Assembly (NCBI RefSeq): GCF_003269275.1
Contig: NZ_QLTS01000001.1
Span: 186,001 to 250,000, forward strand
Length of the DNA stretch: 64,000 nucleotides
Reading direction: 5' to 3'
Source: Phascolarctobacterium faecium DSM 14760
GTDB lineage: Bacteria; Bacillota; Negativicutes; Acidaminococcales; Acidaminococcaceae
The notes under the pieces are model-generated. The model worked only from the letters and a program-made list of their open reading frames with translations. It made no database searches and was not told the DNA's origin. The stretch's first letter is position 1. Each line of letters begins with the position of its first letter. Of the stretch, positions 1 through 64,000 are shown piece by piece. A program made the position numbers and the translations under genes.

Positions 1-9
1 CATACTCAT
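1..9 (-). CDS. Start of the next gene in the gmk operon, probably RNA polymerase omega subunit (partial)
   Basis: Only the first three codons (ATG AGT ATG) are in the window. The start overlaps the gmk stop as ATGA, and an AAGGAGAG ribosome-binding site lies at about 14-21. In Firmicutes the gene after gmk is normally rpoZ, so that identity is inferred from gene order only and no protein sequence supports it here. Confidence 0.35.
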
Positions 10-635
10 ATTTCTCTCTCCTTATGTGCCGCATGGCAAATTTCATTGATAATAAAATAAGTTCTGGCAGCACGGTAACGTTCTGCTTCCATGATCGTCA
101 AAACTTTGCTGGTAGCTTTCTGCGCCACATCATTGACGACTATATAATCATATTCGTTGGCATAAGCCAGTTCACCTGTTGCCGAAGCTAAACGGCGTTT
201 AATAACGTCTTCGCTGTCCGTGCCGCGTTTATAAATGCGCGAGCATAATTCATCAAGTGACGGTGGTACGATAAACACAAATACTCCATCAGGAAAGCGT
301 TTTTTAATCTGCATCGCGCCCTGGATATCAATCTCCAAAATAACATCCTTACCCTGATTCAGCAGTTCCATAACATAAGAACGGGGCGTACCGTAATAAT
401 TTCCATAAACCTCGGCATATTCCAGCAGTTCTCCCTCTGCGATCATCTGCTTTACTTCTTCCACAGATTTAAAAAAGTAATTCACGCCGTCAACTTCGCC
501 GTTACGCGCCTGTCTGGTAGTAACTGAAACGGAATAAGCCAAGTCGGGAAGCTTTTCCCTAAGCATCTGACAAATCGTTCCCTTGCCGGCTCCTGAAGGC
601 CCGGACAAAACTAATAATAACCCCTGCGGCTTCAC
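6..635 (-). CDS. gmk: Guanylate kinase
   Basis: Cytoplasmic enzyme that phosphorylates GMP (and dGMP) with ATP to GDP, on the route to GTP. The 209-residue product has the usual family length. A P-loop (GPSGAGKGT, residues 12-20) follows the first strand. The GMP-binding stretch with SVTTR and the YFF motif near residues 37-55 and the IDIQGA segment near 102 are all present. The start is GTG, with GGTGGG six bases upstream. It sits 23 bases after remA and overlaps the next gene by ATGA, so yicC-remA-gmk form one transcription unit, as in many Firmicutes. Confidence 0.97.
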   Translation of the reverse strand: MKPQGLLLVLSGPSGAGKGTICQMLREKLPDLAYSVSVTTRQARNGEVDGVNYFFKSVEEVKQMIAEGELLEYAEVYGNYYGTPRSYVMELLNQGKDVILEIDIQGAMQIKKRFPDGVFVFIVPPSLDELCSRIYKRGTDSEDVIKRRLASATGELAYANEYDYIVVNDVAQKATSKVLTIMEAERYRAARTYFIINEICHAAHKEREI

Positions 636-658
636 GATTAGCCCACCTTCCGTTTTAT

Positions 659-919
659 TTATTCTTCGTCTTCGTCGTCAGTCTGCACTAAACGGTTGGC
701 GACTGTTTCCGGCTGCACAGCCGATAAAATAATATGACCGCTGTCAGTCACGATAACCGCTCTGGTTCTGCGGCCATAAGTGGCATCAATCAGCATACCT
801 CTGTCGCGCGCTTCCTGAATAATCCTTTTGATAGGAGCAGATTCAGGACTGATGATAGAAATGATCCTGTTGGCAGCTACAATATTGCCAAAGCCAATAT
901 TGATCAATTTGATATCCAT
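659..919 (-). CDS. remA: RemA-like extracellular-matrix regulator (DUF370)
   Basis: Small 86-residue protein of the RemA/DUF370 family. In Bacillus subtilis RemA is a DNA-binding activator of biofilm-matrix and osmoprotection genes; the role here is carried over from the family. The N-terminus ([12 protein letters not shown]) and the conserved [12 protein letters not shown] segment at residues 47-58 are typical. The acidic tail DDEDEE ends the protein. It lies between yicC and gmk, the standard Firmicute position. Nothing visible shows what it regulates in this organism. Confidence 0.9.
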
Positions 920-937
920 ACTTTCACCCTTTCCCCA

Positions 938-1837
938 TTACTCGATATTCTGGATCTGTTCCCTGATTTTTTCTATCTCAGCTTTGATCTCCACAACAAC
1001 TTGCGCCAAAGTATAATCGTTGGCTTTGGAAGCAATGGTATTTGCCTCGCGGTTGAATTCCTGGATAAGAAAATCGAGCTTGCGACCGACAGGCTGATCT
1101 GCATCAATGATCAGCCTGAATTGTTTAATATGGCTTTTCAGTCTGACGATCTCCTCAGTAATACTGGTACGGTCAGCAAAAATAGCGACTTCCTGCAGCA
1201 ATCGTTCCGGTTCAATGACCTGGTTATGTTTCGCAAGCAGTTCGTTGATCCTGTCGCTCAGGCGAATCTGGTATTCTTCAACTACCTGCGGCGAACGTTC
1301 TTCGATTACTGCCAGTTTTTCGGCAATCAGATCGGCACGTTTAATGAAATCACCATAGATATTACTGCCCTCGGTCTCACGCATAGCGACAAGATTACTG
1401 ATAGCCTGACGCAAAGCCTGTTCCAGCTTCGGCCAAACACTCTCAACGTCAAAAAAACCTTCTTGTGCATTGATCACATCCGGGCAGCGTGACAAATATA
1501 AAATTTCCGACTGCTCGTTAAGCTTATAGTCTTCACAGCCGATAGCGGAACCAACATCACGCAAAGCGTTATGATACGCCAGTACCAAAGCTTTATCTAC
1601 TTTAATCGAAACGTTTTCTGTATTGGTATAAGAAGCATTGATAAAAACATCGATGCGTCCACGATTAACAGATTTTAAAATAGTCTTACGGATTCTGTCT
1701 TCTACCGGATTCAAAAAACGCGGTAAGCGAATAGCTACCTCGTTATAACGGTGATTGACCGTTTTCATTTCAATCGTTACTGAAAACTGCTCGTCTTCAT
1801 ATTCACCCCGGCCGAAGCCAGTCATACTTTTCAGCAA
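938..1837 (-). CDS. yicC: YicC-family endoribonuclease
   Basis: 299-residue YicC/YloC-family protein. Family members are endoribonucleases involved in RNA turnover and stationary-phase fitness. The signature MTGFGRGE at residues 5-12 and the C-terminal DUF1732 part (ETEGSNIYGD, then QEFNREANTIASKA) are both present, so the protein is full length. The best start is TTG at 1837, because AGGAGG lies seven bases upstream of it; the internal ATG at codon 5 would leave a 19-base gap. It heads the conserved yicC-remA-gmk order, downstream of a secreted orphan gene. Confidence 0.93.
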   Translation of the reverse strand: MLKSMTGFGRGEYEDEQFSVTIEMKTVNHRYNEVAIRLPRFLNPVEDRIRKTILKSVNRGRIDVFINASYTNTENVSIKVDKALVLAYHNALRDVGSAIGCEDYKLNEQSEILYLSRCPDVINAQEGFFDVESVWPKLEQALRQAISNLVAMRETEGSNIYGDFIKRADLIAEKLAVIEERSPQVVEEYQIRLSDRINELLAKHNQVIEPERLLQEVAIFADRTSITEEIVRLKSHIKQFRLIIDADQPVGRKLDFLIQEFNREANTIASKANDYTLAQVVVEIKAEIEKIREQIQNIE

Positions 1838-1870
1838 GCTAAAACCTCCTAAATTTTATGATGATTCATT

Positions 1871-2647
1871 TTATTTTAATAACGCAGGATCCACGGCAAA
1901 TTCTCGTCCGCCGCAATAAGCGTCCTTAATGACCAGTAAATAAGGTTTGTCAACATTGAATTCTGCCTGATCAAAATAAAAATTATACTGCAGCTGGCAG
2001 ATCTTCTGCTTTACTTCCACAGACTCAGATTTGACATCCGATTTCGTTTTCTGCTCCAAATCGATGTCTGCAGGCTTGATTTTATTTTCCTTCAAGGCAT
2101 CCAGCTGTTTTTGCAGTGCTGCCGCTTTTTCCTGGATCGTTTCCATCCGATCCAGCTTTTTCTGTACCTCCACATCAACGATAGGCTTATTGACCGCCTT
2201 GTCAAGATATCTGCCGTCTAAATAGTCGCTGTGGTATGGTGTGACAAAATTCCCATTTTGCACAAGCTGCACTTCCAAATCTTTTTCATTCAGAATTATC
2301 GGTGCGTTGATCACCGCACGTATAACTAGCACGCCATCGTAACGCGCTACCAGTTCTTTAGCATTCTCCACACTGATACCGGCAGCCTCCTGCGTTTTTC
2401 CTGCGGTATCCAGAGCCGTCAGCAGATAAGGAGTATAAACTATGATCCTTTCCTCATCACGATAAGGATTGGTTTCAAAACTTTCAGCAATTACCCACGG
2501 CTGCAGCATAACTGCGTCATTTTTTTCACCCTGATAGCTTTTACCATAGGCAATAGCCGCTTCTAAATTCTGATCAGTAGCTGAAAGCGCCGCTTCTGCC
2601 TGCAGGCAAAAGACAACCAGGCACAGCACCAAAAGCAGATTTTTCAT
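1871..2647 (-). CDS. Secreted protein of unknown function
   Basis: 258-residue protein that I do not recognise. The first ~20 residues are a Sec signal peptide: a Lys, a Leu/Val-rich core, then QAEA as a likely signal peptidase I site. There is no lipobox. The mature part has a charged, probably coiled-coil stretch at about 160-190 (QKKLDRMETIQEKAAALQKQ) and a C-terminal part with two cysteines that could form a disulfide. It is the first gene after the promoter at 2713-2741 and is followed after 33 bases by yicC, so it is probably co-transcribed with yicC-remA-gmk. The location would be the periplasm or outer surface. Confidence 0.8.
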   Translation of the reverse strand: MKNLLLVLCLVVFCLQAEAALSATDQNLEAAIAYGKSYQGEKNDAVMLQPWVIAESFETNPYRDEERIIVYTPYLLTALDTAGKTQEAAGISVENAKELVARYDGVLVIRAVINAPIILNEKDLEVQLVQNGNFVTPYHSDYLDGRYLDKAVNKPIVDVEVQKKLDRMETIQEKAAALQKQLDALKENKIKPADIDLEQKTKSDVKSESVEVKQKICQLQYNFYFDQAEFNVDKPYLLVIKDAYCGGREFAVDPALLK

Positions 2648-2688
2648 AATCGTATCCCCTTCCGATTATTTGCTAATCGCGAAATCTG

Positions 2689-2717
2689 TTGTATACTTAT
2701 TCTTGAACTATTATTAT
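2689..2717 (+). promoter_or_regulatory. Possible promoter of rqcH
   Basis: TTGTAT (2689-2694), 17 bases, TATTAT (2712-2717) on the plus strand, 65 bases before the rqcH start. The -10 boxes of this and the divergent promoter overlap, so the two transcripts could compete. Weaker match than the minus-strand promoter. Confidence 0.4.
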
Positions 2718-2741
2718 ATCTTATTCTGCTTTCACGTGCAA
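2713..2741 (-). promoter_or_regulatory. Sigma-A-type promoter of the secreted orphan-yicC-remA-gmk operon
   Basis: On the minus strand: TTGCAC (2736-2741), a 17-base spacer, then a perfect TATAAT (2713-2718). It lies about 65 bases upstream of the first ATG. It overlaps a possible divergent promoter for rqcH. Confidence 0.6.
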
Positions 2742-2781
2742 ATCAAAATCACTAAAAAACGAAGTAAAAAGGAGCAAATCA

Positions 2782-4521
2782 ATGAATTTAGAAGGTTTGA
2801 CCTTGCATATTTTAACAAATAAACTAAAAGAAGAGCTTTTAGGCGGCAAGATCTACAAGGTTTTTATGCCCTCATACGAGTCGCTGCTGCTGCTTGTAAA
2901 ACGCGAACGCGATACTGCGGCATTGCTTGCTGATTTCAGCTGCGGTTCACCGATGCTGTACCTGCCGAATAATTTACCCGAACGTCCCGAAAGTCCTCCG
3001 GCTTTTTGTATGCTGCTGCGCAAGCATCTGGAAGAAGGCCGTATAACCAGAATCGAGCAAAGCGGTCTGGATCGTATCATTACCATAGATATTGATACAA
3101 TCGGTACCGCTAGACAAATAGTTACTAAACAACTGATTTTTGAACTGACCGGCAAAAACAGCAATATCATTTTTGCCGAAAACGGTCTGATTTTCGACAG
3201 CTTGAAGCATGTTAATAAAGCAATGAGTTCTTTCCGGCAGATCATGCCTAATCTGCCTTATCTTGCGCCGCCTCAGCAGACCGGCCTTTCTATTTTAACA
3301 GCTCCAGCTAATGCAATCATTGAGGCAATGCACGAATTTAAAACTAAAAACAGCTTAGCTGCTTTGATCGCTGCCACTACAGGCATTGGCAAAATAACTG
3401 CATCCGAGCTTTTAGCTGCGGCTGGTATAGATAGCAACACAACTGCTTTGACTGCAGAGGAAGAACAACGTCTCGCCAATGCAATCTATTCATTACAGCA
3501 ATCAGCTAATCAGCAAACATCAGCGCCGGTATATGCTGTCATCAGCCGCACTAATCAGGTCAAGACTATTCTGCCTTTTGCGCCCACGATTTTGGAACCA
3601 GGCTGTAATACTAAACAACTGCCAGATATCAACAGTGCGCTTAATTATGCAGTCACCCTGACGCCAATTCAACTACCTGAACAGGAAACACTGCAAAAAT
3701 TAGTCATCGGCGAAAGTCAGCGTCTGGAAAAGAAGCTGCCGGTTTTGGAAAAAGATCTGCTTACCGCTGATAAAGCTGAAGCACAGCGGATGATCGCCGA
3801 TACCATCATGGCTAATATTTATCAGATCAGCAAGGGACAAAGTTCCTGCCAACTGCTTAATATTTATGACAACGAGCCGCTTGAAATCCAATTATCCCCC
3901 TTACTTTCACCTACTGAAAACGCACAGGCTTATTATAAACGGTACAATAAATATAAACGTGCACAAAGCGAAGTCCAAAACCAAATTGAAACGACCAGGG
4001 AGATGCTCAATTACCTGGCTTCCATTGACGCTTCACTGACTACGGCAACAACCAAGAACGAAATTGCTGAAATAAAACAGGAGCTTATCACCGCAGGACT
4101 GCTGCAGAATCAGGGCAAAAAACATAAAGGTCAGGAACCAAAATCGGAGCCGCTGCTCATAAAGCTTTCCAAAGAAACGACCTTATATATCGGTAAAAAT
4201 AATAAACAAAACGACTACGTGACTTTTACATTAGCACGCGGTAAGGATCTGTGGTTCCATACTAAAAACATTCCCGGATCACATGTCATCTTAAAAACAA
4301 CGCTGCCCCAGGCAACGGCAAGTGATATTGCAGCAGCAGTTCTACTGGCCGCGTATTTCAGCAAAAGCCGCAGCGGCAGCAAGGTACCTGTAGACTGTAC
4401 CGAGCGGCGTTTTGTCAAGAAACCCAATGGCGCTAAACCTGGGTTTGTGATCTATACCGATCAAACAACCTACTATGCTACGCCTGATGAAGCAGAGGCT
4501 CAAAAACTTTTAAGCAAATAA
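2782..4521 (+). CDS. rqcH: RqcH/NFACT ribosome-associated quality-control protein
   Basis: 579-residue NFACT protein (Rqc2/RqcH/FbpA family). In B. subtilis RqcH binds the obstructed 50S subunit with tRNA-Ala and adds C-terminal alanine tails to stalled chains. The order is NFACT-N (about 1-180), helix-hairpin-helix and a long coiled coil (about 300-440), then NFACT-R at the C-terminus with WFHTKNIPGSHVIL. The Asp97-Arg98 pair needed for tailing in B. subtilis RqcH occurs at the same numbers here (GLDRI). It is the only plus-strand gene in the first 31 kb. AAGGAG lies eight bases before the ATG. A bidirectional terminator follows directly. Confidence 0.93.
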   Translation: MNLEGLTLHILTNKLKEELLGGKIYKVFMPSYESLLLLVKRERDTAALLADFSCGSPMLYLPNNLPERPESPPAFCMLLRKHLEEGRITRIEQSGLDRIITIDIDTIGTARQIVTKQLIFELTGKNSNIIFAENGLIFDSLKHVNKAMSSFRQIMPNLPYLAPPQQTGLSILTAPANAIIEAMHEFKTKNSLAALIAATTGIGKITASELLAAAGIDSNTTALTAEEEQRLANAIYSLQQSANQQTSAPVYAVISRTNQVKTILPFAPTILEPGCNTKQLPDINSALNYAVTLTPIQLPEQETLQKLVIGESQRLEKKLPVLEKDLLTADKAEAQRMIADTIMANIYQISKGQSSCQLLNIYDNEPLEIQLSPLLSPTENAQAYYKRYNKYKRAQSEVQNQIETTREMLNYLASIDASLTTATTKNEIAEIKQELITAGLLQNQGKKHKGQEPKSEPLLIKLSKETTLYIGKNNKQNDYVTFTLARGKDLWFHTKNIPGSHVILKTTLPQATASDIAAAVLLAAYFSKSRSGSKVPVDCTERRFVKKPNGAKPGFVIYTDQTTYYATPDEAEAQKLLSK

Positions 4522-4522
4522 T

Positions 4523-4554
4523 AAAAACACCTGGTTTACCGACCAGGTGTTTTT
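4523..4554. terminator. Bidirectional intrinsic terminator between rqcH and ydcF
   Basis: Stem ACACCTGGT (4527-4535) pairs with ACCAGGTGT (4542-4550) around a six-base loop, flanked by AAAAs and TTTTs. It therefore works for both convergent genes. Confidence 0.85.
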
Positions 4555-4572
4555 ATTTTACCATGATTATTT

Positions 4573-5334
4573 TTACAATATCTTTAAAGCCAGCAGCCCT
4601 AAATATTCCTTTAACGCCATTGCAGAAAGCTCCAGCGCAAACCCCTGCGGCATAAAGCGAAAAATACTTAGCTGCATTTTTCCGCTCAGCTGATAATCAC
4701 AGGGAAAAGGCACTATGTCCAAACCTTTATCCGCAAAATTCAGTACACTGCGCGGCATATGAAAAGCAGAGGTCACCAATACGATTTTCTGCCACTGCTG
4801 TTCACGGCACAACGCAGCAACATTAACAGCATTTTCAGTTGTATTTCTTGCTTCGGTATCAGTAAAAATCTGTTGTGGCGGTACACTCAGCTCTAGCAGC
4901 ACTTTTTCTGCCACTGTAGCTTCTGTACCACTGTCGGCAAAAACCTGCCCACCGCTGATAATGATCGGGATATCTAATCGTTTCTGCAAACGCACCCCGG
5001 TGATCAGTCTATTCATAGAGACCGCCGACAAGGCCTCTCTACCACTGATATCAGGCACATCCCTGACCGCTCCGCCACCAAGAACAACTACAGCATCAGT
5101 TTTACCGATTATTTTTTCCAACGCCGGAGGAACATACTGCTTTTCCAGTCCCTGCATCAGCATTCCGGCAACAGGAAGAATCGAAAACAGATATAAAGTG
5201 ACCGTTACTGCTGTTAAAGGATAACGAAGTCTGCTGCGTTTCTTAAAACAATAACCGCACAGTAAAAACAGCATTACAATAATACCGCCGGGCGGCAGCA
5301 GCCAGCCCGAAATAAACTTATGTACATACAGCAT
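4573..5334 (-). CDS. YdcF-family (DUF218) membrane protein
   Basis: 253-residue DUF218 protein of the YdcF/ElyC/SanA group. Two N-terminal membrane helices (about 8-28 and 36-55) anchor a DUF218 domain. That domain carries VVVLGGG (residues 85-91), the IIISGG strand, a TEAT motif, TEARNTTENA and VTSAFHMPRS, which are the conserved blocks. Related proteins affect envelope carrier-lipid metabolism and vancomycin sensitivity in enterobacteria, but the reaction is not established. One base separates it from the upstream G1P dehydrogenase gene, so the two are co-transcribed. The shared theme may be membrane-lipid or carrier-lipid metabolism (inference). Confidence 0.85.
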   Translation of the reverse strand: MLYVHKFISGWLLPPGGIIVMLFLLCGYCFKKRSRLRYPLTAVTVTLYLFSILPVAGMLMQGLEKQYVPPALEKIIGKTDAVVVLGGGAVRDVPDISGREALSAVSMNRLITGVRLQKRLDIPIIISGGQVFADSGTEATVAEKVLLELSVPPQQIFTDTEARNTTENAVNVAALCREQQWQKIVLVTSAFHMPRSVLNFADKGLDIVPFPCDYQLSGKMQLSIFRFMPQGFALELSAMALKEYLGLLALKIL

Positions 5335-5335
5335 A

Positions 5336-6388
5336 TTACTTACATTCCTTCACCAGCATCTCATACATCTGTCTGAAAATCTCCGGCTGTAAATTGATCT
5401 TATTTAAAATCGTATAACGCTTACGGACTTCTTTGGCAAACATCCAGGCTTTGATAAATTCTTCTTCAGTAATATTCAAAGTTTTTGGGCTAACGGAAAT
5501 ATCGTAAGCTTCCAGAAAATCCAGCAGAATATGATGGTCACGTCCCTGAAGACGGCAGGCTACGACACTGCCAAGAGCTACCAAAATACCATGTGGGATA
5601 TTATGCTCAAACAGCTCATCCATAGCGTGACAGAATAAATGTTCCGACCCGCTGCAAGGACGTGAATTACCAGCTATCTGCATCGCCAGCCCGCTCAAGA
5701 CCAGTGACTGGGCCAGCATTTGAATCCCGGGAACTGTCGTCAGTGATTTAGCCTCAGAATATAAAAGCGAAGTAAACGCCGTTTCAGAAAGCATATAGGC
5801 AAAATCGTTAGGACGATCGCTGTTTTCTTCACAACCCAGCTTCCAATCATACAGTGCCGTATAATTACTGATCGTATCACCGACACCGGCTTTCATCAAA
5901 AGCCTCGGCGCGTCAAAAACAATATCAGTATCGATCAATAATCCGTCAGGAATTTTAGAAGTAAAAGAATGTTTGCGGCCGTTTTCTGCAAACAATACGG
6001 AAACAGGAGAAGCAACGCCGTCATTGCTAAGTGTAGTCGGTATCGCTATATAAGCTACGTTGGCAACAAAAGCAGCATACTTGGCCGTATCCAGTGCTGT
6101 ACCACCGCCCAAACCAATGATCAGGCTGATATTGTTCATTGCTACCTTTTTAGCAACATCAACAGCAAAATCAAAGGAACTCTCCTGAACGGTAATGATT
6201 TCAAAATCCAGTAACTGTTTCAATAGAACAACGACTTTTTTCTCTAAAGTCTGTAAAAGTCCGTCTGTCGTTAAAATCAAAGTTTTGGTATGAATAAGTT
6301 TAGGCATATATAAACTTAGATTTTTATTGAGGTCCTGAACTGCGTTTTCTTTGACCTGCATAAACAACGGCAAGGAATAATTACTCAT
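5336..6388 (-). CDS. sn-Glycerol-1-phosphate dehydrogenase family enzyme (EgsA/AraM-like)
   Basis: About 350-residue member of the iron-containing alcohol dehydrogenase superfamily, closest by motif to glycerol-1-phosphate dehydrogenase. That enzyme reduces dihydroxyacetone phosphate to sn-glycerol 1-phosphate with NAD(P)H. Visible motifs are the nucleotide-binding GLGGGTALDTAKYA, the IPTTLSNDGVASP block, GDTISNYTALYDWKLG, and the metal-binding GSEHLFCHAMD and IPHG histidines. The second of two adjacent ATGs is taken as start, seven bases after GGGAGG. G1P is the archaeal backbone stereoisomer; bacterial AraM of Bacillus uses it for a prenylated glycerol lipid. A glycerol dehydrogenase is the alternative, but the SNDGVASP and SGSEHLF blocks favour G1PDH. 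Confidence 0.82.
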   Translation of the reverse strand: MSNYSLPLFMQVKENAVQDLNKNLSLYMPKLIHTKTLILTTDGLLQTLEKKVVVLLKQLLDFEIITVQESSFDFAVDVAKKVAMNNISLIIGLGGGTALDTAKYAAFVANVAYIAIPTTLSNDGVASPVSVLFAENGRKHSFTSKIPDGLLIDTDIVFDAPRLLMKAGVGDTISNYTALYDWKLGCEENSDRPNDFAYMLSETAFTSLLYSEAKSLTTVPGIQMLAQSLVLSGLAMQIAGNSRPCSGSEHLFCHAMDELFEHNIPHGILVALGSVVACRLQGRDHHILLDFLEAYDISVSPKTLNITEEEFIKAWMFAKEVRKRYTILNKINLQPEIFRQMYEMLVKECK

Positions 6389-6434
6389 CATTTAACCTCC
6401 CGGCGTAGTTTTATTAGCATATTATCTATTCCCT

Positions 6435-6463
6435 ATTATATAGCAAAATCATTGTTACTAACA
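6435..6463 (-). promoter_or_regulatory. Possible promoter of the G1P dehydrogenase-ydcF pair
   Basis: A perfect TATAAT (6435-6440, minus strand) stands 47 bases before the start, but the -35 at 17 bases (TGTTAG, 6458-6463) is poor. Confidence 0.35.
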
Positions 6464-6520
6464 GCATTATTACTAAAACAAAACAATATTTTACAAAACT
6501 CTGTCACCTTAACAGGAAAA

Positions 6521-6547
6521 TAAAAAAGCCTGCCGAAAAGGCAGGCT
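6521..6547 (-). terminator. Intrinsic terminator of rpsO
   Basis: On the minus strand AGCCTGCC, loop TTTTC, GGCAGGCT is followed by a run of six T (6522-6527). It lies 14 bases after the rpsO stop. Confidence 0.85.
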
Positions 6548-6560
6548 CTGATACTCAAAA

Positions 6561-6827
6561 TTATTTACGGATACCAAGTTTAGCAATGATAGCGCGATAA
6601 CGTTCGATATCTTTAGCCATCAGATAGTTCAGCAGACCACGACGTTGACCAACCATTTTCAGCAGGCCGCGACGGGAATGATGATCTTTTTTGTGTTCTT
6701 TCAGATGCTCGGTCAAATATTTGATGCGTTCGCTCAAAACAGCGATTTGTACTTCCGGAGATCCGGTGTCGCCTTCATGACGTGCATTTTCAAGAATGAG
6801 TTGTTGTTTTCTTTCAGCTGTTAACAT
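6561..6827 (-). CDS. rpsO: 30S ribosomal protein S15
   Basis: 88 residues, the normal S15 length. S15 binds the 16S rRNA central-domain three-way junction and is an early assembly protein. The conserved [11 protein letters not shown] (20-30), [12 protein letters not shown] (45-56) and the [11 protein letters not shown] block are present. The gene has its own promoter, leader and terminator, so it can be expressed apart from the rimP-infB operon upstream. pnp does not follow it here. Confidence 0.98.
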
Positions 6828-6907
6828 TGTAATTCCTCCATTTTTTTATAATCCCCAAAGCATAGAGGTCGTTGGAGAAGCGAGCATCCAAGCCTTGGTT
6901 AAAGTAC
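6828..6907 (-). promoter_or_regulatory. rpsO mRNA leader, possible S15 autoregulatory element
   Basis: About 80 transcribed bases precede rpsO. On the minus strand they contain CCAAGGCTTGG, and a CCAACGACC...GGGG segment that can pair locally, so a compact fold near the ribosome-binding site (GGAGG) is likely. S15 autoregulates through different leader structures in several bacteria; whether this leader binds S15 is inference. Confidence 0.4.
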
Positions 6908-6913
6908 TTATGT

Positions 6914-6942
6914 AGTATACCACACTTGACTTTTAAAGACAA
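6914..6942 (-). promoter_or_regulatory. Promoter of rpsO
   Basis: Minus strand: TTGTCT (6937-6942), 17 bases, TATACT (6914-6919), with an extended TGG directly before the -10. It lies between the end of ribF and rpsO. Confidence 0.65.
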
Positions 6943-7878
6943 CTATTTTTTGTAACATTGGAAATAATTTTTAATATTTTCGCGGTCTTCAGTAATACGT
7001 GCTTTCAGCTCATCAATACTGGCAAACTTTTCTTCACCACGTATATATTTATAAAAGTAAACAGTGATCTCCCTGCCATACAGATCGCCTTTAAAATCAA
7101 ACAGATTTACCTCCAGACGTGCATGCTCCACATCGCCAAAAGTAGGGTTATTGCCGATATTGGCCATACCGAAATACAGCTTATCGCCTACCTTGACCTT
7201 GACCGCATAACCACCAGTTGCCGGCACAGCAGTTTCACTGCGCTGCAGTTCGATATTCGCAGTTGGAAAACCAATTGTCCTGCCGCGCTGCGCCCCATGC
7301 GTAACTATACCGGTGAGCGCATAAGCACGCCCCAGCATCTGATTAGCATGCTCCACATGCCCTGCCTGAATCAGACTTCTGATGCCAGTACTGCTGATAA
7401 CGTTTTTACCGCATTTGACCAGTTGCCTGATAATCACGGTAAAGTGATCGTGCAATCCGGTACGCTGCAAAGTATCTGTTTTACCGCTGCCTAAAAAACC
7501 ATAGCTGAAATTTTCACCTACTACTAAGCATCGATAATTAAATACAGCCAGTTTTTTCAAAAACTCATCCGGCGATAATCCAGCTAAATCATGATCAAAA
7601 GGTACGTTCACCAAAATATCAACGCCTAATTTTTCCAGGTATTTTATTTTTTGCTGCTGCGTAATAATTCGCACTGGCACTAAATCAGGCTTGATCAAGG
7701 ATAAGGGATGATTGCTGAATGTAAAAACAATCAGCTTCAAATCATGCTTTTGGGCATAATCACGTGCTGTTTTTATAATATCCTGATGACCTAAATGCAG
7801 CCCATCAAAAGTTCCCAAAGCAATAACACTGGGACTATATTCAGTTTTCACAGCTTCTAATGAAGTAATGATTTCCAT
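6943..7878 (-). CDS. ribF: Bifunctional riboflavin kinase / FAD synthetase
   Basis: 311-residue cytoplasmic enzyme. The N-terminal nucleotidyltransferase domain (about 1-180) adenylylates FMN to FAD, and the C-terminal flavokinase domain (about 185-305) phosphorylates riboflavin. The HxGH-like motif is in GTFDGLHLGHQ (residues 22-32). The second site is the ISSTGIR region. The kinase signature GRTIGFPTANI is near 200-210, and GxYAVKV follows. It is the last gene of the rimP-infB-truB operon, which is a common place for ribF in Firmicutes. Confidence 0.96.
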   Translation of the reverse strand: MEIITSLEAVKTEYSPSVIALGTFDGLHLGHQDIIKTARDYAQKHDLKLIVFTFSNHPLSLIKPDLVPVRIITQQQKIKYLEKLGVDILVNVPFDHDLAGLSPDEFLKKLAVFNYRCLVVGENFSYGFLGSGKTDTLQRTGLHDHFTVIIRQLVKCGKNVISSTGIRSLIQAGHVEHANQMLGRAYALTGIVTHGAQRGRTIGFPTANIELQRSETAVPATGGYAVKVKVGDKLYFGMANIGNNPTFGDVEHARLEVNLFDFKGDLYGREITVYFYKYIRGEEKFASIDELKARITEDRENIKNYFQCYKK

Positions 7879-7890
7879 ATCTGCCTCAAT

Positions 7891-8775
7891 CTAAATCATT
7901 TCCGCATCTGCTTGAAATTGTTTCAATATTTTTTCAGCTTTAACGAGCTCGGACTCTGCACTGCCAATGCCAAGAAAATCACCTGTAATCGTTTTCAAGC
8001 GGTATGTACCGTTTGAAATGCCTCGCACAGTGGTCTTTACCCCCTGAGTAATCCGCAGCGCCTGCTTATCTGTCAAAACCAGTTCCTGTAAATCCTGCAC
8101 TGCTGCTTCGGCAGGAAGCAGATAAGCATACGGTGCAGCGGCAATTTCTTCCAGAGTTTTGGCCTCTGACAGGTAAAAATCTCCTACCTGTTTGCGTAAT
8201 AAAAAGCTCATTGTGCCGCACATACCAAGTTCTGCCGCAATATCTTCCAGCAAAGTCCTTACATAAGTTCCTTTTGAACATACAATATCAAGTGTTAAAG
8301 AAGTACCAGTTTTATGAAGCAGCTCTAAAGCATCAATAGTAATGCTCCGTGCTTCCCGTTCAACTTCAATCCCCTGCCGTGCCAGCTGATAAAGCTTCTG
8401 ACCATCTTTTTTTATAGCAGAGTACATGGGCGGAATCTGTTTTTGTTCACCGATAAATTTTTGCAGAGTTTCTTGAATTTCGGCTTCAGTAACAACACGA
8501 ACCTCTGAACTGGCAATGATCGTACCACTGTCGTCTCCTGTGTCTGTCTTGATACCGAATTTCAGTTCAGCCCGGTAATTTTTACGGCCTTCGACTGCAT
8601 ATTCCAACAGCCTTGTTGCCGTACCGATAAAAACAGGCAGTACTCCCGCGGCATCAGGATCAAGTGTGCCGCCGTGTCCGATTTTCTTAGTTTGCAAAGT
8701 CCTGCGCAGAAAGCCGACCACATCGTGAGACGTCATTCCACAGGGCTTGAGTACATTCAAAATGCCTGATGTCAT
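7891..8775 (-). CDS. truB: tRNA pseudouridine-55 synthase
   Basis: 294 residues. It isomerises U55 in the T-loop of nearly all tRNAs. The catalytic aspartate lies in GGTLDPDAAGVLP (about residues 36-48). The KxxxPPMYSAIK block and the SKGTYVRTL block are also intact, and a C-terminal PUA-like part is present. The start overlaps the nrnA stop as ATGA, which implies translational coupling inside the infB operon. It is 12 bases from ribF. Confidence 0.97.
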   Translation of the reverse strand: MTSGILNVLKPCGMTSHDVVGFLRRTLQTKKIGHGGTLDPDAAGVLPVFIGTATRLLEYAVEGRKNYRAELKFGIKTDTGDDSGTIIASSEVRVVTEAEIQETLQKFIGEQKQIPPMYSAIKKDGQKLYQLARQGIEVEREARSITIDALELLHKTGTSLTLDIVCSKGTYVRTLLEDIAAELGMCGTMSFLLRKQVGDFYLSEAKTLEEIAAAPYAYLLPAEAAVQDLQELVLTDKQALRITQGVKTTVRGISNGTYRLKTITGDFLGIGSAESELVKAEKILKQFQADAEMI

Positions 8776-9725
8776 ACTAATTTTTCCTTTAAGGCTTTCA
8801 AAAGCTGCTGCTGCGCTTCAGGTAAAGCAGCTTCGATAGTACAGCCTGCCGCGCGCAGATGACCGCCGCCGCCGAAGGTAATAGCGATTTCAGAAACATC
8901 AAGGTTACGAGACCGCATACTGACACGGGTAACAGCTTTTTCCACAGCTTTAAACATAATAGCAACTTCGACGCCTTCAATATACCTTGGATAAGAAATG
9001 AAGGTATCTGTATCAACATCTTTGTCATACATTTCGTTATTAATAGAAATATATGCAATTTTACCATCAGCATCAAATGTCAATGTTTCCAGAACCTTTG
9101 TCAGCATCTCGATATTAGAGCGCGGCTTAATCTCCATACTGTCAGAAATTTCATTGGGTTTTACCCCTATTTCCAATAAAGCTGCAGCTATCCGCATCGT
9201 TTTCGGCATCGTATTAGAATATTTGAAAGAACCGCAGTCCGTATACAGCGCCGTATAGATACACGTTGCCATCTCCAGATCCACTTCAACTCCTAATGTA
9301 TCAATCAACTCATACATAATTTCACCAGTAGCAGCCGCAGCTGTATCAAGATACAAATAATCGGCATATTCGGTATTAGAAATATGATGGTCGATATTGA
9401 GTGTTTTAGGAGCATTGACACACTGTGACACGTTACCGGCTCTATCTAAAGAACTGGCGTCGATCACGACTAACAGATCCGCAGCTATCCGCTCATCATT
9501 TTGAAAACGGACAAAGCTTTCGATACCGGGTAAAAATTTATAGACCTTTGAGATTTCATCATCAACAGTCACAATGACATCTTTCCCAAGCTTCTGCAAA
9601 GCTTTCATCAAACTCAAAGCAGAGCCCAGCGTATCACCGTCTGGGCTCACATGAGAACATAATACTATTTTATTGGCAGCCTGCAGTAAAGCGGCTGTTT
9701 CCTGCAGGGAACAATGCTTACTCAT
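8772..9725 (-). CDS. nrnA: DHH-family oligoribonuclease / pAp phosphatase NrnA
   Basis: 317-residue DHH-DHHA1 phosphoesterase. NrnA degrades very short RNAs (nanoRNA) and dephosphorylates 3'-phosphoadenosine 5'-phosphate in Firmicutes. Metal-binding motifs are SHVSPDGDTLGS (residues 24-35), the DASS motif, and DHH in LNIDHHIS. The DHHA1 domain has the GGGGHLRAAG substrate loop near the end. It overlaps rbfA by eight bases and truB by four. The rbfA-nrnA-truB-ribF order is standard in Firmicutes. Confidence 0.93.
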   Translation of the reverse strand: MSKHCSLQETAALLQAANKIVLCSHVSPDGDTLGSALSLMKALQKLGKDVIVTVDDEISKVYKFLPGIESFVRFQNDERIAADLLVVIDASSLDRAGNVSQCVNAPKTLNIDHHISNTEYADYLYLDTAAAATGEIMYELIDTLGVEVDLEMATCIYTALYTDCGSFKYSNTMPKTMRIAAALLEIGVKPNEISDSMEIKPRSNIEMLTKVLETLTFDADGKIAYISINNEMYDKDVDTDTFISYPRYIEGVEVAIMFKAVEKAVTRVSMRSRNLDVSEIAITFGGGGHLRAAGCTIEAALPEAQQQLLKALKEKLV

Positions 9726-10080
9726 GCGAGGGACCTTCCTCTTCTTTGATTTTCTTCAGCAATCCCTCGATATGTGCACTATACTCCATCGAAGTATCTT
9801 TTACTAAAATCAAATTAGGAGCAAAGCGGAGGCGAATCCGCTTTGCTATTTCCGTACGCATAAAGCCAAGTGCTTTATTCAATCCCTGCCAGGCGGCTTC
9901 ATGATCCTTTTCCGGACCATAAAGGCTGACATATACTTTAGCAATGCTCATATCGTCAGTAAGCTCAACACCGGTAATGGTAACAAACTGGATCCGTGGA
10001 TCTTTGATATCCATCAGCAGCATTTTACTAAGCTCCTGTTTGATTGCTTCCTGTACTTTTTCTACTCTTAATCTAGCCAT
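9718..10080 (-). CDS. rbfA: Ribosome-binding factor A
   Basis: 120-residue KH-fold assembly factor for the 30S subunit that acts on the 5' end of 16S rRNA. The N-terminal helix with VQEAIKQELSKML, then DPRIQFVTITGVELT and the SPDLSxAKVYVS-like block are recognisable. A basic IRLRFAPNL segment follows. The gene lies seven bases after infB in the translation operon. Confidence 0.95.
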   Translation of the reverse strand: MARLRVEKVQEAIKQELSKMLLMDIKDPRIQFVTITGVELTDDMSIAKVYVSLYGPEKDHEAAWQGLNKALGFMRTEIAKRIRLRFAPNLILVKDTSMEYSAHIEGLLKKIKEEEGPSHE

Positions 10081-10087
10081 AGTTCAC

Positions 10088-12805
10088 CTATTCGACGGCG
10101 ACTTCTTCCATAGTGAAGACTTCGAACACGTCGCCTTCTTTCAAATCGCGGAATTTTTCCAAAGTAACACCGCATTCATAGCCTGCAGCGACTTCCTTCA
10201 CATCGTCTTTGAAACGTCGTAAAGTGTCGATTTCGTCTTCGTTGATGACGATACCGTCTCTAACTACGCGCACTTTAGAAGTATTGGTGATCTTACCTTC
10301 CAGCACATAGCAGCCAGCAATCAGCATTTTCGAAATAGTGATCATCTGACGAACCTCTACACGGCCCTGGATAGTCTCCTGGAATTTCGGTGCCAGCATA
10401 CCTTTAATAGCAGCTTCAACGTCATTCAAAGCGTCATAAATAACGCGGTAAGTACGAACATCTACCTTCTCTGCTTCCGCTGCTTTACGGGCGTTAGCAT
10501 CAGGACGAACATTAAAGCCGATAATGAGGGCATTGGCGGCCGAGGCCAGCATAACATCGGACTCGGTAATAGCACCTACACCAGCATGTACAACAACGAC
10601 TTTAACTTCGTCATTTTTTATATTCTGCAAAGAAGAACGCAAAGCTTCGATAGTACCTTGAACGTCGGCTTTAACGACGATATTCAGGTCTTTAATCTCG
10701 CCCTCTTGAATACGTTGGAACAAATCATCCAGCGAAACTTTGGAATTCTGCTGAATTTCTTCAATACGTTTTTTCGCAACACGCTTTTCAGCAACACTGC
10801 GGGCAATCTTTTCATCAGTAGAATCAAGAATATCACCGGCCAGCGGCACATCGTTCAAGCCTAAAACCTCTACAGGCGTAGAAGGCAGTGCTTTTTTGAC
10901 TTTTTCACCACGGTCATTGACCATTGCACGCACCTTGCCATAAGCAGTACCGGCAATAATAGTATCACCGATCTGCAAAGTGCCGCGCTGAACTAAAACA
11001 GTAGCGACAGGACCGCGGCCTTTATCAAGCTGCGCTTCAATAATCGTACCATGAGCAGGCAGACTTGGATTAGCTTTCAGATCCTGCATTTCTGCAACCA
11101 GCAGAATCATTTCCAACAGTTCGGAAATACCTGTTTTCTGATGTGCGGAAACCGGAACCATGATAGTATCGCCGCCCCAGTCTTCCGGGATCAGCTCATG
11201 CTCAGCAAGCTGCTGTTTTACATGATCCGGATTAGCTCCGGGACGATCCATTTTATTAATGGCAACGATAATAGGTACCTTTGCTGCTTTTGCATGGTTA
11301 ATAGCTTCGAGCGTCTGCGGCATAACACCGTCATCTGCAGCAACTACCAAAATAGCAACATCTGTTACCTGTGCTCCACGCGCACGCATAGCTGTAAAAG
11401 CTTCGTGACCGGGAGTATCAAGGAAAACAATCTTTTTGCCCTGATAATTAACCTGATAAGCACCGATATGCTGCGTAATACCGCCAGCTTCTCTTGCTGT
11501 AACATTAGCCTTGCGAATAGCGTCAAGCAGAGAAGTTTTACCATGGTCAACGTGACCCATAACAGTTATTACCGGCGGTCTCGGCAAACGTTTAGCCGGA
11601 TCATCTTCCACTTCCGGAATTTCAGTCGGATCCTCTTCAGGCGGTAACGCGGCAACTTCGACATCAAATTCACTGCCGACCAACAATGCCGTATCAAAGT
11701 CGATATCCTGATTGATAGTAACAATCACGCCCAACATGAACAAAGATTTGATAACTTCGCTGACTTCACGTTTCAGCAGGTTGGCAAAATCTTTGACATT
11801 GATAGTTTCGCCGATCTCTACATAAGTAGGTTTCTGAACCTCTACTACAGGCTGCTGCACGCGCGGAACATTATTATTGCCGCCCTGGCGTTTATTACTG
11901 CGTCCCATATGATTATTACTGCGGTTAGGACGGCTGTCTTTAGTTGCATAAGAACCTTTGATCTGCGGTTTATCTTTACGGGCATTTTTATTAAAAGGTT
12001 TATTATTGGCACCAGCAGGACGAGCAGTATTGGCCTGCGGACGCTGTGCACCGGTACCGCCTTGCTGCGGACGTGCATTATTATTGTTATTCATATTTCC
12101 CTGTTGCGGGCGCGCATTACCCTGCTGCTGCGGGCGCGCTGCGTTAGCATTATGCTGACCAGGCTGCTGCCCACGCGGGCCTATATAAATGCCCCCCTGA
12201 GGACGCTGCTGCGGTCTGTTTCCCTGCTGCGGGCGTTGTCCCTGTTGATTATTGGGACGATTTTGCGTATTAACGCCCTGGTTAGGACGGTTTTGATTAA
12301 ACCTCTGACCTTGATTTTGGGTATTAGGACGTTGCCCCTGCTGTTGCTGTGGGCGCTGACCTTGTTGGTTGTTAGGACGATTCTGCTGGCTGATGCCCTG
12401 ATTAGGACGGTTTTGACCTGCGTTCTGCCCCTGCTGATGATTAACGGCAGCAGGACGCGGACCCTGATTAATAGGACGTTGCCCCTGATTGTTGGGACGC
12501 TGACCCTGTTGTTGCTGCGGACGCTGTGTATTCGCAGCGGAATTCGGTTGAGTTTGCACCTGCTTCGGAGCAGCTTCAGCCTGCTTAACCGGCTCTTTTT
12601 TCACTATATGTTGCGGTGCAGGAGCAGCCTTCTTCTCCTGTACAGGCTTCCTGGCCGAGTTTTTCACTACCAAATCTCTAACCGTATCGTCTACAGTGCT
12701 TAACGTACTTTTTACCTGAATGTTATTTTTAGCTAAAATATCGATTACTTCCTGGTTTGTTTTACCAAGTTCTTTTGCTATCTCATATACTCTATGCTTA
12801 CCCAT
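10088..12805 (-). CDS. infB: Translation initiation factor IF-2
   Basis: 905 residues. GTPase that delivers initiator tRNA to the 30S subunit and promotes subunit joining. A first IF2_N module (residues 1-50, [10 protein letters not shown]) is followed by a long low-complexity linker rich in Gln, Asn, Arg and Pro (about 76-318), then a second IF2_N module at about 335-385. The G domain starts with GHVDHGKT at residue 417; DTPGHEAF and NKMD follow. Domains II to IV complete the protein. RBS GGAGGT precedes the ATG by six bases. It lies between the L7Ae-like gene and rbfA. Confidence 0.98.
11851..12580 (-). repeat. Low-complexity coding repeat in the IF-2 linker
   Basis: About 240 codons of imperfect repeats built from units such as GQRPNNQ, QNRPNQG and RPQQQQ. 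Charge is strongly basic through arginine, with no hydrophobic core, so the segment is likely disordered. A long antisense open frame over it (about 11909-12703) is a by-product of the biased codons. Confidence 0.8.
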
Positions 12806-12830
12806 TCATCCACCTCCAAGCGTATTTATG

Positions 12831-13130
12831 TCATATATTTTTATTTATCATATTCGCAAAGCTGTTATCCAAAACAACTACTGCGGTTCTTTTAGCCTTG
12901 CCAATCGCCCAGCCCAGTTCATCTCTGGTCAGGCATTCAACCACGGGTGTATCAGACATCTCTGCCATAAAATACATATCTTTTTTAGAATTTTCAGCAG
13001 CATCTGCGGCCACAAGCAATAGCTTAGCTTTACCGTTTTTCAGAGCAGATCTTACAGCATAGTCGCCTGATGCCAGTTTACCTGCTTTCTGTGCCAATCC
13101 TAAGGCAAAAGTCACACCATTATTCGCCAT
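12831..13130 (-). CDS. L7Ae-family RNA-binding protein (YlxQ-like)
   Basis: 99-residue L7Ae/L30e-fold protein; relatives bind kink-turn RNA. The core GLAQKAGKLASGDYAV, LLLVAADAAENS and the VVVLDNSFA end are visible. The start is placed at 13130 (MANNG) because GGAGGA lies eight bases upstream. An upstream ATG nine codons earlier has no such site. The start overlaps the rnpM stop by 11 bases. The nusA-rnpM-ylxQ-infB arrangement is the usual one in Firmicutes. Confidence 0.9.
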   Translation of the reverse strand: MANNGVTFALGLAQKAGKLASGDYAVRSALKNGKAKLLLVAADAAENSKKDMYFMAEMSDTPVVECLTRDELGWAIGKAKRTAVVVLDNSFANMINKNI

Positions 13131-13398
13131 CAGGCAAATCCTCCAGCAATTTGGCATAAACTTCTTCGCTGACCGGCTTTTCCAAGGCCCGTTCCAAACG
13201 TTTTTCCTTCACTGCTTTGGTGATACATTCTTTAGATTGGCAAACATAAGCTCCACGACCTGCCTTTTTCCCAGTCAAATCAAGGCTTATCTCACCTTCC
13301 GGAGAACGTACTATTCTCAGCAGAGCTTTTTTCTCTTTCATTTCATTACAGCCCACACATTTACGTTGAGGGATCTTTTTAATCTTCGTCTGCTTCAT
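13120..13398 (-). CDS. rnpM: YlxR/RnpM family RNA-binding protein
   Basis: 92-residue YlxR-family (DUF448) protein. Recent work on Firmicutes links this protein to RNase P modulation. The family signature RKCVGCNEMKEKKALLRIVR (residues 12-31) and the GRGAYVC block near 48-54 are both present. It overlaps nusA by 20 bases and the L7Ae-like gene by 11, so the three are translated in a coupled way. Confidence 0.92.
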   Translation of the reverse strand: MKQTKIKKIPQRKCVGCNEMKEKKALLRIVRSPEGEISLDLTGKKAGRGAYVCQSKECITKAVKEKRLERALEKPVSEEVYAKLLEDLPDGE

Positions 13399-14470
13399 AG
13401 GCTACACCAACTTCTTGTGCTCCCTGTTCTGCTTCTTCGGCAGCCTGAGATTCACTTTTGATATCTATCTTCCAGCCTGTCAGCTTCGCTGCCAGACGTG
13501 CGTTTTGTCCTTCCTTACCAATTGCCAGAGACAACTGATAGTCAGGCACTATAACGCGGCAGATTTTTTCTTCTTCCAGAACTTCAGTACTGACAACCTT
13601 AGCTGGCGATAAGGCATTAGCCACATATTGGTCAGGCTCGGAACTGTATTTGACGATATCGATTTTTTCACCGCGCAGCTCATTAACAATAGTCTGAACA
13701 CGCATACCTTTATGTCCAACACAGGCGCCGACCGGATCAATATTCTCATCCTTAGTATAAACGGATATCTTAGAACGCATACCAGGTTCACGAGCTACTG
13801 ACTTGATCTCGACCAATCCGTCGTGAATTTCAGGAACTTCCAGCTCGAACAGTCTTTTCAGCAATCCCGGATGTGTTCGGGAAACCATGATCTGTGGGCC
13901 TTTGCTGGTCTTTTTTACTTCCACGATATAGGTTTTCATCCTATCATGATATTGATAAATTTCTCCGGGGATCTGCTCGTTAGGAGTCAAAATAGCCTCG
14001 GCCTTACCTAAATCAATATAAACATTTTTATTTTCCATACGTTGAATGATACCGGTTACGATATCATTCTCTCTGCTGGAAAATTTCTCGAAAACCATGC
14101 CGCGTTCTGCTTCACGGATACGCTGTACAACAACCTGTTTGGCATTTTGTGCTGCAATACGACCAAAGTTACGTGGAGTCACCTCAGTTTCTACAATATC
14201 ATCGACTTCATAGCGAGGATCTATTTTACGGGCTTCCTCCAGAGAAATCTCATTAGGATCGTCGCCTACCTCTGCCACAATATGACGCTGTGCATATATG
14301 TGAAGTTCACCTGTTACTTTGTTCATATCAACACGGACATTCTGGTTAGAACCAAAATTCTTTTTATAAGCTGTTACAAGAGCTTCTTCGACCGCCTGGA
14401 ACAGGAGTTCCGGATCAATCCCCTTCTCTTTTCCCAATTCCCCTATTGCCAGAATAAAATCTGCGTTCAC
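13379..14470 (-). CDS. nusA: Transcription termination/antitermination factor NusA
   Basis: 363 residues, the Firmicute length without the C-terminal acidic repeats of enterobacterial NusA. It binds RNA polymerase and controls pausing, termination and rRNA antitermination. An N-terminal polymerase-binding domain (about 1-130) is followed by S1 (about 135-200), KH1 (MVSRTHPGLLKRLFE onward) and KH2 with GKEGQNARLAAKLTGWKI. A short acidic tail closes it. The start codon is GTG, ten bases after AGGAGG. Second gene of the rimP operon. Confidence 0.97.
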   Translation of the reverse strand: MNADFILAIGELGKEKGIDPELLFQAVEEALVTAYKKNFGSNQNVRVDMNKVTGELHIYAQRHIVAEVGDDPNEISLEEARKIDPRYEVDDIVETEVTPRNFGRIAAQNAKQVVVQRIREAERGMVFEKFSSRENDIVTGIIQRMENKNVYIDLGKAEAILTPNEQIPGEIYQYHDRMKTYIVEVKKTSKGPQIMVSRTHPGLLKRLFELEVPEIHDGLVEIKSVAREPGMRSKISVYTKDENIDPVGACVGHKGMRVQTIVNELRGEKIDIVKYSSEPDQYVANALSPAKVVSTEVLEEEKICRVIVPDYQLSLAIGKEGQNARLAAKLTGWKIDIKSESQAAEEAEQGAQEVGVAYEADED

Positions 14471-14500
14471 GTTTCTTAATCCTCCTATACTTTATAATCT

Positions 14501-14977
14501 TTAAAAATCAATATGCGGTCTGATCATTGCGATAAGTTTTCGGTCAATGCTGACCGGATTTTTGGCTTCTTTTCCCTTGATAATCGTTTTTATTTCTATT
14601 GTCTCATCGCTGTGACTTATTAAAATTCCAACCAGGTCTTTTAAGCCTTCCCACGGAGCAAAAAAGGAAATATCAACTTTACTTCCATAAGCTGCTGTAA
14701 AATCTTTATCTTTTTTCAACGGGCGGTCAATGCCGGGTGATGAAACTTCCAGGTAATATTTCTCTTTAATCGGGTCTTTTTCATCTAAAACTGTAGTCAG
14801 TTTTTCACTTACTAATTGGCAATCGTCGATTTCAACTCCACCCGGTTTATCAATGTAGATACGCAGATACCAATCTTTTTCACGCACATATTCTACATCT
14901 ACCAAAGTCAGATCGGTACCATCTAAGAGCGGCGTTACCAAATCAGCAATCAAAGCTTCCAGAGCTTCCTTCTGCAC
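14501..14977 (-). CDS. rimP: Ribosome maturation factor RimP
   Basis: About 158-residue RimP (DUF150) protein needed for 30S maturation. The block DVEYVREKDWYLRIYIDKPGG, VSPGIDRPLK-like SSPGIDRPL and the C-terminal SH3-like part are present. Two in-frame GTG codons compete as start; the second, at 14977, is chosen because GGAGGT lies seven bases before it, whereas the first lies within that site. It opens the rimP-nusA-rnpM-L7Ae-infB-rbfA-nrnA-truB-ribF operon. Confidence 0.94.
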   Translation of the reverse strand: MQKEALEALIADLVTPLLDGTDLTLVDVEYVREKDWYLRIYIDKPGGVEIDDCQLVSEKLTTVLDEKDPIKEKYYLEVSSPGIDRPLKKDKDFTAAYGSKVDISFFAPWEGLKDLVGILISHSDETIEIKTIIKGKEAKNPVSIDRKLIAMIRPHIDF

Positions 14978-15018
14978 AATACTCACCTCCGGTCTGTAAT
15001 TTATCTTAAATAAGCGGA

Positions 15019-15043
15019 AAGAGCGGGCATAGCACCCACTCTC
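15019..15043 (-). promoter_or_regulatory. Leader hairpin of the rimP operon
   Basis: In the transcribed leader GAGAGUGGG can pair with CCCGCUCUU across a seven-base loop, with two G-U pairs. No T-run follows, so it is not an intrinsic terminator. Its role is unknown; it sits about 40 bases before the rimP start. Confidence 0.4.
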
Positions 15044-15072
15044 TCAAAAGAAGTCATAAATTTTCTGCTTAT

Positions 15073-15101
15073 ATTATACCACCCTGTAAGATTAATTACA
15101 A
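15073..15101 (-). promoter_or_regulatory. Promoter of the rimP-nusA-infB operon
   Basis: Minus strand: TTGTAA (15096-15101), 17 bases, perfect TATAAT (15073-15078) preceded by TGG. The leader is about 90 bases. Confidence 0.7.
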
Positions 15102-15169
15102 GTTTTTTGTTAACTTCCCTACAATATATATGGCAAAATTCAAACTTTTATCAAGCCCAGTCACAAATT

Positions 15170-15913
15170 TCAGTTTTTCAGAAAAACAAATTCCTTTGCG
15201 GTGGACTGCTCCTTCTGATATTTATATCCTAACCGGTCAAATTTTTTTGTGTCTTCAATGTGTAAAATATTATGCTCGGCACACCAGCGCACCATTTCAC
15301 CACGGGCCATCTTCGCTTCAGTAGCTTTAACCTTTACTTTACCGTCCTGCCAAATGCCAAAAATACAGCTGACATATTCCACTTCCGGCGTCAAATATTT
15401 TTCTATAACTTTACTGTATTCTTTTGATGCCAGGTTAAGAATGCTTTTATCGTTTTGCGTCAGCTCAAAATAAAGCCTGCTTCCCCAAAAGTCATACAGA
15501 TTTTTACACCCGGCAGCCGGCAACTTTGCCTGCATCTCCAAACGATAAGGAACAACACCGTCCATTGCTTTTAAAATACCATAAAACCCTGATAAAATAT
15601 TTAAATGTTCTGCCACATAATCAAGCTGTGCATTTTCAAAAACACGCGGTGCCATATATTGATACTGGATACCGTCATAAGCCAATACTGCCGGGGTAAG
15701 ATTAGCACGCAGACGCATAGTCTGTAAACGTTTATAGTTTAATGCCGCAATCTCATCGTTACATTGCCACAACTTTTTTAGATCATCATACTGCATCTTT
15801 CTCAGCTCTGCCAGTAAAATTTCTGTATCTTTTAAAAAGCGCGGTTCTGCCGCAGAAACAAGGTCATCATTATCAATACGCATTTTTTTTGCTGGGGAAA
15901 TAATTATCTGCAT
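15170..15913 (-). CDS. yaaA: YaaA-family peroxide stress protein (DUF328)
   Basis: About 247 residues. In E. coli YaaA lowers free iron and protects DNA during peroxide stress; the biochemical activity is a DNA-binding fold of unclear catalysis. Conserved blocks are IIISPAKKM at the N-terminus, LYDFWGSRLY, LASKEYSKVI, and the C-terminal KMARGEMVRWC. The start at 15913 follows AGGAGG by five bases; an ATG five codons earlier lies inside that site. It stands alone between two operons. A neighbouring peroxiredoxin gene fits an oxidative-stress theme, but a terminator separates them. Confidence 0.9.
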   Translation of the reverse strand: MQIIISPAKKMRIDNDDLVSAAEPRFLKDTEILLAELRKMQYDDLKKLWQCNDEIAALNYKRLQTMRLRANLTPAVLAYDGIQYQYMAPRVFENAQLDYVAEHLNILSGFYGILKAMDGVVPYRLEMQAKLPAAGCKNLYDFWGSRLYFELTQNDKSILNLASKEYSKVIEKYLTPEVEYVSCIFGIWQDGKVKVKATEAKMARGEMVRWCAEHNILHIEDTKKFDRLGYKYQKEQSTAKEFVFLKN

Positions 15914-15938
15914 CGTATCCTCCTGCAAGTATTTATCA

Positions 15939-15971
15939 AAAAGCGCGTTCCTTATACAAGAACGCGCTTTT
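15939..15971 (-). terminator. Intrinsic terminator after bcp
   Basis: A 12-base perfect stem (15939-15950 with 15960-15971) around a nine-base loop, GC-rich centre and a T-run on the minus strand. It closes the long pyrH-to-bcp gene string. Confidence 0.85.
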
Positions 15972-15976
15972 GATTC

Positions 15977-16435
15977 TTAACCTTTCAAATAGGCTAAAAT
16001 TTCTTCAGCATTAGTATCAGGATTAGCATTGGGATATGCTTTTTCGATCATACCTTTTTCATCAACGATATAAGTCGTTCTCACTACTCCCATTGATACC
16101 TTGCCATACAATTTCTTTTCCTGCCATACATCATAAGCTTCGATGGCCTGACGTTCAGGATCAGCTAAAAGAATAAAAGGCAGCTCCTGTTTCGCGGCAA
16201 AATTAGCATGAGATTTTACGCTGTCTTTACTGATGCCGATAACCTCAATGCCCATTTTTTTATACTCACCGTAATTATTGCGAAAAGAACAGGCCTGACG
16301 TGTACACCCCGGTGTAGAATCCTTAGGATAAAAATAGACAACTACTTTTTTCCCTAAAAAATCCTTCAGGCTCACAATATTACCATCTTTGTCCTGCAAC
16401 GAAAATTCCGGTGCTTTTACTCCTGCTTCTAACAT
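15977..16435 (-). CDS. bcp: Thioredoxin-dependent peroxiredoxin (Bcp/PrxQ)
   Basis: 152-residue PrxQ-type peroxiredoxin that reduces hydrogen peroxide and organic peroxides. The peroxidatic cysteine lies in STPGCTRQACSF, with the second cysteine five residues later, as in the disulfide-forming PrxQ subgroup. The N-terminus (APEFSLQDKDG) and the late R-x-x-YIVDEKG segment are typical. It follows polC by 18 bases and precedes a strong terminator, so it is the last gene of the long operon. Confidence 0.95.
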   Translation of the reverse strand: MLEAGVKAPEFSLQDKDGNIVSLKDFLGKKVVVYFYPKDSTPGCTRQACSFRNNYGEYKKMGIEVIGISKDSVKSHANFAAKQELPFILLADPERQAIEAYDVWQEKKLYGKVSMGVVRTTYIVDEKGMIEKAYPNANPDTNAEEILAYLKG

Positions 16436-16453
16436 ACTAATCGCCTCCTAATG

Positions 16454-19400
16454 TCAGAATAAATCTATCTGATCTGTTTCAGGCAAATCCCCTAAGGCTC
16501 CGTGTTCTGCCAATTTTTCAACTACAGCTTTACCAACCTTGGCTCTTACCCGCAGATCTTCCTGGGAAATAAAAGGATGACCGATTTCTCTGGCTTCGCT
16601 GATACTTTGAGCGGCAGTAACACCAATTCCTCCCAAAGCAGCAAGCGGCGGCCTCAATCCCTTTTCAGTGACGGTAAAACGCGTCGGATGGGATTTATAC
16701 AAATCGATACGTTCCATTTCAAAACCACGAGCCAGCATTTCAATCACCAACTCCAGATACGTCACCGTATCTTTATCTCTGTTACTTGCTTTATAGCCCT
16801 GTGCATAAACATCTTTAATATAACGTTTCATATAATCAACGCCTTTGACAACATGATCCATATCAAAGTCCGGTGCACGCACAGTAAAGTATGCCGCATA
16901 GAATTCACGTGGATAATGCACTTTACAGTATGCTATACGATAAGCCATCATAACATATGCCACTGCATGCGCCTTCGGAAAAAGATACTGGACCTTATTA
17001 CAGGATTCAATATACCATTCCGGCACCTTTGCGGCACGCATCGCTTCAAGCATGGGTGCTTCCAGACCGCCTTTAGCTGCCTTGCCTTTACGAACATATT
17101 CCATAATTTTAAAGGACATACTGGGATCTACGCCTTTCGCGATCAGATTAGTCATAATATCATCACGCGTCGAAATCGTTTCCTCACTGGGTTTACCCTC
17201 GCGAATCAGATCCTGCGCATTGTTCAGCCATACATCAGTACCATGCGAATAGCCTGATACCCTTACAACCTGACTGAAATTTTTAGGCTGAACATCCTGA
17301 ATCATCTGCCGTACAAACTGTGTACCACATTCAGGAATACCATAAGTGCCAACGGCACTGCCGATCTGCTCAGGTGTTACGCCGAAAGCCTCAGTCGAAC
17401 GGAAGATAGACATAGTTTTTTCATCGCCGACGGGTATCTGCTGCGGTGGAATATTTGTCAATTCCTCCAGCATTTTGATAACCGTCGGATCGTCGTGACC
17501 AAGTATATCAAGCTTAACCAGACGGTCGTTGATCGAGTGATAATCAAAGTGAGTAGTTACTGTTTCCGAATCTTTTTCATCGGCCGGTCTGTTCATCGGC
17601 GAAATATAATGAATATCCATATTGCGCGGTACAACCATGATACCGCCTGGATGCTGGCCAGTAGTTCGTTTAATACCGGCAAAGCCTTCTACAAGACCTG
17701 CAACATGTGCCGAATGCACATGCAGATTTTTTGCCTCATAATATTTTTTGACATAACCAAAAGCCGTTTTGATAGCAATCGTTGAAATCGTACCGGCGCG
17801 ACAAACATTATCGCGTCCGAAAAGTTCTTCTGTATATTTATGTGCTGTCGGCTGATAATCTCCGGAAAAGTTCAAATCAATATCAGGTACTTTATCACCA
17901 TGGAAACCCATAAACACTGCAAACGGAATATCGTGCCCATCACGGATCATCTCTGTACCGCACTCAGGACATGCTTTAGCAGGCAAGTCAAAACCTGACG
18001 CAACTTCTTCTTTCATGAAGAACTCGCTGTGTTTACATTGTGGACAGCGGTAATGCGGTTTCAGCGGATTGACCTCTGTAATATCGATCATAGTCGCTAC
18101 AAAAGAAGAACCGACAGAACCACGGGACCCAACCAGATAACCATCGTCCAAAGATTTTCTTACGAGCTTATGTGCAATATAATACAGAACTGAGAACCCA
18201 TGATTGATAATGGAATCGAGCTCCATTTTCAGTCTGTCGCTGACTACCTGAGGCAGATTTTCACCATACCATTCGTGCGCACGCTGATAAGACATTTCCT
18301 TGATAGCTTTTTCTGCCCCAGGTATAAATGGTGAATACAGCTGATCACGATCAGGAACAGGTTTGATTTTTTCTACCATCTCCGCAATCTTATTCGGATT
18401 GGTTACACACAACTCATAAGCAATTTCTTTACCAAAATACTCAAATTCCTTGAGCATTTCTTCTGTTGTCCTGAAATAAAGAGGTGCTTGCTGATCAGCA
18501 TCAGAATAATTTTGCCCAGCCTGCAGGATAGCCCGCAGCTGCGCGTCCTCCGGATGCAAAAAATGCACGTCACAGGTAGCGACAGTCAACTTACCCAGCT
18601 TTTTACCAAGTTCATAAATTTTCCTATTATGCTCTTGCAGCTGTTTGACTGTGCAGCGCTCCTGTCTGACTAAAAACATATTATTTCCGGTTGGCTGAAT
18701 TTCCAGATAATCATAAAAAGAAGCTATTTTCTCTAATTCTTCATCGGGACGACCTGCCAAAATAGCCCTGTACAGTTCACCAGCTTCACAGGCAGAACCC
18801 AGGATCAAACCCTCGCGATATTCTTCGATAACCTCACGCGGCAGCATCGGCCGTTTATGCAGATAACGCAAATGACTGATTGTTACAAGTTTATACAGAT
18901 TACGCAGACCTGTTTCGTTCTTTGCTAAAATGATAATGTGGTTATTTTTGACCTTCTTGATACGGCTTTTCTTGATCGTATCCGTCGGCTCCAGATCGAT
19001 ATCATGGCCGTCGTCGTTCATCAAATAACCTTCCATACCGAAAATCAGCTTGATATCCGCTTTTTCAGCTACATCAAAGCAGAACGGAAAAGCCTGTACA
19101 ACGCCATGATCTGTGATGGCAAGAGCTTTATGCCCCCATTTTATCGCTGTCTCCACCAAATCTTCCATTGGTGTTACGCCATCCATCTTACTCATTTTTG
19201 TATGACAATGCAGCTCGACACGTTTAACTTCAGCGTTATCCATACGTTCTTTTTTAGGAACAGCTATAATACCCTGAGGACTGATGACCATTTCATCAAA
19301 CAAAAATCTGTCAGGAGCAACATTACCCATAATACGCAGCTGCATCCCCGGTTTGATCTTCTTTTTAAACTGCAGACATTCTTCCAGATTTTCAAAACGC

Positions 19401-20110
19401 ATTCTAACATAAAGTCCACTAGTTTCATCACTCAAATTAAAAGTGAGCATCACATTGCCGGTACGCAGGACTCGCTCAATAAAAGCAGTCAGCTTACCGT
19501 CCTTATCAATGCTTTTTACAAAAGCACCTTCTACTACGACTCGATTTTCTTCTTCGATAACGTCGATCATCGGCCTGGGCTTACCTTTAAATGCTTTACC
19601 AAAAATAAGGCCGTCTGCTTTTTTATTCCCTCCATAGAGAAGGTTATAAGCCTTTTCATAAGCATCGTCTTTACGCTCTGCCTCACACGAAGGTACTGCT
19701 TCAAATGCGGCAGCTTCTCCTATTTCAACTGCTTCAGGTTCTTCCGGCGGCAAAGGAATTTCTTCACGCTCCGGCTCTACCTGCACAGACTTATTTTCTG
19801 TTTCAAGCTTATTTTCTGTTTTAACCGATTCAGCCACAACGGAAGTTTCCAGCAGATTTGTCTGCTGCAGCTCCACTTTTTTTAAATTAAAAGCAGCGGT
19901 AAGCTTATTTGCCACCGCTGCAAGTAAAGTTTCTGTCACGGGAGCAACTGCTTTATACTCTATCTGCCACACGGCAGCCTCGATATCCATAAAGATTTTC
20001 TCCGGCTGGATTAAACGAGCACGCAATAATTCTGCTTCCGTTAAGGACTGCTCGGCTAAAAAAGCAAAAAATTTATTTTTATCAGGAACAATACAATATT
20101 TCGCCTTCAT
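16454..20110 (-). CDS. polC: DNA polymerase III PolC-type alpha subunit, without the inserted exonuclease domain
   Basis: About 1218 residues; replicative polymerase of Firmicutes. N-terminal domain, then OB fold (about 205-290), PHP domain beginning HCHTKMSKMDG (His301, His303) with ITDHG (Asp334), then palm, fingers and C-terminal parts. The catalytic PDIDLNFSG is near 743 and a CPQC...CPEC zinc site precedes it. In B. subtilis PolC (1437 residues) a DEDD proofreading exonuclease interrupts the PHP domain. Here GMEGYLMNDDG at ~357 runs almost straight into VKNNHIIILAKN at ~387, so that ~170-residue domain is absent. The start at 20110 follows AAAGGA by seven bases. Confidence 0.96.
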   Translation of the reverse strand: MKAKYCIVPDKNKFFAFLAEQSLTEAELLRARLIQPEKIFMDIEAAVWQIEYKAVAPVTETLLAAVANKLTAAFNLKKVELQQTNLLETSVVAESVKTENKLETENKSVQVEPEREEIPLPPEEPEAVEIGEAAAFEAVPSCEAERKDDAYEKAYNLLYGGNKKADGLIFGKAFKGKPRPMIDVIEEENRVVVEGAFVKSIDKDGKLTAFIERVLRTGNVMLTFNLSDETSGLYVRMRFENLEECLQFKKKIKPGMQLRIMGNVAPDRFLFDEMVISPQGIIAVPKKERMDNAEVKRVELHCHTKMSKMDGVTPMEDLVETAIKWGHKALAITDHGVVQAFPFCFDVAEKADIKLIFGMEGYLMNDDGHDIDLEPTDTIKKSRIKKVKNNHIIILAKNETGLRNLYKLVTISHLRYLHKRPMLPREVIEEYREGLILGSACEAGELYRAILAGRPDEELEKIASFYDYLEIQPTGNNMFLVRQERCTVKQLQEHNRKIYELGKKLGKLTVATCDVHFLHPEDAQLRAILQAGQNYSDADQQAPLYFRTTEEMLKEFEYFGKEIAYELCVTNPNKIAEMVEKIKPVPDRDQLYSPFIPGAEKAIKEMSYQRAHEWYGENLPQVVSDRLKMELDSIINHGFSVLYYIAHKLVRKSLDDGYLVGSRGSVGSSFVATMIDITEVNPLKPHYRCPQCKHSEFFMKEEVASGFDLPAKACPECGTEMIRDGHDIPFAVFMGFHGDKVPDIDLNFSGDYQPTAHKYTEELFGRDNVCRAGTISTIAIKTAFGYVKKYYEAKNLHVHSAHVAGLVEGFAGIKRTTGQHPGGIMVVPRNMDIHYISPMNRPADEKDSETVTTHFDYHSINDRLVKLDILGHDDPTVIKMLEELTNIPPQQIPVGDEKTMSIFRSTEAFGVTPEQIGSAVGTYGIPECGTQFVRQMIQDVQPKNFSQVVRVSGYSHGTDVWLNNAQDLIREGKPSEETISTRDDIMTNLIAKGVDPSMSFKIMEYVRKGKAAKGGLEAPMLEAMRAAKVPEWYIESCNKVQYLFPKAHAVAYVMMAYRIAYCKVHYPREFYAAYFTVRAPDFDMDHVVKGVDYMKRYIKDVYAQGYKASNRDKDTVTYLELVIEMLARGFEMERIDLYKSHPTRFTVTEKGLRPPLAALGGIGVTAAQSISEAREIGHPFISQEDLRVRAKVGKAVVEKLAEHGALGDLPETDQIDLF

Positions 20111-20131
20111 GCTTGCGTCCTTTCTTACCAA

Positions 20132-20824
20132 TCAACCAACGTTCTCTAAAGTAATGATGCCTTCAATACTTTGTAAACCGCGAATAATATCAATATCATC
20201 TCTATCTTTACTTATTTTGAGATACAGCTCTAAAACTACCTCATTTTTTCTGGAGTTGTTTTTTACGTTTAAAGTGCGTACCTTCACGCCATTTTCAGTC
20301 AAATACGCAGTAATATTCGTTATAATACCGGGTTCATTTTCGGCAACAATCCGAATAAAGCGGCGGGCATTTCTACTGCTGCCGGCAAAACGTTTTTCCC
20401 AGCTGTGAAAAGTTACCAAAGTAACCATCATTACCGCCGTAGAACCAATACTTAAAACATACATCCCAGCACCGGCAGCCAACCCAATGGCCGAAATCAT
20501 CCACAAGCTGGCAGCTGTTGTTAAACCACGTACGGTAACTCCCTCATGCATTATCGTACCGGCACCAAGAAAACCAATACCGCTAACTACCTGTGCAGCA
20601 ATACGGGAAGAATCACGATTGCGCGGGAATTCTTCCCCATGCATAGGGTAATCATCATAACCGTACATAGAAACCAGCATAAATAACGCCGCACCGGCAC
20701 AAACTAAAATATGTGTTCTAAAGCCAGCCGGTCTATCGCCGCTGCCGCGTTCGATGCCGACTATTCCGCCTAAAAAAGCGGCCAATAATAGACGAATAAG
20801 CATCTCCCAATCATGAGAACTCAT
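20132..20824 (-). CDS. MgtC/SapB-family membrane protein with C-terminal ACT-like domain
   Basis: About 230 residues. N-terminal MgtC domain with four or five membrane helices and the conserved GGIVGIERGSGDRPAGFRTH block (residues ~16-35). A soluble C-terminal domain of about 80 residues follows (FIRIVAENEPGIITNITAYL), resembling an ACT fold. MgtC proteins are linked to magnesium limitation and ATP-synthase control in some pathogens; the transport role is doubtful. The ATG at 20824 lies seven bases after AGGAGGT. It sits between proS and polC in the operon. Confidence 0.88.
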   Translation of the reverse strand: MSSHDWEMLIRLLLAAFLGGIVGIERGSGDRPAGFRTHILVCAGAALFMLVSMYGYDDYPMHGEEFPRNRDSSRIAAQVVSGIGFLGAGTIMHEGVTVRGLTTAASLWMISAIGLAAGAGMYVLSIGSTAVMMVTLVTFHSWEKRFAGSSRNARRFIRIVAENEPGIITNITAYLTENGVKVRTLNVKNNSRKNEVVLELYLKISKDRDDIDIIRGLQSIEGIITLENVG

Positions 20825-20856
20825 TATCGGCACCTCCTTACTGTCAGTTTAATCTT

Positions 20857-22578
20857 TTATTTTGAAAAAGCAAGTTCTGCGATAATATTTTTGATATCTT
20901 GTACGTAATCGCCATCTAAAGGCAAATATCTGATCTCGCCTGTTTTACGAATTTTAACTTCCAGCTTACCTTCAGTCAATGTTTTCGGCCCAACTACAAC
21001 GCGCAGCGGATAGCCGATCAGATCAGCATCTTTAAATTTAACACCGGGGCGTTCTTTGCGATCATCGATAACTGTTTCCAGACCTACTTTTTTCAACTGC
21101 ATATAAATTTCTTCAGCTTTCGCTGCAGATGCTTCATCTTTTGTATTAACAGGCACAACCAGCACATGATAGGGTGCTATTTCGATTGGCCAGATGATAC
21201 CATTGTCATCATAATTCTGCTCAATAGCAGCCGCCATCGTTCTGCTGACACCGACACCATAGCACCCCATTACCATAGGCTGCTCTTTACCGTTTTCATC
21301 AAGATAGGTAGCTTTTAAAGCAGAGCTGTATTTAGTAAACAGCTTAAAGACCTGCCCTACCTCGATGCCGCGGGCTTTGCTCACTTCGCCGCCGCAATGC
21401 GGGCACGGATCCCCTTCCTGAATAAGACGGATATCTGCTACATATGTTGGTGTAAAATCACGGCCCGGGTTAACATTGATGAAATGGTACCCTTCTTTAT
21501 TAGCGCCGCAGCAAACATTATGCATTTTCATAACAGTAGCGTCAACAACTACTATGACTTTTTTATTATCGATGCCAACAGGGCCCATATAACCGCCGAC
21601 AGTACCAGCAGCAGCTAATTGTTCCTCTGTCGCCATTTCCAGGTCAATAACGCCGCAGGTATTGATAACTTTGATTTCATTGACTTCGTGATCGCCACGT
21701 ACAAAACAAAGAATCAAACCTTTTTCACTGTTATAAGCAACAGCTTTAACAGAATGGTCAACAGGAAGTTTTAAATAAGCGCACACATCAGCAATAGTTT
21801 TACAGTCTGGTGTTACTACCTCTTCTTTAGTCAGCATTGCTTCTTCTTGAGCTTCCAAAGGAAATAGCTCTGCTTTTTCAACATTGGCCGCATAATCGCA
21901 GCTGGTGCAGAAAACAATCTCTGCTTCACCACTGTCGGCAATTACCATAAATTCATGGGAACCACTGCCGCCGATAGCCCCGGAATCAGCTTCAACAGGG
22001 CGGAAGTTCAGGCCGCAGCGCGTAAAGATATTGGTGTAAGCATCGTACATATCCTGATAAGATTTATCAAGACCAGCTTCGTCACGATCAAAGGAATACG
22101 CATCTTTCATAATGAATTCACGGCCGCGCATCAAACCGAAACGCGGGCGACGTTCATCACGATATTTATTTTGGATTTGGTAAACACTAAGCGGCAGCTG
22201 GCGATAAGAACGAACATCACCGCGGATCAAAGTCGTTACCATTTCTTCATGTGTAGGCCCAAGGCAGAAACAGCGATTATGACGATCCTGCAACCTGAAC
22301 ATTTCCGCACCATATACATCCCAACGTCCGCTTTCCTGCCAAATCTCAGCCGGCTGTACAATAGGCATCAAAAGCTCCTGTGAACCTTTGGCATCCATTT
22401 CCTCACGTACTATTCTTTCTATTTTTTTCAATACACGCCAGGCAAGCGGCAGATAAGTATAAATACCACCGGCAGCTTTACGCATAAATCCGGCACGCAG
22501 CATTAATTGGTGACTAACAACCTCCGCCTCTGCAGGTACCTCACGCAAAGTAGGAGCATACAGTTTGGAAACTCGCAT
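20857..22578 (-). CDS. proS: Prolyl-tRNA synthetase
   Basis: 573-residue bacterial-type ProRS. Class II motifs: motif 2 around [17 protein letters not shown] and motif 3 with [13 protein letters not shown]. An inserted editing (INS) domain of about 150 residues lies between them (residues ~225-400), with the GGYMGPVG block. The C-terminal anticodon-binding domain begins near [11 protein letters not shown]. It shares one base with the ispG stop/start junction. Placement beside ispG and rseP is normal for Firmicutes. Confidence 0.98.
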
Positions 22579-23648
22579 TATTTCATCTTCCTCTCAACCA
22601 AAATTTTCTTAATTTCATCAAACAGCTCGTCAACTATTTTATCTTCGCTGACTTTTTTTATGATCTCGCCTTTGCGGAACAGCAGGCCCTCGCCAATACC
22701 GCCGGCAATGCCTATATCGGCCTCCCTGGCTTCACCAGGTCCATTAACTACGCAGCCCATAACTGCAACCGTAATTGGTTCTGCTATTTCGTCTAAACGG
22801 CGTTCGACCTCTAAAGCAAGCTTTTCCAGATTGATTCTGGTCCTGCCGCAGGTTGGACAGGAAATCAAAGTCGGCCCATATTCTCTAAGCCCCAAAGCTT
22901 TCAAAATATTATAAGCAACCTTTACTTCATTAACCGGATCCCCGGTAAGCGAAACACGAATCGTATCGCCAATACCTTCCGCCAATAACGTACCTATACC
23001 AACTGCCGATTTTATAATCCCGGAATTAACGGTACCAGCTTCAGTAATCCCCACATGCAGCGGATAATCACATTGAGCAGCTAAAAGCCTGTAAGCCGCA
23101 ATCGTTAATGGTACGTCATGTGCTTTCAAAGAAATTTTGATATTGCGATAATCAAGTTCTTCTAAAATATGAATATGACGCCAAGCAGCTTCTACTAATG
23201 CTTCTGCTGTCGGATGCCCATATTTTTCCAATAAATCCTTCGGCAGTGAACCGGCATTAACACCGATACGAATAGGTATATTTTTTATTCTGGCCGCTGC
23301 AACTACCGCTTCTACCTTTTCACGTCCGCCAATATTACCAGGATTTAACCGAAGTCCGTTGACACCGGCATCTATAGCCGCCAAAGCAAGCTTGTAATCA
23401 AAATGAATATCAGCTATTACAGGAATCGGGCTCTGCGCAACTATTTCCCGTAAGGCCTGCGCTGCAGGCATATCAGGTACAGCACAACGAATGACATCGC
23501 AGCCAACTGCCGCCAGTTCCTTAATTTGTTTCAAAGTCGCTGCAGCATCGTCGGTCCTCGTATTAGTCATCGACTGTACTGAAACAGGAGCATCACCGCC
23601 AATAAATACAGATCCCAACTGTAATTGTCTGGTTATTCTGCGCTTCAT
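22578..23648 (-). CDS. ispG: 4-Hydroxy-3-methylbut-2-enyl-diphosphate synthase
   Basis: 356-residue iron-sulfur enzyme of the MEP isoprenoid pathway; it converts MEcPP to HMBPP. The TIM-barrel start ([11 protein letters not shown]) and the C-terminal cluster ligands are visible: SCPTCGRT near 267 and [11 protein letters not shown] near 300. The length is that of the two-domain bacterial enzyme. It lies in the same operon as dxr and uppS, so isoprenoid precursor supply is grouped here. Confidence 0.97.
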
Positions 23649-23665
23649 AAAGACACCTCTTTATT

Positions 23666-24682
23666 TTATCGGCTGATGTCGTTAAACACCGCCAAAACAG
23701 TAATACTTAGAATGATCGCTACGCCAACCATTTGAATAGCATTGGTCGCACGCGCTCCTAAAGGCTTGCCACGTACTGCTTCCAAAACTAACAGAACAAA
23801 ATGCCCGCCATCCAAAGCCGGCAATGGCAATAAATTGATAACGCCTAAATTAATACTGAGAAAAGCAATAAAGTTCAGTAGCGGAAGCATGCCCTGATTT
23901 GCCATCTCCCCTGCCATTTTAGCTACGCCGATAGGACCTGAAACATCTGCCGGCGCCGCCCCGGTAATTATTTTCTGCAGACCGTCAATCATCGCAAATA
24001 TAATATACTTAGTATAGCCAGCGCCCATGGTAGCCGCTTCAACAACGCCTGGCTGATATTGTTCATATGTAGGAGAAATACCTATCAAGGGCCTGCCGTA
24101 CTGCGCATCATAGGCTGGCGTCATTTGATAATTTTTTACTGCGCCCTGATGCTCTGCCGTAACAGTAATCTCCTTATCAGGATACTTCTGCAAGGTAACT
24201 ACCAAATCATTCCATGTGGCAATCTTTTCACCATTAATGGCAAGGATACGATCGCCTACCTGCAAGCCTGCCTGCGCGGCCGCCTTTTCTTCCATAATCG
24301 TGCCCAAAATAGGCTGATCGACTGGCTTTTGAATACCATTGATCATAAAAATACTGAAAAACAAAATTATCGGCAGCAGAAAGTTCATTAACGAACCTGC
24401 TAAAATAACCAACATTCTGGCAGGAATAGATTTTGACTTAAAAGAATCATCGCTGTCAGGCTCTTCCGGATCCATACCGGCTATTTTATTATACCCGCCT
24501 AAAGGAATAATTCTTAAGCTATATAGGGTCTCACCAACTTTTTTCTGAAAAATGTTGGGTCCGAAACCAATGGCAAACTCGTCCACGCGCATGCCTGTCA
24601 TTTTTGCCGTAATAAAGTGGCCGAATTCATGTACGGTGATCAAAACACCAAAAACAAAAATAGCCGCTAAAATAGTTGTCAT
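23666..24682 (-). CDS. rseP: Site-2 intramembrane metalloprotease RseP
   Basis: 338-residue zinc protease that cuts membrane-embedded substrates such as anti-sigma factors and signal-peptide remnants. Zinc ligands are HEFGH in the first helix (residues 18-22) and the LDGG motif in the third. One PDZ domain (about 105-180) stands between them, with EEKAAAQAGLQVGDRILAIN. Upstream and downstream genes are dxr and ispG, the standard order. Confidence 0.96.
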   Translation of the reverse strand: MTTILAAIFVFGVLITVHEFGHFITAKMTGMRVDEFAIGFGPNIFQKKVGETLYSLRIIPLGGYNKIAGMDPEEPDSDDSFKSKSIPARMLVILAGSLMNFLLPIILFFSIFMINGIQKPVDQPILGTIMEEKAAAQAGLQVGDRILAINGEKIATWNDLVVTLQKYPDKEITVTAEHQGAVKNYQMTPAYDAQYGRPLIGISPTYEQYQPGVVEAATMGAGYTKYIIFAMIDGLQKIITGAAPADVSGPIGVAKMAGEMANQGMLPLLNFIAFLSINLGVINLLPLPALDGGHFVLLVLEAVRGKPLGARATNAIQMVGVAIILSITVLAVFNDISR

Positions 24683-24701
24683 GTCCGAGTTCCCCCTCTC
24701 A

Positions 24702-25853
24702 TTACAAGTTTTTTAAAATTTCTCTGGTCAGCCTGCGAGTTTCAGCATCTGTCTGCTCTATATCCTCAATAACAGGCTGCAATATATTCTGATGTCTGAC
24801 AATAATCTTTTCTATAGTCATCGGAATATTAAGGTATTTAATCTTATTGTCCAAAAATGCGTAAACAGATTCTTCATTAGCCGCATTAAATGCACAAGGT
24901 AAGGTACCTCCTGCTTTACCACATTCGACAGCAAGTTTCAGTGCCGGAAATGCTTCCAAATCAGGAGCTTCAAACGTCAATTGACCTGCTTTTACTAAAT
25001 CCAGCTGTCCGAAAGCATTATCAAATCGCTCTGGATATGAAAAAGCGTACTGTATCGGCAAACGCATATCGGGCAGTCCCAACTGAGCCAAAACAGAACC
25101 ATCCTGATATTCAACCAAAGAATGAATTACGCTCTGCGGATGTACAACTACATCGATTTTTTCATAAGGCATGTCAAAAAGCCAATGCGCCTCAATAACT
25201 TCCAACCCTTTATTAGCCAAAGTAGAAGAATCAACAGTTATTTTTCTGCCCATACTCCAATTTGGATGCTTCAAACACTGTTCTAAAGTCACATTTTCAA
25301 GCTCAGCTTTACTTTTACCACGAAAAGGACCGCCAGAAGCAGTTATCAGCAACCGCTTAACTTCCTGATGTTTGCCACCTGCCAAAGCTTGAAAAATGGC
25401 ACTGTGTTCACTGTCGACCGGCAATAAAGTAACATTGTGCTCTGCTACCGCACTCATAACAATACTTCCTGCAGCAACCAGCGTTTCTTTATTAGCCAAA
25501 GCGATGTCTTTACCATGCTCAATCGCAGCCAGAGTAGGTCTCAGACCGGCATAACCGACCATTGAAGCTAAAACTGTGTCAACTTCGCTGAACGTAGCCA
25601 CTTCCAAAATACCCTCTTCTCCTGCAAGGATTTTCGTCTTGCCGGTATAACGTTTTTTCAACCGCTCTGCAGCGGCCTCATCAGAAAGCGCCGCAATATC
25701 AGGCTGAAAAATATTAATCTGTTCTTCCAATAAAACGTCACTTGTATGTGCCGCCAACGCTCTGATTTTTATCTTATCAGGATTAGCTGCAGCAACCTCT
25801 AATGTCTGTTTACCAATGGACCCGGTACTGCCAAGCACGGAAACATTTTTCAT
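24702..25853 (-). CDS. dxr: 1-Deoxy-D-xylulose-5-phosphate reductoisomerase
   Basis: 383 residues. It makes 2-C-methyl-D-erythritol 4-phosphate from DXP with NADPH. The N-terminal Rossmann motif VLGSTGSIGKQTL, the ANKETLVAAG block, the metal/substrate segment VDSEHSAIFQ (residues ~145-155) and the SGGPFRG flap are all intact. Second committed isoprenoid gene in this operon together with ispG and uppS. Confidence 0.98.
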   Translation of the reverse strand: MKNVSVLGSTGSIGKQTLEVAAANPDKIKIRALAAHTSDVLLEEQINIFQPDIAALSDEAAAERLKKRYTGKTKILAGEEGILEVATFSEVDTVLASMVGYAGLRPTLAAIEHGKDIALANKETLVAAGSIVMSAVAEHNVTLLPVDSEHSAIFQALAGGKHQEVKRLLITASGGPFRGKSKAELENVTLEQCLKHPNWSMGRKITVDSSTLANKGLEVIEAHWLFDMPYEKIDVVVHPQSVIHSLVEYQDGSVLAQLGLPDMRLPIQYAFSYPERFDNAFGQLDLVKAGQLTFEAPDLEAFPALKLAVECGKAGGTLPCAFNAANEESVYAFLDNKIKYLNIPMTIEKIIVRHQNILQPVIEDIEQTDAETRRLTREILKNL

Positions 25854-25876
25854 TTTGAAGCCTCCGAATAATATAA

Positions 25877-26731
25877 TCAGTGTGTTTTAGTCAACAAAAC
25901 CGAAAACACTAAAACATAATAGCCAAGCGGTATGGCAAACAACAAGCTGTCACAACGATCTAAAACTCCACCATGGCCTGGAAAAATCTTACCAGAGTCT
26001 TTAACGCCAAAGGAACGTTTCAAAATCGACTCTACCAAATCTCCCAGCGGCGCAAAAACAGCTACGCATAAACCTAATGCAGCTGCCTGTACTATCTCCA
26101 TATCTAACACCTTTACTCCCAAATAAACCATTACAGCCAGACAGCCGATAAATCCGGCTGCAGCTCCTTCTACAGATTTATTAGGACTGACATTTGGACA
26201 CAACTTGCGTTTACCGATCGCACAACCGACAAAATAAGCAAAAGTATCACTGGCCCATGTTCCAAGCATAATCAGCCAGAAAAAACATTCGCCGCCTTCT
26301 AAAACAAATGAACCAATAACCACCGGTTCAAATGGTAACTGCCTTAAAAGACCAAAGTGAAAAAACAGAATGCCGATATATAAAACCGCCATAACCGACA
26401 AACCAACATTCTCAACCAAATGACCTTTACAGTGCTTATGCAGGCCTTCCAGTAAAATAGCAATAATAGTTACGACCAGAAAAAGCGGCAGTGAATATAA
26501 TGTATAAATAGAATCATCCAAATACATCAAACTTCCTACCAGCACCAAGGTCATAATACCGGACGAAAAATAAAAAACATTATAGCCTTTATTTTTGGCC
26601 ATATTATAAAATTCCAGCCAGCCGATAGCTGCCAGTACAAATATTGCAGCATTAAAAAGCATACCGCCGCTATGAAGCAGCCATACTACTATCGGAACGC
26701 CTACCAAACCTGTCAAAATACGAGTCAACAT
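25877..26731 (-). CDS. cdsA: Phosphatidate cytidylyltransferase
   Basis: 284-residue polytopic membrane enzyme (about eight helices) that makes CDP-diacylglycerol from phosphatidate and CTP. The CDP-alcohol synthase signature is at the C-terminal end: KRSFGVKDSGKIFPGHGGVLDR. The upstream SPNKSVEGAAAG block is also present. It lies between uppS and dxr, the conserved order. Confidence 0.97.
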   Translation of the reverse strand: MLTRILTGLVGVPIVVWLLHSGGMLFNAAIFVLAAIGWLEFYNMAKNKGYNVFYFSSGIMTLVLVGSLMYLDDSIYTLYSLPLFLVVTIIAILLEGLHKHCKGHLVENVGLSVMAVLYIGILFFHFGLLRQLPFEPVVIGSFVLEGGECFFWLIMLGTWASDTFAYFVGCAIGKRKLCPNVSPNKSVEGAAAGFIGCLAVMVYLGVKVLDMEIVQAAALGLCVAVFAPLGDLVESILKRSFGVKDSGKIFPGHGGVLDRCDSLLFAIPLGYYVLVFSVLLTKTH

Positions 26732-26751
26732 ATCTTTTACACCTGCTTAAT

Positions 26752-27540
26752 TTATTTTGTCACTAACCCGCCAAAGCGCCGTTCGCGTCCCTGATATTCT
26801 TTGATTGCCTGCAAGAACATTTCAGGGGTAAAAGCAGGCCAATATGCATCTGTAGTCCAAATTTCCGCATATGCGATTTGCCACAGCATAAAATTACTGA
26901 TACGATTATCTCCTCCTGGTCTGATCAAAAGATCAGGCGCAGGCAAGCCAGCCGTATAAAGATAATTTTCAAAAGTTTCTGCCTGTATATCTTCTACTTT
27001 CAGCAAGCCTTTTTCGGTATCTGCCGCAATACGCTGTATTGCCTGTAAAATTTCGGCCTGCCCACCGTAGTTTATTGCCAAGTTTAAAATAATACCGGTA
27101 TTGTTTTTAGTTGCTTCCACAGCGTGGTCCATTTTCTGTTTTACAACTTCCGGCAAACCTTCACGTGAGCCCATAAAACGAACCTGAACATTATTTCGAT
27201 TAAATTCTTCAATCTCACTGGTCAGATAACGGCTTAAAAGCTCCATAATAAAACTGACCTCAGTAACAGGCCGTTTCCAATTTTCTGTTGAAAAAGCATA
27301 CGCGCTGATAACTTTAACACCAATTTTATCAGCAATTTTAACAATAGTTTTTAAAGTTTCAGCTCCGGCCTGATGCCCAAATGTTCGCACTTTTCCCTGC
27401 GCTTTAGCCCAACGGCCATTACCGTCCATAATAATTGCTATATGCTGCGGCACATTAGCCAAATTAATACCATCGATATCGATATTTACGTCGGGGTTTG
27501 TATTCTTCTTGATTTTGAACAAGCTGTTAAACACAAGCAC
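26752..27540 (-). CDS. uppS: Undecaprenyl diphosphate synthase
   Basis: About 262 residues as drawn. cis-Prenyltransferase making the C55 lipid carrier for peptidoglycan and surface glycans. The catalytic MDGNGRWAKAQG, SAYAFSTENWKRP and the C-terminal RPGGDNRISNFMLWQIAY-type block are intact. The frame is open far upstream from an ATG at 27636, but that would read through a hairpin and the extra residues do not look like UppS. A GTG at 27540, six bases after GGGAAGG, gives the usual length and is preferred. Confidence 0.93.
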   Translation of the reverse strand: MLVFNSLFKIKKNTNPDVNIDIDGINLANVPQHIAIIMDGNGRWAKAQGKVRTFGHQAGAETLKTIVKIADKIGVKVISAYAFSTENWKRPVTEVSFIMELLSRYLTSEIEEFNRNNVQVRFMGSREGLPEVVKQKMDHAVEATKNNTGIILNLAINYGGQAEILQAIQRIAADTEKGLLKVEDIQAETFENYLYTAGLPAPDLLIRPGGDNRISNFMLWQIAYAEIWTTDAYWPAFTPEMFLQAIKEYQGRERRFGGLVTK

Positions 27541-27575
27541 ACCAACCCTTCCCTGGAATAAATAAAACTGACAGA

Positions 27576-27592
27576 CCCCCTCTAAGAGGGGG
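27576..27592 (-). terminator. Intercistronic hairpin between ferredoxin gene and uppS
   Basis: CCCCCTCT and AGAGGGGG form a perfect inverted repeat around one central base. On the minus strand it is followed by a loose T-rich stretch, not a clean T-run, so it may be a partial terminator or an mRNA 3'-end stabiliser. Confidence 0.5.
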
Positions 27593-27616
27593 CCTTGCAG
27601 TCCTAAAAACTTAAAA

Positions 27617-27787
27617 TCAAGGTTGTTTAATAGCACCTACAGGGCAAACACCAGCGCAAGCGCCGCATTCAACACATTCATCACCGATTTCATATTTACC
27701 GTCAGCTTCTTTAATAGCACCTACGGGGCAGGTAGAAGCGCAGGAACCGCAACCGATACATTCGTCTTTATTGATTACTAATGCCAT
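27617..27787 (-). CDS. 2[4Fe-4S] ferredoxin
   Basis: 56-residue clostridial-type ferredoxin, an electron carrier of the cytoplasm. Two CxxCxxCxxxCP motifs are present: CIGCGSCASTCP and CVECGACAGVCP, so eight cysteines ligate two [4Fe-4S] clusters. The start ATG has AGGAGGT eight bases upstream. It overlaps the end of the PASTA-like gene by 20 bases. Which redox partner it serves is not visible; IspG in the same operon needs reduced iron-sulfur electron donors, so a link is possible (inference). Confidence 0.95.
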   Translation of the reverse strand: MALVINKDECIGCGSCASTCPVGAIKEADGKYEIGDECVECGACAGVCPVGAIKQP

Positions 27788-28010
27788 TCTCCAGCACCTC
27801 CTTTCTATATTTTTTTACTGTTACAAGAGCTACTTTATTGTCAGACAGCAAACTCTGCCTAACCACATATTCAACAGCTATCTTCTCCGCCACAACTTCG
27901 TTTTGCCGGCGCGGCGGCTGCGTATCAGCAACCGTATATCCGATCTCGGCAGCTTCCAGTCTGGCAATAGCTTCTGCCAAAGGCAGTGCCAACACATCAG
28001 GTATCAGCAT
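27768..28010 (-). CDS. Small PASTA-like protein
   Basis: 80 residues. The pattern IPDVLALPLAEAIARLEAA then EYVVRQSLLSDNKVALVTV resembles a single, degenerate PASTA domain. There is no signal peptide or membrane helix, which is odd for PASTA domains because these usually sit outside the cell on kinases or penicillin-binding proteins. Its ATG shares a base with the frr stop (TGATG), and it overlaps the ferredoxin gene, so it is translated within the operon. Function unknown. Confidence 0.75.
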   Translation of the reverse strand: MLIPDVLALPLAEAIARLEAAEIGYTVADTQPPRRQNEVVAEKIAVEYVVRQSLLSDNKVALVTVKKYRKEVLENGISNQ

Positions 28011-28573
28011 CAGATCTCCATAACTTCCTTTTCTTTATTAGCCATGATATTATCGATTTCCTTGATAATTTTATCAGTCATTTTCTGAATATCATCAGTA
28101 CCCTTTTTAGCTTCATCTTCAGTGATTTCTTTAGCCTTCTCTGCTTTCTTAACAGCATCGTTAGCGTCACGGCGCAGATTACGCACAATCACACGTGCAT
28201 CTTCAGATTTTTTATGAACAGTTTTTACAATCTCTTTACGGCGTTCTTCTGTCAGCTGCGGCAGATTCAACCGAATTACAGCACCATCACTGTTAGGGTT
28301 TAATCCCAAATCAGATTTCATAATAGCTCTTTCAATATCCTTCAGAAGATTCTTCTCCCAAGGCTGGATAATGATCATTCTCGGTTCAGGTACAGTAACG
28401 CTTGCTACCTGGTTAACAGGTGTCGGTGTGCCGTAATAATCTACCATAACCTTTTCCAGCAGAGCCGGAGTAGCACGTCCTGCACGAACAGAAGCAAGAT
28501 CTACGCGCAGTACGTCAGTAGTTTTGTGCATTTTACTTTCTGTTAATTCAATGATTTCTTTTACTGTTGCCAT
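28010..28573 (-). CDS. frr: Ribosome recycling factor
   Basis: 187 residues. RRF splits the post-termination ribosome together with EF-G. Typical segments are RAGRATPALLEKVMVDYYG (residues ~32-50), the PWEKNLLKDIERAI block and the LTEERRKEIVK segment. It follows pyrH by two bases, the conserved tsf-pyrH-frr order. Confidence 0.98.
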   Translation of the reverse strand: MATVKEIIELTESKMHKTTDVLRVDLASVRAGRATPALLEKVMVDYYGTPTPVNQVASVTVPEPRMIIIQPWEKNLLKDIERAIMKSDLGLNPNSDGAVIRLNLPQLTEERRKEIVKTVHKKSEDARVIVRNLRRDANDAVKKAEKAKEITEDEAKKGTDDIQKMTDKIIKEIDNIMANKEKEVMEI

Positions 28574-28575
28574 GA

Positions 28576-29313
<738 letters not shown>

Positions 29314-29351
29314 CTATTTTCTGCAACTCTATATCCTATTTCATATTCTAC

Positions 29352-29360
29352 ATTTTACCA
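29352..29360 (-). promoter_or_regulatory. Possible extended -10 promoter of the pyrH operon
   Basis: TGG-TAAAAT on the minus strand, about 50 bases before pyrH and just after the tsf terminator. No good -35 is visible. Confidence 0.35.
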
Positions 29361-29416
29361 ATATTTCCTCTTTTTTACCTTGAGTTTTTTGTGAACTACA
29401 GCCATTCGGGCAAAAA

Positions 29417-29444
29417 ATAAGAGAACACCGAAGTGTTCTCTTAT
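29417..29444 (-). terminator. Intrinsic terminator of rpsB-tsf
   Basis: Twelve-base perfect stem (29417-29428 with 29433-29444) closed by a TTCG tetraloop on the minus strand, followed by TTTTTTG. It lies 12 bases after the tsf stop. Confidence 0.92.
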
Positions 29445-29455
29445 GCGGTTTCTCA

Positions 29456-30106
29456 TTATTTTACGAAAGACATAACTTCTTCTGCAAAGTTTTCTTCTTT
29501 TTTCTCAATGCCTTCGCCCAGTTGATAACGGGTGAAACGGCGAATAGAAATATTCTCACCGATTTTAGCAATTGATTCGGTAATCAAATCAGAAATAGTT
29601 TTGTCGGGATCTTTAACGAAAGGTTGTTCCATCAAGCATACTTCTTTATAGTATTTCTCGATACGTCCTGCAACCATTTTTTCAATGATTTTTTCAGGTT
29701 TGCCTTCGTTGCGCGCCTGTTCAGCCAAAACAGCTTGTTCATGCTCAAGTTCAGCAGTAGGAACTTCTTCGCGTTTGAGGTAAGACGGATTCGTTGCAGC
29801 AATATGCATAGCAATGTCTTTTACCAATTCTTTGAAAGCATCAGTTTTAGCAACAAAGTCAGTTTCGCAGTTAACTTCTACCAAAACGCCGATACGTCCG
29901 CCGCCATGGATATAAGCTTCAACTAAACCTTCAGCCGCTACACGGCCCGCTTTTTTAGCAGCAGCAGCCAAACCTTTTTCACGCAGGAAGTCGATTGCTT
30001 TTTCAAGATCGCCATCGGTTGCGCTCAAAGCTTTTTTGCAGTCCATCATACCTGCGCCAGTACGTTCACGCAGTTCTTTTACTAATGCAGCAGTAATTTC
30101 AGCCAT
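29456..30106 (-). CDS. tsf: Elongation factor Ts
   Basis: 216 residues, the short form of EF-Ts seen in many Firmicutes. It exchanges GDP for GTP on EF-Tu. The N-terminal UBA-like domain with [16 protein letters not shown], the [20 protein letters not shown] strand and [12 protein letters not shown] are the family blocks. It follows rpsB by 25 bases and ends at a strong terminator. Confidence 0.98.
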
Positions 30107-30131
30107 TTATTCGTCCTCCAGTATTTGATTA

Positions 30132-30869
30132 TTATTCAGCGTCTTCAGCTGCAACTTCTTCAGCTTCAGCAGCTTCTTCCATTTGCATACCTTGACGACC
30201 TTCCAAAACAGCGTCAGCCATTTTTGCAGTTAAAAGTTTTACTGCACGAATAGCGTCGTCGTTAGCGGGAATCACATGATCGATAACGTCAGGATCGCAG
30301 TTAGTGTCAACAGTAGCAACAATAGGAATATTCAGTTTGCGTGCTTCAAGCACAGCAATATTTTCTTTGCGGGGATCAACAATGAAGAGAGCACCCGGCA
30401 ATTTTTTCATATCTTTGATACCGCCAAGATATTTAGTAAGTTTTTCCATCTCAAGACGAAGACCGATAACTTCTTTTTTCGGCAGTACGTCAAAAGTTCC
30501 GTCAGCTTCCATAGCTTCCAGCTTACGTAAACGGTTGATACGGGTTTGGATAGTTTTGAAGTTAGTCAGCATACCACCCAACCAACGTTCGTTTACATAG
30601 AACATGTTGCAGCGTAAAGCTTCTTCGCGCATAGCTTCTTGAGCTTGTTTTTTAGTACCAACGAACAAAATATTTTCGCCGCGGGCAGCAACATCGCGCA
30701 GGAAGTTGTAACATTCTTCAACTTTTTTAACGGTTTTCTGCAGGTCGATGATGTAGATGCCGTTTCTTTCAGTGAAGATGTACGGAGCCATCTTAGGGTT
30801 CCAGCGACGGGTTTGGTGACCGAAATGAACACCAGCTTCAAGTAATTGTTTCATGGAAATAATAGCCAT
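30132..30869 (-). CDS. rpsB: 30S ribosomal protein S2
   Basis: 245 residues. Late-joining 30S protein at the back of the small subunit. [41 protein letters not shown] and the [10 protein letters not shown] block are present. The start is set at 30869 (MAIISM), with GGAGG upstream; the frame is open further but those codons fall in the mRNA leader. First gene of the rpsB-tsf operon. Confidence 0.97.
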
Positions 30870-30973
30870 TTTTATTTGCCTCCTGTTTTTTCCTCCGCAG
30901 AAATCGTCTCTAACCCTTACCGCAAGCGGACAGCGGGTGATCATTCTGCGTGTGTATTTTTACACCGTGTGAT

Positions 30974-31002
30974 ATTATACCATAGTTACGGCCTCTGCAC
31001 AA
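30974..31002 (-). promoter_or_regulatory. Promoter of rpsB-tsf
   Basis: Minus strand: TTGTGC (30997-31002), 17 bases, perfect TATAAT (30974-30979) preceded by TGG. The ~100-base leader holds a small CCGC-TT-GCGG hairpin. S2 is autoregulated in other bacteria; no known leader motif was recognised here. Confidence 0.7.
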
Positions 31003-31081
31003 GCTTTTATTCATAATAATCAGCAAAATTTGTTTAATACTTTACACTTAACATGTATACAAAATATTTTAATAATTAAAC

Positions 31082-31110
31082 TTGCCAGCTATATACAGAT
31101 GTGTTAGATT
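31082..31110 (+). promoter_or_regulatory. Possible promoter of the class I aminotransferase gene
   Basis: TTGCCA (31082-31087), 17 bases, TAGATT (31105-31110) with TG at the extended -10 position, 50 bases before the start. Confidence 0.4.
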
Positions 31111-31159
31111 TTATTTGTTTATTGTTTCTATATTTATTATGAAAGGTGGAATGACTTCC

Positions 31160-32338
31160 ATGAGCTTCAACATCGATAAAATGATCTCTCCCTTTATTAA
31201 AGCCCTTCCGCCCTCCGGATTGGCAAAATTTTTAGAAATAACAGCCAACAATCCTAACATTGTACCACTCAGCGTAGGTGAACCTGATTTTGATATTCCA
31301 GCAAAAGTACGTGCAGCCTGTATCGACAGTCTGAATGCAGGGAAAAGCAACTATACCTCTACACTGGGAATGCTGGAACTGCGCGAAGCAATAGCTGCTG
31401 ACACTTACAAAAACTATGGCGTTCAATACGACCCCAAAACTGAAATTATGGTGACTGTAGGTGTCAGCGAAGCATTAGACGTCGTTATCCGCACCATTAT
31501 GGTCCCTGATGGCGAAATCATTATTCCCGAGCCCTGTTATGTTGCTAATAAAGCCTGCATCATTTTAGCAGGCGGAAAGCCGGTACCGGTAGAAACCAAA
31601 CTGGAAAACGGCTTTGTTCCCACGGTCACAGATCTGGAAAAAGCAGTGACTGATAAAACTCGCGCTATCCTCCTTGGTTATCCCAACAATCCTACAGGTG
31701 CTATTATGAGCAAAGAGCAAATCAAGGCTATTGGCGACTGGGCTGTTAAACATGATATTATGATCATTTCTGATGAACTTTATGCTCACCTGACTTATGG
31801 CGGCAAAAAACATACTATGTTCACAGCTTTCCCCGAGTTCAAAGACCGCACAGTAGTTTTAAACGGCTTTTCGAAAGCTTATGCCATGACCGGCCTGCGG
31901 TTAGGTTATTTTACCGCTCCTGCAACATTCGTCCAGGCGGCAAACCTGCTCCATCAAAATGTAGTACTCTGTGCAAATATCACAGCTCAATACGGTGCTA
32001 TAGCTGCTTTAAAATATTGTGAAAACGACATGCTGGCAATGGTTGCCGAATATGAAAAGCGCCGTCAGATCATGATCGACGGCTTTAAGAAAATCGGGCT
32101 GCCCCTTTATGAACCAGAAGGTGCCTTTTATGTATTCCCCTGTATTAAACAAACAGGGCTCACGAGTATGGAATTTGTTGAAAAACTGCTTACAGAAGAA
32201 GAAGTGCTGGTTATCCCCGGCAGCAGCTTCGGAGCCAGCGGTGAAGGCTTTATCCGCTGTTCTTATGCTTACAGCGAAGATAATCTGCGGGAAGCATTAA
32301 CACGTCTTGACAGATTTATCCGAAAATATACAAAATAA
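31160..32338 (+). CDS. Class I/II pyridoxal-phosphate aminotransferase
   Basis: About 392 residues, fold type I aminotransferase of the aspartate aminotransferase Ib group. Substrate-binding and cofactor motifs: SVGEPDFDIP, YTSTLGMLELREAIA, GYPNNPTGAIM, and the PLP lysine in NGFSKAYAMTGLRLGY. The C-terminal arginine is in EGFIRCSYA. The ATG at 31160 is about ten bases after GGTGG. The amino acid used cannot be told from sequence alone; aspartate, alanine or aromatic amino acids are possible. It is a single gene between divergent rpsB and a strong terminator. Confidence 0.9.
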   Translation: MSFNIDKMISPFIKALPPSGLAKFLEITANNPNIVPLSVGEPDFDIPAKVRAACIDSLNAGKSNYTSTLGMLELREAIAADTYKNYGVQYDPKTEIMVTVGVSEALDVVIRTIMVPDGEIIIPEPCYVANKACIILAGGKPVPVETKLENGFVPTVTDLEKAVTDKTRAILLGYPNNPTGAIMSKEQIKAIGDWAVKHDIMIISDELYAHLTYGGKKHTMFTAFPEFKDRTVVLNGFSKAYAMTGLRLGYFTAPATFVQAANLLHQNVVLCANITAQYGAIAALKYCENDMLAMVAEYEKRRQIMIDGFKKIGLPLYEPEGAFYVFPCIKQTGLTSMEFVEKLLTEEEVLVIPGSSFGASGEGFIRCSYAYSEDNLREALTRLDRFIRKYTK

Positions 32339-32341
32339 ACA

Positions 32342-32394
32342 CTTATTATAAAAAACAGACTGCCGTTAAATGGCAGTCTGTTTTTTATAATAAG
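32342..32394. terminator. Bidirectional terminator, 23-base perfect inverted repeat
   Basis: Positions 32342-32364 are the exact reverse complement of 32372-32394, with a seven-base loop. GC-rich centre flanked by A6 and T6. It serves the aminotransferase and the convergent ATPase gene; the ATPase stop codon (32385-32387) lies inside one arm. Confidence 0.9.
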
Positions 32395-33614
32395 CCCACA
32401 GGTATATACCAGTTCTTAGCATCAACAGGCAATAAATCGTTTGCCAGGCAAACAACACCGCCGGAGCCAATTCTCAAGGCTTTTTCACCTTCTGCAATCG
32501 GTTTCAAAATTTCAAACTTCTTAATTTCTTTTACTGGCTGTGCACTTTTACGAATTGCTAAAGGATATACACATCCATCTGTCTCAATCAAAAGTTCGAC
32601 TTCTTTGGTATTGAAATCACGAAAATAACTAAGAGGCGGGATCTGACCGCAGTTAATAAAGCTTTTATAAATCTCATTAACAACCCATGTTTCAAAAAAA
32701 TTAGACGCCATTGCCCCGGCTTCCAACGTTGCTGCACTGCTCCAACGCAGCAAATATGCAGCAAGTCCAGTATCAGTAAAATAAAGCTTTGGTGCTTTGA
32801 CTGCATATTTTAAGTTAGGATGCGCAAACGGTTCCAAAAAATATACCAGACCCGCTGCTGCCAAAACCTTTAGCCACTGTTTAGCTGTCGGTGGAGTTAT
32901 CTCTACCTCTTTAGCCAAAGCTGCGTAATTAAGCATACTGCCAGTATAGCTGGCGGCAGCACATAAGAACCTGTAAAATTGCAATTCATCATTCACCTGT
33001 GCCAATTCTTTTACATCACGCTGTAGAAAAGTCTGTACATAAGATGAATAATAGCAGTTCCAATCCTGTTCAGAAGCACTATTCAACGCTGGCATACTGC
33101 CTTGCCAAATCTGATCAAATAGATCACTCATCGGTAACAAAGGCGACTCCTTCACACGTCTCAGCAAAAATTCATTTTCCGGCACAAAAGGCCCGGCAGG
33201 ACGATCAATCAATTCACCATAACTCAAACCCAATAAATTAACGATACCGATCCTGCCGGTCAAACTCTCACTGACACCATGCATCAACTCAAAAGCCTGT
33301 GACCCGGTCAGCCAGAAATCACCGTTTTGCCCCTGTTCGTCCACATACATTTTAAGATACGGCAACAGCTTAGGAGCCAGCTGAATCTCATCAATCAAAA
33401 GCGGCGGTTTGTAACGCTGCAGAAATAACGCCGGCTCAGTCATCGCCAAACTGCGTACACTGATATCGTCCATCGTCACATAAGTACGATCTGACGCAGC
33501 AAGCCTGCGCAATAAAGTAGTTTTACCCACCTGTCGCGGCCCCGTAACAAGCAGCACCTTAAAACAGCTGTTCAGCTTTTCTATTGTCGTTTCTAAATGA
33601 CGTTTGATATACAT
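32385..33614 (-). CDS. DUF4143-type AAA ATPase
   Basis: 409 residues. N-terminal AAA_14 ATPase with Walker A GPRQVGKTT (residues 25-33), Walker B-like LLIDEIQLAP, and arginine-finger type segments. The C-terminal DUF4143 part has FLQRDVKELAQV and the LKYAVKAPKLYFTDTGLAAYL block, which ends in a PD-(D/E)xK-like region (KEVELLIETDG). Such ATPases are common, often horizontally exchanged, and of unknown role. It has no operon partner; it lies 66 bases from the end of the glycan/acyl cluster. Confidence 0.88.
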   Translation of the reverse strand: MYIKRHLETTIEKLNSCFKVLLVTGPRQVGKTTLLRRLAASDRTYVTMDDISVRSLAMTEPALFLQRYKPPLLIDEIQLAPKLLPYLKMYVDEQGQNGDFWLTGSQAFELMHGVSESLTGRIGIVNLLGLSYGELIDRPAGPFVPENEFLLRRVKESPLLPMSDLFDQIWQGSMPALNSASEQDWNCYYSSYVQTFLQRDVKELAQVNDELQFYRFLCAAASYTGSMLNYAALAKEVEITPPTAKQWLKVLAAAGLVYFLEPFAHPNLKYAVKAPKLYFTDTGLAAYLLRWSSAATLEAGAMASNFFETWVVNEIYKSFINCGQIPPLSYFRDFNTKEVELLIETDGCVYPLAIRKSAQPVKEIKKFEILKPIAEGEKALRIGSGGVVCLANDLLPVDAKNWYIPVGLL

Positions 33615-33680
33615 CGTATTTTACTTCCTTTAAAACTCAAGTTACCTAAAGTTTTATCTTGAATGTTTGTAATAACCTAT

Positions 33681-34520
33681 TTAGATTGTTTTAACATATC
33701 GATACTTGATTTTTCCGGTATAAATAGCAAACAACTTTGCAAAAGTTATTTTTGTAGAAATGTTATTTGCTTCCGCCCAATCATACTGATTTTTTGAAGA
33801 AATTGCCCACCGGATTTGCGATGCAAAATACATACGTAAGTAAACGCTCAAATTTTGACCGCGATAATTTTTCCCGACAACTATCCTGCTTGCTTTTTCA
33901 GTAAAGTAATATACAGCAATTAGATTATCGGCAACATAAATGCCTACAACATTATTATTCCTGATTTGTTCCTGCCAGTCCTCGTCTTCTATAGATAATT
34001 TGTTGTATTTACCCATGTAGTCAACTATCAATTGTTCCACTTCACTTTTGTCATTTAAACTTACTGTACCAATACGCATATTATTTTCGTAAAGTTTCCA
34101 CTTATTCTCTTCTAAATATTTAAAAGATATAGTATGCAAATTTCCGTAAGATAATCGCACTTGCTCATACTTTTGTTTACATTCATAATTATTTTCGATA
34201 AACAACTGGTGCAAAACATTTACAGTGAAATTATTATTTTGTTGTTCATATATATCACAGCAAATTTCTTTATCGGCGTCGGGCAGACTTTTTGTTTTGG
34301 CGGTAAGCCTCCAAAAATACATTTTATAATAATTGCCCTGATCAGCAAACAAGAATAAAGTTCCATCAACAACAGCATATTTTATTTTTTCTTCATTAAT
34401 ATAAGCAGATATATTCTTTTTACTAATGAAGTAATTGAGATATCCCCTCACATGTCCTTCCGTTACATACTCATTATAAAGTTGTTCGTATTCCGATAAA
34501 GATTTGATCGTTTTCAGCAC
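33681..34520 (-). CDS. Tandem-GNAT-like protein, putative acyl/aminoacyl transferase
   Basis: 279 residues, not matched to a named family with certainty. The C-terminal half looks like a GNAT fold: GIYVADNLIAVYYFTEKA, then GKNYRGQNLSVYLRMYFA, and a late N-x-x-S/T-x-x-x-x-x-x-L/F segment (EANNISTKITFAKLFAIYTG). The N-terminal half, with LFLFADQGNYYKMYFW, may be a degenerate second copy. It is related to the 323-residue protein at 36.7 kb. GTG start, seven bases after AAGGA. It follows the MBL gene directly and is the last gene of the cluster. Role in moving an acyl or aminoacyl group from a carrier protein is inference. Confidence 0.6.
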   Translation of the reverse strand: MLKTIKSLSEYEQLYNEYVTEGHVRGYLNYFISKKNISAYINEEKIKYAVVDGTLFLFADQGNYYKMYFWRLTAKTKSLPDADKEICCDIYEQQNNNFTVNVLHQLFIENNYECKQKYEQVRLSYGNLHTISFKYLEENKWKLYENNMRIGTVSLNDKSEVEQLIVDYMGKYNKLSIEDEDWQEQIRNNNVVGIYVADNLIAVYYFTEKASRIVVGKNYRGQNLSVYLRMYFASQIRWAISSKNQYDWAEANNISTKITFAKLFAIYTGKIKYRYVKTI

Positions 34521-35180
34521 TTATTTTTCCTTCTTATTGATATAGCCGTAATATTCATGTAAAGAAAAAGACTCGCCATGACCTGGATACACCACTAGCT
34601 CCGGCGGCAGAGTATTGATATATGGAAGCGCGACATCTGTAAATTCTTTGGGACTGCCACCAGGAAATTTAGCCGCAGGCACACTTTCATCTAAAAGTAT
34701 ATCGCCTGAAAAAAGTATGTTTTCGTTTAAGAAGATGAAATTACCGCCTTCGCTGTGCCCGGGAACCATCTTGATAAACACAGTATTATGCTGCCATCTA
34801 AAGGTAATGCTGTCATTAAAAAGCTCATCTGCGCTGCATGAATAATTGCTGTCAAAAGCAAAATCCGGCTTTTGCAGGTCGGCCTGAAATTCATAATAGG
34901 CCTCAAAATATTTGGAGAAATTTTTGGCAGGCCTTTGCAGATTATTATCACATTTTGAGTTTGACAACAGTTTGCAGCCATACAGCTCTTTAAATTTGTT
35001 TACGCCGCTGATGTGGTCGTAATGTTCATGGGTAACAAGCAACAGATCAACGATCTTGCCTTCTAATAATACTGCTGTTTTTTCATCATAATATGGATCA
35101 ATCACTATACAATGCTTTCCCTCTTCTACGATATACATATTTTGTTCTAAAAGAGGGGTAGTACAGGTTATTATTTTCAT
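34521..35180 (-). CDS. Metallo-beta-lactamase-fold hydrolase
   Basis: 219-residue glyoxalase II-like MBL protein. Metal-binding motif THEHYDHISG (HxHxDH), then PGHSEGGNF, FSGDILL (bridging Asp) and a last His in YPGHGE. This is a complete dinuclear site. There is no signal peptide, so it acts in the cytoplasm. It overlaps the AMP-ligase gene by ATGA and sits between that and a GNAT-like gene. In this setting a thioesterase that frees or edits carrier-bound acyl groups is likely (inference); PqsE is a known MBL thioesterase working beside KAS III-like and ligase enzymes. Confidence 0.85.
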   Translation of the reverse strand: MKIITCTTPLLEQNMYIVEEGKHCIVIDPYYDEKTAVLLEGKIVDLLLVTHEHYDHISGVNKFKELYGCKLLSNSKCDNNLQRPAKNFSKYFEAYYEFQADLQKPDFAFDSNYSCSADELFNDSITFRWQHNTVFIKMVPGHSEGGNFIFLNENILFSGDILLDESVPAAKFPGGSPKEFTDVALPYINTLPPELVVYPGHGESFSLHEYYGYINKKEK

Positions 35181-36700
35181 TTTTGCATCTCGTTCTCATA
35201 AATTTTTTGCAACATTTTTTTATCTATCTTACCGTTAGCATTATGCGGCATATTTTCCAGGAAAAACATTTTATTGGGCAGCATATATTTGGGCAACCTA
35301 TCCCTAACTCCTAAAAGGATATCTTTGGACGTAAGATTTTGACCCGAGCAATAAATGATGATCAGCTTCCTTTCTAAATCGTAGATGCAGGCACATTCAT
35401 GCACTCTCGAAACTGCGCTTACCGCTGTTTCGATCTCGCCCAATTCTATCCTGTAGCCCTGATGTTTGATTTGAAAATCTTTTCTGGTGATATATACCAG
35501 TTCGCCTCTGTCGTTGTATTTGACCAGGTCGCCGGTTTTATAGATCATATCCCGATAATGGGTATTTAGCGGATTCTGTACAAAGACTTCGCCGGTTTTT
35601 TCGGGATTATCGTAGTAACCGGATGCCAAAAAAGACCCCCGCACGCACAGTTCGCCTTCTTCATCAGCGCCGGCTAAGGTATCGTCCTCTTTTAGAACAA
35701 ACACGTCGCAATTTCTGCATGCATGGCCAATGGGGATAGGTTCATCATCTCTAAAGTCCCTGTCGATGATGTAATAAGCCGCTATATCGGTAGTTTCAGT
35801 AGGGCCAAATAAATTGGCATACAAAGTATCAGCAGACAGATGCCGACGCCAGTAATTAAGCTGTTTGGTAGGCATTGCTTCTCCGGCAAAAAGGACGGTT
35901 TTCAAGAACGGCAGACGGTGCTCATCCAAAGCTTTAAAATTGGCGATCATATTCATAGCCGAAGGTACCCAGTAGATGGTATTGATCCTGGCTTCATTCA
36001 TAAACTCTATCAGTTTGACAGGGAAAGAAAAAAGCTGTTTGGGAATCACTACAAGTTTAGCTCCCGTATAAATCGTTGAAAACATAGTGGATACAGACAT
36101 GCTAAAGTAAAACGGCGTCTGGCTGCCGAAAACAGTATTTTCATCGATATGAAAAGTTTCTGCATACCACTGTGTATATTTCATAACGCTTAAATGGGTA
36201 AGTACCGTTCCCTTGGGCACGCCGGTAGAGCCGGACGTGAACAACGCGTATACGGGATCAGCATCGATCATTTTTTCGCGCACAGCCTGCAATTTATCTG
36301 CATCCGGGCTTGTTTGAACGATTTGTTCATAATCATAAACGTCTTGACCCATCCCCAGCTTTGCCGTCTGCTTTTGACACTTTTCATCAACTATAACGGC
36401 TACGGGCCTCAGGGTAGTAAAGATATTTTTTATGCGTTCGATGGGCATCAGCGCATCAATAACCACGTAAAAATTGCCGCTATACACTACCCCCATCATG
36501 GCTTCCCAAGCTTCTACAGAGTTATCCATAAAGACAGCCACAGGTTGGCGCATTTTTTCGTATTTACACAAGAAACTGCCGATAGCCCGGGCATTTTTTA
36601 CAAAATCGGTATAGGTTATTTGTTTTTTCGCATCTGAGCAGATGATATTAGCCGCAAATTTTGCAGCTGTGCTTTCCAAACAATCTAAAACTGTAATCAT
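35177..36700 (-). CDS. AMP-forming acyl/aminoacyl adenylation enzyme (DltA-like architecture)
   Basis: 507-residue ANL-superfamily ligase that would activate a carboxylic acid with ATP and load a carrier protein. A3 core FTSGSTGVPKGT, FGPTETT (A5), YKTGDLVKY (A7), the hinge KHQGYRIELGEIE (A8) and the catalytic lysine in NANGKIDKKML (A10) are intact. In DltA and peptide-synthetase domains the A4 block carries FDxS, whose Asp holds the amino group of the amino acid; here it reads FYFSMS, with Ser200 in place of Asp. The substrate is thus probably not an ordinary alpha-amino acid. Three carrier proteins lie just upstream. Confidence 0.88.
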   Translation of the reverse strand: MITVLDCLESTAAKFAANIICSDAKKQITYTDFVKNARAIGSFLCKYEKMRQPVAVFMDNSVEAWEAMMGVVYSGNFYVVIDALMPIERIKNIFTTLRPVAVIVDEKCQKQTAKLGMGQDVYDYEQIVQTSPDADKLQAVREKMIDADPVYALFTSGSTGVPKGTVLTHLSVMKYTQWYAETFHIDENTVFGSQTPFYFSMSVSTMFSTIYTGAKLVVIPKQLFSFPVKLIEFMNEARINTIYWVPSAMNMIANFKALDEHRLPFLKTVLFAGEAMPTKQLNYWRRHLSADTLYANLFGPTETTDIAAYYIIDRDFRDDEPIPIGHACRNCDVFVLKEDDTLAGADEEGELCVRGSFLASGYYDNPEKTGEVFVQNPLNTHYRDMIYKTGDLVKYNDRGELVYITRKDFQIKHQGYRIELGEIETAVSAVSRVHECACIYDLERKLIIIYCSGQNLTSKDILLGVRDRLPKYMLPNKMFFLENMPHNANGKIDKKMLQKIYENEMQK

Positions 36701-36736
36701 TTTCTCCCCCGGTTGCTTTAAGTTTACTTATAAAAA

Positions 36737-37687
36737 TTACATGGTTGTTCTAATAATAAATTGATTCATAGATTTTGCAGCAGCTTTAATACCGACCATT
36801 TTATATACTCTCCAAGATGGTATATTATCAACTGCAATCCAGCCACCAATACCCTTACTTTGCATATACTCTTTTTCTTTCACAGGATTATTTGGCATAT
36901 TATCATAAAAATCCTTAAATAAATATAATACTAATATAGGTGCATAAATATTATTTTGGCAATCACTTCTAGAACCATAAGCACCACCATGGACACAAGC
37001 CTTTATTGCAATAGCATAGATCGAAGCGCTTTCATCAGTTATACAATAAAGATAGCCAGCGTCTGCCTGTGCTTTGCGTTCTTTTCGTGTATATTTTTTT
37101 TGAACAAACTTATCTATAATACTTCTATAAACCTTTTCAAACTCATCAAGCTGCTTATAGGAAGGTATCGCTATTTTCTTACCTTCTAAAGCAAGAGTTT
37201 TTTCTAACACTTCTAATTTCTTAAAAAATTTGTCCGGCGAAAGAGAGGGCCTATCTTCTATAGAACGATATGTATTCAAAAATTCGCACCCTGAATCCAA
37301 TAAAAAACTTTCAAAGATTTCCTGTTTTTTATTTTTACGGCCTTCATAATATACATTTTCTATCAAAATATCTTTTTCTAAGGAAGGAAATGTGAAAGAT
37401 ACCGACATATTTACATATAAAAATAGATAATAATAATCACCTTCATCATCAGCAAAAGCTAATCCTTGTTCTGTTTTGACCTTATAAAACTTTTTGAGGT
37501 GAATCAATCTTTTGATTTCTGCAGGCAGCATATAGCAATTACTAAAAACCTTATTTTTAGAATTATCCTTTGCTTCTTTGACCAGAGCCGCATATTGATC
37601 ATAAGATGTAATGGGTATTAAAACACTTTGTTTTATCAGCTTCTGATGTTTATACCATTGTTTTATTTTATGAATAAAACTAAACAT
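36737..37687 (-). CDS. Tandem-GNAT-like protein, putative acyl/aminoacyl transferase
   Basis: About 316 residues. Not assigned to a named family. The C-terminal half resembles GNAT, ending in GWIAVDNIPSWRVYKMVGIK, the usual last strand-helix unit. The N-terminal half is related to the start of the 279-residue GNAT-like protein (both have I-x-S-x-x-x-Y near the start and FADDEGDYY or FADQGNYY later). So the two are paralogues flanking the ligase and hydrolase genes. Two starts are possible: an ATG at 37708 inside the end of the carrier-protein gene, or the ATG at 37687 just after its stop; neither has a strong ribosome-binding site. The coding region is visibly AT-rich. Confidence 0.6.
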   Translation of the reverse strand: MFSFIHKIKQWYKHQKLIKQSVLIPITSYDQYAALVKEAKDNSKNKVFSNCYMLPAEIKRLIHLKKFYKVKTEQGLAFADDEGDYYYLFLYVNMSVSFTFPSLEKDILIENVYYEGRKNKKQEIFESFLLDSGCEFLNTYRSIEDRPSLSPDKFFKKLEVLEKTLALEGKKIAIPSYKQLDEFEKVYRSIIDKFVQKKYTRKERKAQADAGYLYCITDESASIYAIAIKACVHGGAYGSRSDCQNNIYAPILVLYLFKDFYDNMPNNPVKEKEYMQSKGIGGWIAVDNIPSWRVYKMVGIKAAAKSMNQFIIRTTM

Positions 37688-37691
37688 AATG

Positions 37692-37916
37692 TTACTTTTT
37701 AACTCCATTTACAAGATTCATAATCGCAGCAGCACTTTCAAAATTTTCCGCAACCATACTGTCTACCGGAATTTCTACAGCGAACTCATCTTCTATACTT
37801 GCAATAATACTTACAATATCAAATGAATCAATAAAACCATCAGTAACTAAAGTCGTAATATTACGAAAATCCACATCTGGTCTAATTTCTTCTAAAAGTG
37901 TATATAGTTTTTCCAT
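37692..37916 (-). CDS. Acyl carrier protein (third copy, divergent)
   Basis: 74-residue four-helix carrier protein. The phosphopantetheine serine is Ser31 in DGFIDSFDIVS. The following helix II (IIASIEDEFAVEIP) is acidic, as expected for docking to partner enzymes. It differs clearly from the two near-identical carrier proteins upstream and uses the DSFD type of site. It lies between those and the GNAT-like gene, so it may be the partner of the AMP ligase (inference). Confidence 0.88.
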   Translation of the reverse strand: MEKLYTLLEEIRPDVDFRNITTLVTDGFIDSFDIVSIIASIEDEFAVEIPVDSMVAENFESAAAIMNLVNGVKK

Positions 37917-37929
37917 TGTTAACTTCTCC

Positions 37930-38148
37930 CTAATTCATATAAGCTAAAATATCATTTACACTTTCCAGCGCTTTGATCTGCGCTCCGCTTACTGTTTTTT
38001 CAAATTTTTCATCCAGCATAACTACCAACGATAACGCTGCTATAGAATCCCATTCATCTACTTCTGCCAGCAATGTTTCCGGTGTTAAACTGCCTTCTAC
38101 TACATCCAATACTTCTTCAATCAGTGTTAATTTTTCTTGTAAATTCAT
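37930..38148 (-). CDS. Acyl carrier protein, tandem copy 2
   Basis: 72 residues with Ser35 in EWDSIAAL as the predicted phosphopantetheine site. It matches the neighbouring copy at 38192-38410 at 64 of 72 residues. The WDS motif is typical of carrier proteins of modified-sugar and polyketide-like clusters rather than fatty-acid AcpP (which has DSL). It is 43 bases from copy 1. Confidence 0.88.
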   Translation of the reverse strand: MNLQEKLTLIEEVLDVVEGSLTPETLLAEVDEWDSIAALSLVVMLDEKFEKTVSGAQIKALESVNDILAYMN

Positions 38149-38191
38149 TTTCTTTTCGCCTCATCTTTTTTATATTTTTAATTTTATATTA

Positions 38192-38410
38192 TTAATCCAT
38201 GTAATCTAAAATATCATTTACGCTTGCCAGTGCTTTGATCTGCACTCCGCTTACCGTTTTTTCAAATTTTTCATCCAGCATAACTACCAACGATAACGCT
38301 GCTATAGAATCCCATTCACCTACTTCTGCCAGCAATGTTTCCGGTGTTAAACTGCCTGTCTCTACATCCAGTACTTCTTCAATCAATGCCAGTTTTTCTT
38401 GTAAGTTCAT
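38192..38410 (-). CDS. Acyl carrier protein, tandem copy 1
   Basis: 72 residues, Ser35 in EWDSIAAL. It differs from copy 2 at eight positions (8, 17, 18, 31, 56, 62, 69, 72), none of them near the active serine except position 31. GGAGAAAAG precedes the ATG. It follows the SDR gene by 19 bases and begins the carrier-protein block. Confidence 0.88.
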   Translation of the reverse strand: MNLQEKLALIEEVLDVETGSLTPETLLAEVGEWDSIAALSLVVMLDEKFEKTVSGVQIKALASVNDILDYMD

Positions 38411-38429
38411 TTTCTTTTCTCCTTATTAT

Positions 38430-39200
38430 CTATAATATGTGACCATCTATACTTCCACCATCATTACCGGCTGATAGCCATATAGATTGGCCTGTAATTT
38501 TTTTGCTCATATCGCTTAATAAAAATATGATAGTATCAGCTACATCTTCTGCCTCTAACATACCAAGAGGATAGATCTTCTGCATGGCTTCTTGAGTAGT
38601 ATTGTCTTTAAACCCGGCGCCCATTTCCGTATCGACGGCTTCAGGGCAAACTGCATTAAACCTGATTAACCTGTTAGACATTTCCTTTGCTGCTGCAACA
38701 GTATACGAATTTATTGCTGCTTTGGAAGCCCCATAAACGCCCTGCGATTTATCAGGTAAAAGCGCAGCTCTTGATGAAACGCTTACAAAAGAAGCCCCAT
38801 TATTACTGATGCGCTTCGATGAAAAAGCTTTTGCTATCGCCATCATCGACACTATATTAGTGGCAAATATTTTATTTATTTTTTCTTCTGTGACCGCGCC
38901 CAAAGGCAGCATAGCATAAATACCAGCAGAAAATACACACCCATCCAGCTTGATATTATCCATGCTGACCGCAGTTTTAACTGCATTTTGTGCTGCTGAA
39001 AAATCGGAAACATCACAAATTAATATATTATGCCCATCACCGTCAAGCATCTCCAGAGTTTCCTGAAGTTTTTCTTCATTCCTGCCAACTAATACCAATC
39101 TTGCTCCAAGCTGGCTTAACTGAAGCGCTACCTGTTTGCCAATACCAGAAGAAGCACCAAAAATCAGATACTTTTTCCCATTAAAGTTTAAATACTCCAT
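38430..39200 (-). CDS. Short-chain dehydrogenase/reductase, putative 3-oxoacyl-carrier reductase
   Basis: About 256-residue classical SDR. Cofactor motif GASSGIGKQ near residue 16, NAG-equivalent SAGIYAM, catalytic serine in SVSSRAA, and Tyr/Lys in YGASKAA. The arginine in VGRNEEK suggests NADPH. The start at 39200 (MEYLNF) has GGAGG seven bases upstream and begins one base after the stop of the neighbouring SDR. With the KAS III and carrier-protein genes around it, a FabG-like step is the simplest role (inference). It is paralogous to the next SDR. Confidence 0.85.
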   Translation of the reverse strand: MEYLNFNGKKYLIFGASSGIGKQVALQLSQLGARLVLVGRNEEKLQETLEMLDGDGHNILICDVSDFSAAQNAVKTAVSMDNIKLDGCVFSAGIYAMLPLGAVTEEKINKIFATNIVSMMAIAKAFSSKRISNNGASFVSVSSRAALLPDKSQGVYGASKAAINSYTVAAAKEMSNRLIRFNAVCPEAVDTEMGAGFKDNTTQEAMQKIYPLGMLEAEDVADTIIFLLSDMSKKITGQSIWLSAGNDGGSIDGHIL

Positions 39201-39201
39201 T

Positions 39202-39954
39202 TTAGTCCTCCCAGGTTTTGGCCTCATCTACGTCGATCGCTACACCTGAAATATATTGCATGGAATCGCTGAGCAGGGCCACTACAATAGAAGCTATCTT
39301 ATCCGGCAGCATCAAATAATCGGGCAGCTCGTTAATAGCATCGCCTTCTATGGCTTTTATGGCCTGATTAGCCAGCATTTCTGTTTTTATACCGCAAGGG
39401 CAAATAGTATTGACCCTGATTTTCCTCGGCCGCAGCTCTTTGGCAGCGCTTTTCATAAAAGCGTCCATAGCTCCTTTAGACGCGCCATAGACAGCGTTTG
39501 CCGCCTGCCCATAAACGCCTACGCAGGAGGATATGCCAACGACAGCGCCGCCATCATTGAACAGCCTTTTCTGCGCCACGCATTTTAATAAAGCCATGAA
39601 AGAATAAGTATTGCTACTGAAGATCTGCGAGATATTAGCTAGTGACATACTTCTTAATGGTATCGGTACGGCTAAGCCTGCGCAATGAGCAATATAGTCT
39701 AATTTTTCGCCGTCTTTAGCGATTATATCTTTGACGGTCTCAACGATTCCGTCAAAATCTGTCAAGTCCAGCACTCGATAACTATGACCACTGCCTTCCA
39801 TTAAGGAGAGCGTTTTCTGCAATTCGGATTCCCTTCTGGCAACAATAACTACTTTAGCACCCATGGCGCTGAGTAGGATGGCCACTTCTCGGCCTACGCC
39901 GGAGGAGGCACCCGTAACTAAAACTTTTTTACCATTAAAATCAAATTTATCCAT
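39202..39954 (-). CDS. Short-chain dehydrogenase/reductase, second copy
   Basis: About 250-residue classical SDR. GASSGVGRE cofactor loop, catalytic Ser in GISSCVG, Tyr-Lys in YGASKGA, and PCG near the end of the core. ARRES after the second strand suggests NADPH. The ATG at 39954 is used because the GAGGA ahead of it fits; a GTG four codons upstream overlaps the KAS III stop. Together with the adjacent SDR it could give two sequential or alternative reductions of a carrier-bound acyl chain. Confidence 0.85.
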   Translation of the reverse strand: MDKFDFNGKKVLVTGASSGVGREVAILLSAMGAKVVIVARRESELQKTLSLMEGSGHSYRVLDLTDFDGIVETVKDIIAKDGEKLDYIAHCAGLAVPIPLRSMSLANISQIFSSNTYSFMALLKCVAQKRLFNDGGAVVGISSCVGVYGQAANAVYGASKGAMDAFMKSAAKELRPRKIRVNTICPCGIKTEMLANQAIKAIEGDAINELPDYLMLPDKIASIVVALLSDSMQYISGVAIDVDEAKTWED

Positions 39955-39962
39955 TGCTATCC

Positions 39963-41063
39963 TCACTTATAGTCTTCAAAACTCAGGCCGTCGTCGTATC
40001 TTTCTTTTACTCTAAACACAGGGAAACAATTCTGCGGCTCAACTGTAATACCAACAATACCTAAAGATAAACCAATGCCAAATCCACAAGTTAAAATTTT
40101 CCCGCTATCTTGACTAGTATTTTTATTAGAATAATGCTCGCATATAGCCAAAGGTATAGAAGCACAACCAGTATTACCATAATCAACTATAGATAGTGGT
40201 ATTTTAGAAAGCGGAAATTTAATTTTTCTGGCCAAGTTGCTGATAATAAGTTTATTAGCCTGATGACAGGCCAATATTTCATATTCATCATAATCACAGA
40301 CAAAACGCTCTTTAAAATCATTGATCATGGTAACTACTTCTTTTAAAGAAAAACGCATTACGTCCATGCCTTCCATATGAAATAAATCTCTGTAGGCACA
40401 CGCCTTTTCATAGCCAAACTTTTGCACCATAGGCCAAAAAGCATGTCTTTGACCACTAAAAGGTGAAACCAGCATCTTAAAATCACGACCAATGGATCGT
40501 AATAATCCGTATGTTGGTTCTGCATTTTCATCATATTCCAATAAAGTAGCAGACCCACCATTGCCAAAAAGCATGGGGATTTCCGAAGGTACATAGCCAT
40601 CTGGCAACTGTTCGCCTGTAGACCCTGACAATAATAATACGCTGCGGCAGCCTGAATTGATGTGCATAGCAGCCAAATATAAACCATACACATAGGCCGA
40701 ACACCCAAGCGGAATATCATAACACATGCAATCATCAGATAACCCTAATCTATCCTGCAGAATTGTTGCGGTGACAGGTTCCAAATAATCACGGCTGGAT
40801 GATGCAAAAATCAACGCATCAACCTTATTTCTGTCATAGTTTAATTCCGTTAATATTTTTTCAGCAGTGGCACAACACAAATCTGACGCAGTAACGCCCA
40901 ATCTGTGTGATGTGAAGCGCCGCTGAACACCGGTAGAGATGATAAATTTCCTGACATGTTCTTCCCCAAAAAGGTCGTTATAATCAGTGGTATACTCAAC
41001 ATCATCCGGGACACTGGCAGCTACTGCTTTGATTTTTGCGTTTTGCAAATTAAAATATGTCAT
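39963..41063 (-). CDS. KAS III-family condensing enzyme (FabH-like), copy 2
   Basis: 366-residue thiolase-fold enzyme of the 3-oxoacyl-ACP synthase III type. The catalytic triad is complete: Cys121 in PLGCSAYVYG, His267 in ACHQANK and Asn297 in YGNTGCAS. It is longer than housekeeping FabH (~320). FabH-type enzymes join an acyl-CoA starter to malonyl-ACP. Placement beside another KAS III, two SDRs and carrier proteins points to synthesis of a short acyl chain for this cluster, not bulk fatty acids. Confidence 0.9.
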   Translation of the reverse strand: MTYFNLQNAKIKAVAASVPDDVEYTTDYNDLFGEEHVRKFIISTGVQRRFTSHRLGVTASDLCCATAEKILTELNYDRNKVDALIFASSSRDYLEPVTATILQDRLGLSDDCMCYDIPLGCSAYVYGLYLAAMHINSGCRSVLLLSGSTGEQLPDGYVPSEIPMLFGNGGSATLLEYDENAEPTYGLLRSIGRDFKMLVSPFSGQRHAFWPMVQKFGYEKACAYRDLFHMEGMDVMRFSLKEVVTMINDFKERFVCDYDEYEILACHQANKLIISNLARKIKFPLSKIPLSIVDYGNTGCASIPLAICEHYSNKNTSQDSGKILTCGFGIGLSLGIVGITVEPQNCFPVFRVKERYDDGLSFEDYK

Positions 41064-41077
41064 CTAACTTCTGCCTC

Positions 41078-42178
41078 CTATTTAAAATATGTCTCGCTGT
41101 CGATACCGTCATCATAAACTTCACTTGTTTTAATAATTGGTAAACATACAGACATATCAATAGTAAAAGAAGCTACTGTCACATTAAGCCCAATACCAAA
41201 TGCCAGCGCTAATATTTTCTTATCCCCCTCATATATATTATTATTCTCAGCATAATCACATATATTTACTGCCGTACTTGCCCCTCTTGTGTTCCCAAAT
41301 CTTTCAATAGAATTTATAACCTTTTCCTGAGGTGCTTTTATTCTCTTGGCAACATTATCTATAATCATTTTATTCGCCTGATGAATAGAAACCAAATCAA
41401 AATCACTTATATCATTACCCAAATTTGCTAAAAATGTTTTTGTCGTCCGAGGAGCATCCTTAATACTAAAAGTAAATACATCAGTACCTGACATATATGT
41501 TGCATTATTATAATAAGCAGCAAATTCAAAACCTCTTGTTTGTGCAACAACGGGTAATGGGTGTCTTTCCATCCCATAAGGAGTAATCAACGACTTATAT
41601 CCGGAACCTATAGTTTCAATAGCAATATTAATAGGTGAAATATCTTCGTCTGTTTTCTCCACTATTATGGCCACACCTGCATCGCCAAAAAGCAGCCCAT
41701 CCTTATTACTTGTTTCACCTCTATTAGGATTGGCATCTCCCACTAAAAGCAATATTCTTTTACATCCAGCCATAATATTAGCACATGCCATTTGCAGTCC
41801 GAAGGGGAAGGCCGTACAACCGATATTGGAATCATAAACCAGGCCGCAGTTATCCAGTCCCAAACGATGCTGCACGATACAGGAAGTTGGTGGCACAAAA
41901 TAATCTGGCGTCTGAGTAATCATGATCAGACCGTCTATTGTATCTTTATTAATATTTAATTTTTCAAAAAGCTTATTGGCCGCTACGACGCACAGGTCCG
42001 AAGTAGTAGTTCCTACGCCATAGGCATTATACTTTTCGTAAATGCCTGTTGCTGCGCAAAATTTTTCTACTTCTCCTTCTGCAAACAGGTAATCATAATC
42101 CGACATTTTCTGGTGACGGTCGGGAACAGCAGTTGCCATACCAGCAATTTTTATACCCTTAAATTCAAAAAAATTCAT
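41078..42178 (-). CDS. KAS III-family condensing enzyme (FabH-like), copy 1
   Basis: About 366 residues, paralogue of the neighbouring KAS III. Counted from the upstream ATG at 42181, the triad is Cys122 (NIGCTAFPFG), His267 (SIHQANK) and Asn297 (FGNTRGAS), the same spacing as in copy 2, so both are probably active. The second of two adjacent ATGs fits AGGAGG best. Base composition is visibly more AT-rich than in copy 2, which argues against a recent duplication. A PqsB/PqsC-like heterodimer is an alternative, though PqsB lacks the cysteine and both copies here keep it. Confidence 0.9.
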   Translation of the reverse strand: MNFFEFKGIKIAGMATAVPDRHQKMSDYDYLFAEGEVEKFCAATGIYEKYNAYGVGTTTSDLCVVAANKLFEKLNINKDTIDGLIMITQTPDYFVPPTSCIVQHRLGLDNCGLVYDSNIGCTAFPFGLQMACANIMAGCKRILLLVGDANPNRGETSNKDGLLFGDAGVAIIVEKTDEDISPINIAIETIGSGYKSLITPYGMERHPLPVVAQTRGFEFAAYYNNATYMSGTDVFTFSIKDAPRTTKTFLANLGNDISDFDLVSIHQANKMIIDNVAKRIKAPQEKVINSIERFGNTRGASTAVNICDYAENNNIYEGDKKILALAFGIGLNVTVASFTIDMSVCLPIIKTSEVYDDGIDSETYFK

Positions 42179-42200
42179 CATTTCCTCCTAATTTTCTTCT

Positions 42201-42836
42201 TCAAAATTCCATTTCTCGAGCAGGGTTGCCAAAAGCCCGCTTTCCAGCCTTTACTTTGCGCAAAACAACACTGCCGACACCGACATAGGCATCATCTTCA
42301 ATAACCGCGTTTGGTGCGGCGGAACAATTTCCGCCCATAAATACACGGTTACCTATTTTTACATGACCCATGATGTTGCACCAGGAAGAGATAGTAGAAA
42401 AGTCTCCTACTTCAACATCGTGCCCCAGTCCACAGGCAAGTAAAGTACAAAAATCGCCTATCTTAATATTTACCGTCATGCCGAAGCCGGAATAGATAAC
42501 GGCTCCTTCACCGATGGTATTGAATCGGCCCAAGGCCACATAGGGATGAATGATACTTTGAAAAACCGCCCCTTTTGCTTTCAGCATCGCAACTATTTTT
42601 TCTTTGACTTGTGGACTGGCGATCCCCAGCGCCAAAACATCATTTGCCTGCGGAAGATAATCTTTGATGGTACCAACGACCTGATAGTCACAATCGATGC
42701 TATCCAGTGCCTGCAAGTCGTCATCTAAAAATCCTACTATATTCCACTGGACACCTCGTATGGCGTGAATGTCTTTGATAATATTCAGCACTTCCCGCCC
42801 GCAGCCACTTGCACCGACGATATACAAGTTTTTCAT
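42201..42836 (-). CDS. PglD/NeuD-family sugar N- or O-acyltransferase
   Basis: 211 residues. N-terminal Rossmann-like half (YIVGASGCGREVLNII, FLDDD) and a C-terminal left-handed beta helix of hexapeptide repeats, the arrangement of PglD and NeuD. The catalytic histidine is likely the one in GLGHDVEVGDFSTI. PglD acetylates the 4-amino group of a UDP-trideoxy sugar with acetyl-CoA. With PglF-, PglE- and PglC-like genes in the same cluster a bacillosamine-type role fits. Because it sits directly before the KAS III/ACP block, the donor might instead be a carrier-bound acyl group (inference). Confidence 0.88.
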   Translation of the reverse strand: MKNLYIVGASGCGREVLNIIKDIHAIRGVQWNIVGFLDDDLQALDSIDCDYQVVGTIKDYLPQANDVLALGIASPQVKEKIVAMLKAKGAVFQSIIHPYVALGRFNTIGEGAVIYSGFGMTVNIKIGDFCTLLACGLGHDVEVGDFSTISSWCNIMGHVKIGNRVFMGGNCSAAPNAVIEDDAYVGVGSVVLRKVKAGKRAFGNPAREMEF

Positions 42837-42881
42837 TTACTCACCTGCCGAAATAAGATTTAAACAATATCCCCATTTGAT

Positions 42882-43616
42882 TTATCCTGGTTTATCGTAA
42901 AGCTGCAATGCCTCGTCTACATTACCCACAAAGCGCAAATTGCTTTTGTCTATCCAGACTGCTTTTTGGCAGATCCTTTTGATATCCGCCGCAGAATGCG
43001 ATACCAAAAGCACAGTAGTGCCGCTATTCATCATATCTTCCAACCTCTTATGGCACTTGTCCTGAAAAGCCTGGTCGCCTACGGCTAATATCTCGTCAAC
43101 TACTAATATTTCAGGCTTGACCATGGTAGCGATAGAAAAACCCAAACGGGCAATCATGCCGCTGGAATAGTTTTTTACGGGGACATCTATAAAATCACGT
43201 AGTTCACTGAAGTCTATTATTTCATCATATTTTTCCAGCATCAGCTTTTTGCTGTAACCAAGGATCGCGCCATTTAAGAAAATATTTTCACGGCCTGTCA
43301 ATTCGTAATCAAAGCCTGCCCCTAATTCGATCAACGGCGCGATAGAACCATTTACTTCAACGCTGCCTTTGGTTGGAGTCAAAATACCGCTGATGATTTT
43401 GAGCATGGTGCTTTTGCCGCTGCCATTAGCGCCAATCAAAGCACAGGATTCGCCTTTATCCACAGAAAAGCTGATGTTATTCAAGGCCCAAAATTCATCA
43501 AAGCTGCAACTTTGAAACTTTATTTTTTTTATAAGTAAATCTTTTAAACTATCCACACGTTCAGACGCCAAATTGAAACACATGGAAACATTATCTGCAA
43601 CAATAATTTTTTGCAC
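42882..43616 (-). CDS. ABC exporter ATP-binding subunit for surface glycan (Wzt-like, short form)
   Basis: About 244 residues. Walker A GANGSGKST, Q-loop region, signature YSSGM, Walker B ILVVDE and the H-loop in VSHSAAD. Sequence style is that of the Wzt/TagH/KpsT group. The C-terminal carbohydrate-recognition domain found in long Wzt proteins is missing. The start is taken as the GTG at 43616, five bases after AGGTGG. It pairs with the adjoining Wzm-like permease to export an undecaprenyl-linked glycan from the cytoplasm. Confidence 0.92.
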   Translation of the reverse strand: MQKIIVADNVSMCFNLASERVDSLKDLLIKKIKFQSCSFDEFWALNNISFSVDKGESCALIGANGSGKSTMLKIISGILTPTKGSVEVNGSIAPLIELGAGFDYELTGRENIFLNGAILGYSKKLMLEKYDEIIDFSELRDFIDVPVKNYSSGMIARLGFSIATMVKPEILVVDEILAVGDQAFQDKCHKRLEDMMNSGTTVLLVSHSAADIKRICQKAVWIDKSNLRFVGNVDEALQLYDKPG

Positions 43617-43625
43617 TTTTACCAC

Positions 43626-44408
43626 CTATATATATAAAATAAAATCATTCTGTTTGCGCTTGAACACATATAAGCCTATGACGAGCATACAGAAAGTGAA
43701 GGCCAGACAGATCAAGTGCTCTGTCATGGTTGGCCACTGACCATAAACAGTTATCTTGCGGAAAAATTTTATATAATTATAAAGCGGATTAAAGACCAGC
43801 AGTTCTCTGAGCCACTCGGGCAATAAACTTTCCGGGTAAAAAATAGGCGTCAGATAGTTAAAAGCCGTTAAAAAAATACTGTACAAATACTGGACATCTC
43901 TAAAAAACACTACCAATACAGATAATAAAAGCCCCATGCCTATGCAGAAGACTAAAACCTGCACTAATATAAATGGCAGCAGTATTATAGTTATTGAAAA
44001 GGTGACATCGGTAGCAATGATCACTATAAAAAGGGCAATCATAGAAAGCAGCATGCTTGTAAAACTTGATATCACTCTGGACAGGGGAAAGATGTATTTA
44101 GGCAGATACACTTTTTTTATAAGGGCCGCGCCGCCTAAAATAGAACCCATCGCCATGCTGGTAGCTTCGGAATAAAAGCCGAAAATAAGCTGTCCTGCCA
44201 ACAGATATACAGGGTACTGGGGTATATCGAAGCGAAACATATTGGAAAAAACGATCGTTAAAATAATCATCATCAGAAGCGGATTTAAAACACTCCATAA
44301 ATATCCTAAGAAGCTGCGCCGATACCTGATTTTTAGATCACGCTCGACTAATACCTGTAATAACCAACTATATTTAACTAATCTTTTAGCACTGTCTACT
44401 ATATGCAC
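43626..44408 (-). CDS. ABC exporter permease for surface glycan (Wzm-like)
   Basis: About 260 residues with six membrane helices, ABC-2 type. The cytoplasmic start VERDLKIRYRRSFLGYLWSV is typical of Wzm/TagG, as are the NPLYNYIKFFR end block and a conserved YPVYLLAGQ turn. GTG at 44408 is preferred as start, ten bases after AGGAGA; the frame is open ten codons further. Neighbours are Wzt downstream and a hexapeptide acetyltransferase upstream. Confidence 0.92.
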   Translation of the reverse strand: MHIVDSAKRLVKYSWLLQVLVERDLKIRYRRSFLGYLWSVLNPLLMMIILTIVFSNMFRFDIPQYPVYLLAGQLIFGFYSEATSMAMGSILGGAALIKKVYLPKYIFPLSRVISSFTSMLLSMIALFIVIIATDVTFSITIILLPFILVQVLVFCIGMGLLLSVLVVFFRDVQYLYSIFLTAFNYLTPIFYPESLLPEWLRELLVFNPLYNYIKFFRKITVYGQWPTMTEHLICLAFTFCMLVIGLYVFKRKQNDFILYI

Positions 44409-44468
44409 AATAAAAAATTCTCCTATGAGTGATATCACCTAAATACCTGCAAACTGGTTAGGTCAAAT

Positions 44469-45029
44469 TCAAGGCTTCTGCTCAGACCAGAAATATTGTT
44501 CCTGCAGCTTCGCCAGTTTTTTGTCATAAATCGAGTACCCTTGCCTCAGCCAAGGGTAAGCTTTGGTCTTTTCCATAAATTTTTTCTCATAATCATCAAA
44601 AGAACCTATCACTTTTGCAGGAACGCCGCCCACAATGGAATTTGCAGGAACATCTTTAGTAACACAGCTACCAGCAGCGATGATAACATTATCGCCAATA
44701 GTGACATCGTACATGATCATGCTGTTACTGCCAATCAAGACATTGTTGCCGATAGTTATTTTACCTACTCGCCTGATATGCTGATCCATGTTATTTTTGT
44801 ACAAGATAACATCGCCAAAAATATCGTGGGTAATAAATCTTACGCCGGAAGCTACTTTTACATTGCTGCCGAAAGAGAGCAAATGCGGTTCTACACCGAA
44901 ATTGTAGATTTGAAAATAACATCCTTCGCCCTGAGCATGAAAATAACCTGTTTTTTTACAATATGCCGCACGCTTGCCCCCATCCCTCAGAAGGAACAAC
45001 CTTAATAACTGTAAATATCTTCTAAACAT
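44469..45029 (-). CDS. Hexapeptide-repeat O-acetyltransferase
   Basis: 186 residues of the maltose/galactoside acetyltransferase-like left-handed beta helix. Hexapeptide turns run through [20 protein letters not shown]-type sequence, with [20 protein letters not shown] as the typical end. The putative catalytic His is in FITHDIFGD. It shares a base with the PglC-like gene stop (TAATG). A role in acetylating a sugar of the repeat or the initiating sugar is inferred from position. Confidence 0.85.
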
Positions 45030-45634
45030 TACTTATTCCCCTTAAATTCTTCCATAGTGACCGAGGTTGCCGATGATATGCCTTCCCTGCCGAAAACTTT
45101 CATTACCGTCTGGAAGATGATCTTGCAGTCACCATAAAAGGTGATGTTTTTTACATATTCCAAGTCGTAGTGAAATTTTTCTTCCCAGGTGATACCATTA
45201 CGGCCATTGACTTGTGCCAGGCCAGTTAATCCCGGTTTTACATCATGGCGATGCTTCTGCTCCTCGTTATACCGCTCCAGATATTGCACTAATAAGGGCC
45301 TTGGCCCCACTATAGACATATCGCCATTTAAAATATTCAACAGTTCAGGAAGCTCGTCAATAGACGTAGAACGTAAGAATTGGCCGAATCTGGTCAGCCT
45401 GATCTCGTCAGGTAATAGATTTCCATTTTCATCTTTTGCATCCGTCATGGTGCGGAATTTTAAAATACCAAAGATCTTCTCATTTTTTCCCGGCCGTAGC
45501 TGTTTAAAAAATACCGGTGCCCCCAGTTTTATGCGTATCAAAAAAGCTGTTAAAATCAGCAATGGCGATAAAATGACCAAAGCCAGAAACGATAAAATGA
45601 TATCTAATATTCTTTTTATAAAATTTTTATACAT
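45029..45634 (-). CDS. PglC-like undecaprenyl-phosphate phosphosugar transferase
   Basis: About 201 residues, small monotopic phosphoglycosyl transferase. A single re-entrant membrane helix at the N-terminus is followed by the catalytic core [19 protein letters not shown] with the catalytic Asp-Glu, MSIVGPRPL and [13 protein letters not shown]. It starts glycan assembly by moving a sugar 1-phosphate from a UDP-sugar to undecaprenyl phosphate. The start at 45634 follows AGAGGA; the frame is open six codons further with TTG. Confidence 0.93.
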
Positions 45635-45644
45635 GGCTTCCTCT

Positions 45645-46919
45645 TCATTCAAAACAGCTTTTTATGATCTCAATAATCCTGTCCTGCTCCTGCGTCGTCA
45701 TTTTGATATCACTGGGCAGGCACACGCCCCGCTCAAAAATATCCATGGCCACATCGGCAGAATTTCCGTTTGGAACTGCTTCGGCGCCATTAATACAGTA
45801 CGTAGCTTTTGCCCTATCGCTGCCTGCCCGGGTAACAAAAGCATTCATTCGATATAGGGGTTGCATGTGCATCGGTTTCCAGATAGGACGCCCTTCAGCG
45901 TTCATCGCCGCTAAAGCTTCCAAAATTTCTGTAGGACAGGTTTTTCCTTTTTCGCTTAGATAAAATGTTTCCTTTTCACTACATACTTGTTTGCACATGG
46001 CTTCGGAGTCAATAAGCAGACAGCTTAACCAATAGTTTGGCTGGCTGTTGACAGCATCAAATGGATTCATTTTGACAGGCAAATTTTTAAAGCCCTTTTT
46101 ATAACGCATGTAGATTGCCTTTTTTTGGGAAATATGTTCTTCTAAATAAGGCAGCTGACCCCGTACGACGCCTGCGATAACGTTGCTCATGCGATAGTTA
46201 TAACCAAGTTCTTCATGCTGGTACCATGGTACATTTTCACGGGCTTGAGTCGACCACTTGCGCACTTTATCGGCTGCTGCTGCGTCATCTGTTAAAAACA
46301 TTCCACCAGACGAACCGGTGATAATTTTGTTGCCGTTAAAAGAAATAGCGTTATAGTTACCAAAATTTCCCGTCTGCACACCTTTATAAGTCGCGCCCAG
46401 TGATTCGGCAGCGTCTTCGATGATAACTGCGCCATGTTTATCACAAACGGCTTTGAGTTCATCCATCTTTCCGGGACTACCGTAAAGATGGGCCAAAACG
46501 ACAACCTTTACCTCTGGATAAAGTTCAAAAGCCTTTGACAATGCTGCAGGGTCTATATTCCAGGTAGCATATTCGGCATCTATAAAAACAGGTACTCCGC
46601 CTTCATACACGACAGGGTTAACTGTGGCGGCAAAAGTCATATCGGAGCAAAAAACCTTATCACCGTTTTGCACCCCGGCCAATTTGACTGCCATATGCAA
46701 AGCCGCAGTACCAGAGGCAAGAGCAACGGCATATTTGCAGCCAATTTTTTCGCATAGCATCTGTTCCACTGCGTTGATATTTTCACCAACAGTAGACATC
46801 CAGTTGGTTTCATAAGCTTCCTGCATATATTTAAGTTCTTCTCCGTGCATGGTAGGCGAACTGAGCCATACTTTCTTTATCAGCGGAGAAAACTTCTTTA
46901 GAACATTTTCTTTCAACAA
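45645..46919 (-). CDS. DegT/DnrJ/EryC1-family sugar aminotransferase (PglE-like)
   Basis: 424 residues, PLP-dependent sugar aminotransferase. The PLP lysine is in SFNGNKIITGSSGG, the Asp-Ala-Ala-Glu site in VIIEDAAESLGA, and GSPGKM follows the HLYG motif. It would aminate the 4-keto sugar made by the CapD-like enzyme encoded just upstream. TTG is the likely start, near AAGGTG. Its stop overlaps the TTG-containing leader of the PGT gene. Confidence 0.92.
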   Translation of the reverse strand: MLKENVLKKFSPLIKKVWLSSPTMHGEELKYMQEAYETNWMSTVGENINAVEQMLCEKIGCKYAVALASGTAALHMAVKLAGVQNGDKVFCSDMTFAATVNPVVYEGGVPVFIDAEYATWNIDPAALSKAFELYPEVKVVVLAHLYGSPGKMDELKAVCDKHGAVIIEDAAESLGATYKGVQTGNFGNYNAISFNGNKIITGSSGGMFLTDDAAAADKVRKWSTQARENVPWYQHEELGYNYRMSNVIAGVVRGQLPYLEEHISQKKAIYMRYKKGFKNLPVKMNPFDAVNSQPNYWLSCLLIDSEAMCKQVCSEKETFYLSEKGKTCPTEILEALAAMNAEGRPIWKPMHMQPLYRMNAFVTRAGSDRAKATYCINGAEAVPNGNSADVAMDIFERGVCLPSDIKMTTQEQDRIIEIIKSCFE

Positions 46920-46951
46920 AAAGCACCTTCTAATCTGTTTGTAATCTGCCC

Positions 46952-48796
46952 TTACTTTTTTAACGCATCTCTGTTAGGCGTATAAGTAGGCACTATCTCC
47001 TGCAATTTTCTTACAACTGCATCACCTTCGGTGATCTGTAAAATATCGACTATCTGCCTTTGTAATTCTGCTTTATCAACGTCTTTTATCTTGGCTATAA
47101 ATATTTTACTGTGCGTGGTTTTTTCGGTACCATCTTCGGCGCTCAAAAGTTCTTCAAACAGCTTTTCACCGGGTCTTAATCCGGTTATTTTTATTTCTAT
47201 ATCTTTATCGGGTATAAAACCCGATAATTTTATCAAATCTTTGGCAAGATCATAAATTCTTACAGGTTTTCCCATATCAAGTACGAATACCTCTCCACCT
47301 TTCGCCATTGCTCCGGCTTGAAGTACCAATTGACTTGCTTCAGGAATAGTCATAAAATAACGTTTCATCTCTGCATCTGTAACAGTTACCGGTCCTCCTT
47401 TGGCTATTTGTTTTTTAAACAGTGGTATTACACTGCCCCTGCTGCCAAGTACATTACCAAAACGTACTGCCACAAATCTTGTACTGCTTTCTTTATTCAT
47501 ACTTTGCACAAACATTTCAGCAATTCTTTTGGTACAACCCATAACACTAGTTGGATTCACTGCTTTATCTGTAGATATCATTACAAAGGTTTCAACTTTA
47601 TGTTTGGCAGCTGTTTCTGCTATTACTTTAGTTCCTAAAATATTGTTTCGCACTGCTTCAGATGGTTGGTATTCCATTAAAGGCACATGTTTGTGGGCTG
47701 CGGCGTGAAACACTACTTGAGGTTTAAAATAGTCCATTATAGCGTTAATTCGTTCTTCATCTCTAACATCTGCTATAATGGGCACTTTTTTTAGTTGGGG
47801 ATATTCTAAATTCATATCCTGCATTATTTCATAAATACTGTTTTCTCCTTTACCAACGAGAAGCAATTTATTAGGATACATTTTAGCAACTTGACGCACA
47901 ATCTCGCTGCCAATGCTGCCACCAGCACCAGTAATAAGCACTGTTTTCCCTGACAAGTACTTCGCAACAGCTACGTTATCCAGTTCCACCGGATCTCTGC
48001 CTAGTAAGTCTTCAACATCAACAGGGCGTAATTGACTTACACTCACACTGCCTTCTATAATTTCATATACCCCAGGTAAAATAGTTAATTTGCAGCTTGT
48101 TTTTTTACAAATGTTGATAATTTCTTTGATATTTTTTCCTTTTACTGAAGGCATGGCAATAATAATTTCATCAATTTCATAGTTATCGGCAAGCACTGCT
48201 ATATCGTCTCTACTTCCTAATACTTTTGTACCAACCATATATTTTCCTATTTTGGTTTTATCGTCATCAATAAAACCAATAACTTGTCTTTTTCCTATAT
48301 GGTACTGATTTAATTCCCTGAGAAGCAGTGCACCGGCATCACCTGCGCCAACTATCAATACTTTGTCTTTTTTACTTGATATAAATTTATGTTTGGATTT
48401 ATTAATAAAACAACTGTAGATTCTAAAGAACAATCTACTGCCGCCAACAAATAAAACAAGAATAGAAGCAGTAAAAATATATAAAGAGCGTGGTAACGCC
48501 AAATCTATATAAATAGAAATCCCATACCAAGACAAAGCTGCAACAATATTTGCAGCAACGATGGCAACAAGTTCTATGCTACCAGCATAACGCCATACTC
48601 TACCATATAGTTTAAAAACAAAATATACTACCAAATGCACAGCCACTGCTATAGGTAATTGTGAGATAAGCATTTCAAGATATTTTTGGGCGATTGCAGT
48701 ATCTTCAAAGCGTATATAAATACTAAAAAATGCAGCACTTATAATACAGATGGTATCTAAAACTACAACTAAAAGTGGCAATAACAAATATCGCAA
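46952..48796 (-). CDS. Membrane UDP-HexNAc 4,6-dehydratase (CapD/PglF/WbpM family)
   Basis: 614 residues. Four N-terminal membrane helices (first ~120 residues), then a CoA-binding-like Rossmann unit (VGAGDAGALLLREL), then the catalytic SDR domain starting TGAGGSIGSEIV. The active-site region is STDKAVNPTSVMGCTKR, the Met/Lys type seen in PglF and WbpM. The product would be a UDP-4-keto-6-deoxy sugar. The start is TTG at 48796 with GGGGATGAG upstream; no in-frame ATG is nearby. First gene of the glycan/acyl operon. Confidence 0.93.
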   Translation of the reverse strand: MRYLLLPLLVVVLDTICIISAAFFSIYIRFEDTAIAQKYLEMLISQLPIAVAVHLVVYFVFKLYGRVWRYAGSIELVAIVAANIVAALSWYGISIYIDLALPRSLYIFTASILVLFVGGSRLFFRIYSCFINKSKHKFISSKKDKVLIVGAGDAGALLLRELNQYHIGKRQVIGFIDDDKTKIGKYMVGTKVLGSRDDIAVLADNYEIDEIIIAMPSVKGKNIKEIINICKKTSCKLTILPGVYEIIEGSVSVSQLRPVDVEDLLGRDPVELDNVAVAKYLSGKTVLITGAGGSIGSEIVRQVAKMYPNKLLLVGKGENSIYEIMQDMNLEYPQLKKVPIIADVRDEERINAIMDYFKPQVVFHAAAHKHVPLMEYQPSEAVRNNILGTKVIAETAAKHKVETFVMISTDKAVNPTSVMGCTKRIAEMFVQSMNKESSTRFVAVRFGNVLGSRGSVIPLFKKQIAKGGPVTVTDAEMKRYFMTIPEASQLVLQAGAMAKGGEVFVLDMGKPVRIYDLAKDLIKLSGFIPDKDIEIKITGLRPGEKLFEELLSAEDGTEKTTHSKIFIAKIKDVDKAELQRQIVDILQITEGDAVVRKLQEIVPTYTPNRDALKK

Positions 48797-49029
48797 ATTT
48801 TCTCATCCCCATATCACTTACATTAAACTTACCAGTATATAGCAATCTTTCACACTTCTAATCAGAAATAATTTTTTCATCAAACAAATTCCATTATCTT
48901 CACCTAAAACAGAACTGCAGAAAAAAAATAATTTGTATGTTTATCGTATTTAGGTATTTTAAATTTCATTTGGTTCATTTTTACATTTTATACTTAAAAT
49001 ACTTTTTTGTTTCAAATAATTCAGTTAAA

Positions 49030-49057
49030 ATTATACCACACGAGTCCCCCCCCGCAA
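49030..49057 (-). promoter_or_regulatory. Promoter of the glycan/acyl operon with a G8 tract
   Basis: Minus strand: TTGCGG (49052-49057), 16-base spacer, perfect TATAAT (49030-49035) preceded by TGG. A run of eight G (49046-49053) covers the end of the -35 and the start of the spacer, so each gained or lost G changes the distance of TTGC from the -10. Confidence 0.65.
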
Positions 49058-49179
49058 GACATTTACAAATAAATGAATCAAACTTATTCTGGTCTTGCTA
49101 TTACTTTTGCATCGCTCTCTACGCGATCGCGATGCTTAGCTAACGCGATACATGTTTGTAAAAACCCGCAGGACATAAA

Positions 49180-49210
49180 AAAACAACGTCGCTTTCAGCG
49201 ACGTTGTTTT
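49180..49210 (-). terminator. Intrinsic terminator of the RND-to-arnT operon
   Basis: Fourteen-base perfect stem (49180-49193 with 49197-49210) around three bases; on the minus strand it ends in a run of seven T. It is 35 bases after the ArnT-like stop codon. Confidence 0.9.
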
Positions 49211-49244
49211 AATCTACATTTTTCTAACTAATCCATATATTCTT

Positions 49245-50795
49245 TTAATATTTTTCCAGCAAATAAATGTCACCGATTTCTTTGATCTCATTTAGATTTT
49301 GGAGTTTATCCTTATCTTTTAAACGGCGCAGTTCCAATCCTCGTACCAAAACATATTTTTGACCAGGATCATTTAAAACTCTGGCTAAATCACCACTTTT
49401 AGGTTTTACTTCCTCACCCGGTGCACCAGTATAATACATAAAACCAGGCCTCAAAAATTTATCAACATAAACCGGTTTCTGCTGATCACATTTCGTATGA
49501 TAAACTCTGACGATTTCTTTAACACTGAAACGATTGGCAACCATTGGCAACAAAAAGGAAAATGCAATTACCATTGTCAAAACACCGGTAACCACATGCA
49601 GCCAAGCTGAAAAATTAATATCGCGATAACGCCACAACGCCCAAACTATACTTACGCCCAAAATAAAAGTTACGCTGCCCAGCACAATTCCTCCGAAAGC
49701 AACTTCAGGCAATTGCTGCCCGCCAATAACCCATCCGGCTGTAAGCAATAAAAACATTATTCCGCTGCCAAAAATCCAGGACCAACGGATACCATAATTT
49801 TCTTTTTGCATTCTGGCAATATTCCAGCCAATCACAATCGCCAGCGCTGGAAACATAGGTAAGATATAAGAAACGAGCTTCGTTTGAGAGATAGTAAAAA
49901 ATATCAGTACGAAAAGCCACCAGATATTCACGAAAAGCATTTTTTCCAGATCATCAGATCTGCTATCTGTAATTGATGCTTTAATAGATTGCAGTAACAG
50001 CCCTGTCCAGGGAAACAAACCCAGGATTATAACAGGAAAATAATACCACCACAAAACTCGGGTCGGATGCTCAGGCGTTGTAAAGCGGGTAAGATTATGA
50101 AACCCTAAAAATGTATTAATAAATTCCATTCCATGCACTTGATACATCAAATAATACCACGGTGCCGCAATAAAAAAATACAGCAGTAATCCGCGTAAAC
50201 AGTGCATTTTAAAAAGCCTCTGCCACTGCCCGGTACAAAGAATATGCAGAAATATTATCGCGCCTGGAAAAACGATCCCGATCGGCCCTTTTGTTACCGT
50301 GGCCAGCGCCATACACACATACATCAGCCAATACTGCTTATGCAAGTAGCATAATAAAGATCCGGTCAGGAAAAACAACAGCGTCGTATCTGTTACCGCC
50401 GCCTTGCCAAGATAAAAGAACTGTACAGATGTCGCTAAAACGAGCGCCGACCAAAAACCAGTTCTTTCGTTAAACAGCCTGGTAATAGAACAATAAAGCA
50501 TTATTACAGTCAAAAAGGCCATTAATGCTGCAGGAAAACGCGCTGCAAACTCTCCATCCCCAAACACATGCATTGCACCAGCTACAAGCCAGTAATACAT
50601 TGGCGGTTTGTCAAACCAATATTCATTATAAATACGCGGCGAAAGATAATCATTAAACTGGATCATCTCACGCGCAGTTTCAGCATATACCGGCTCATCC
50701 GGGTCAAGCAGCGGTATACTGCCTAATCCAAAAAAGATATTGAAGGCAACTATAATTGCTAAAACGAGCAAGCTTCCCTTCTCGATCCTATTCAT
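49245..50795 (-). CDS. ArnT-like glycosyltransferase (family 39/83 type)
   Basis: 516 residues, polytopic (about 11-12 helices), with the first periplasmic loop LDPDEPVYAETAREM carrying the acidic pair of PMT/ArnT enzymes and the downstream FDKPPMYYWL block. These enzymes move a sugar from an undecaprenyl-phosphate carrier to a lipid or protein on the outer side of the inner membrane. Lipid A modification is one option; protein glycosylation is another. It is the last gene of the operon that includes a YbhN-like protein, an epimerase and a YdjC deacetylase. Confidence 0.88.
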   Translation of the reverse strand: MNRIEKGSLLVLAIIVAFNIFFGLGSIPLLDPDEPVYAETAREMIQFNDYLSPRIYNEYWFDKPPMYYWLVAGAMHVFGDGEFAARFPAALMAFLTVIMLYCSITRLFNERTGFWSALVLATSVQFFYLGKAAVTDTTLLFFLTGSLLCYLHKQYWLMYVCMALATVTKGPIGIVFPGAIIFLHILCTGQWQRLFKMHCLRGLLLYFFIAAPWYYLMYQVHGMEFINTFLGFHNLTRFTTPEHPTRVLWWYYFPVIILGLFPWTGLLLQSIKASITDSRSDDLEKMLFVNIWWLFVLIFFTISQTKLVSYILPMFPALAIVIGWNIARMQKENYGIRWSWIFGSGIMFLLLTAGWVIGGQQLPEVAFGGIVLGSVTFILGVSIVWALWRYRDINFSAWLHVVTGVLTMVIAFSFLLPMVANRFSVKEIVRVYHTKCDQQKPVYVDKFLRPGFMYYTGAPGEEVKPKSGDLARVLNDPGQKYVLVRGLELRRLKDKDKLQNLNEIKEIGDIYLLEKY

Positions 50796-50802
50796 TATTT
50801 TC

Positions 50803-51726
50803 CTACTTTCCCCGTTTTACATAATCATGGTAAGTTTTTTGGATACCTTCTTTTAACTGCATCTGCGGAGTTACAGCAAGTATTTCCTTTAAACGTGCAT
50901 TAGACAGCGCAGAACGGAAGATATCACCCTGTCGCGTTTCCGCATAACGAACTTCAAGTTTATCAGCAGCAACTTCGGCAAAGGCGCCCAAAAGTTTATT
51001 TACCGAAGTTTCATGCTCTGTAGATACATTGATAGTCTGGTATCCCTTAACTGCCAATCCCGCTTTAATAGCTGCTGCAACATCGCCTGCATAGACAAAG
51101 TCACGCGTTTGTTCCCCATTACCATAAACGGTCACAGCTTTTCCTGCTGCCAAAAGTTTACAGAAAATACTGACGACACCACCTTCGCCGCCTTCCCCCT
51201 GACGTTCGCCATAAACATTCGCAAAACGGAAAACAACTGTATTGATACCATAAAGCTCGTGGTAAACACGTAAATAATGCTCTGATGTCATTTTTGTAAT
51301 ACCATAAAACGACATTGGCATCAATGCAAGGTCTTCATGTAAAGGAACATTTTCATTATTGCCATATACTGCCGCACTGGAGGCAAATAAAACTGTTTTC
51401 ACCTTATACTTGCGGCAATTTTCCAACACATTGATCAAGCCTGCTAAATTGATTTCGCAATCTTCATCAGGATGTTCGATTGAATAAGGTACCATTGTCT
51501 GGGCAGCCAAATGCACAACTGCATCAAAATTTTCTTTTTGAAATAACGCTTCTATTTCCTGCGAACGTATATCCGCTACGACAAGTCTCATTCCTTGAGG
51601 TACATTTTCTCTGAACCCGCTTGAAAGGTTATCTAAAACTACGACTTCATAATTTTTATCACTATTTAACAGCTCTAATAAATGCGAACCGATAAATCCA
51701 GCACCGCCGGTAACTAAAATCTTCAT
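50803..51726 (-). CDS. NAD-dependent sugar epimerase (GalE-like)
   Basis: 307-residue extended SDR. GGAGFIGSHL cofactor motif at residues 7-16, the DNLSSG segment after the second strand, catalytic Ser in FASSAAVYG and Tyr-Lys in YGITK. It fits UDP-glucose/UDP-N-acetylglucosamine 4-epimerases, though the substrate is not determined by sequence. Its start overlaps the YbhN-like stop as ATGA, so they are translated together. Confidence 0.88.
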   Translation of the reverse strand: MKILVTGGAGFIGSHLLELLNSDKNYEVVVLDNLSSGFRENVPQGMRLVVADIRSQEIEALFQKENFDAVVHLAAQTMVPYSIEHPDEDCEINLAGLINVLENCRKYKVKTVLFASSAAVYGNNENVPLHEDLALMPMSFYGITKMTSEHYLRVYHELYGINTVVFRFANVYGERQGEGGEGGVVSIFCKLLAAGKAVTVYGNGEQTRDFVYAGDVAAAIKAGLAVKGYQTINVSTEHETSVNKLLGAFAEVAADKLEVRYAETRQGDIFRSALSNARLKEILAVTPQMQLKEGIQKTYHDYVKRGK

Positions 51727-52730
51727 TGTTGATCTTCGCCCTTCCTGAGATTTTTCATAGATAAAACATTAGAGCCAAAGGCGCGTATTGAAACTACTGC
51801 CCCTAATAAAAACGGCAGGTACTCAGCTGTAAAACGCCATAAAACTGCCATAATACCAACAAGACCACCAGGCAGCAGCTCAGAAAATAATACAACGAAG
51901 CCCGCCTCTGCGACACCTGAACCGCCAGGAGTTGGTGAAAAATACAGTACTAGGTTCAGCAAAACCATTCGCCCCATAACCTGCAGCCAGTCAAATTTGA
52001 TATTCATACCCAGAAAAAACATTGGTACAGTAGCATAAATACATAACAGACTGAGCCCCGATTCAATAAAGGCCCGCATTACTTTCAAAGGATTTTTGCC
52101 CATGATAAAAGATGCCTGTTTAAATTCTTTATACCAAATAAAACAATTCCTCCTGAAATCGCGTGAGAAATTGTTCGTTAACCCAATGATCCAAAACTCC
52201 GGATATCTGGTCCTCATAAGCAGCACTGCTGCAATCGGCAGCGAAACAAATAAAACAGATACAATAGTAATGACACTGGTCGGCATCCAGTCAACCAAAG
52301 CATGATCACTATGCAGAACAAACGGCACCAGCAAAATCAAAAAAGTGATCGACATAATCGTACGCACAAAAACAACGACCGTGGCCTTTGCTACCGGCAC
52401 GCCCGCCTTGCGCATGAACATGATCTGAGCTACAGCACCGCCGCTGGCTCCGGGGGTAACAAGCGCCAAAAAATAATTGCTTAGAACAACGTTCACCACT
52501 TGTCTGGTAGTTAGCTTTTCATCAGTCACAGCAGCCAAAGTCATCAGCCGCAAACCATCAAAAACCAATCCCAATCCCAAAATGCCAAAGGCCGCAGCAA
52601 TACACCACGGTTCAAACATCGTCAGATATTCTAACGCTCTTATATCAAATGTAAAATAAATAACTGCCGCAGAAATAGCAATAACAAAAACAAACATCCA
52701 TAGCAACCTGCGGATCAATTTTCTGTGCAT
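51723..52730 (-). CDS. YbhN/AglD-family flippase-like membrane protein (UPF0104)
   Basis: About 335 residues with seven or eight membrane helices. The family blocks TPGASGGAVAQIMFMRK and FSPTPGGSGVAEAGF (the repeated PG-SG motif) are present. Related proteins include the lysylphosphatidylglycerol synthase membrane half and archaeal/bacterial proteins tied to glycolipid transport. The ATG at 52730 follows GGTGGG by seven bases. It sits between the YdjC deacetylase and the epimerase. Confidence 0.85.
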   Translation of the reverse strand: MHRKLIRRLLWMFVFVIAISAAVIYFTFDIRALEYLTMFEPWCIAAAFGILGLGLVFDGLRLMTLAAVTDEKLTTRQVVNVVLSNYFLALVTPGASGGAVAQIMFMRKAGVPVAKATVVVFVRTIMSITFLILLVPFVLHSDHALVDWMPTSVITIVSVLFVSLPIAAVLLMRTRYPEFWIIGLTNNFSRDFRRNCFIWYKEFKQASFIMGKNPLKVMRAFIESGLSLLCIYATVPMFFLGMNIKFDWLQVMGRMVLLNLVLYFSPTPGGSGVAEAGFVVLFSELLPGGLVGIMAVLWRFTAEYLPFLLGAVVSIRAFGSNVLSMKNLRKGEDQQ

Positions 52731-52731
52731 A

Positions 52732-53580
52732 TCAAAGCCCACCAAAGTTTATCAAAGTTACTTTCTTCTGCTCCAATAAACATTTATTTTTTTCAGAAAG
52801 AAAAGCCTGAAGCTCATCTTCCCAATGATACTGCCAGGAAAAAGTTTTTTCCAAAGACTCTGCATCCATCCCCGGATGAGTCATGATCTCACTTACGCCA
52901 TCAGGCAGATTCCTAATGATTTCACCTACTAAGAATTCGTTTAAATTACCTCCGGCCAGCATTCCAAAAAAATGCTGTGGATAGACAAAACGGGCCTGTC
53001 TGGCTTTCATTTTCGCCAAAGCACTGCAAAAGCTTAAGCCTTCACGGCCGATCAGGCGGCCAGCAGTGCTGTTAAATCCACCGCGCCAAAACCAGCCTTC
53101 CTGCGGCATCCTAATTTTTTTAATACCAAATGCACTGCACAAATCCAATACGATGTCGGCGATTCCCGGCAGCACATGCAGATGCTGATGGCTGTCGACG
53201 TGAGTTATTTCCAGACCACAGCTTAAGCCGCGTTCTAGTTGTGCTTGCAGTTCGCTGACAACTTCTGCTTTTTTTATTCTGCCAGCATACCACCGTTTGG
53301 CAAAAACTGTATAATCAGCAGGCAAAAGCCCATCTTCATCAACAAGTGTTCGCAGCTGCCGTGCTTGTAAAAGCGGTTTACCTCCTCCTACTAAAGTAAG
53401 ATGGATACCTACTCCTAAAGCAGGTATTGCTTTCGCCTGAAGTACTGCGTCATCAAAAGCAGCGCCGCTACACATTAAAGACGTACTGGTAATAAAACCG
53501 TCCCTGCAGCCTTTTATAATACCAGCATTGATTGCCGGATGCAGTCCGAAATCATCAGCATTAACAATTAATTTTTTCAT
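52732..53580 (-). CDS. YdjC/ChbG-family carbohydrate deacetylase
   Basis: 282 residues. The N-terminal metal site NADDFGLHPAIN (Asp-Asp plus His), the THVDSHQHLHVLP histidine block and the MTHPGMD segment are the family hallmarks. ChbG removes an acetyl group from chitooligosaccharides, and HpnK-type relatives accompany glycolipid genes. Next to YbhN, GalE and ArnT-like genes, deacetylation of a lipid-linked HexNAc is the best guess (inference). Confidence 0.88.
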   Translation of the reverse strand: MKKLIVNADDFGLHPAINAGIIKGCRDGFITSTSLMCSGAAFDDAVLQAKAIPALGVGIHLTLVGGGKPLLQARQLRTLVDEDGLLPADYTVFAKRWYAGRIKKAEVVSELQAQLERGLSCGLEITHVDSHQHLHVLPGIADIVLDLCSAFGIKKIRMPQEGWFWRGGFNSTAGRLIGREGLSFCSALAKMKARQARFVYPQHFFGMLAGGNLNEFLVGEIIRNLPDGVSEIMTHPGMDAESLEKTFSWQYHWEDELQAFLSEKNKCLLEQKKVTLINFGGL

Positions 53581-53603
53581 ATATTTCAGCCTCCTGAAAG
53601 GCT

Positions 53604-54557
53604 CTAGATTTTTTTATAATTTGCAAAATGGACTTTTACAAGCCGTTCCAGGGCACCGCGTCCCAATTCTTTCAGCAGCTCGCGCGCACAGTTTGTCGCA
53701 GCGTCACTGCCACCTTTAGGCAATTCATTTCGCCCAACCTGCTCGGCCAGCTCCTGCATTATTTCCAAAAATTTAGCCCGCGCCAATACTGAAGCAGCCG
53801 CCACAGCAATATCTGCCTCGGCCCTGTGCTGCTGTACTATATTAACATCAGGAAATTCCTGCTGTAAGCTGGCGCGGATGTCGTTAGACGCTGTAAATTG
53901 ATCAACCAGCGCATAATTACATTGCGGGCATTGCCGCAGAACATTTCGCAGTACAGCTATGTGACCATTGCTTAACAAATGGTTGAGATTTTTTCCATCT
54001 GCACGCATTTGCTGATAACGAAAATTATACATTTCCGGCTTCAAAGCTAAAACCGTGTTGATCGGAGCAGCTTCGACAATCAGCTCTGCCAGCCGCAGAA
54101 CTTCTTTATCATTGATCAGTTTGCAATCTCTGACTCCCAAACGGACTAGTTTTTCAGCCGTCGTAATATCTACTAATACTGCTGCAACGACTAAGGGTCC
54201 GAAAAAATCTCCTTTACCTGATTCGTCACTGCCTGCCCAAATACCTTTAAAATCGGCACAATTTCGTAAAAGTGTATAGTCATTTCCAATAGCCTGTACG
54301 ATATCCCCTTTATCGGCAGTATCTTTTCCTGTCAAAACTGCTTCCAGCTGGGACCTCAATTCTGAAGCCGTACCGCCCCAAACAAACTTAATCCCCTTTT
54401 TACCATTATATACTGATAATACTACTTTACTATCACTGTTTGTTACTGTCAACTGTATACCATACTGCAGCTTTTTTTCAGTAATTGTAAGATTGGCGTC
54501 AAAACTTTTGATCTGCTTTTTTAAATTGTCGATATAAGCAGCAAAATCACTGTTCAA
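53604..54557 (-). CDS. rnhC: Ribonuclease HIII
   Basis: 317 residues. N-terminal TBP-like substrate-binding domain (about 1-85), then the RNase HII-type catalytic domain opening with GSDESGKGDFFGPLVVAA, which holds the first two acidic residues in the DE-G pattern. It cuts RNA in RNA-DNA hybrids. TTG start six bases after GGAGG, overlapping the larC stop. RNase HIII with a TBP-like domain is typical of Firmicutes. Confidence 0.93.
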   Translation of the reverse strand: MNSDFAAYIDNLKKQIKSFDANLTITEKKLQYGIQLTVTNSDSKVVLSVYNGKKGIKFVWGGTASELRSQLEAVLTGKDTADKGDIVQAIGNDYTLLRNCADFKGIWAGSDESGKGDFFGPLVVAAVLVDITTAEKLVRLGVRDCKLINDKEVLRLAELIVEAAPINTVLALKPEMYNFRYQQMRADGKNLNHLLSNGHIAVLRNVLRQCPQCNYALVDQFTASNDIRASLQQEFPDVNIVQQHRAEADIAVAAASVLARAKFLEIMQELAEQVGRNELPKGGSDAATNCARELLKELGRGALERLVKVHFANYKKI

Positions 54558-55878
54558 GTTGTGCCTCCGCAGCAGCAGCTGCTGCCTGCATAATAGTTTT
54601 CAGGCTGTGTCCGCTTTTTAAAGCCAAAACTTTACAATCCTCAAATTCAGGAGCAATATTCACAATTTTCCCATCCATCTGTGCATATTTAATTCTCACT
54701 TCACCTTCAGGCAACGACACAATAGTAACCTTCCTGTAATTGATATGGCGATGCACCGCATAATAACGTACTCCCAGCGACGTTGTTTCAGTCAGCAAAA
54801 TATCAGTCATCTGATCCAGGTTCTGAGGATCGAGCAGCACCGATAAAGTTTGAGCAGGCCGTCCTTTTTTCATAATGATCGGAGTCAGCCAGCAATCCAA
54901 AGCACCCGCCTGCAGTAAGCGTTCCTGCACATAAGGGTACAATTCGCCATTCATATCGTCAATATTACATTCGGCAACAAGTAATTCACCACCGGCTTCA
55001 GCTTCCCATTCGCCGATACTGATGCGCAGGACATTGGGTATTTCCAGATCCCAGGTCCCGGCGCCATAAGCAATTTTACTGCCGCTAAAGCCCTGTGGAA
55101 TATCATTTGTACTGACTGCTAAAACCTTCATCAGTGCAGCACCAGTCGGTGTAGTAAGCTCTTTTTCGATCTTTCCGTGGCTGTGCTGCAGCCCTTGTAA
55201 CAGCTCTGCCGTCGCAGGAGCCGGCACTGGCATCAGTCCGTGTGCACAATTTACAAAGCCGCTGCCTGTATGGATATTGGAAACAAAAATCTTTTCGATC
55301 CCCAAATATTCCAAAGCCAAAACGCAGCCCGCAATATCAATAATCGTGTCGATTGCTCCGACTTCGTGAAAATGCACTTCATCAACAGTTTTTCCGTGAA
55401 CCTTAGCTTCAGCTTCTGCTAAAGCTGTAAACACCTGTAAAGACTGCATTTTGATTTTATCATGCAAGTCAGAATGTGTAATAATATGGGCTATATCATG
55501 CAGATTGCGATGTTCATGGTGGTGATGCACAGGTTCTTCAGACACTTTCACCTGATGGCAATGCTGAGCGCAATCGGAATGATGTTCATGGTTATGCCCT
55601 GTATCGCCATGTTCGTGATGATGGTGACCAGCGTGGGGATGTTCATGCCGATGTCCAATTGTGACGTCATGTTGATGTTCATCTGGCAGCAAGACATTAA
55701 AATAGTTCGCATCAATCCCACATTTATTAACACGTTCGTTGATCAGTTCATACTCTCCCAAGTGCAGCTTTTTCATCTCAGACGCCAGATGATCGAACGG
55801 TACACCTGCATCGATCAAAGCTCCCAGCAGCATATTGCCGCTGATACCCGCAAATGCTTCTATATAGATTGCTTTCAT
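54547..55878 (-). CDS. larC: Nickel pincer cofactor biosynthesis protein LarC
   Basis: 443 residues in one frame. LarC inserts nickel, using CTP, into the pincer nucleotide cofactor of lactate racemase and related enzymes. N-terminal part with GISGNMLLGALIDAG, a His-rich stretch (about residues 68-130, more than 20 His) that could bind or store nickel, and the C-terminal domain with VECNIDDMNGE and TTSLGVRYY. In Lactobacillus plantarum the gene is read through a frameshift; here it is continuous. It follows larB by four bases. Confidence 0.93.
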   Translation of the reverse strand: MKAIYIEAFAGISGNMLLGALIDAGVPFDHLASEMKKLHLGEYELINERVNKCGIDANYFNVLLPDEHQHDVTIGHRHEHPHAGHHHHEHGDTGHNHEHHSDCAQHCHQVKVSEEPVHHHHEHRNLHDIAHIITHSDLHDKIKMQSLQVFTALAEAEAKVHGKTVDEVHFHEVGAIDTIIDIAGCVLALEYLGIEKIFVSNIHTGSGFVNCAHGLMPVPAPATAELLQGLQHSHGKIEKELTTPTGAALMKVLAVSTNDIPQGFSGSKIAYGAGTWDLEIPNVLRISIGEWEAEAGGELLVAECNIDDMNGELYPYVQERLLQAGALDCWLTPIIMKKGRPAQTLSVLLDPQNLDQMTDILLTETTSLGVRYYAVHRHINYRKVTIVSLPEGEVRIKYAQMDGKIVNIAPEFEDCKVLALKSGHSLKTIMQAAAAAAEAQLEQ

Positions 55879-55882
55879 TACA

Positions 55883-56638
55883 TCACCTCATATGATTGAT
55901 AATACTTGCCATACGCCCCGCTCCAAAACCGTTATCGATATTAACGACAGCCACACCGGCCGAACAGCTGTTGAGCATGCCCAAAAGTGCCGATAGCCCC
56001 TGAAAGTTAGCGCCGTAACCGACACTGGTAGGCACCGCTATTACAGGTCGTTCGACCAAGCCGCCGACAACGCTTGCCAAAGCGCCTTCCATTCCGGCAA
56101 CGACAATAACTACATTAGCATTTCTGATCAAATCAAGTTTATCAAACAGTCGATGAATACCAGCCACACCTACGTCGTAAACCCTCTCTACCTGATTGCC
56201 CATGATCTCAGCAGTCAATGCCGCCTCCTCTGAAATAGGCAGATCGCTTGTACCCGCCGTCACAACGGCGATATAACGCTTATCATCTTTTGGAAGAGGT
56301 TTACGCTCTACAAAAATCAAGCGCGAATTTTTATGATAAACCGCATCGGGCAGCACCTTCTGCACCGCTGCAAATTTATCGGCATCAGCACGTGTTCCCA
56401 AAATATTATTGTGTACCTGTGCCAGCTTTTCCATGATCGCAGCAACCTGCTCTACTGTTTTACCCTCGCAGTAAACAACCTCGGGAAACCCCTGACGCAG
56501 ACTGCGGTTATGATCCAGTTTCGCAAAACCAAGGTCAGTATAATCCGCAGCATGCAGCTTTTCCAAAGCTGTTTTAGCGTCGATAGTGCCTGCTTTATAA
56601 CTTTCCAAAAGCGCCAGCAAATTTTCTTCGTAAGTCAT
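55883..56638 (-). CDS. larB: Nickel pincer cofactor biosynthesis protein LarB
   Basis: 251 residues. LarB carboxylates and hydrolyses nicotinic acid adenine dinucleotide, the first step of the pincer cofactor. The N-terminal helix region and the C-terminal AIR-carboxylase-like domain ([37 protein letters not shown]) are as expected. larE and a LarA-type racemase gene are not in the window. Its start is 18 bases after the RND gene stop, so it is probably transcribed with the efflux pump. Confidence 0.94.
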
Positions 56639-56656
56639 ATTATAATACTTCCTTAA

Positions 56657-59600
56657 CTATGATTTATGCAAATGTTTCTCTTTCCATTCCTCGCTCAGCA
56701 AATATAACAGCGGCACTACAACCAGAGTCAGCAAAGTCGACGTCGTCAGACCGCCAACTAAAACCACGCCCATAGACTGGCGCAGCTCAGCACCGGCACC
56801 AAGACCCAAAGCAATTGGCAGCATACCTAAAATAGTCGAAAGCGTTGTCATAAATATCGGACGAATACGCAAAGCGCAAGCTTCACGCAAGGCCTCGCGC
56901 AAAGGCATACCCTTAGCCCGTACCTGATTGGCATAGTCGACCAGCAGGATCGCATTTTTTGTAACCAGACCCAGCAGCATCGTAAAACCGATCAGCGACA
57001 TCATATTTGCAGTCTGCCCTGCTACCATCAAGCCTAAAACAGCACCGATAATCACAAACGGCAATGACATCATAATTACCAAAGGCTGCATAAAGCTTTC
57101 AAACTCTGCTGCCAGAACCATATAGATCATAATAATAGCTAAAATAACCGCCTTCGCGATCTCACTAAAGGCTTTTGCCATTGTATCAGCCTGACCGATC
57201 ATTTTATAACGGTAACCGACCTGCATATTCATATCCGGGATCATCTCCGTCTGGATCTTCTGGATCAAATCGCCCGGAGTAATACCGACTGTATTAGCAT
57301 AAACAACGATCTGGCGCTGTCTGTCCTCACGGTCAATACGTGTAGGACCGGACGAGAAATACACGTCAGCTACATCGCCCAACCGGACAAACTTCCCTTC
57401 CGTATTGGAAACACGCAGATTGGCAACGTCATTGATATCACGACGATGCGCAGCATCCAACTGTACAATTATATCATAGTCGTTATCACCGATAGTAAAA
57501 CTATTGCTTGTGCTTTTGCCTAAAAAGGCCATTTCCACAACTTTACCAACGGAAGTTGAATCAAGCCCCATTGCGCTCGCACGCAGCGGATCGACCTTAA
57601 CGATGATCTCCGGTTCTTCTTCCGATGAAGAAATATCAACATCAGTAGAACCTGGAACCTGTCTGATCCTTTCCGCCAGATTCTGAGCATAAGTTGTCAG
57701 CAGCTCAAGATCACTGCCGCGCAGACCTACCTGCACCGGTCTGCTGTCACCGCGTCCGCCGCCCTGGTTACTGACGACTGCGACTTTCAATTCTTCGACA
57801 TTACCAAATTTACGGCGCAGCTCATCCATAATATCGATCATACTGCGATCTCTGTCAGACGAAGGAATAAGCTTGACATCGATATTGCCTTCGTTAATAG
57901 GCACGCGCGAACCGCCTAAGCGCATCGCTGCAATCCTGACCTCCGGCATTTGCAGGATTTCTTCTTCCAACGGCAGCGTCAGCTCCTTCATTCGCTCGAT
58001 ACTTGTACCGGCAGGAGCTTTAACACTGACGGAAAATTCACCGGAATCGTATGTCGGCTGATATTCCGTACCAATAAAAGGTAACAGAAAAAGATTAAAA
58101 ATAAGTGAAGCAACAGAAATCAAAACTATTTTCCAAGGATGCTGGAACGCAAATACCATTAATTCATCATACATCCGGCAAATTACCTGAAACCCGGCCT
58201 CAAATTTATCCAGACAAATCTGTACAACTTTGGGACGCGGATGCTTATAAGGTTTGGCATGTTCCTCGCGATAATCCTTCAGCCAATAAGCCGATATCAT
58301 TGGTGTAAGCGTGTAAGCAGCCATCGTCGAAAAAGCCAGCGCAAAAGCGACAGTTAAGCCGAATTGTTTAAAATACTGACCAACTACCTCACCCATAGAA
58401 CCGATCGGTACAAAAACCGCCATCAAAGAAAGCGAAGTAGCAAGAATAGCCAGAGATAACTCTTCTGTAGCGTCCTGAGCAGCCTGAATCGGCGACTTAC
58501 CCATTTCCATATGCCGAAAAATATTTTCAATCAAAACGATAGCATCGTCGATAAGGATGCCGACTGCCAGGCTCAAAGCCATCAGCGACATATTATTCAG
58601 CGTAAAGTCCATCGACTTCATCAAAAAGAACGTGGCAATAACGGAGGTCGGTATAGAAAGGCCGCCGATGATCGTAGCCCGAAAATCGCGCAGGAACATA
58701 TAAGTTATCAAAAGCGCCAGAAAGCCGCCGAAAAGAATAGCATTCCAGACATCGGCAACATTCTCGCGGATATAAGCAGACTGATCGCGTACGACATCGA
58801 CCTTGATATCCTTAGGCAAATCATTTTCCATCATTTGTTCCATAGAAGCGTTGACACCGTCAACAACATCTACAGTATTGGTCTTAGACTGTTTCATTAC
58901 CAAGACCATAACGCTGGGTACTTTATTAGAACGGGAATAGGTGTCTTCGTCTTCCCAGCTGTCAACAACCTTCACAACATCTGAAAGCTGGATCGGGCGA
59001 CCATCCTGATTGGCAATAACGATGTTTTTAATATCGTCGATATTTTTATATTTGCCTAACGTACGGACTGTTATTTCCATATCGTTATAACGGGCCTTAC
59101 CGCCAGGAGTATTGATATTTTCACTGTTGACCTTATCTAAGATAGTCTGAAAGGAAATATTATAACTGTTCAGCTTCTCAGGATCGGCAATCAGTTTGAT
59201 CGCACGCAGGCTGGCGCCGACAACAGATACTTCGGACACGCCTTCGACACGCTGCAGTTCTTCTTTAACAACGTCTTCAACTATCTTACGGGTTTCTTCA
59301 CGGCTGCGCGAATCAGAAGCAAAAGTAAATGCCGCTATCGACTGTGACGAAATATCAAAACGCTGTACAACCGGCTCATCGATGTCGTCAGGCAAACGCC
59401 GGCGTACCGACGCAACCTTTTCACGCACCTCACTGGCCATCTCGCGCGGGTCAACACCCAGCTCAAATTCCAGCGTCGTCTGCGAATAACCTTCGCGTAC
59501 AGTTGACGACAGGGTTTTAATACCTGCAACCTGGCTGACGCGATCTTCAATAGGTCTGGTTATCAGAGTTTCCATTTCCTCAGGTGAAGCGCCTGTATAG

Positions 59601-59755
59601 GTAACAGTAACACTTACCAGAGGCAGTTCAACGTCAGGATACAAATCGACACCCAAATTAGGATACGACTTAATGCCGAATACTACTAAAAGCAGTACAA
59701 ACATCGTCGTAAAAACAGGTCTGCGTATAAATGTGCCTATCATTTTATTTAGCAC
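56657..59755 (-). CDS. RND efflux pump permease (HAE1/AcrB-like)
   Basis: 1032 residues, twelve-helix inner-membrane proton antiporter. First periplasmic loop after MFVLLLVVFGIKSYP, the TM4 proton relay GILIDDAIVLIENIFRHME and the duplicated second half with FTMLLGLVTKNAILLVDYAN. It exports amphiphilic drugs or lipids through a trimeric assembly. It overlaps the membrane-fusion gene by 11 bases. No TolC-type outer-membrane channel gene is nearby, so it must recruit one encoded elsewhere. Confidence 0.95.
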   Translation of the reverse strand: MLNKMIGTFIRRPVFTTMFVLLLVVFGIKSYPNLGVDLYPDVELPLVSVTVTYTGASPEEMETLITRPIEDRVSQVAGIKTLSSTVREGYSQTTLEFELGVDPREMASEVREKVASVRRRLPDDIDEPVVQRFDISSQSIAAFTFASDSRSREETRKIVEDVVKEELQRVEGVSEVSVVGASLRAIKLIADPEKLNSYNISFQTILDKVNSENINTPGGKARYNDMEITVRTLGKYKNIDDIKNIVIANQDGRPIQLSDVVKVVDSWEDEDTYSRSNKVPSVMVLVMKQSKTNTVDVVDGVNASMEQMMENDLPKDIKVDVVRDQSAYIRENVADVWNAILFGGFLALLITYMFLRDFRATIIGGLSIPTSVIATFFLMKSMDFTLNNMSLMALSLAVGILIDDAIVLIENIFRHMEMGKSPIQAAQDATEELSLAILATSLSLMAVFVPIGSMGEVVGQYFKQFGLTVAFALAFSTMAAYTLTPMISAYWLKDYREEHAKPYKHPRPKVVQICLDKFEAGFQVICRMYDELMVFAFQHPWKIVLISVASLIFNLFLLPFIGTEYQPTYDSGEFSVSVKAPAGTSIERMKELTLPLEEEILQMPEVRIAAMRLGGSRVPINEGNIDVKLIPSSDRDRSMIDIMDELRRKFGNVEELKVAVVSNQGGGRGDSRPVQVGLRGSDLELLTTYAQNLAERIRQVPGSTDVDISSSEEEPEIIVKVDPLRASAMGLDSTSVGKVVEMAFLGKSTSNSFTIGDNDYDIIVQLDAAHRRDINDVANLRVSNTEGKFVRLGDVADVYFSSGPTRIDREDRQRQIVVYANTVGITPGDLIQKIQTEMIPDMNMQVGYRYKMIGQADTMAKAFSEIAKAVILAIIMIYMVLAAEFESFMQPLVIMMSLPFVIIGAVLGLMVAGQTANMMSLIGFTMLLGLVTKNAILLVDYANQVRAKGMPLREALREACALRIRPIFMTTLSTILGMLPIALGLGAGAELRQSMGVVLVGGLTTSTLLTLVVVPLLYLLSEEWKEKHLHKS

Positions 59756-60869
59756 CCTGTCCTTCTAATTTGATCTTACTGCCTTCACGCAATTTATTCT
59801 GACCGCCGGTAACGATCCGGTCGCCATCACTCAAACCATCTAAAACTTCTACCATATTATCATTGACAAAACCTATTGTTAAAACTCTGCGGCTGACGAC
59901 ACCATCATCATCAACAACAAAAACCGTACGCTGATCTTCACGCATTACAATAGCGCTCATAGGAATAACTAGTGCATTCTCTTTCGGCTCGGCTGTAATG
60001 ACAACATTGGCATAAACACCGCCGCGTAATTTACCGGCACTGTTGTCCACTGTCACCTCAGCAGCAAAGGTCCTTGCCGGCATATCTGCTACCGGCGAGA
60101 TACGTGTGATCATACCGCTGAATTTATCATCAGGATATGCGGGCACAGTAATATCAGCCAATCCGCCAACAGCAATATTGCTGATCTGACCTTCCGGGAT
60201 ATTTATTTTAGCAGTCAATTCAGAAATATCGGCAATATTAAACAGCGCTGTGCCAACTTTAGCATAATAACCTTCCTGATAATAACGTTTAGAAATAATA
60301 CCGTCCTGCGGCGCAGTTACACTGGCTCCGCTCAGCTTATCCTGCATATTGTCCCACACGCCCTGAGCTTCTGAAAGCTTGCCCTGCGCATTGTTTCTGG
60401 CAAAACGGTAATTATCTACTGTCTGCTCCGAAACAGCGCCCTTTTCATATAATGCCTGATAGCGCTGCAGCTCGCGTTCAGCTCTTTCCAAAGTCGTTTG
60501 GGCATCCATCAAAGAACCCTTCGCCGATAACAAATTAGCCGTCTGTTCTGTCTGCTCTAAATGAGCCAGCACAGTGCCAGCTGTGACCTTGTCACCTTCA
60601 TTAACATAAACCTTCTCTACCCTGCCATCTATTTTAGCTGCCACATCGGCCTGCCAAACAGGATCAAGGCTGCCCGCAAAACGCATAACAGGAGTAATAC
60701 TCTGCCGCTGCGGGAAAGATGTGGCCACCGCAATATTCTGCCCTTGCGAAACACGGTTCGCACGCTCGTTGTTAGCCTGGATATTACCATAAATACGATA
60801 AGCAATAATTGCTAAAAGAACCAGGGATGCGATAATTGCAATACGAACTTTTGTATTCTGCCAAATCAT
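59745..60869 (-). CDS. RND periplasmic adaptor (membrane fusion protein)
   Basis: About 374 residues. N-terminal membrane anchor (about 8-25), lipoyl/biotinyl halves with KIDGRVEKVYVNEGDKVTAG, an alpha-hairpin (about 105-180) and beta-barrel and membrane-proximal domains (EGQISNIAVGGLADI, GVVSRRVLTIGFV). It links the RND permease to an outer-membrane channel. ATG at 60869, seven bases after GAGGAG. First gene of the operon. Confidence 0.93.
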   Translation of the reverse strand: MIWQNTKVRIAIIASLVLLAIIAYRIYGNIQANNERANRVSQGQNIAVATSFPQRQSITPVMRFAGSLDPVWQADVAAKIDGRVEKVYVNEGDKVTAGTVLAHLEQTEQTANLLSAKGSLMDAQTTLERAERELQRYQALYEKGAVSEQTVDNYRFARNNAQGKLSEAQGVWDNMQDKLSGASVTAPQDGIISKRYYQEGYYAKVGTALFNIADISELTAKINIPEGQISNIAVGGLADITVPAYPDDKFSGMITRISPVADMPARTFAAEVTVDNSAGKLRGGVYANVVITAEPKENALVIPMSAIVMREDQRTVFVVDDDGVVSRRVLTIGFVNDNMVEVLDGLSDGDRIVTGGQNKLREGSKIKLEGQGAK

Positions 60870-60929
60870 TTTTTTACTCCTCAATTTATCGAAATAAAGG
60901 TATTTTTATTTATAATAACAGATATTTTA

Positions 60930-60959
60930 ATTATACAACTTTTCCATATAGAATAGCAA
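60930..60959 (-). promoter_or_regulatory. Promoter of the RND-larBC-to-arnT operon
   Basis: Minus strand: TTGCTA (60954-60959), 18 bases, perfect TATAAT (60930-60935). No regulator gene is adjacent. Confidence 0.6.
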
Positions 60960-61023
60960 GAAAATTGCAGGCTGAAGCAGCGCTTTCACAGTCTTTTCAA
61001 CGGTTATGCCATGCAACATAAAA

Positions 61024-61055
61024 AGACCCCTGCTGCAGAAAAACAACAAGGGTCT
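61024..61055 (-). terminator. Intrinsic terminator after pilO
   Basis: Twelve-pair stem (61024-61035 with 61044-61055) including two G-U pairs, followed on the minus strand by TTTTTAT. It separates the pil genes from the RND promoter. Confidence 0.75.
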
Positions 61056-61073
61056 AATAATATAACGTTTACT

Positions 61074-61748
61074 CTATTTTTTTGCTTCGTCTATTGCCGC
61101 CATATTAGCTGCGTCACGTTCTTTTACGCGATCCAGGCCGGTCTTTTCACCAGCGGCGCCAGTATTCATTTTCCCTAAGGCGTCCTTCAGCGAATAAACG
61201 GTAAATTCAGCCGTCATATCCAGATTTCCCGAAGCATCATTTTCTTTAACGGTATTAACACTGGCTTTGTTCAATTTTGCAAACCTCGTACCGTTTTCTA
61301 CCTTCTGCAAAAACTCGACCATTTTATAATAGTTGCCGCTGATAGAAATATTGAGCGGTACTTCGTAAGCTCCATTTACCTGTTTTAAATTGCCACTCGG
61401 AGGCTTAACACTTTTGAACTGAATTCCGCATTCCTTTGAAAGGTTAGAATATTCCTGTACTAATTCAGGCACAGTTACTATATCAGGCAACAGCTTCTTA
61501 GCTTCAGCAAGGTAGCCTTCCTGCTTCGCTGCAAAAGCATTATAATCCTTATTCTGTTCAGCAAATGTCTGATAACTGGCTAAACGCTGCTGCGCCTGTG
61601 TCAATTCCTGCTCATTTTTCTGAATGTCTTCACGCAGCGGCTGCAGGATATACAGAACTACAAAAACAAGCAGCAGTACCGAACCTAACAATAACAACGA
61701 ATATTTACTGTTTTCTGACATATTGCTGTCAGGCATTTCTAATTTCAC
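61074..61748 (-). CDS. pilO: Type IV pilus inner-membrane protein PilO
   Basis: 224 residues: one membrane helix near residues 17-38, a coiled-coil (about 40-75), then a ferredoxin-like periplasmic domain with the GNYYKMVEFLQKVEN segment typical of PilO. It forms the alignment complex with PilN and PilM. GTG start overlapping the pilN stop (GTGA). A terminator follows; no pilP or pilQ gene comes after it. Confidence 0.85.
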   Translation of the reverse strand: MKLEMPDSNMSENSKYSLLLLGSVLLLVFVVLYILQPLREDIQKNEQELTQAQQRLASYQTFAEQNKDYNAFAAKQEGYLAEAKKLLPDIVTVPELVQEYSNLSKECGIQFKSVKPPSGNLKQVNGAYEVPLNISISGNYYKMVEFLQKVENGTRFAKLNKASVNTVKENDASGNLDMTAEFTVYSLKDALGKMNTGAAGEKTGLDRVKERDAANMAAIDEAKK

Positions 61749-62299
61749 TTCTTCACCCCACTTCTCTGAATTTCCAAAGTAAAATCAATAACGCCAGCAG
61801 TACTGCTGTTATTATTGTTGCTTTCATCGGCAGAAATCAGCTGCACATTGGCAATATCAGGCCGTGCCTGTAAAAGACTGATGAATTTAACAATATCGTC
61901 CATTTTCATGGCTTTACCGGCAATGCTCATCTGATCTGGCTTATTGCCCTGTTTAACACTTGTCAGCCAGCAGCCGTAAGGTGTAACATTGCCCAGTTCA
62001 GCAAGGGAACGGCTCCAGACGATGCGGTCTTTAGAAAGATTGCGTACGATAGTATTGCGTTTATTTACTTCCGCATTCTGCTGCTGAGCTTTATCAAAAC
62101 GTTCCTGCCAGACTTTCATTGAAACTATACCTTCATTCACATCGCTGAGCTTACTTTCAGTATACTTGAACATTGCCAAATGGTAACCCCACAGTAAAAT
62201 GCTCAGTCCTAAAAATACATAAGCTATAATACGATAAAGTTTCCATGTAGGAAACTCACTTTTGCGCCTGTACTCAGGTAAAAGATTGATTCTAATCAT
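61745..62299 (-). CDS. pilN: Type IV pilus inner-membrane protein PilN
   Basis: 184 residues. The cytoplasmic tip INLLPEYRR (residues 3-11), which binds PilM, precedes a membrane helix (about 24-44) and a periplasmic coiled coil and ferredoxin-like fold (MSIAGKAMKMDDIVKFIS). The start overlaps the end of pilM by eight bases. Confidence 0.88.
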   Translation of the reverse strand: MIRINLLPEYRRKSEFPTWKLYRIIAYVFLGLSILLWGYHLAMFKYTESKLSDVNEGIVSMKVWQERFDKAQQQNAEVNKRNTIVRNLSKDRIVWSRSLAELGNVTPYGCWLTSVKQGNKPDQMSIAGKAMKMDDIVKFISLLQARPDIANVQLISADESNNNNSSTAGVIDFTLEIQRSGVKK

Positions 62300-63365
62300 C
62301 TGCTTCCCCTCCGTACAAAGCAGCGCCTATTGCAACAGTCAGCGCTCCCAGATATTTTTTCAGTTCTCTCTGATCAAGTTTATCTACAAAAGTAACTGCT
62401 TGACGCAAATCGTTAACGACAACCTTCATTTCCATACCTTCGCTCAAAAATTCGGACAATCCGGCCATATTTGCACCGCCGCCTGCCAAAACCAGATGCG
62501 TAAATCTTGCATCCTTTTTATTGATCAAATAATATTCACAGGTTCTGCGTACTTCACGTCCCAGATTTTCAACCTCGTTGAAAAATTCTGCAAATTTAGT
62601 TTTATCTGTTTCCAGGCTGCTCAAAAGCAACTCATCTTCCAGTTTGATCTTTTCAGCAGCCGTCAGGTCAACGCCAGCACCGTTAGCAATAGCGGCATTA
62701 AACATCTGCCCTCCCTGGGGAATACTGCGCTGCGCAACAGGAGCACCGTTCTGAAAAATAGTCAGCATCGAATATGAACGCCCTATATCAAGCAAAACGA
62801 AGTTTTCCAACTGCCTGGGCAAGGTTCTATAAGCAGACAAAACTTCGATATCAATACCAATAGTATGCCAGGCCAGCGCATCACTGATTTCCAGCAGTGA
62901 ATCAATAACATCCTTAGGTGAAGCAACCAAAAGCACAGGCTGCAGACCTTCATTAGTATATGCACCAAATTTAGCCGAATCCACATAATAAGTATCAGCT
63001 TCATAAGGAACATACTGACTGGAATCCCAAGCTACAGACTGTTTCATTTCTTCGTCAGGCATTTCCGGCATATCGATCTCACGTACAAAAGCATTACGAC
63101 CGCCTACAGTAAAAACCGCATGCCTGGCATTAAAATCATATTTTGCCACCAAGCCTTTAATAAAGCTTATCATCGCATCACTGTTACGGACAAATCCATT
63201 ATTGATAAGCTCCAGTGGCAGCTCTGCTACAGCAAAACAACTAACTACAGGCTTACTGCCTGTTTCTATCTGCACCATTTTTATACTTCCGGTGCCGATA
63301 TCGACGCCAACTATTTTTGACGGCTTTGTGTGAAACATTCTTTTTACGATGGCTTGCACATTCAC
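62292..63365 (-). CDS. pilM: Type IV pilus assembly ATPase-fold protein PilM
   Basis: 357-residue actin-like (FtsA-type) protein. Phosphate-1 motif VGVDIGTGSIKMVQIE near residue 19, LLDIGRSYS as the second phosphate loop and VLAGGGANMAGL as the adenosine motif. It docks on the PilN tip at the inner face of the membrane. GTG start eight bases after GGAGGT. First gene of pilMNO, with its own promoter in the end of the prepilin peptidase gene. Confidence 0.93.
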   Translation of the reverse strand: MNVQAIVKRMFHTKPSKIVGVDIGTGSIKMVQIETGSKPVVSCFAVAELPLELINNGFVRNSDAMISFIKGLVAKYDFNARHAVFTVGGRNAFVREIDMPEMPDEEMKQSVAWDSSQYVPYEADTYYVDSAKFGAYTNEGLQPVLLVASPKDVIDSLLEISDALAWHTIGIDIEVLSAYRTLPRQLENFVLLDIGRSYSMLTIFQNGAPVAQRSIPQGGQMFNAAIANGAGVDLTAAEKIKLEDELLLSSLETDKTKFAEFFNEVENLGREVRRTCEYYLINKKDARFTHLVLAGGGANMAGLSEFLSEGMEMKVVVNDLRQAVTFVDKLDQRELKKYLGALTVAIGAALYGGEADD

Positions 63366-63423
63366 TTGCGCAGACCTCCTTGATTCGTATAAATAAAATC
63401 AGTTTTAATACTATATTTTATAA

Positions 63424-63453
63424 ATTATATCATAAATTCATAAACTCATACAA
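63424..63453 (-). promoter_or_regulatory. Promoter of pilMNO
   Basis: Minus strand: TTGTAT (63448-63453), 18 bases, TATAAT (63424-63429) with TG at the extended position. The -35 overlaps the stop codon of the prepilin peptidase gene. Confidence 0.5.
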
Positions 63454-64000
63454 ACAAATTCCAGTAAAAATAAATTAAATATGGAGAAAACAAAAGCGCA
63501 ATATAAGCTCCGATACATAAAAACGGTCCAAACGGAATCGGATCTTTACGCTGCTTGATACCGGAAGCCAGCAGCAGCACCCCGATTATCCCCCCAAAAA
63601 CAAAAGCCAGCATCAGACAGACGATACTCGCCTTAAACCCAAGCCAAACGCCTAAAACAAAACTGAGCTTAACATCGCCAGCACCCATTCCACCGCGACT
63701 CAGCAAAAATATCAGCAGCATCAGCCCACCGGCAAATAAAGCCCCATATAAAGAATCCCACATGTCCGGTAAAGCATAATAGGCATAAATGATACCTGTC
63801 GGCAGCATCAGCATCAAAATTTCATCCAGCAGAATTTGATGATCCAGATCAATAAAAGCCTGCACGATCAGGCAAGCTACAAAAAAGAAAACCAGTATTA
63901 TTTTTAAGCCAGGCAAATAATACAAGCCGCACAAAGCAAATAAAATACCTGTCAAAAGTTCTACCAGCATATAACGGGCGCTATACGCAGCATTACAGTA
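63446..64000 (-). CDS. pilD: Type 4 prepilin peptidase, partial (N-terminus beyond window)
   Basis: The frame stays open to the right edge. The last visible residues upstream (YCNAAYSARY) match the end of the CxxC...ISxRYPLVE region of prepilin peptidases, so the gene starts outside the window and about 185 codons are seen. The two catalytic aspartates lie in AFIDLDHQ and GGMGAGDVKL, on cytoplasmic loops between membrane helices. It cleaves the leader of type IV pilins and N-methylates the new end. Neighbouring pilMNO supports the role. Confidence 0.92.
   Translation of the reverse strand, partial: YCNAAYSARYMLVELLTGILFALCGLYYLPGLKIILVFFFVACLIVQAFIDLDHQILLDEILMLMLPTGIIYAYYALPDMWDSLYGALFAGGLMLLIFLLSRGGMGAGDVKLSFVLGVWLGFKASIVCLMLAFVFGGIIGVLLLASGIKQRKDPIPFGPFLCIGAYIALLFSPYLIYFYWNLFV

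Follow-up and report, generated by a model that had tools for sequence, protein, structure and literature searches.

Does a run of eight Gs inside the promoter of a glycan operon make that operon phase variable, or is it a fixed part of the promoter? The site lies on the minus strand of the window, as we call the whole 64-kb stretch of DNA that was analysed. The original prediction had described TTGC followed by G8 at 49046–49053 and an extended TGG-TATAAT at a 16-base spacing, and direct reading of the sequence confirmed both. The plus strand at the promoter reads ATTATACCACACGAGTCCCCCCCCGCAAGAC in the window, and the minus-strand promoter (49060–49030) is GTCTTGC-GGGGGGGG-ACTCGTGTGG-TATAAT, with G8 at the position of GGGGGGGG. 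The -35 was taken as TTGCGG, two tract Gs being counted as its end, which gives a spacer of 16 to TATAAT. The elements at the site are the following:

49030–49038, minus strand: extended -10, TGG-TATAAT (TATAAT 49035–49030, TGG 49038–49036)
49046–49053, minus strand: G8 tract in the promoter spacer, the sole G/C run of at least 7 in the 64-kb window
49052–49057, minus strand: putative -35 TTGCGG, its last two bases being the first two tract Gs
49054–49060, minus strand: right arm of an inverted repeat, GTCTTGC, immediately 5' of the G tract
49092–49098, minus strand: GCAAGAC, the matching left arm of that repeat, at a distance of 31 bp
49180–49210, minus strand: terminator-like hairpin of 14 pairs, then a T-rich tail

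The hairpin (49210–49180), a strong one, is predicted to close the upstream gene and to insulate the promoter from it. A GCGATCGC-rich palindromic stretch (49107–49160) lies between this terminator and the left arm. A simple sigma-70 scan did not list the promoter, since TTGCGG fits the -35 at only 3 of 6 positions, and a search for plasmid similarity found none.

The operon behind the promoter

Downstream of the site, the same strand carries the following genes:

46952–48796, minus strand: first gene, a CapD/FlaA1-type nucleotide-sugar dehydratase of 614 aa (Polysacc_synt_2, N-terminal CoA_binding_3)
45645–46919, minus strand: DegT/DnrJ-type aminotransferase
45029–45652, minus strand: bacterial sugar transferase (initiating phosphoglycosyl transferase)
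42201–45029, minus strand: hexapeptide acyltransferase, ABC-2 permease, ABC ATPase and PglD-type acetyltransferase
38430–42181, minus strand: two ACP-synthase-III-like genes and two short-chain dehydrogenases, probably part of the glycan operon

The description of the site as a glycan operon promoter thus held up, the promoter-like element standing upstream of CapD-type, sugar transferase and ABC export genes; as at porA, the promoter precedes a surface determinant. The putative leader of the CapD-type gene is approximately 225 nt long. The poly-G promoter was absent at the closest CapD relatives (74–76% identical), and we therefore ruled it out as the ancestral capD promoter.

A dispersed family of poly-G promoters

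The G8 had also been put forward as the longest G/C homopolymer in the window, and no second run of even 7 was found there. From the base composition of the window, however, approximately 0.7 runs of at least 8 G or C are expected per 64 kb, so that a bare G8 homopolymer proves nothing and could be an ordinary chance run near a chance -10. The own genome (2.3 Mb) was analysed by pattern searches and in individual stretches. With the 300 bases around the site as query, the same promoter was found at two further places in this genome. The pattern GTCTTGYGGGG has 24 exact matches in it, and the reversed pattern has none. All 24 copies carry at least G5, and the -10 behind it is extended or nearly so, with the family pattern GTCTTG[C/T]-G(5-9)-...TRTGN-TATAAT. 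A search of 250 class genomes for poly-G plus extended -10 gave 249 matches in 55 genomes (long tracts being scored in several registers), against 6 for the reversed pattern. These two comparisons refute the chance homopolymer, which we regard as having next to no probability, and it is close to certain that the poly-G promoter family is real.

With a stricter pattern, the named matches were nearly all from Negativicutes (Phascolarctobacterium, Succiniclasticum, Anaerovibrio, Selenomonas, Schwartzia and others), with one Candidatus Avidehalobacter MAG in addition. Among 97 motif copies from the own genome, its relatives and the named genomes, 88 had a good -10, nearly always extended. Most of these 88 tracts are just G7 (54 copies), the others being G5 (3), G6 (4), G8 (19), G9 (7) and G10 (1), and the longer tracts usually substitute the next bases instead of inserting Gs. 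The window copy fits this cassette, with its GTCTTG[C/T]-like arm, a tract within G5–10 and an extended -10 at a spacer of approximately 16 bp. In the non-subscription literature searched we found no cassette of this dispersed, matched-arm kind; no paper there linked Acidaminococcaceae with 'phase variable', and papers with both Phascolarctobacterium and phase variation were off topic as judged by title. A dispersed poly-G promoter family of Negativicutes is apparently undescribed so far.

The genes behind the 24 own-genome promoters are largely surface determinants: 16 promoters precede adhesin, secretion transporter or glycan/capsule genes, 6 precede operons of XRE-type regulators and 2 precede other genes. 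Exported autotransporter- or YadA-like proteins account for 8 of the 24, several of the autotransporter-like calls being made by eye from a signal peptide and repeats (some were scanned, and L014 had no Pfam match), and ShlB/FhaC-type secretion transporters account for 2. The 6 at glycan or envelope genes comprise the operon in the window, a sugar transferase assigned by similarity, CpsB/CapC with two tandem promoters, a TibC-type glycosyltransferase and a sulfatase-family protein. One of the 6 XRE-type regulators is followed by a YadA-type protein and another comes after an Rrf2-type fragment. The cassette also occurs upstream of repeated SLH-type porins in another genus. At these repeated porin genes (L055, L079 and L099–L111; genomes G005 and G019), the poly-G promoters are near-identical and several lie at contig ends. 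An rRNA or tRNA promoter was considered for the contig-end copies and rejected: there was no rRNA match, and the readable downstream gene is an SLH-type porin.

Matched arms and a constrained spacer

In sister promoters, the 7 to 8 bases before the tract recur in inverted orientation, mostly 28–35 bp upstream. The arm pairs include GTCTTGC/GCAAGAC, CGAAGTG/CACTTCG, CGAAGCG/CGCTTCG, AACTTGCC/GGCAAGTT, AGCTTGTC/GACAAGCT and GTCTTGAT/ATCAAGAC; the arm sequence varies between genes and species and the pairs stay matched. The arms were tested by scoring the inverted match at a gap of 26–37 bp against 500 permutations. The mean arm match was 5.23 in the 31 promoters without GTCTTGY (permuted maximum 4.16) and 4.59 in the 81 canonical promoters (permuted maximum 4.46), the promoters being related and hence not independent trials. 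The window copy has a matching inverted arm at a gap of 31 bp, and a clear left arm is missing in some copies, notably in most own-genome copies of the GTCTTGT class. Arms that vary in sequence and still match are difficult to account for unless a protein recognizes both, and arm-mediated regulation by a DNA-binding protein is likely from these sequence comparisons.

One of the XRE proteins encoded beside many copies plausibly reads the arms. A small XRE gene lies directly behind approximately 15 of the 88 promoters, the window copy not being among these, and other members of this expanded XRE family carry the cassette with different arms. The own genome has approximately 20 small XRE regulators with the near-invariant recognition helix SQT[HN][LM]SN, and the family is expanded in related genera too. 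We rejected this helix as proof of an arm binder: it is not specific to poly-G promoters and is the same in most XRE relatives without the cassette, so that XRE is a candidate binder with a weak assignment. As in autoregulated operons of the Cro/CI type, an inverted-repeat element is combined with an XRE gene directly behind about one sixth of the promoters. Cro/CI-type (XRE, HTH_3) regulators usually use close half-sites, whereas the arms described here lie approximately 32 bp apart.

The inverted arms could also point to a site of recombination or exchange, G tract included, at which promoters are swapped between loci or which forms an invertible element. Many copies are near-identical and some lie at contig ends, and gut genomes of the Negativicutes type are rich in invertons (PMC11892184). 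Yet the arms are just 6–8 bp long and differ between loci, an invertible segment of approximately 32 bp would exclude the -10, and most copies have unrelated sequence downstream, which leaves the exchange site improbable. An invertible promoter (inverton) as such was rejected, the -10 being outside the arms, which do not enclose the promoter.

One-base slippage in the tract had been expected to alter the spacer, and the tract does sit within a strongly conserved 16-bp spacer. The spacer is 16 in 64 of the 88 copies with a good -10; some copies depart from it (range 14–19). The tract and the rest of the spacer add up to 18 (spacer 16) in 69 of 112 dereplicated promoters, and the variance of this sum is 0.87, compared with a mean of 1.45 and a minimum of 0.96 in 10,000 shufflings. 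Most frequent are G7TACA, G8ACA and G9CA, in which the tract lengthens by substitution and the spacer is unchanged; the window copy has the G8AC form. This compensation indicates that the length of the spacer is important and that slippage does not account for all tract variation, and it suggests that promoter strength would depend on tract length. Since many members keep the spacer at 16 by substitution, the G tract is more than a slippage device. The inverted repeat, the spacer kept at 16 and the membership in a dispersed family all go beyond the original prediction.

The same substitutions favor a regulated promoter class that is not phase variable, in which the G tract would be a fixed recognition or structural element of set length, contacted by the regulator or stiffening the spacer, and in which length differences would be slow drift. 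This explanation also fits the matched arms, which indicate a binding protein, and the retention of the tract while the adjoining flank varies (GTCTTTAC, GTCTTTTA, GGCTTGT, ACTTGCC). MutS, which is intact in the own genome, points the same way, and slippage may therefore be slow. Its weak points are the members with spacers of 14–19 and the differences in tract length and reading frame described below, and we consider the fixed element a serious contender that is nonetheless the less probable account.

Tract-length differences and possible surface switching

Near-identical promoters that differ by tract length alone stand against a tract of set length. The clearest pair is L055 (G7) and L079 (G8), which have 96% identical flanks and differ only in the tract, and tract length also differs between the near-identical promoters L057 (G7) and L058 (G8). 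The close sister promoters L061 (G10) and L125 (G9) differ in addition by two other gap bases, and L088 (G8) and L093 (G9) by one other gap. L019 (G7) and L028 (G6) are sister promoters that are both in the own genome.

Coding tracts bear on the same point. Tracts of at least G7 number 39 in the own genome, which is not above the composition-only expectation, and approximately 23 of them are promoters of the poly-G cassette type. Others affect surface genes, namely an autotransporter, TonB-dependent receptors, an adhesin-like gene and a ShlB-type transporter, in each case at the signal peptide or the N-terminal region; a few lie in ordinary genes (a binding protein and a MATE-like transporter, each identified by eye). 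In the assembly, four such surface-gene tracts separate two different reading frames, where homopolymer assembly errors are a caveat, whereas sister receptors are in frame. Frame-broken G tracts at surface genes correspond, in the assembled sequence, to a contingency-locus pattern, and they too speak against a fixed element.

Several of these loci deserve a description. An autotransporter-like gene (L271, C2:223600-225700 of the own genome) has both a poly-G promoter and a signal-peptide G8, with frames that differ across the tract as assembled. The signal peptides of TonB-dependent-receptor-like paralogs (L268, C11:34900-39500; L267, C7:39900-41900; L293, C4) contain a G tract, which is G7 and in frame in three copies and G8 and out of frame in one. 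A ShlB-type transporter (L299, C8:68056) and an exported adhesin-like gene (L288, C3:6144) show an apparent frameshift at a 7-base G/C tract. A capsule-type tyrosine kinase identified by eye (L303, C12:13885) carries a further G7 in its tyrosine-rich tail; the tandem poly-G promoters upstream of CpsB/CapC are approximately 4 kb away.

The explanation that we favor, with a slight lean of confidence, is a dispersed cassette that combines an arm-reading protein with a slipping G-tract spacer that alters expression of the glycan operon. The tract forms the spacer in a single copy of this cassette, which is made of a left arm, approximately 32 bp, an inverted right arm, G7–8, (T)ACANNN and an extended -10. 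A DNA-binding protein, plausibly the cassette-adjacent XRE, would read the paired arms over and upstream of the -35. Replication slippage in the G tract would then shift the spacer off its preferred 16 bp, and expression of the glycan operon would change heritably and reversibly, as at meningococcal porA. Weighing against it are the prevalence of G7 tracts and of the 16-bp spacer, the lengthening of tracts by substitution, the intact MutS, the unremarkable genome-wide count of tracts, the CapD relatives that lack the promoter and the weak XRE assignment. We infer the transcription start, the protein binding, the slippage rate and the effect on expression. For the window copy, porA-like switching is a plausible prediction, held with about the same restrained confidence, and slippage of the G-run probably tunes the surface and sugar-coat genes of the family up and down.

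The porA poly-G tract sits between -35 and -10. In both systems a surface determinant has a promoter with a poly-G tract, in which slippage would alter the spacer, and switching is known for porA and predicted here. The present promoter differs in its short tract, a spacer firmly at 16, the extended -10 and the matched inverted-repeat arms, and also in being one of at least 24 such promoters in a single genome. We know of no shared promoter cassette for Campylobacter contingency loci. Poly-G promoter phase variation of PorA in Neisseria meningitidis is established (PMC3639595), and the phasome of Campylobacter consists of simple-sequence contingency loci (PMC6321876) with intragenic and intergenic tracts (PMC8355987). 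As in Campylobacter, a single genome has G tracts at surface and glycan genes, with some tracts out of frame, but here more than half of the tracts of at least G7 are in one promoter type. Replication-slippage ON/OFF control of the surface structures of a gut commensal, which we predict here from sequence, is shared with the slippage switch of the Bifidobacterium breve pilus (PMC9187656), which lacks a shared promoter family.

The poly-G family stands before adhesins, porins, glycan operons and their regulators. More tentatively, and with considerable doubt, it could be a modular promoter used class-wide in diderm Firmicutes, with matched operator arms that can be exchanged to give regulator specificity and a slipping poly-G spacer that gives heritable noise, so that some two dozen surface genes and their own XRE regulators form a stochastic, wired network of surface display. 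G-tract phase variation is best known from host-adapted pathogens. If the favored explanation is true, the operator type of the poly-G cassette would be one undescribed before, and gut and rumen commensals of the Negativicutes would own a large, coordinated surface-switching repertoire.
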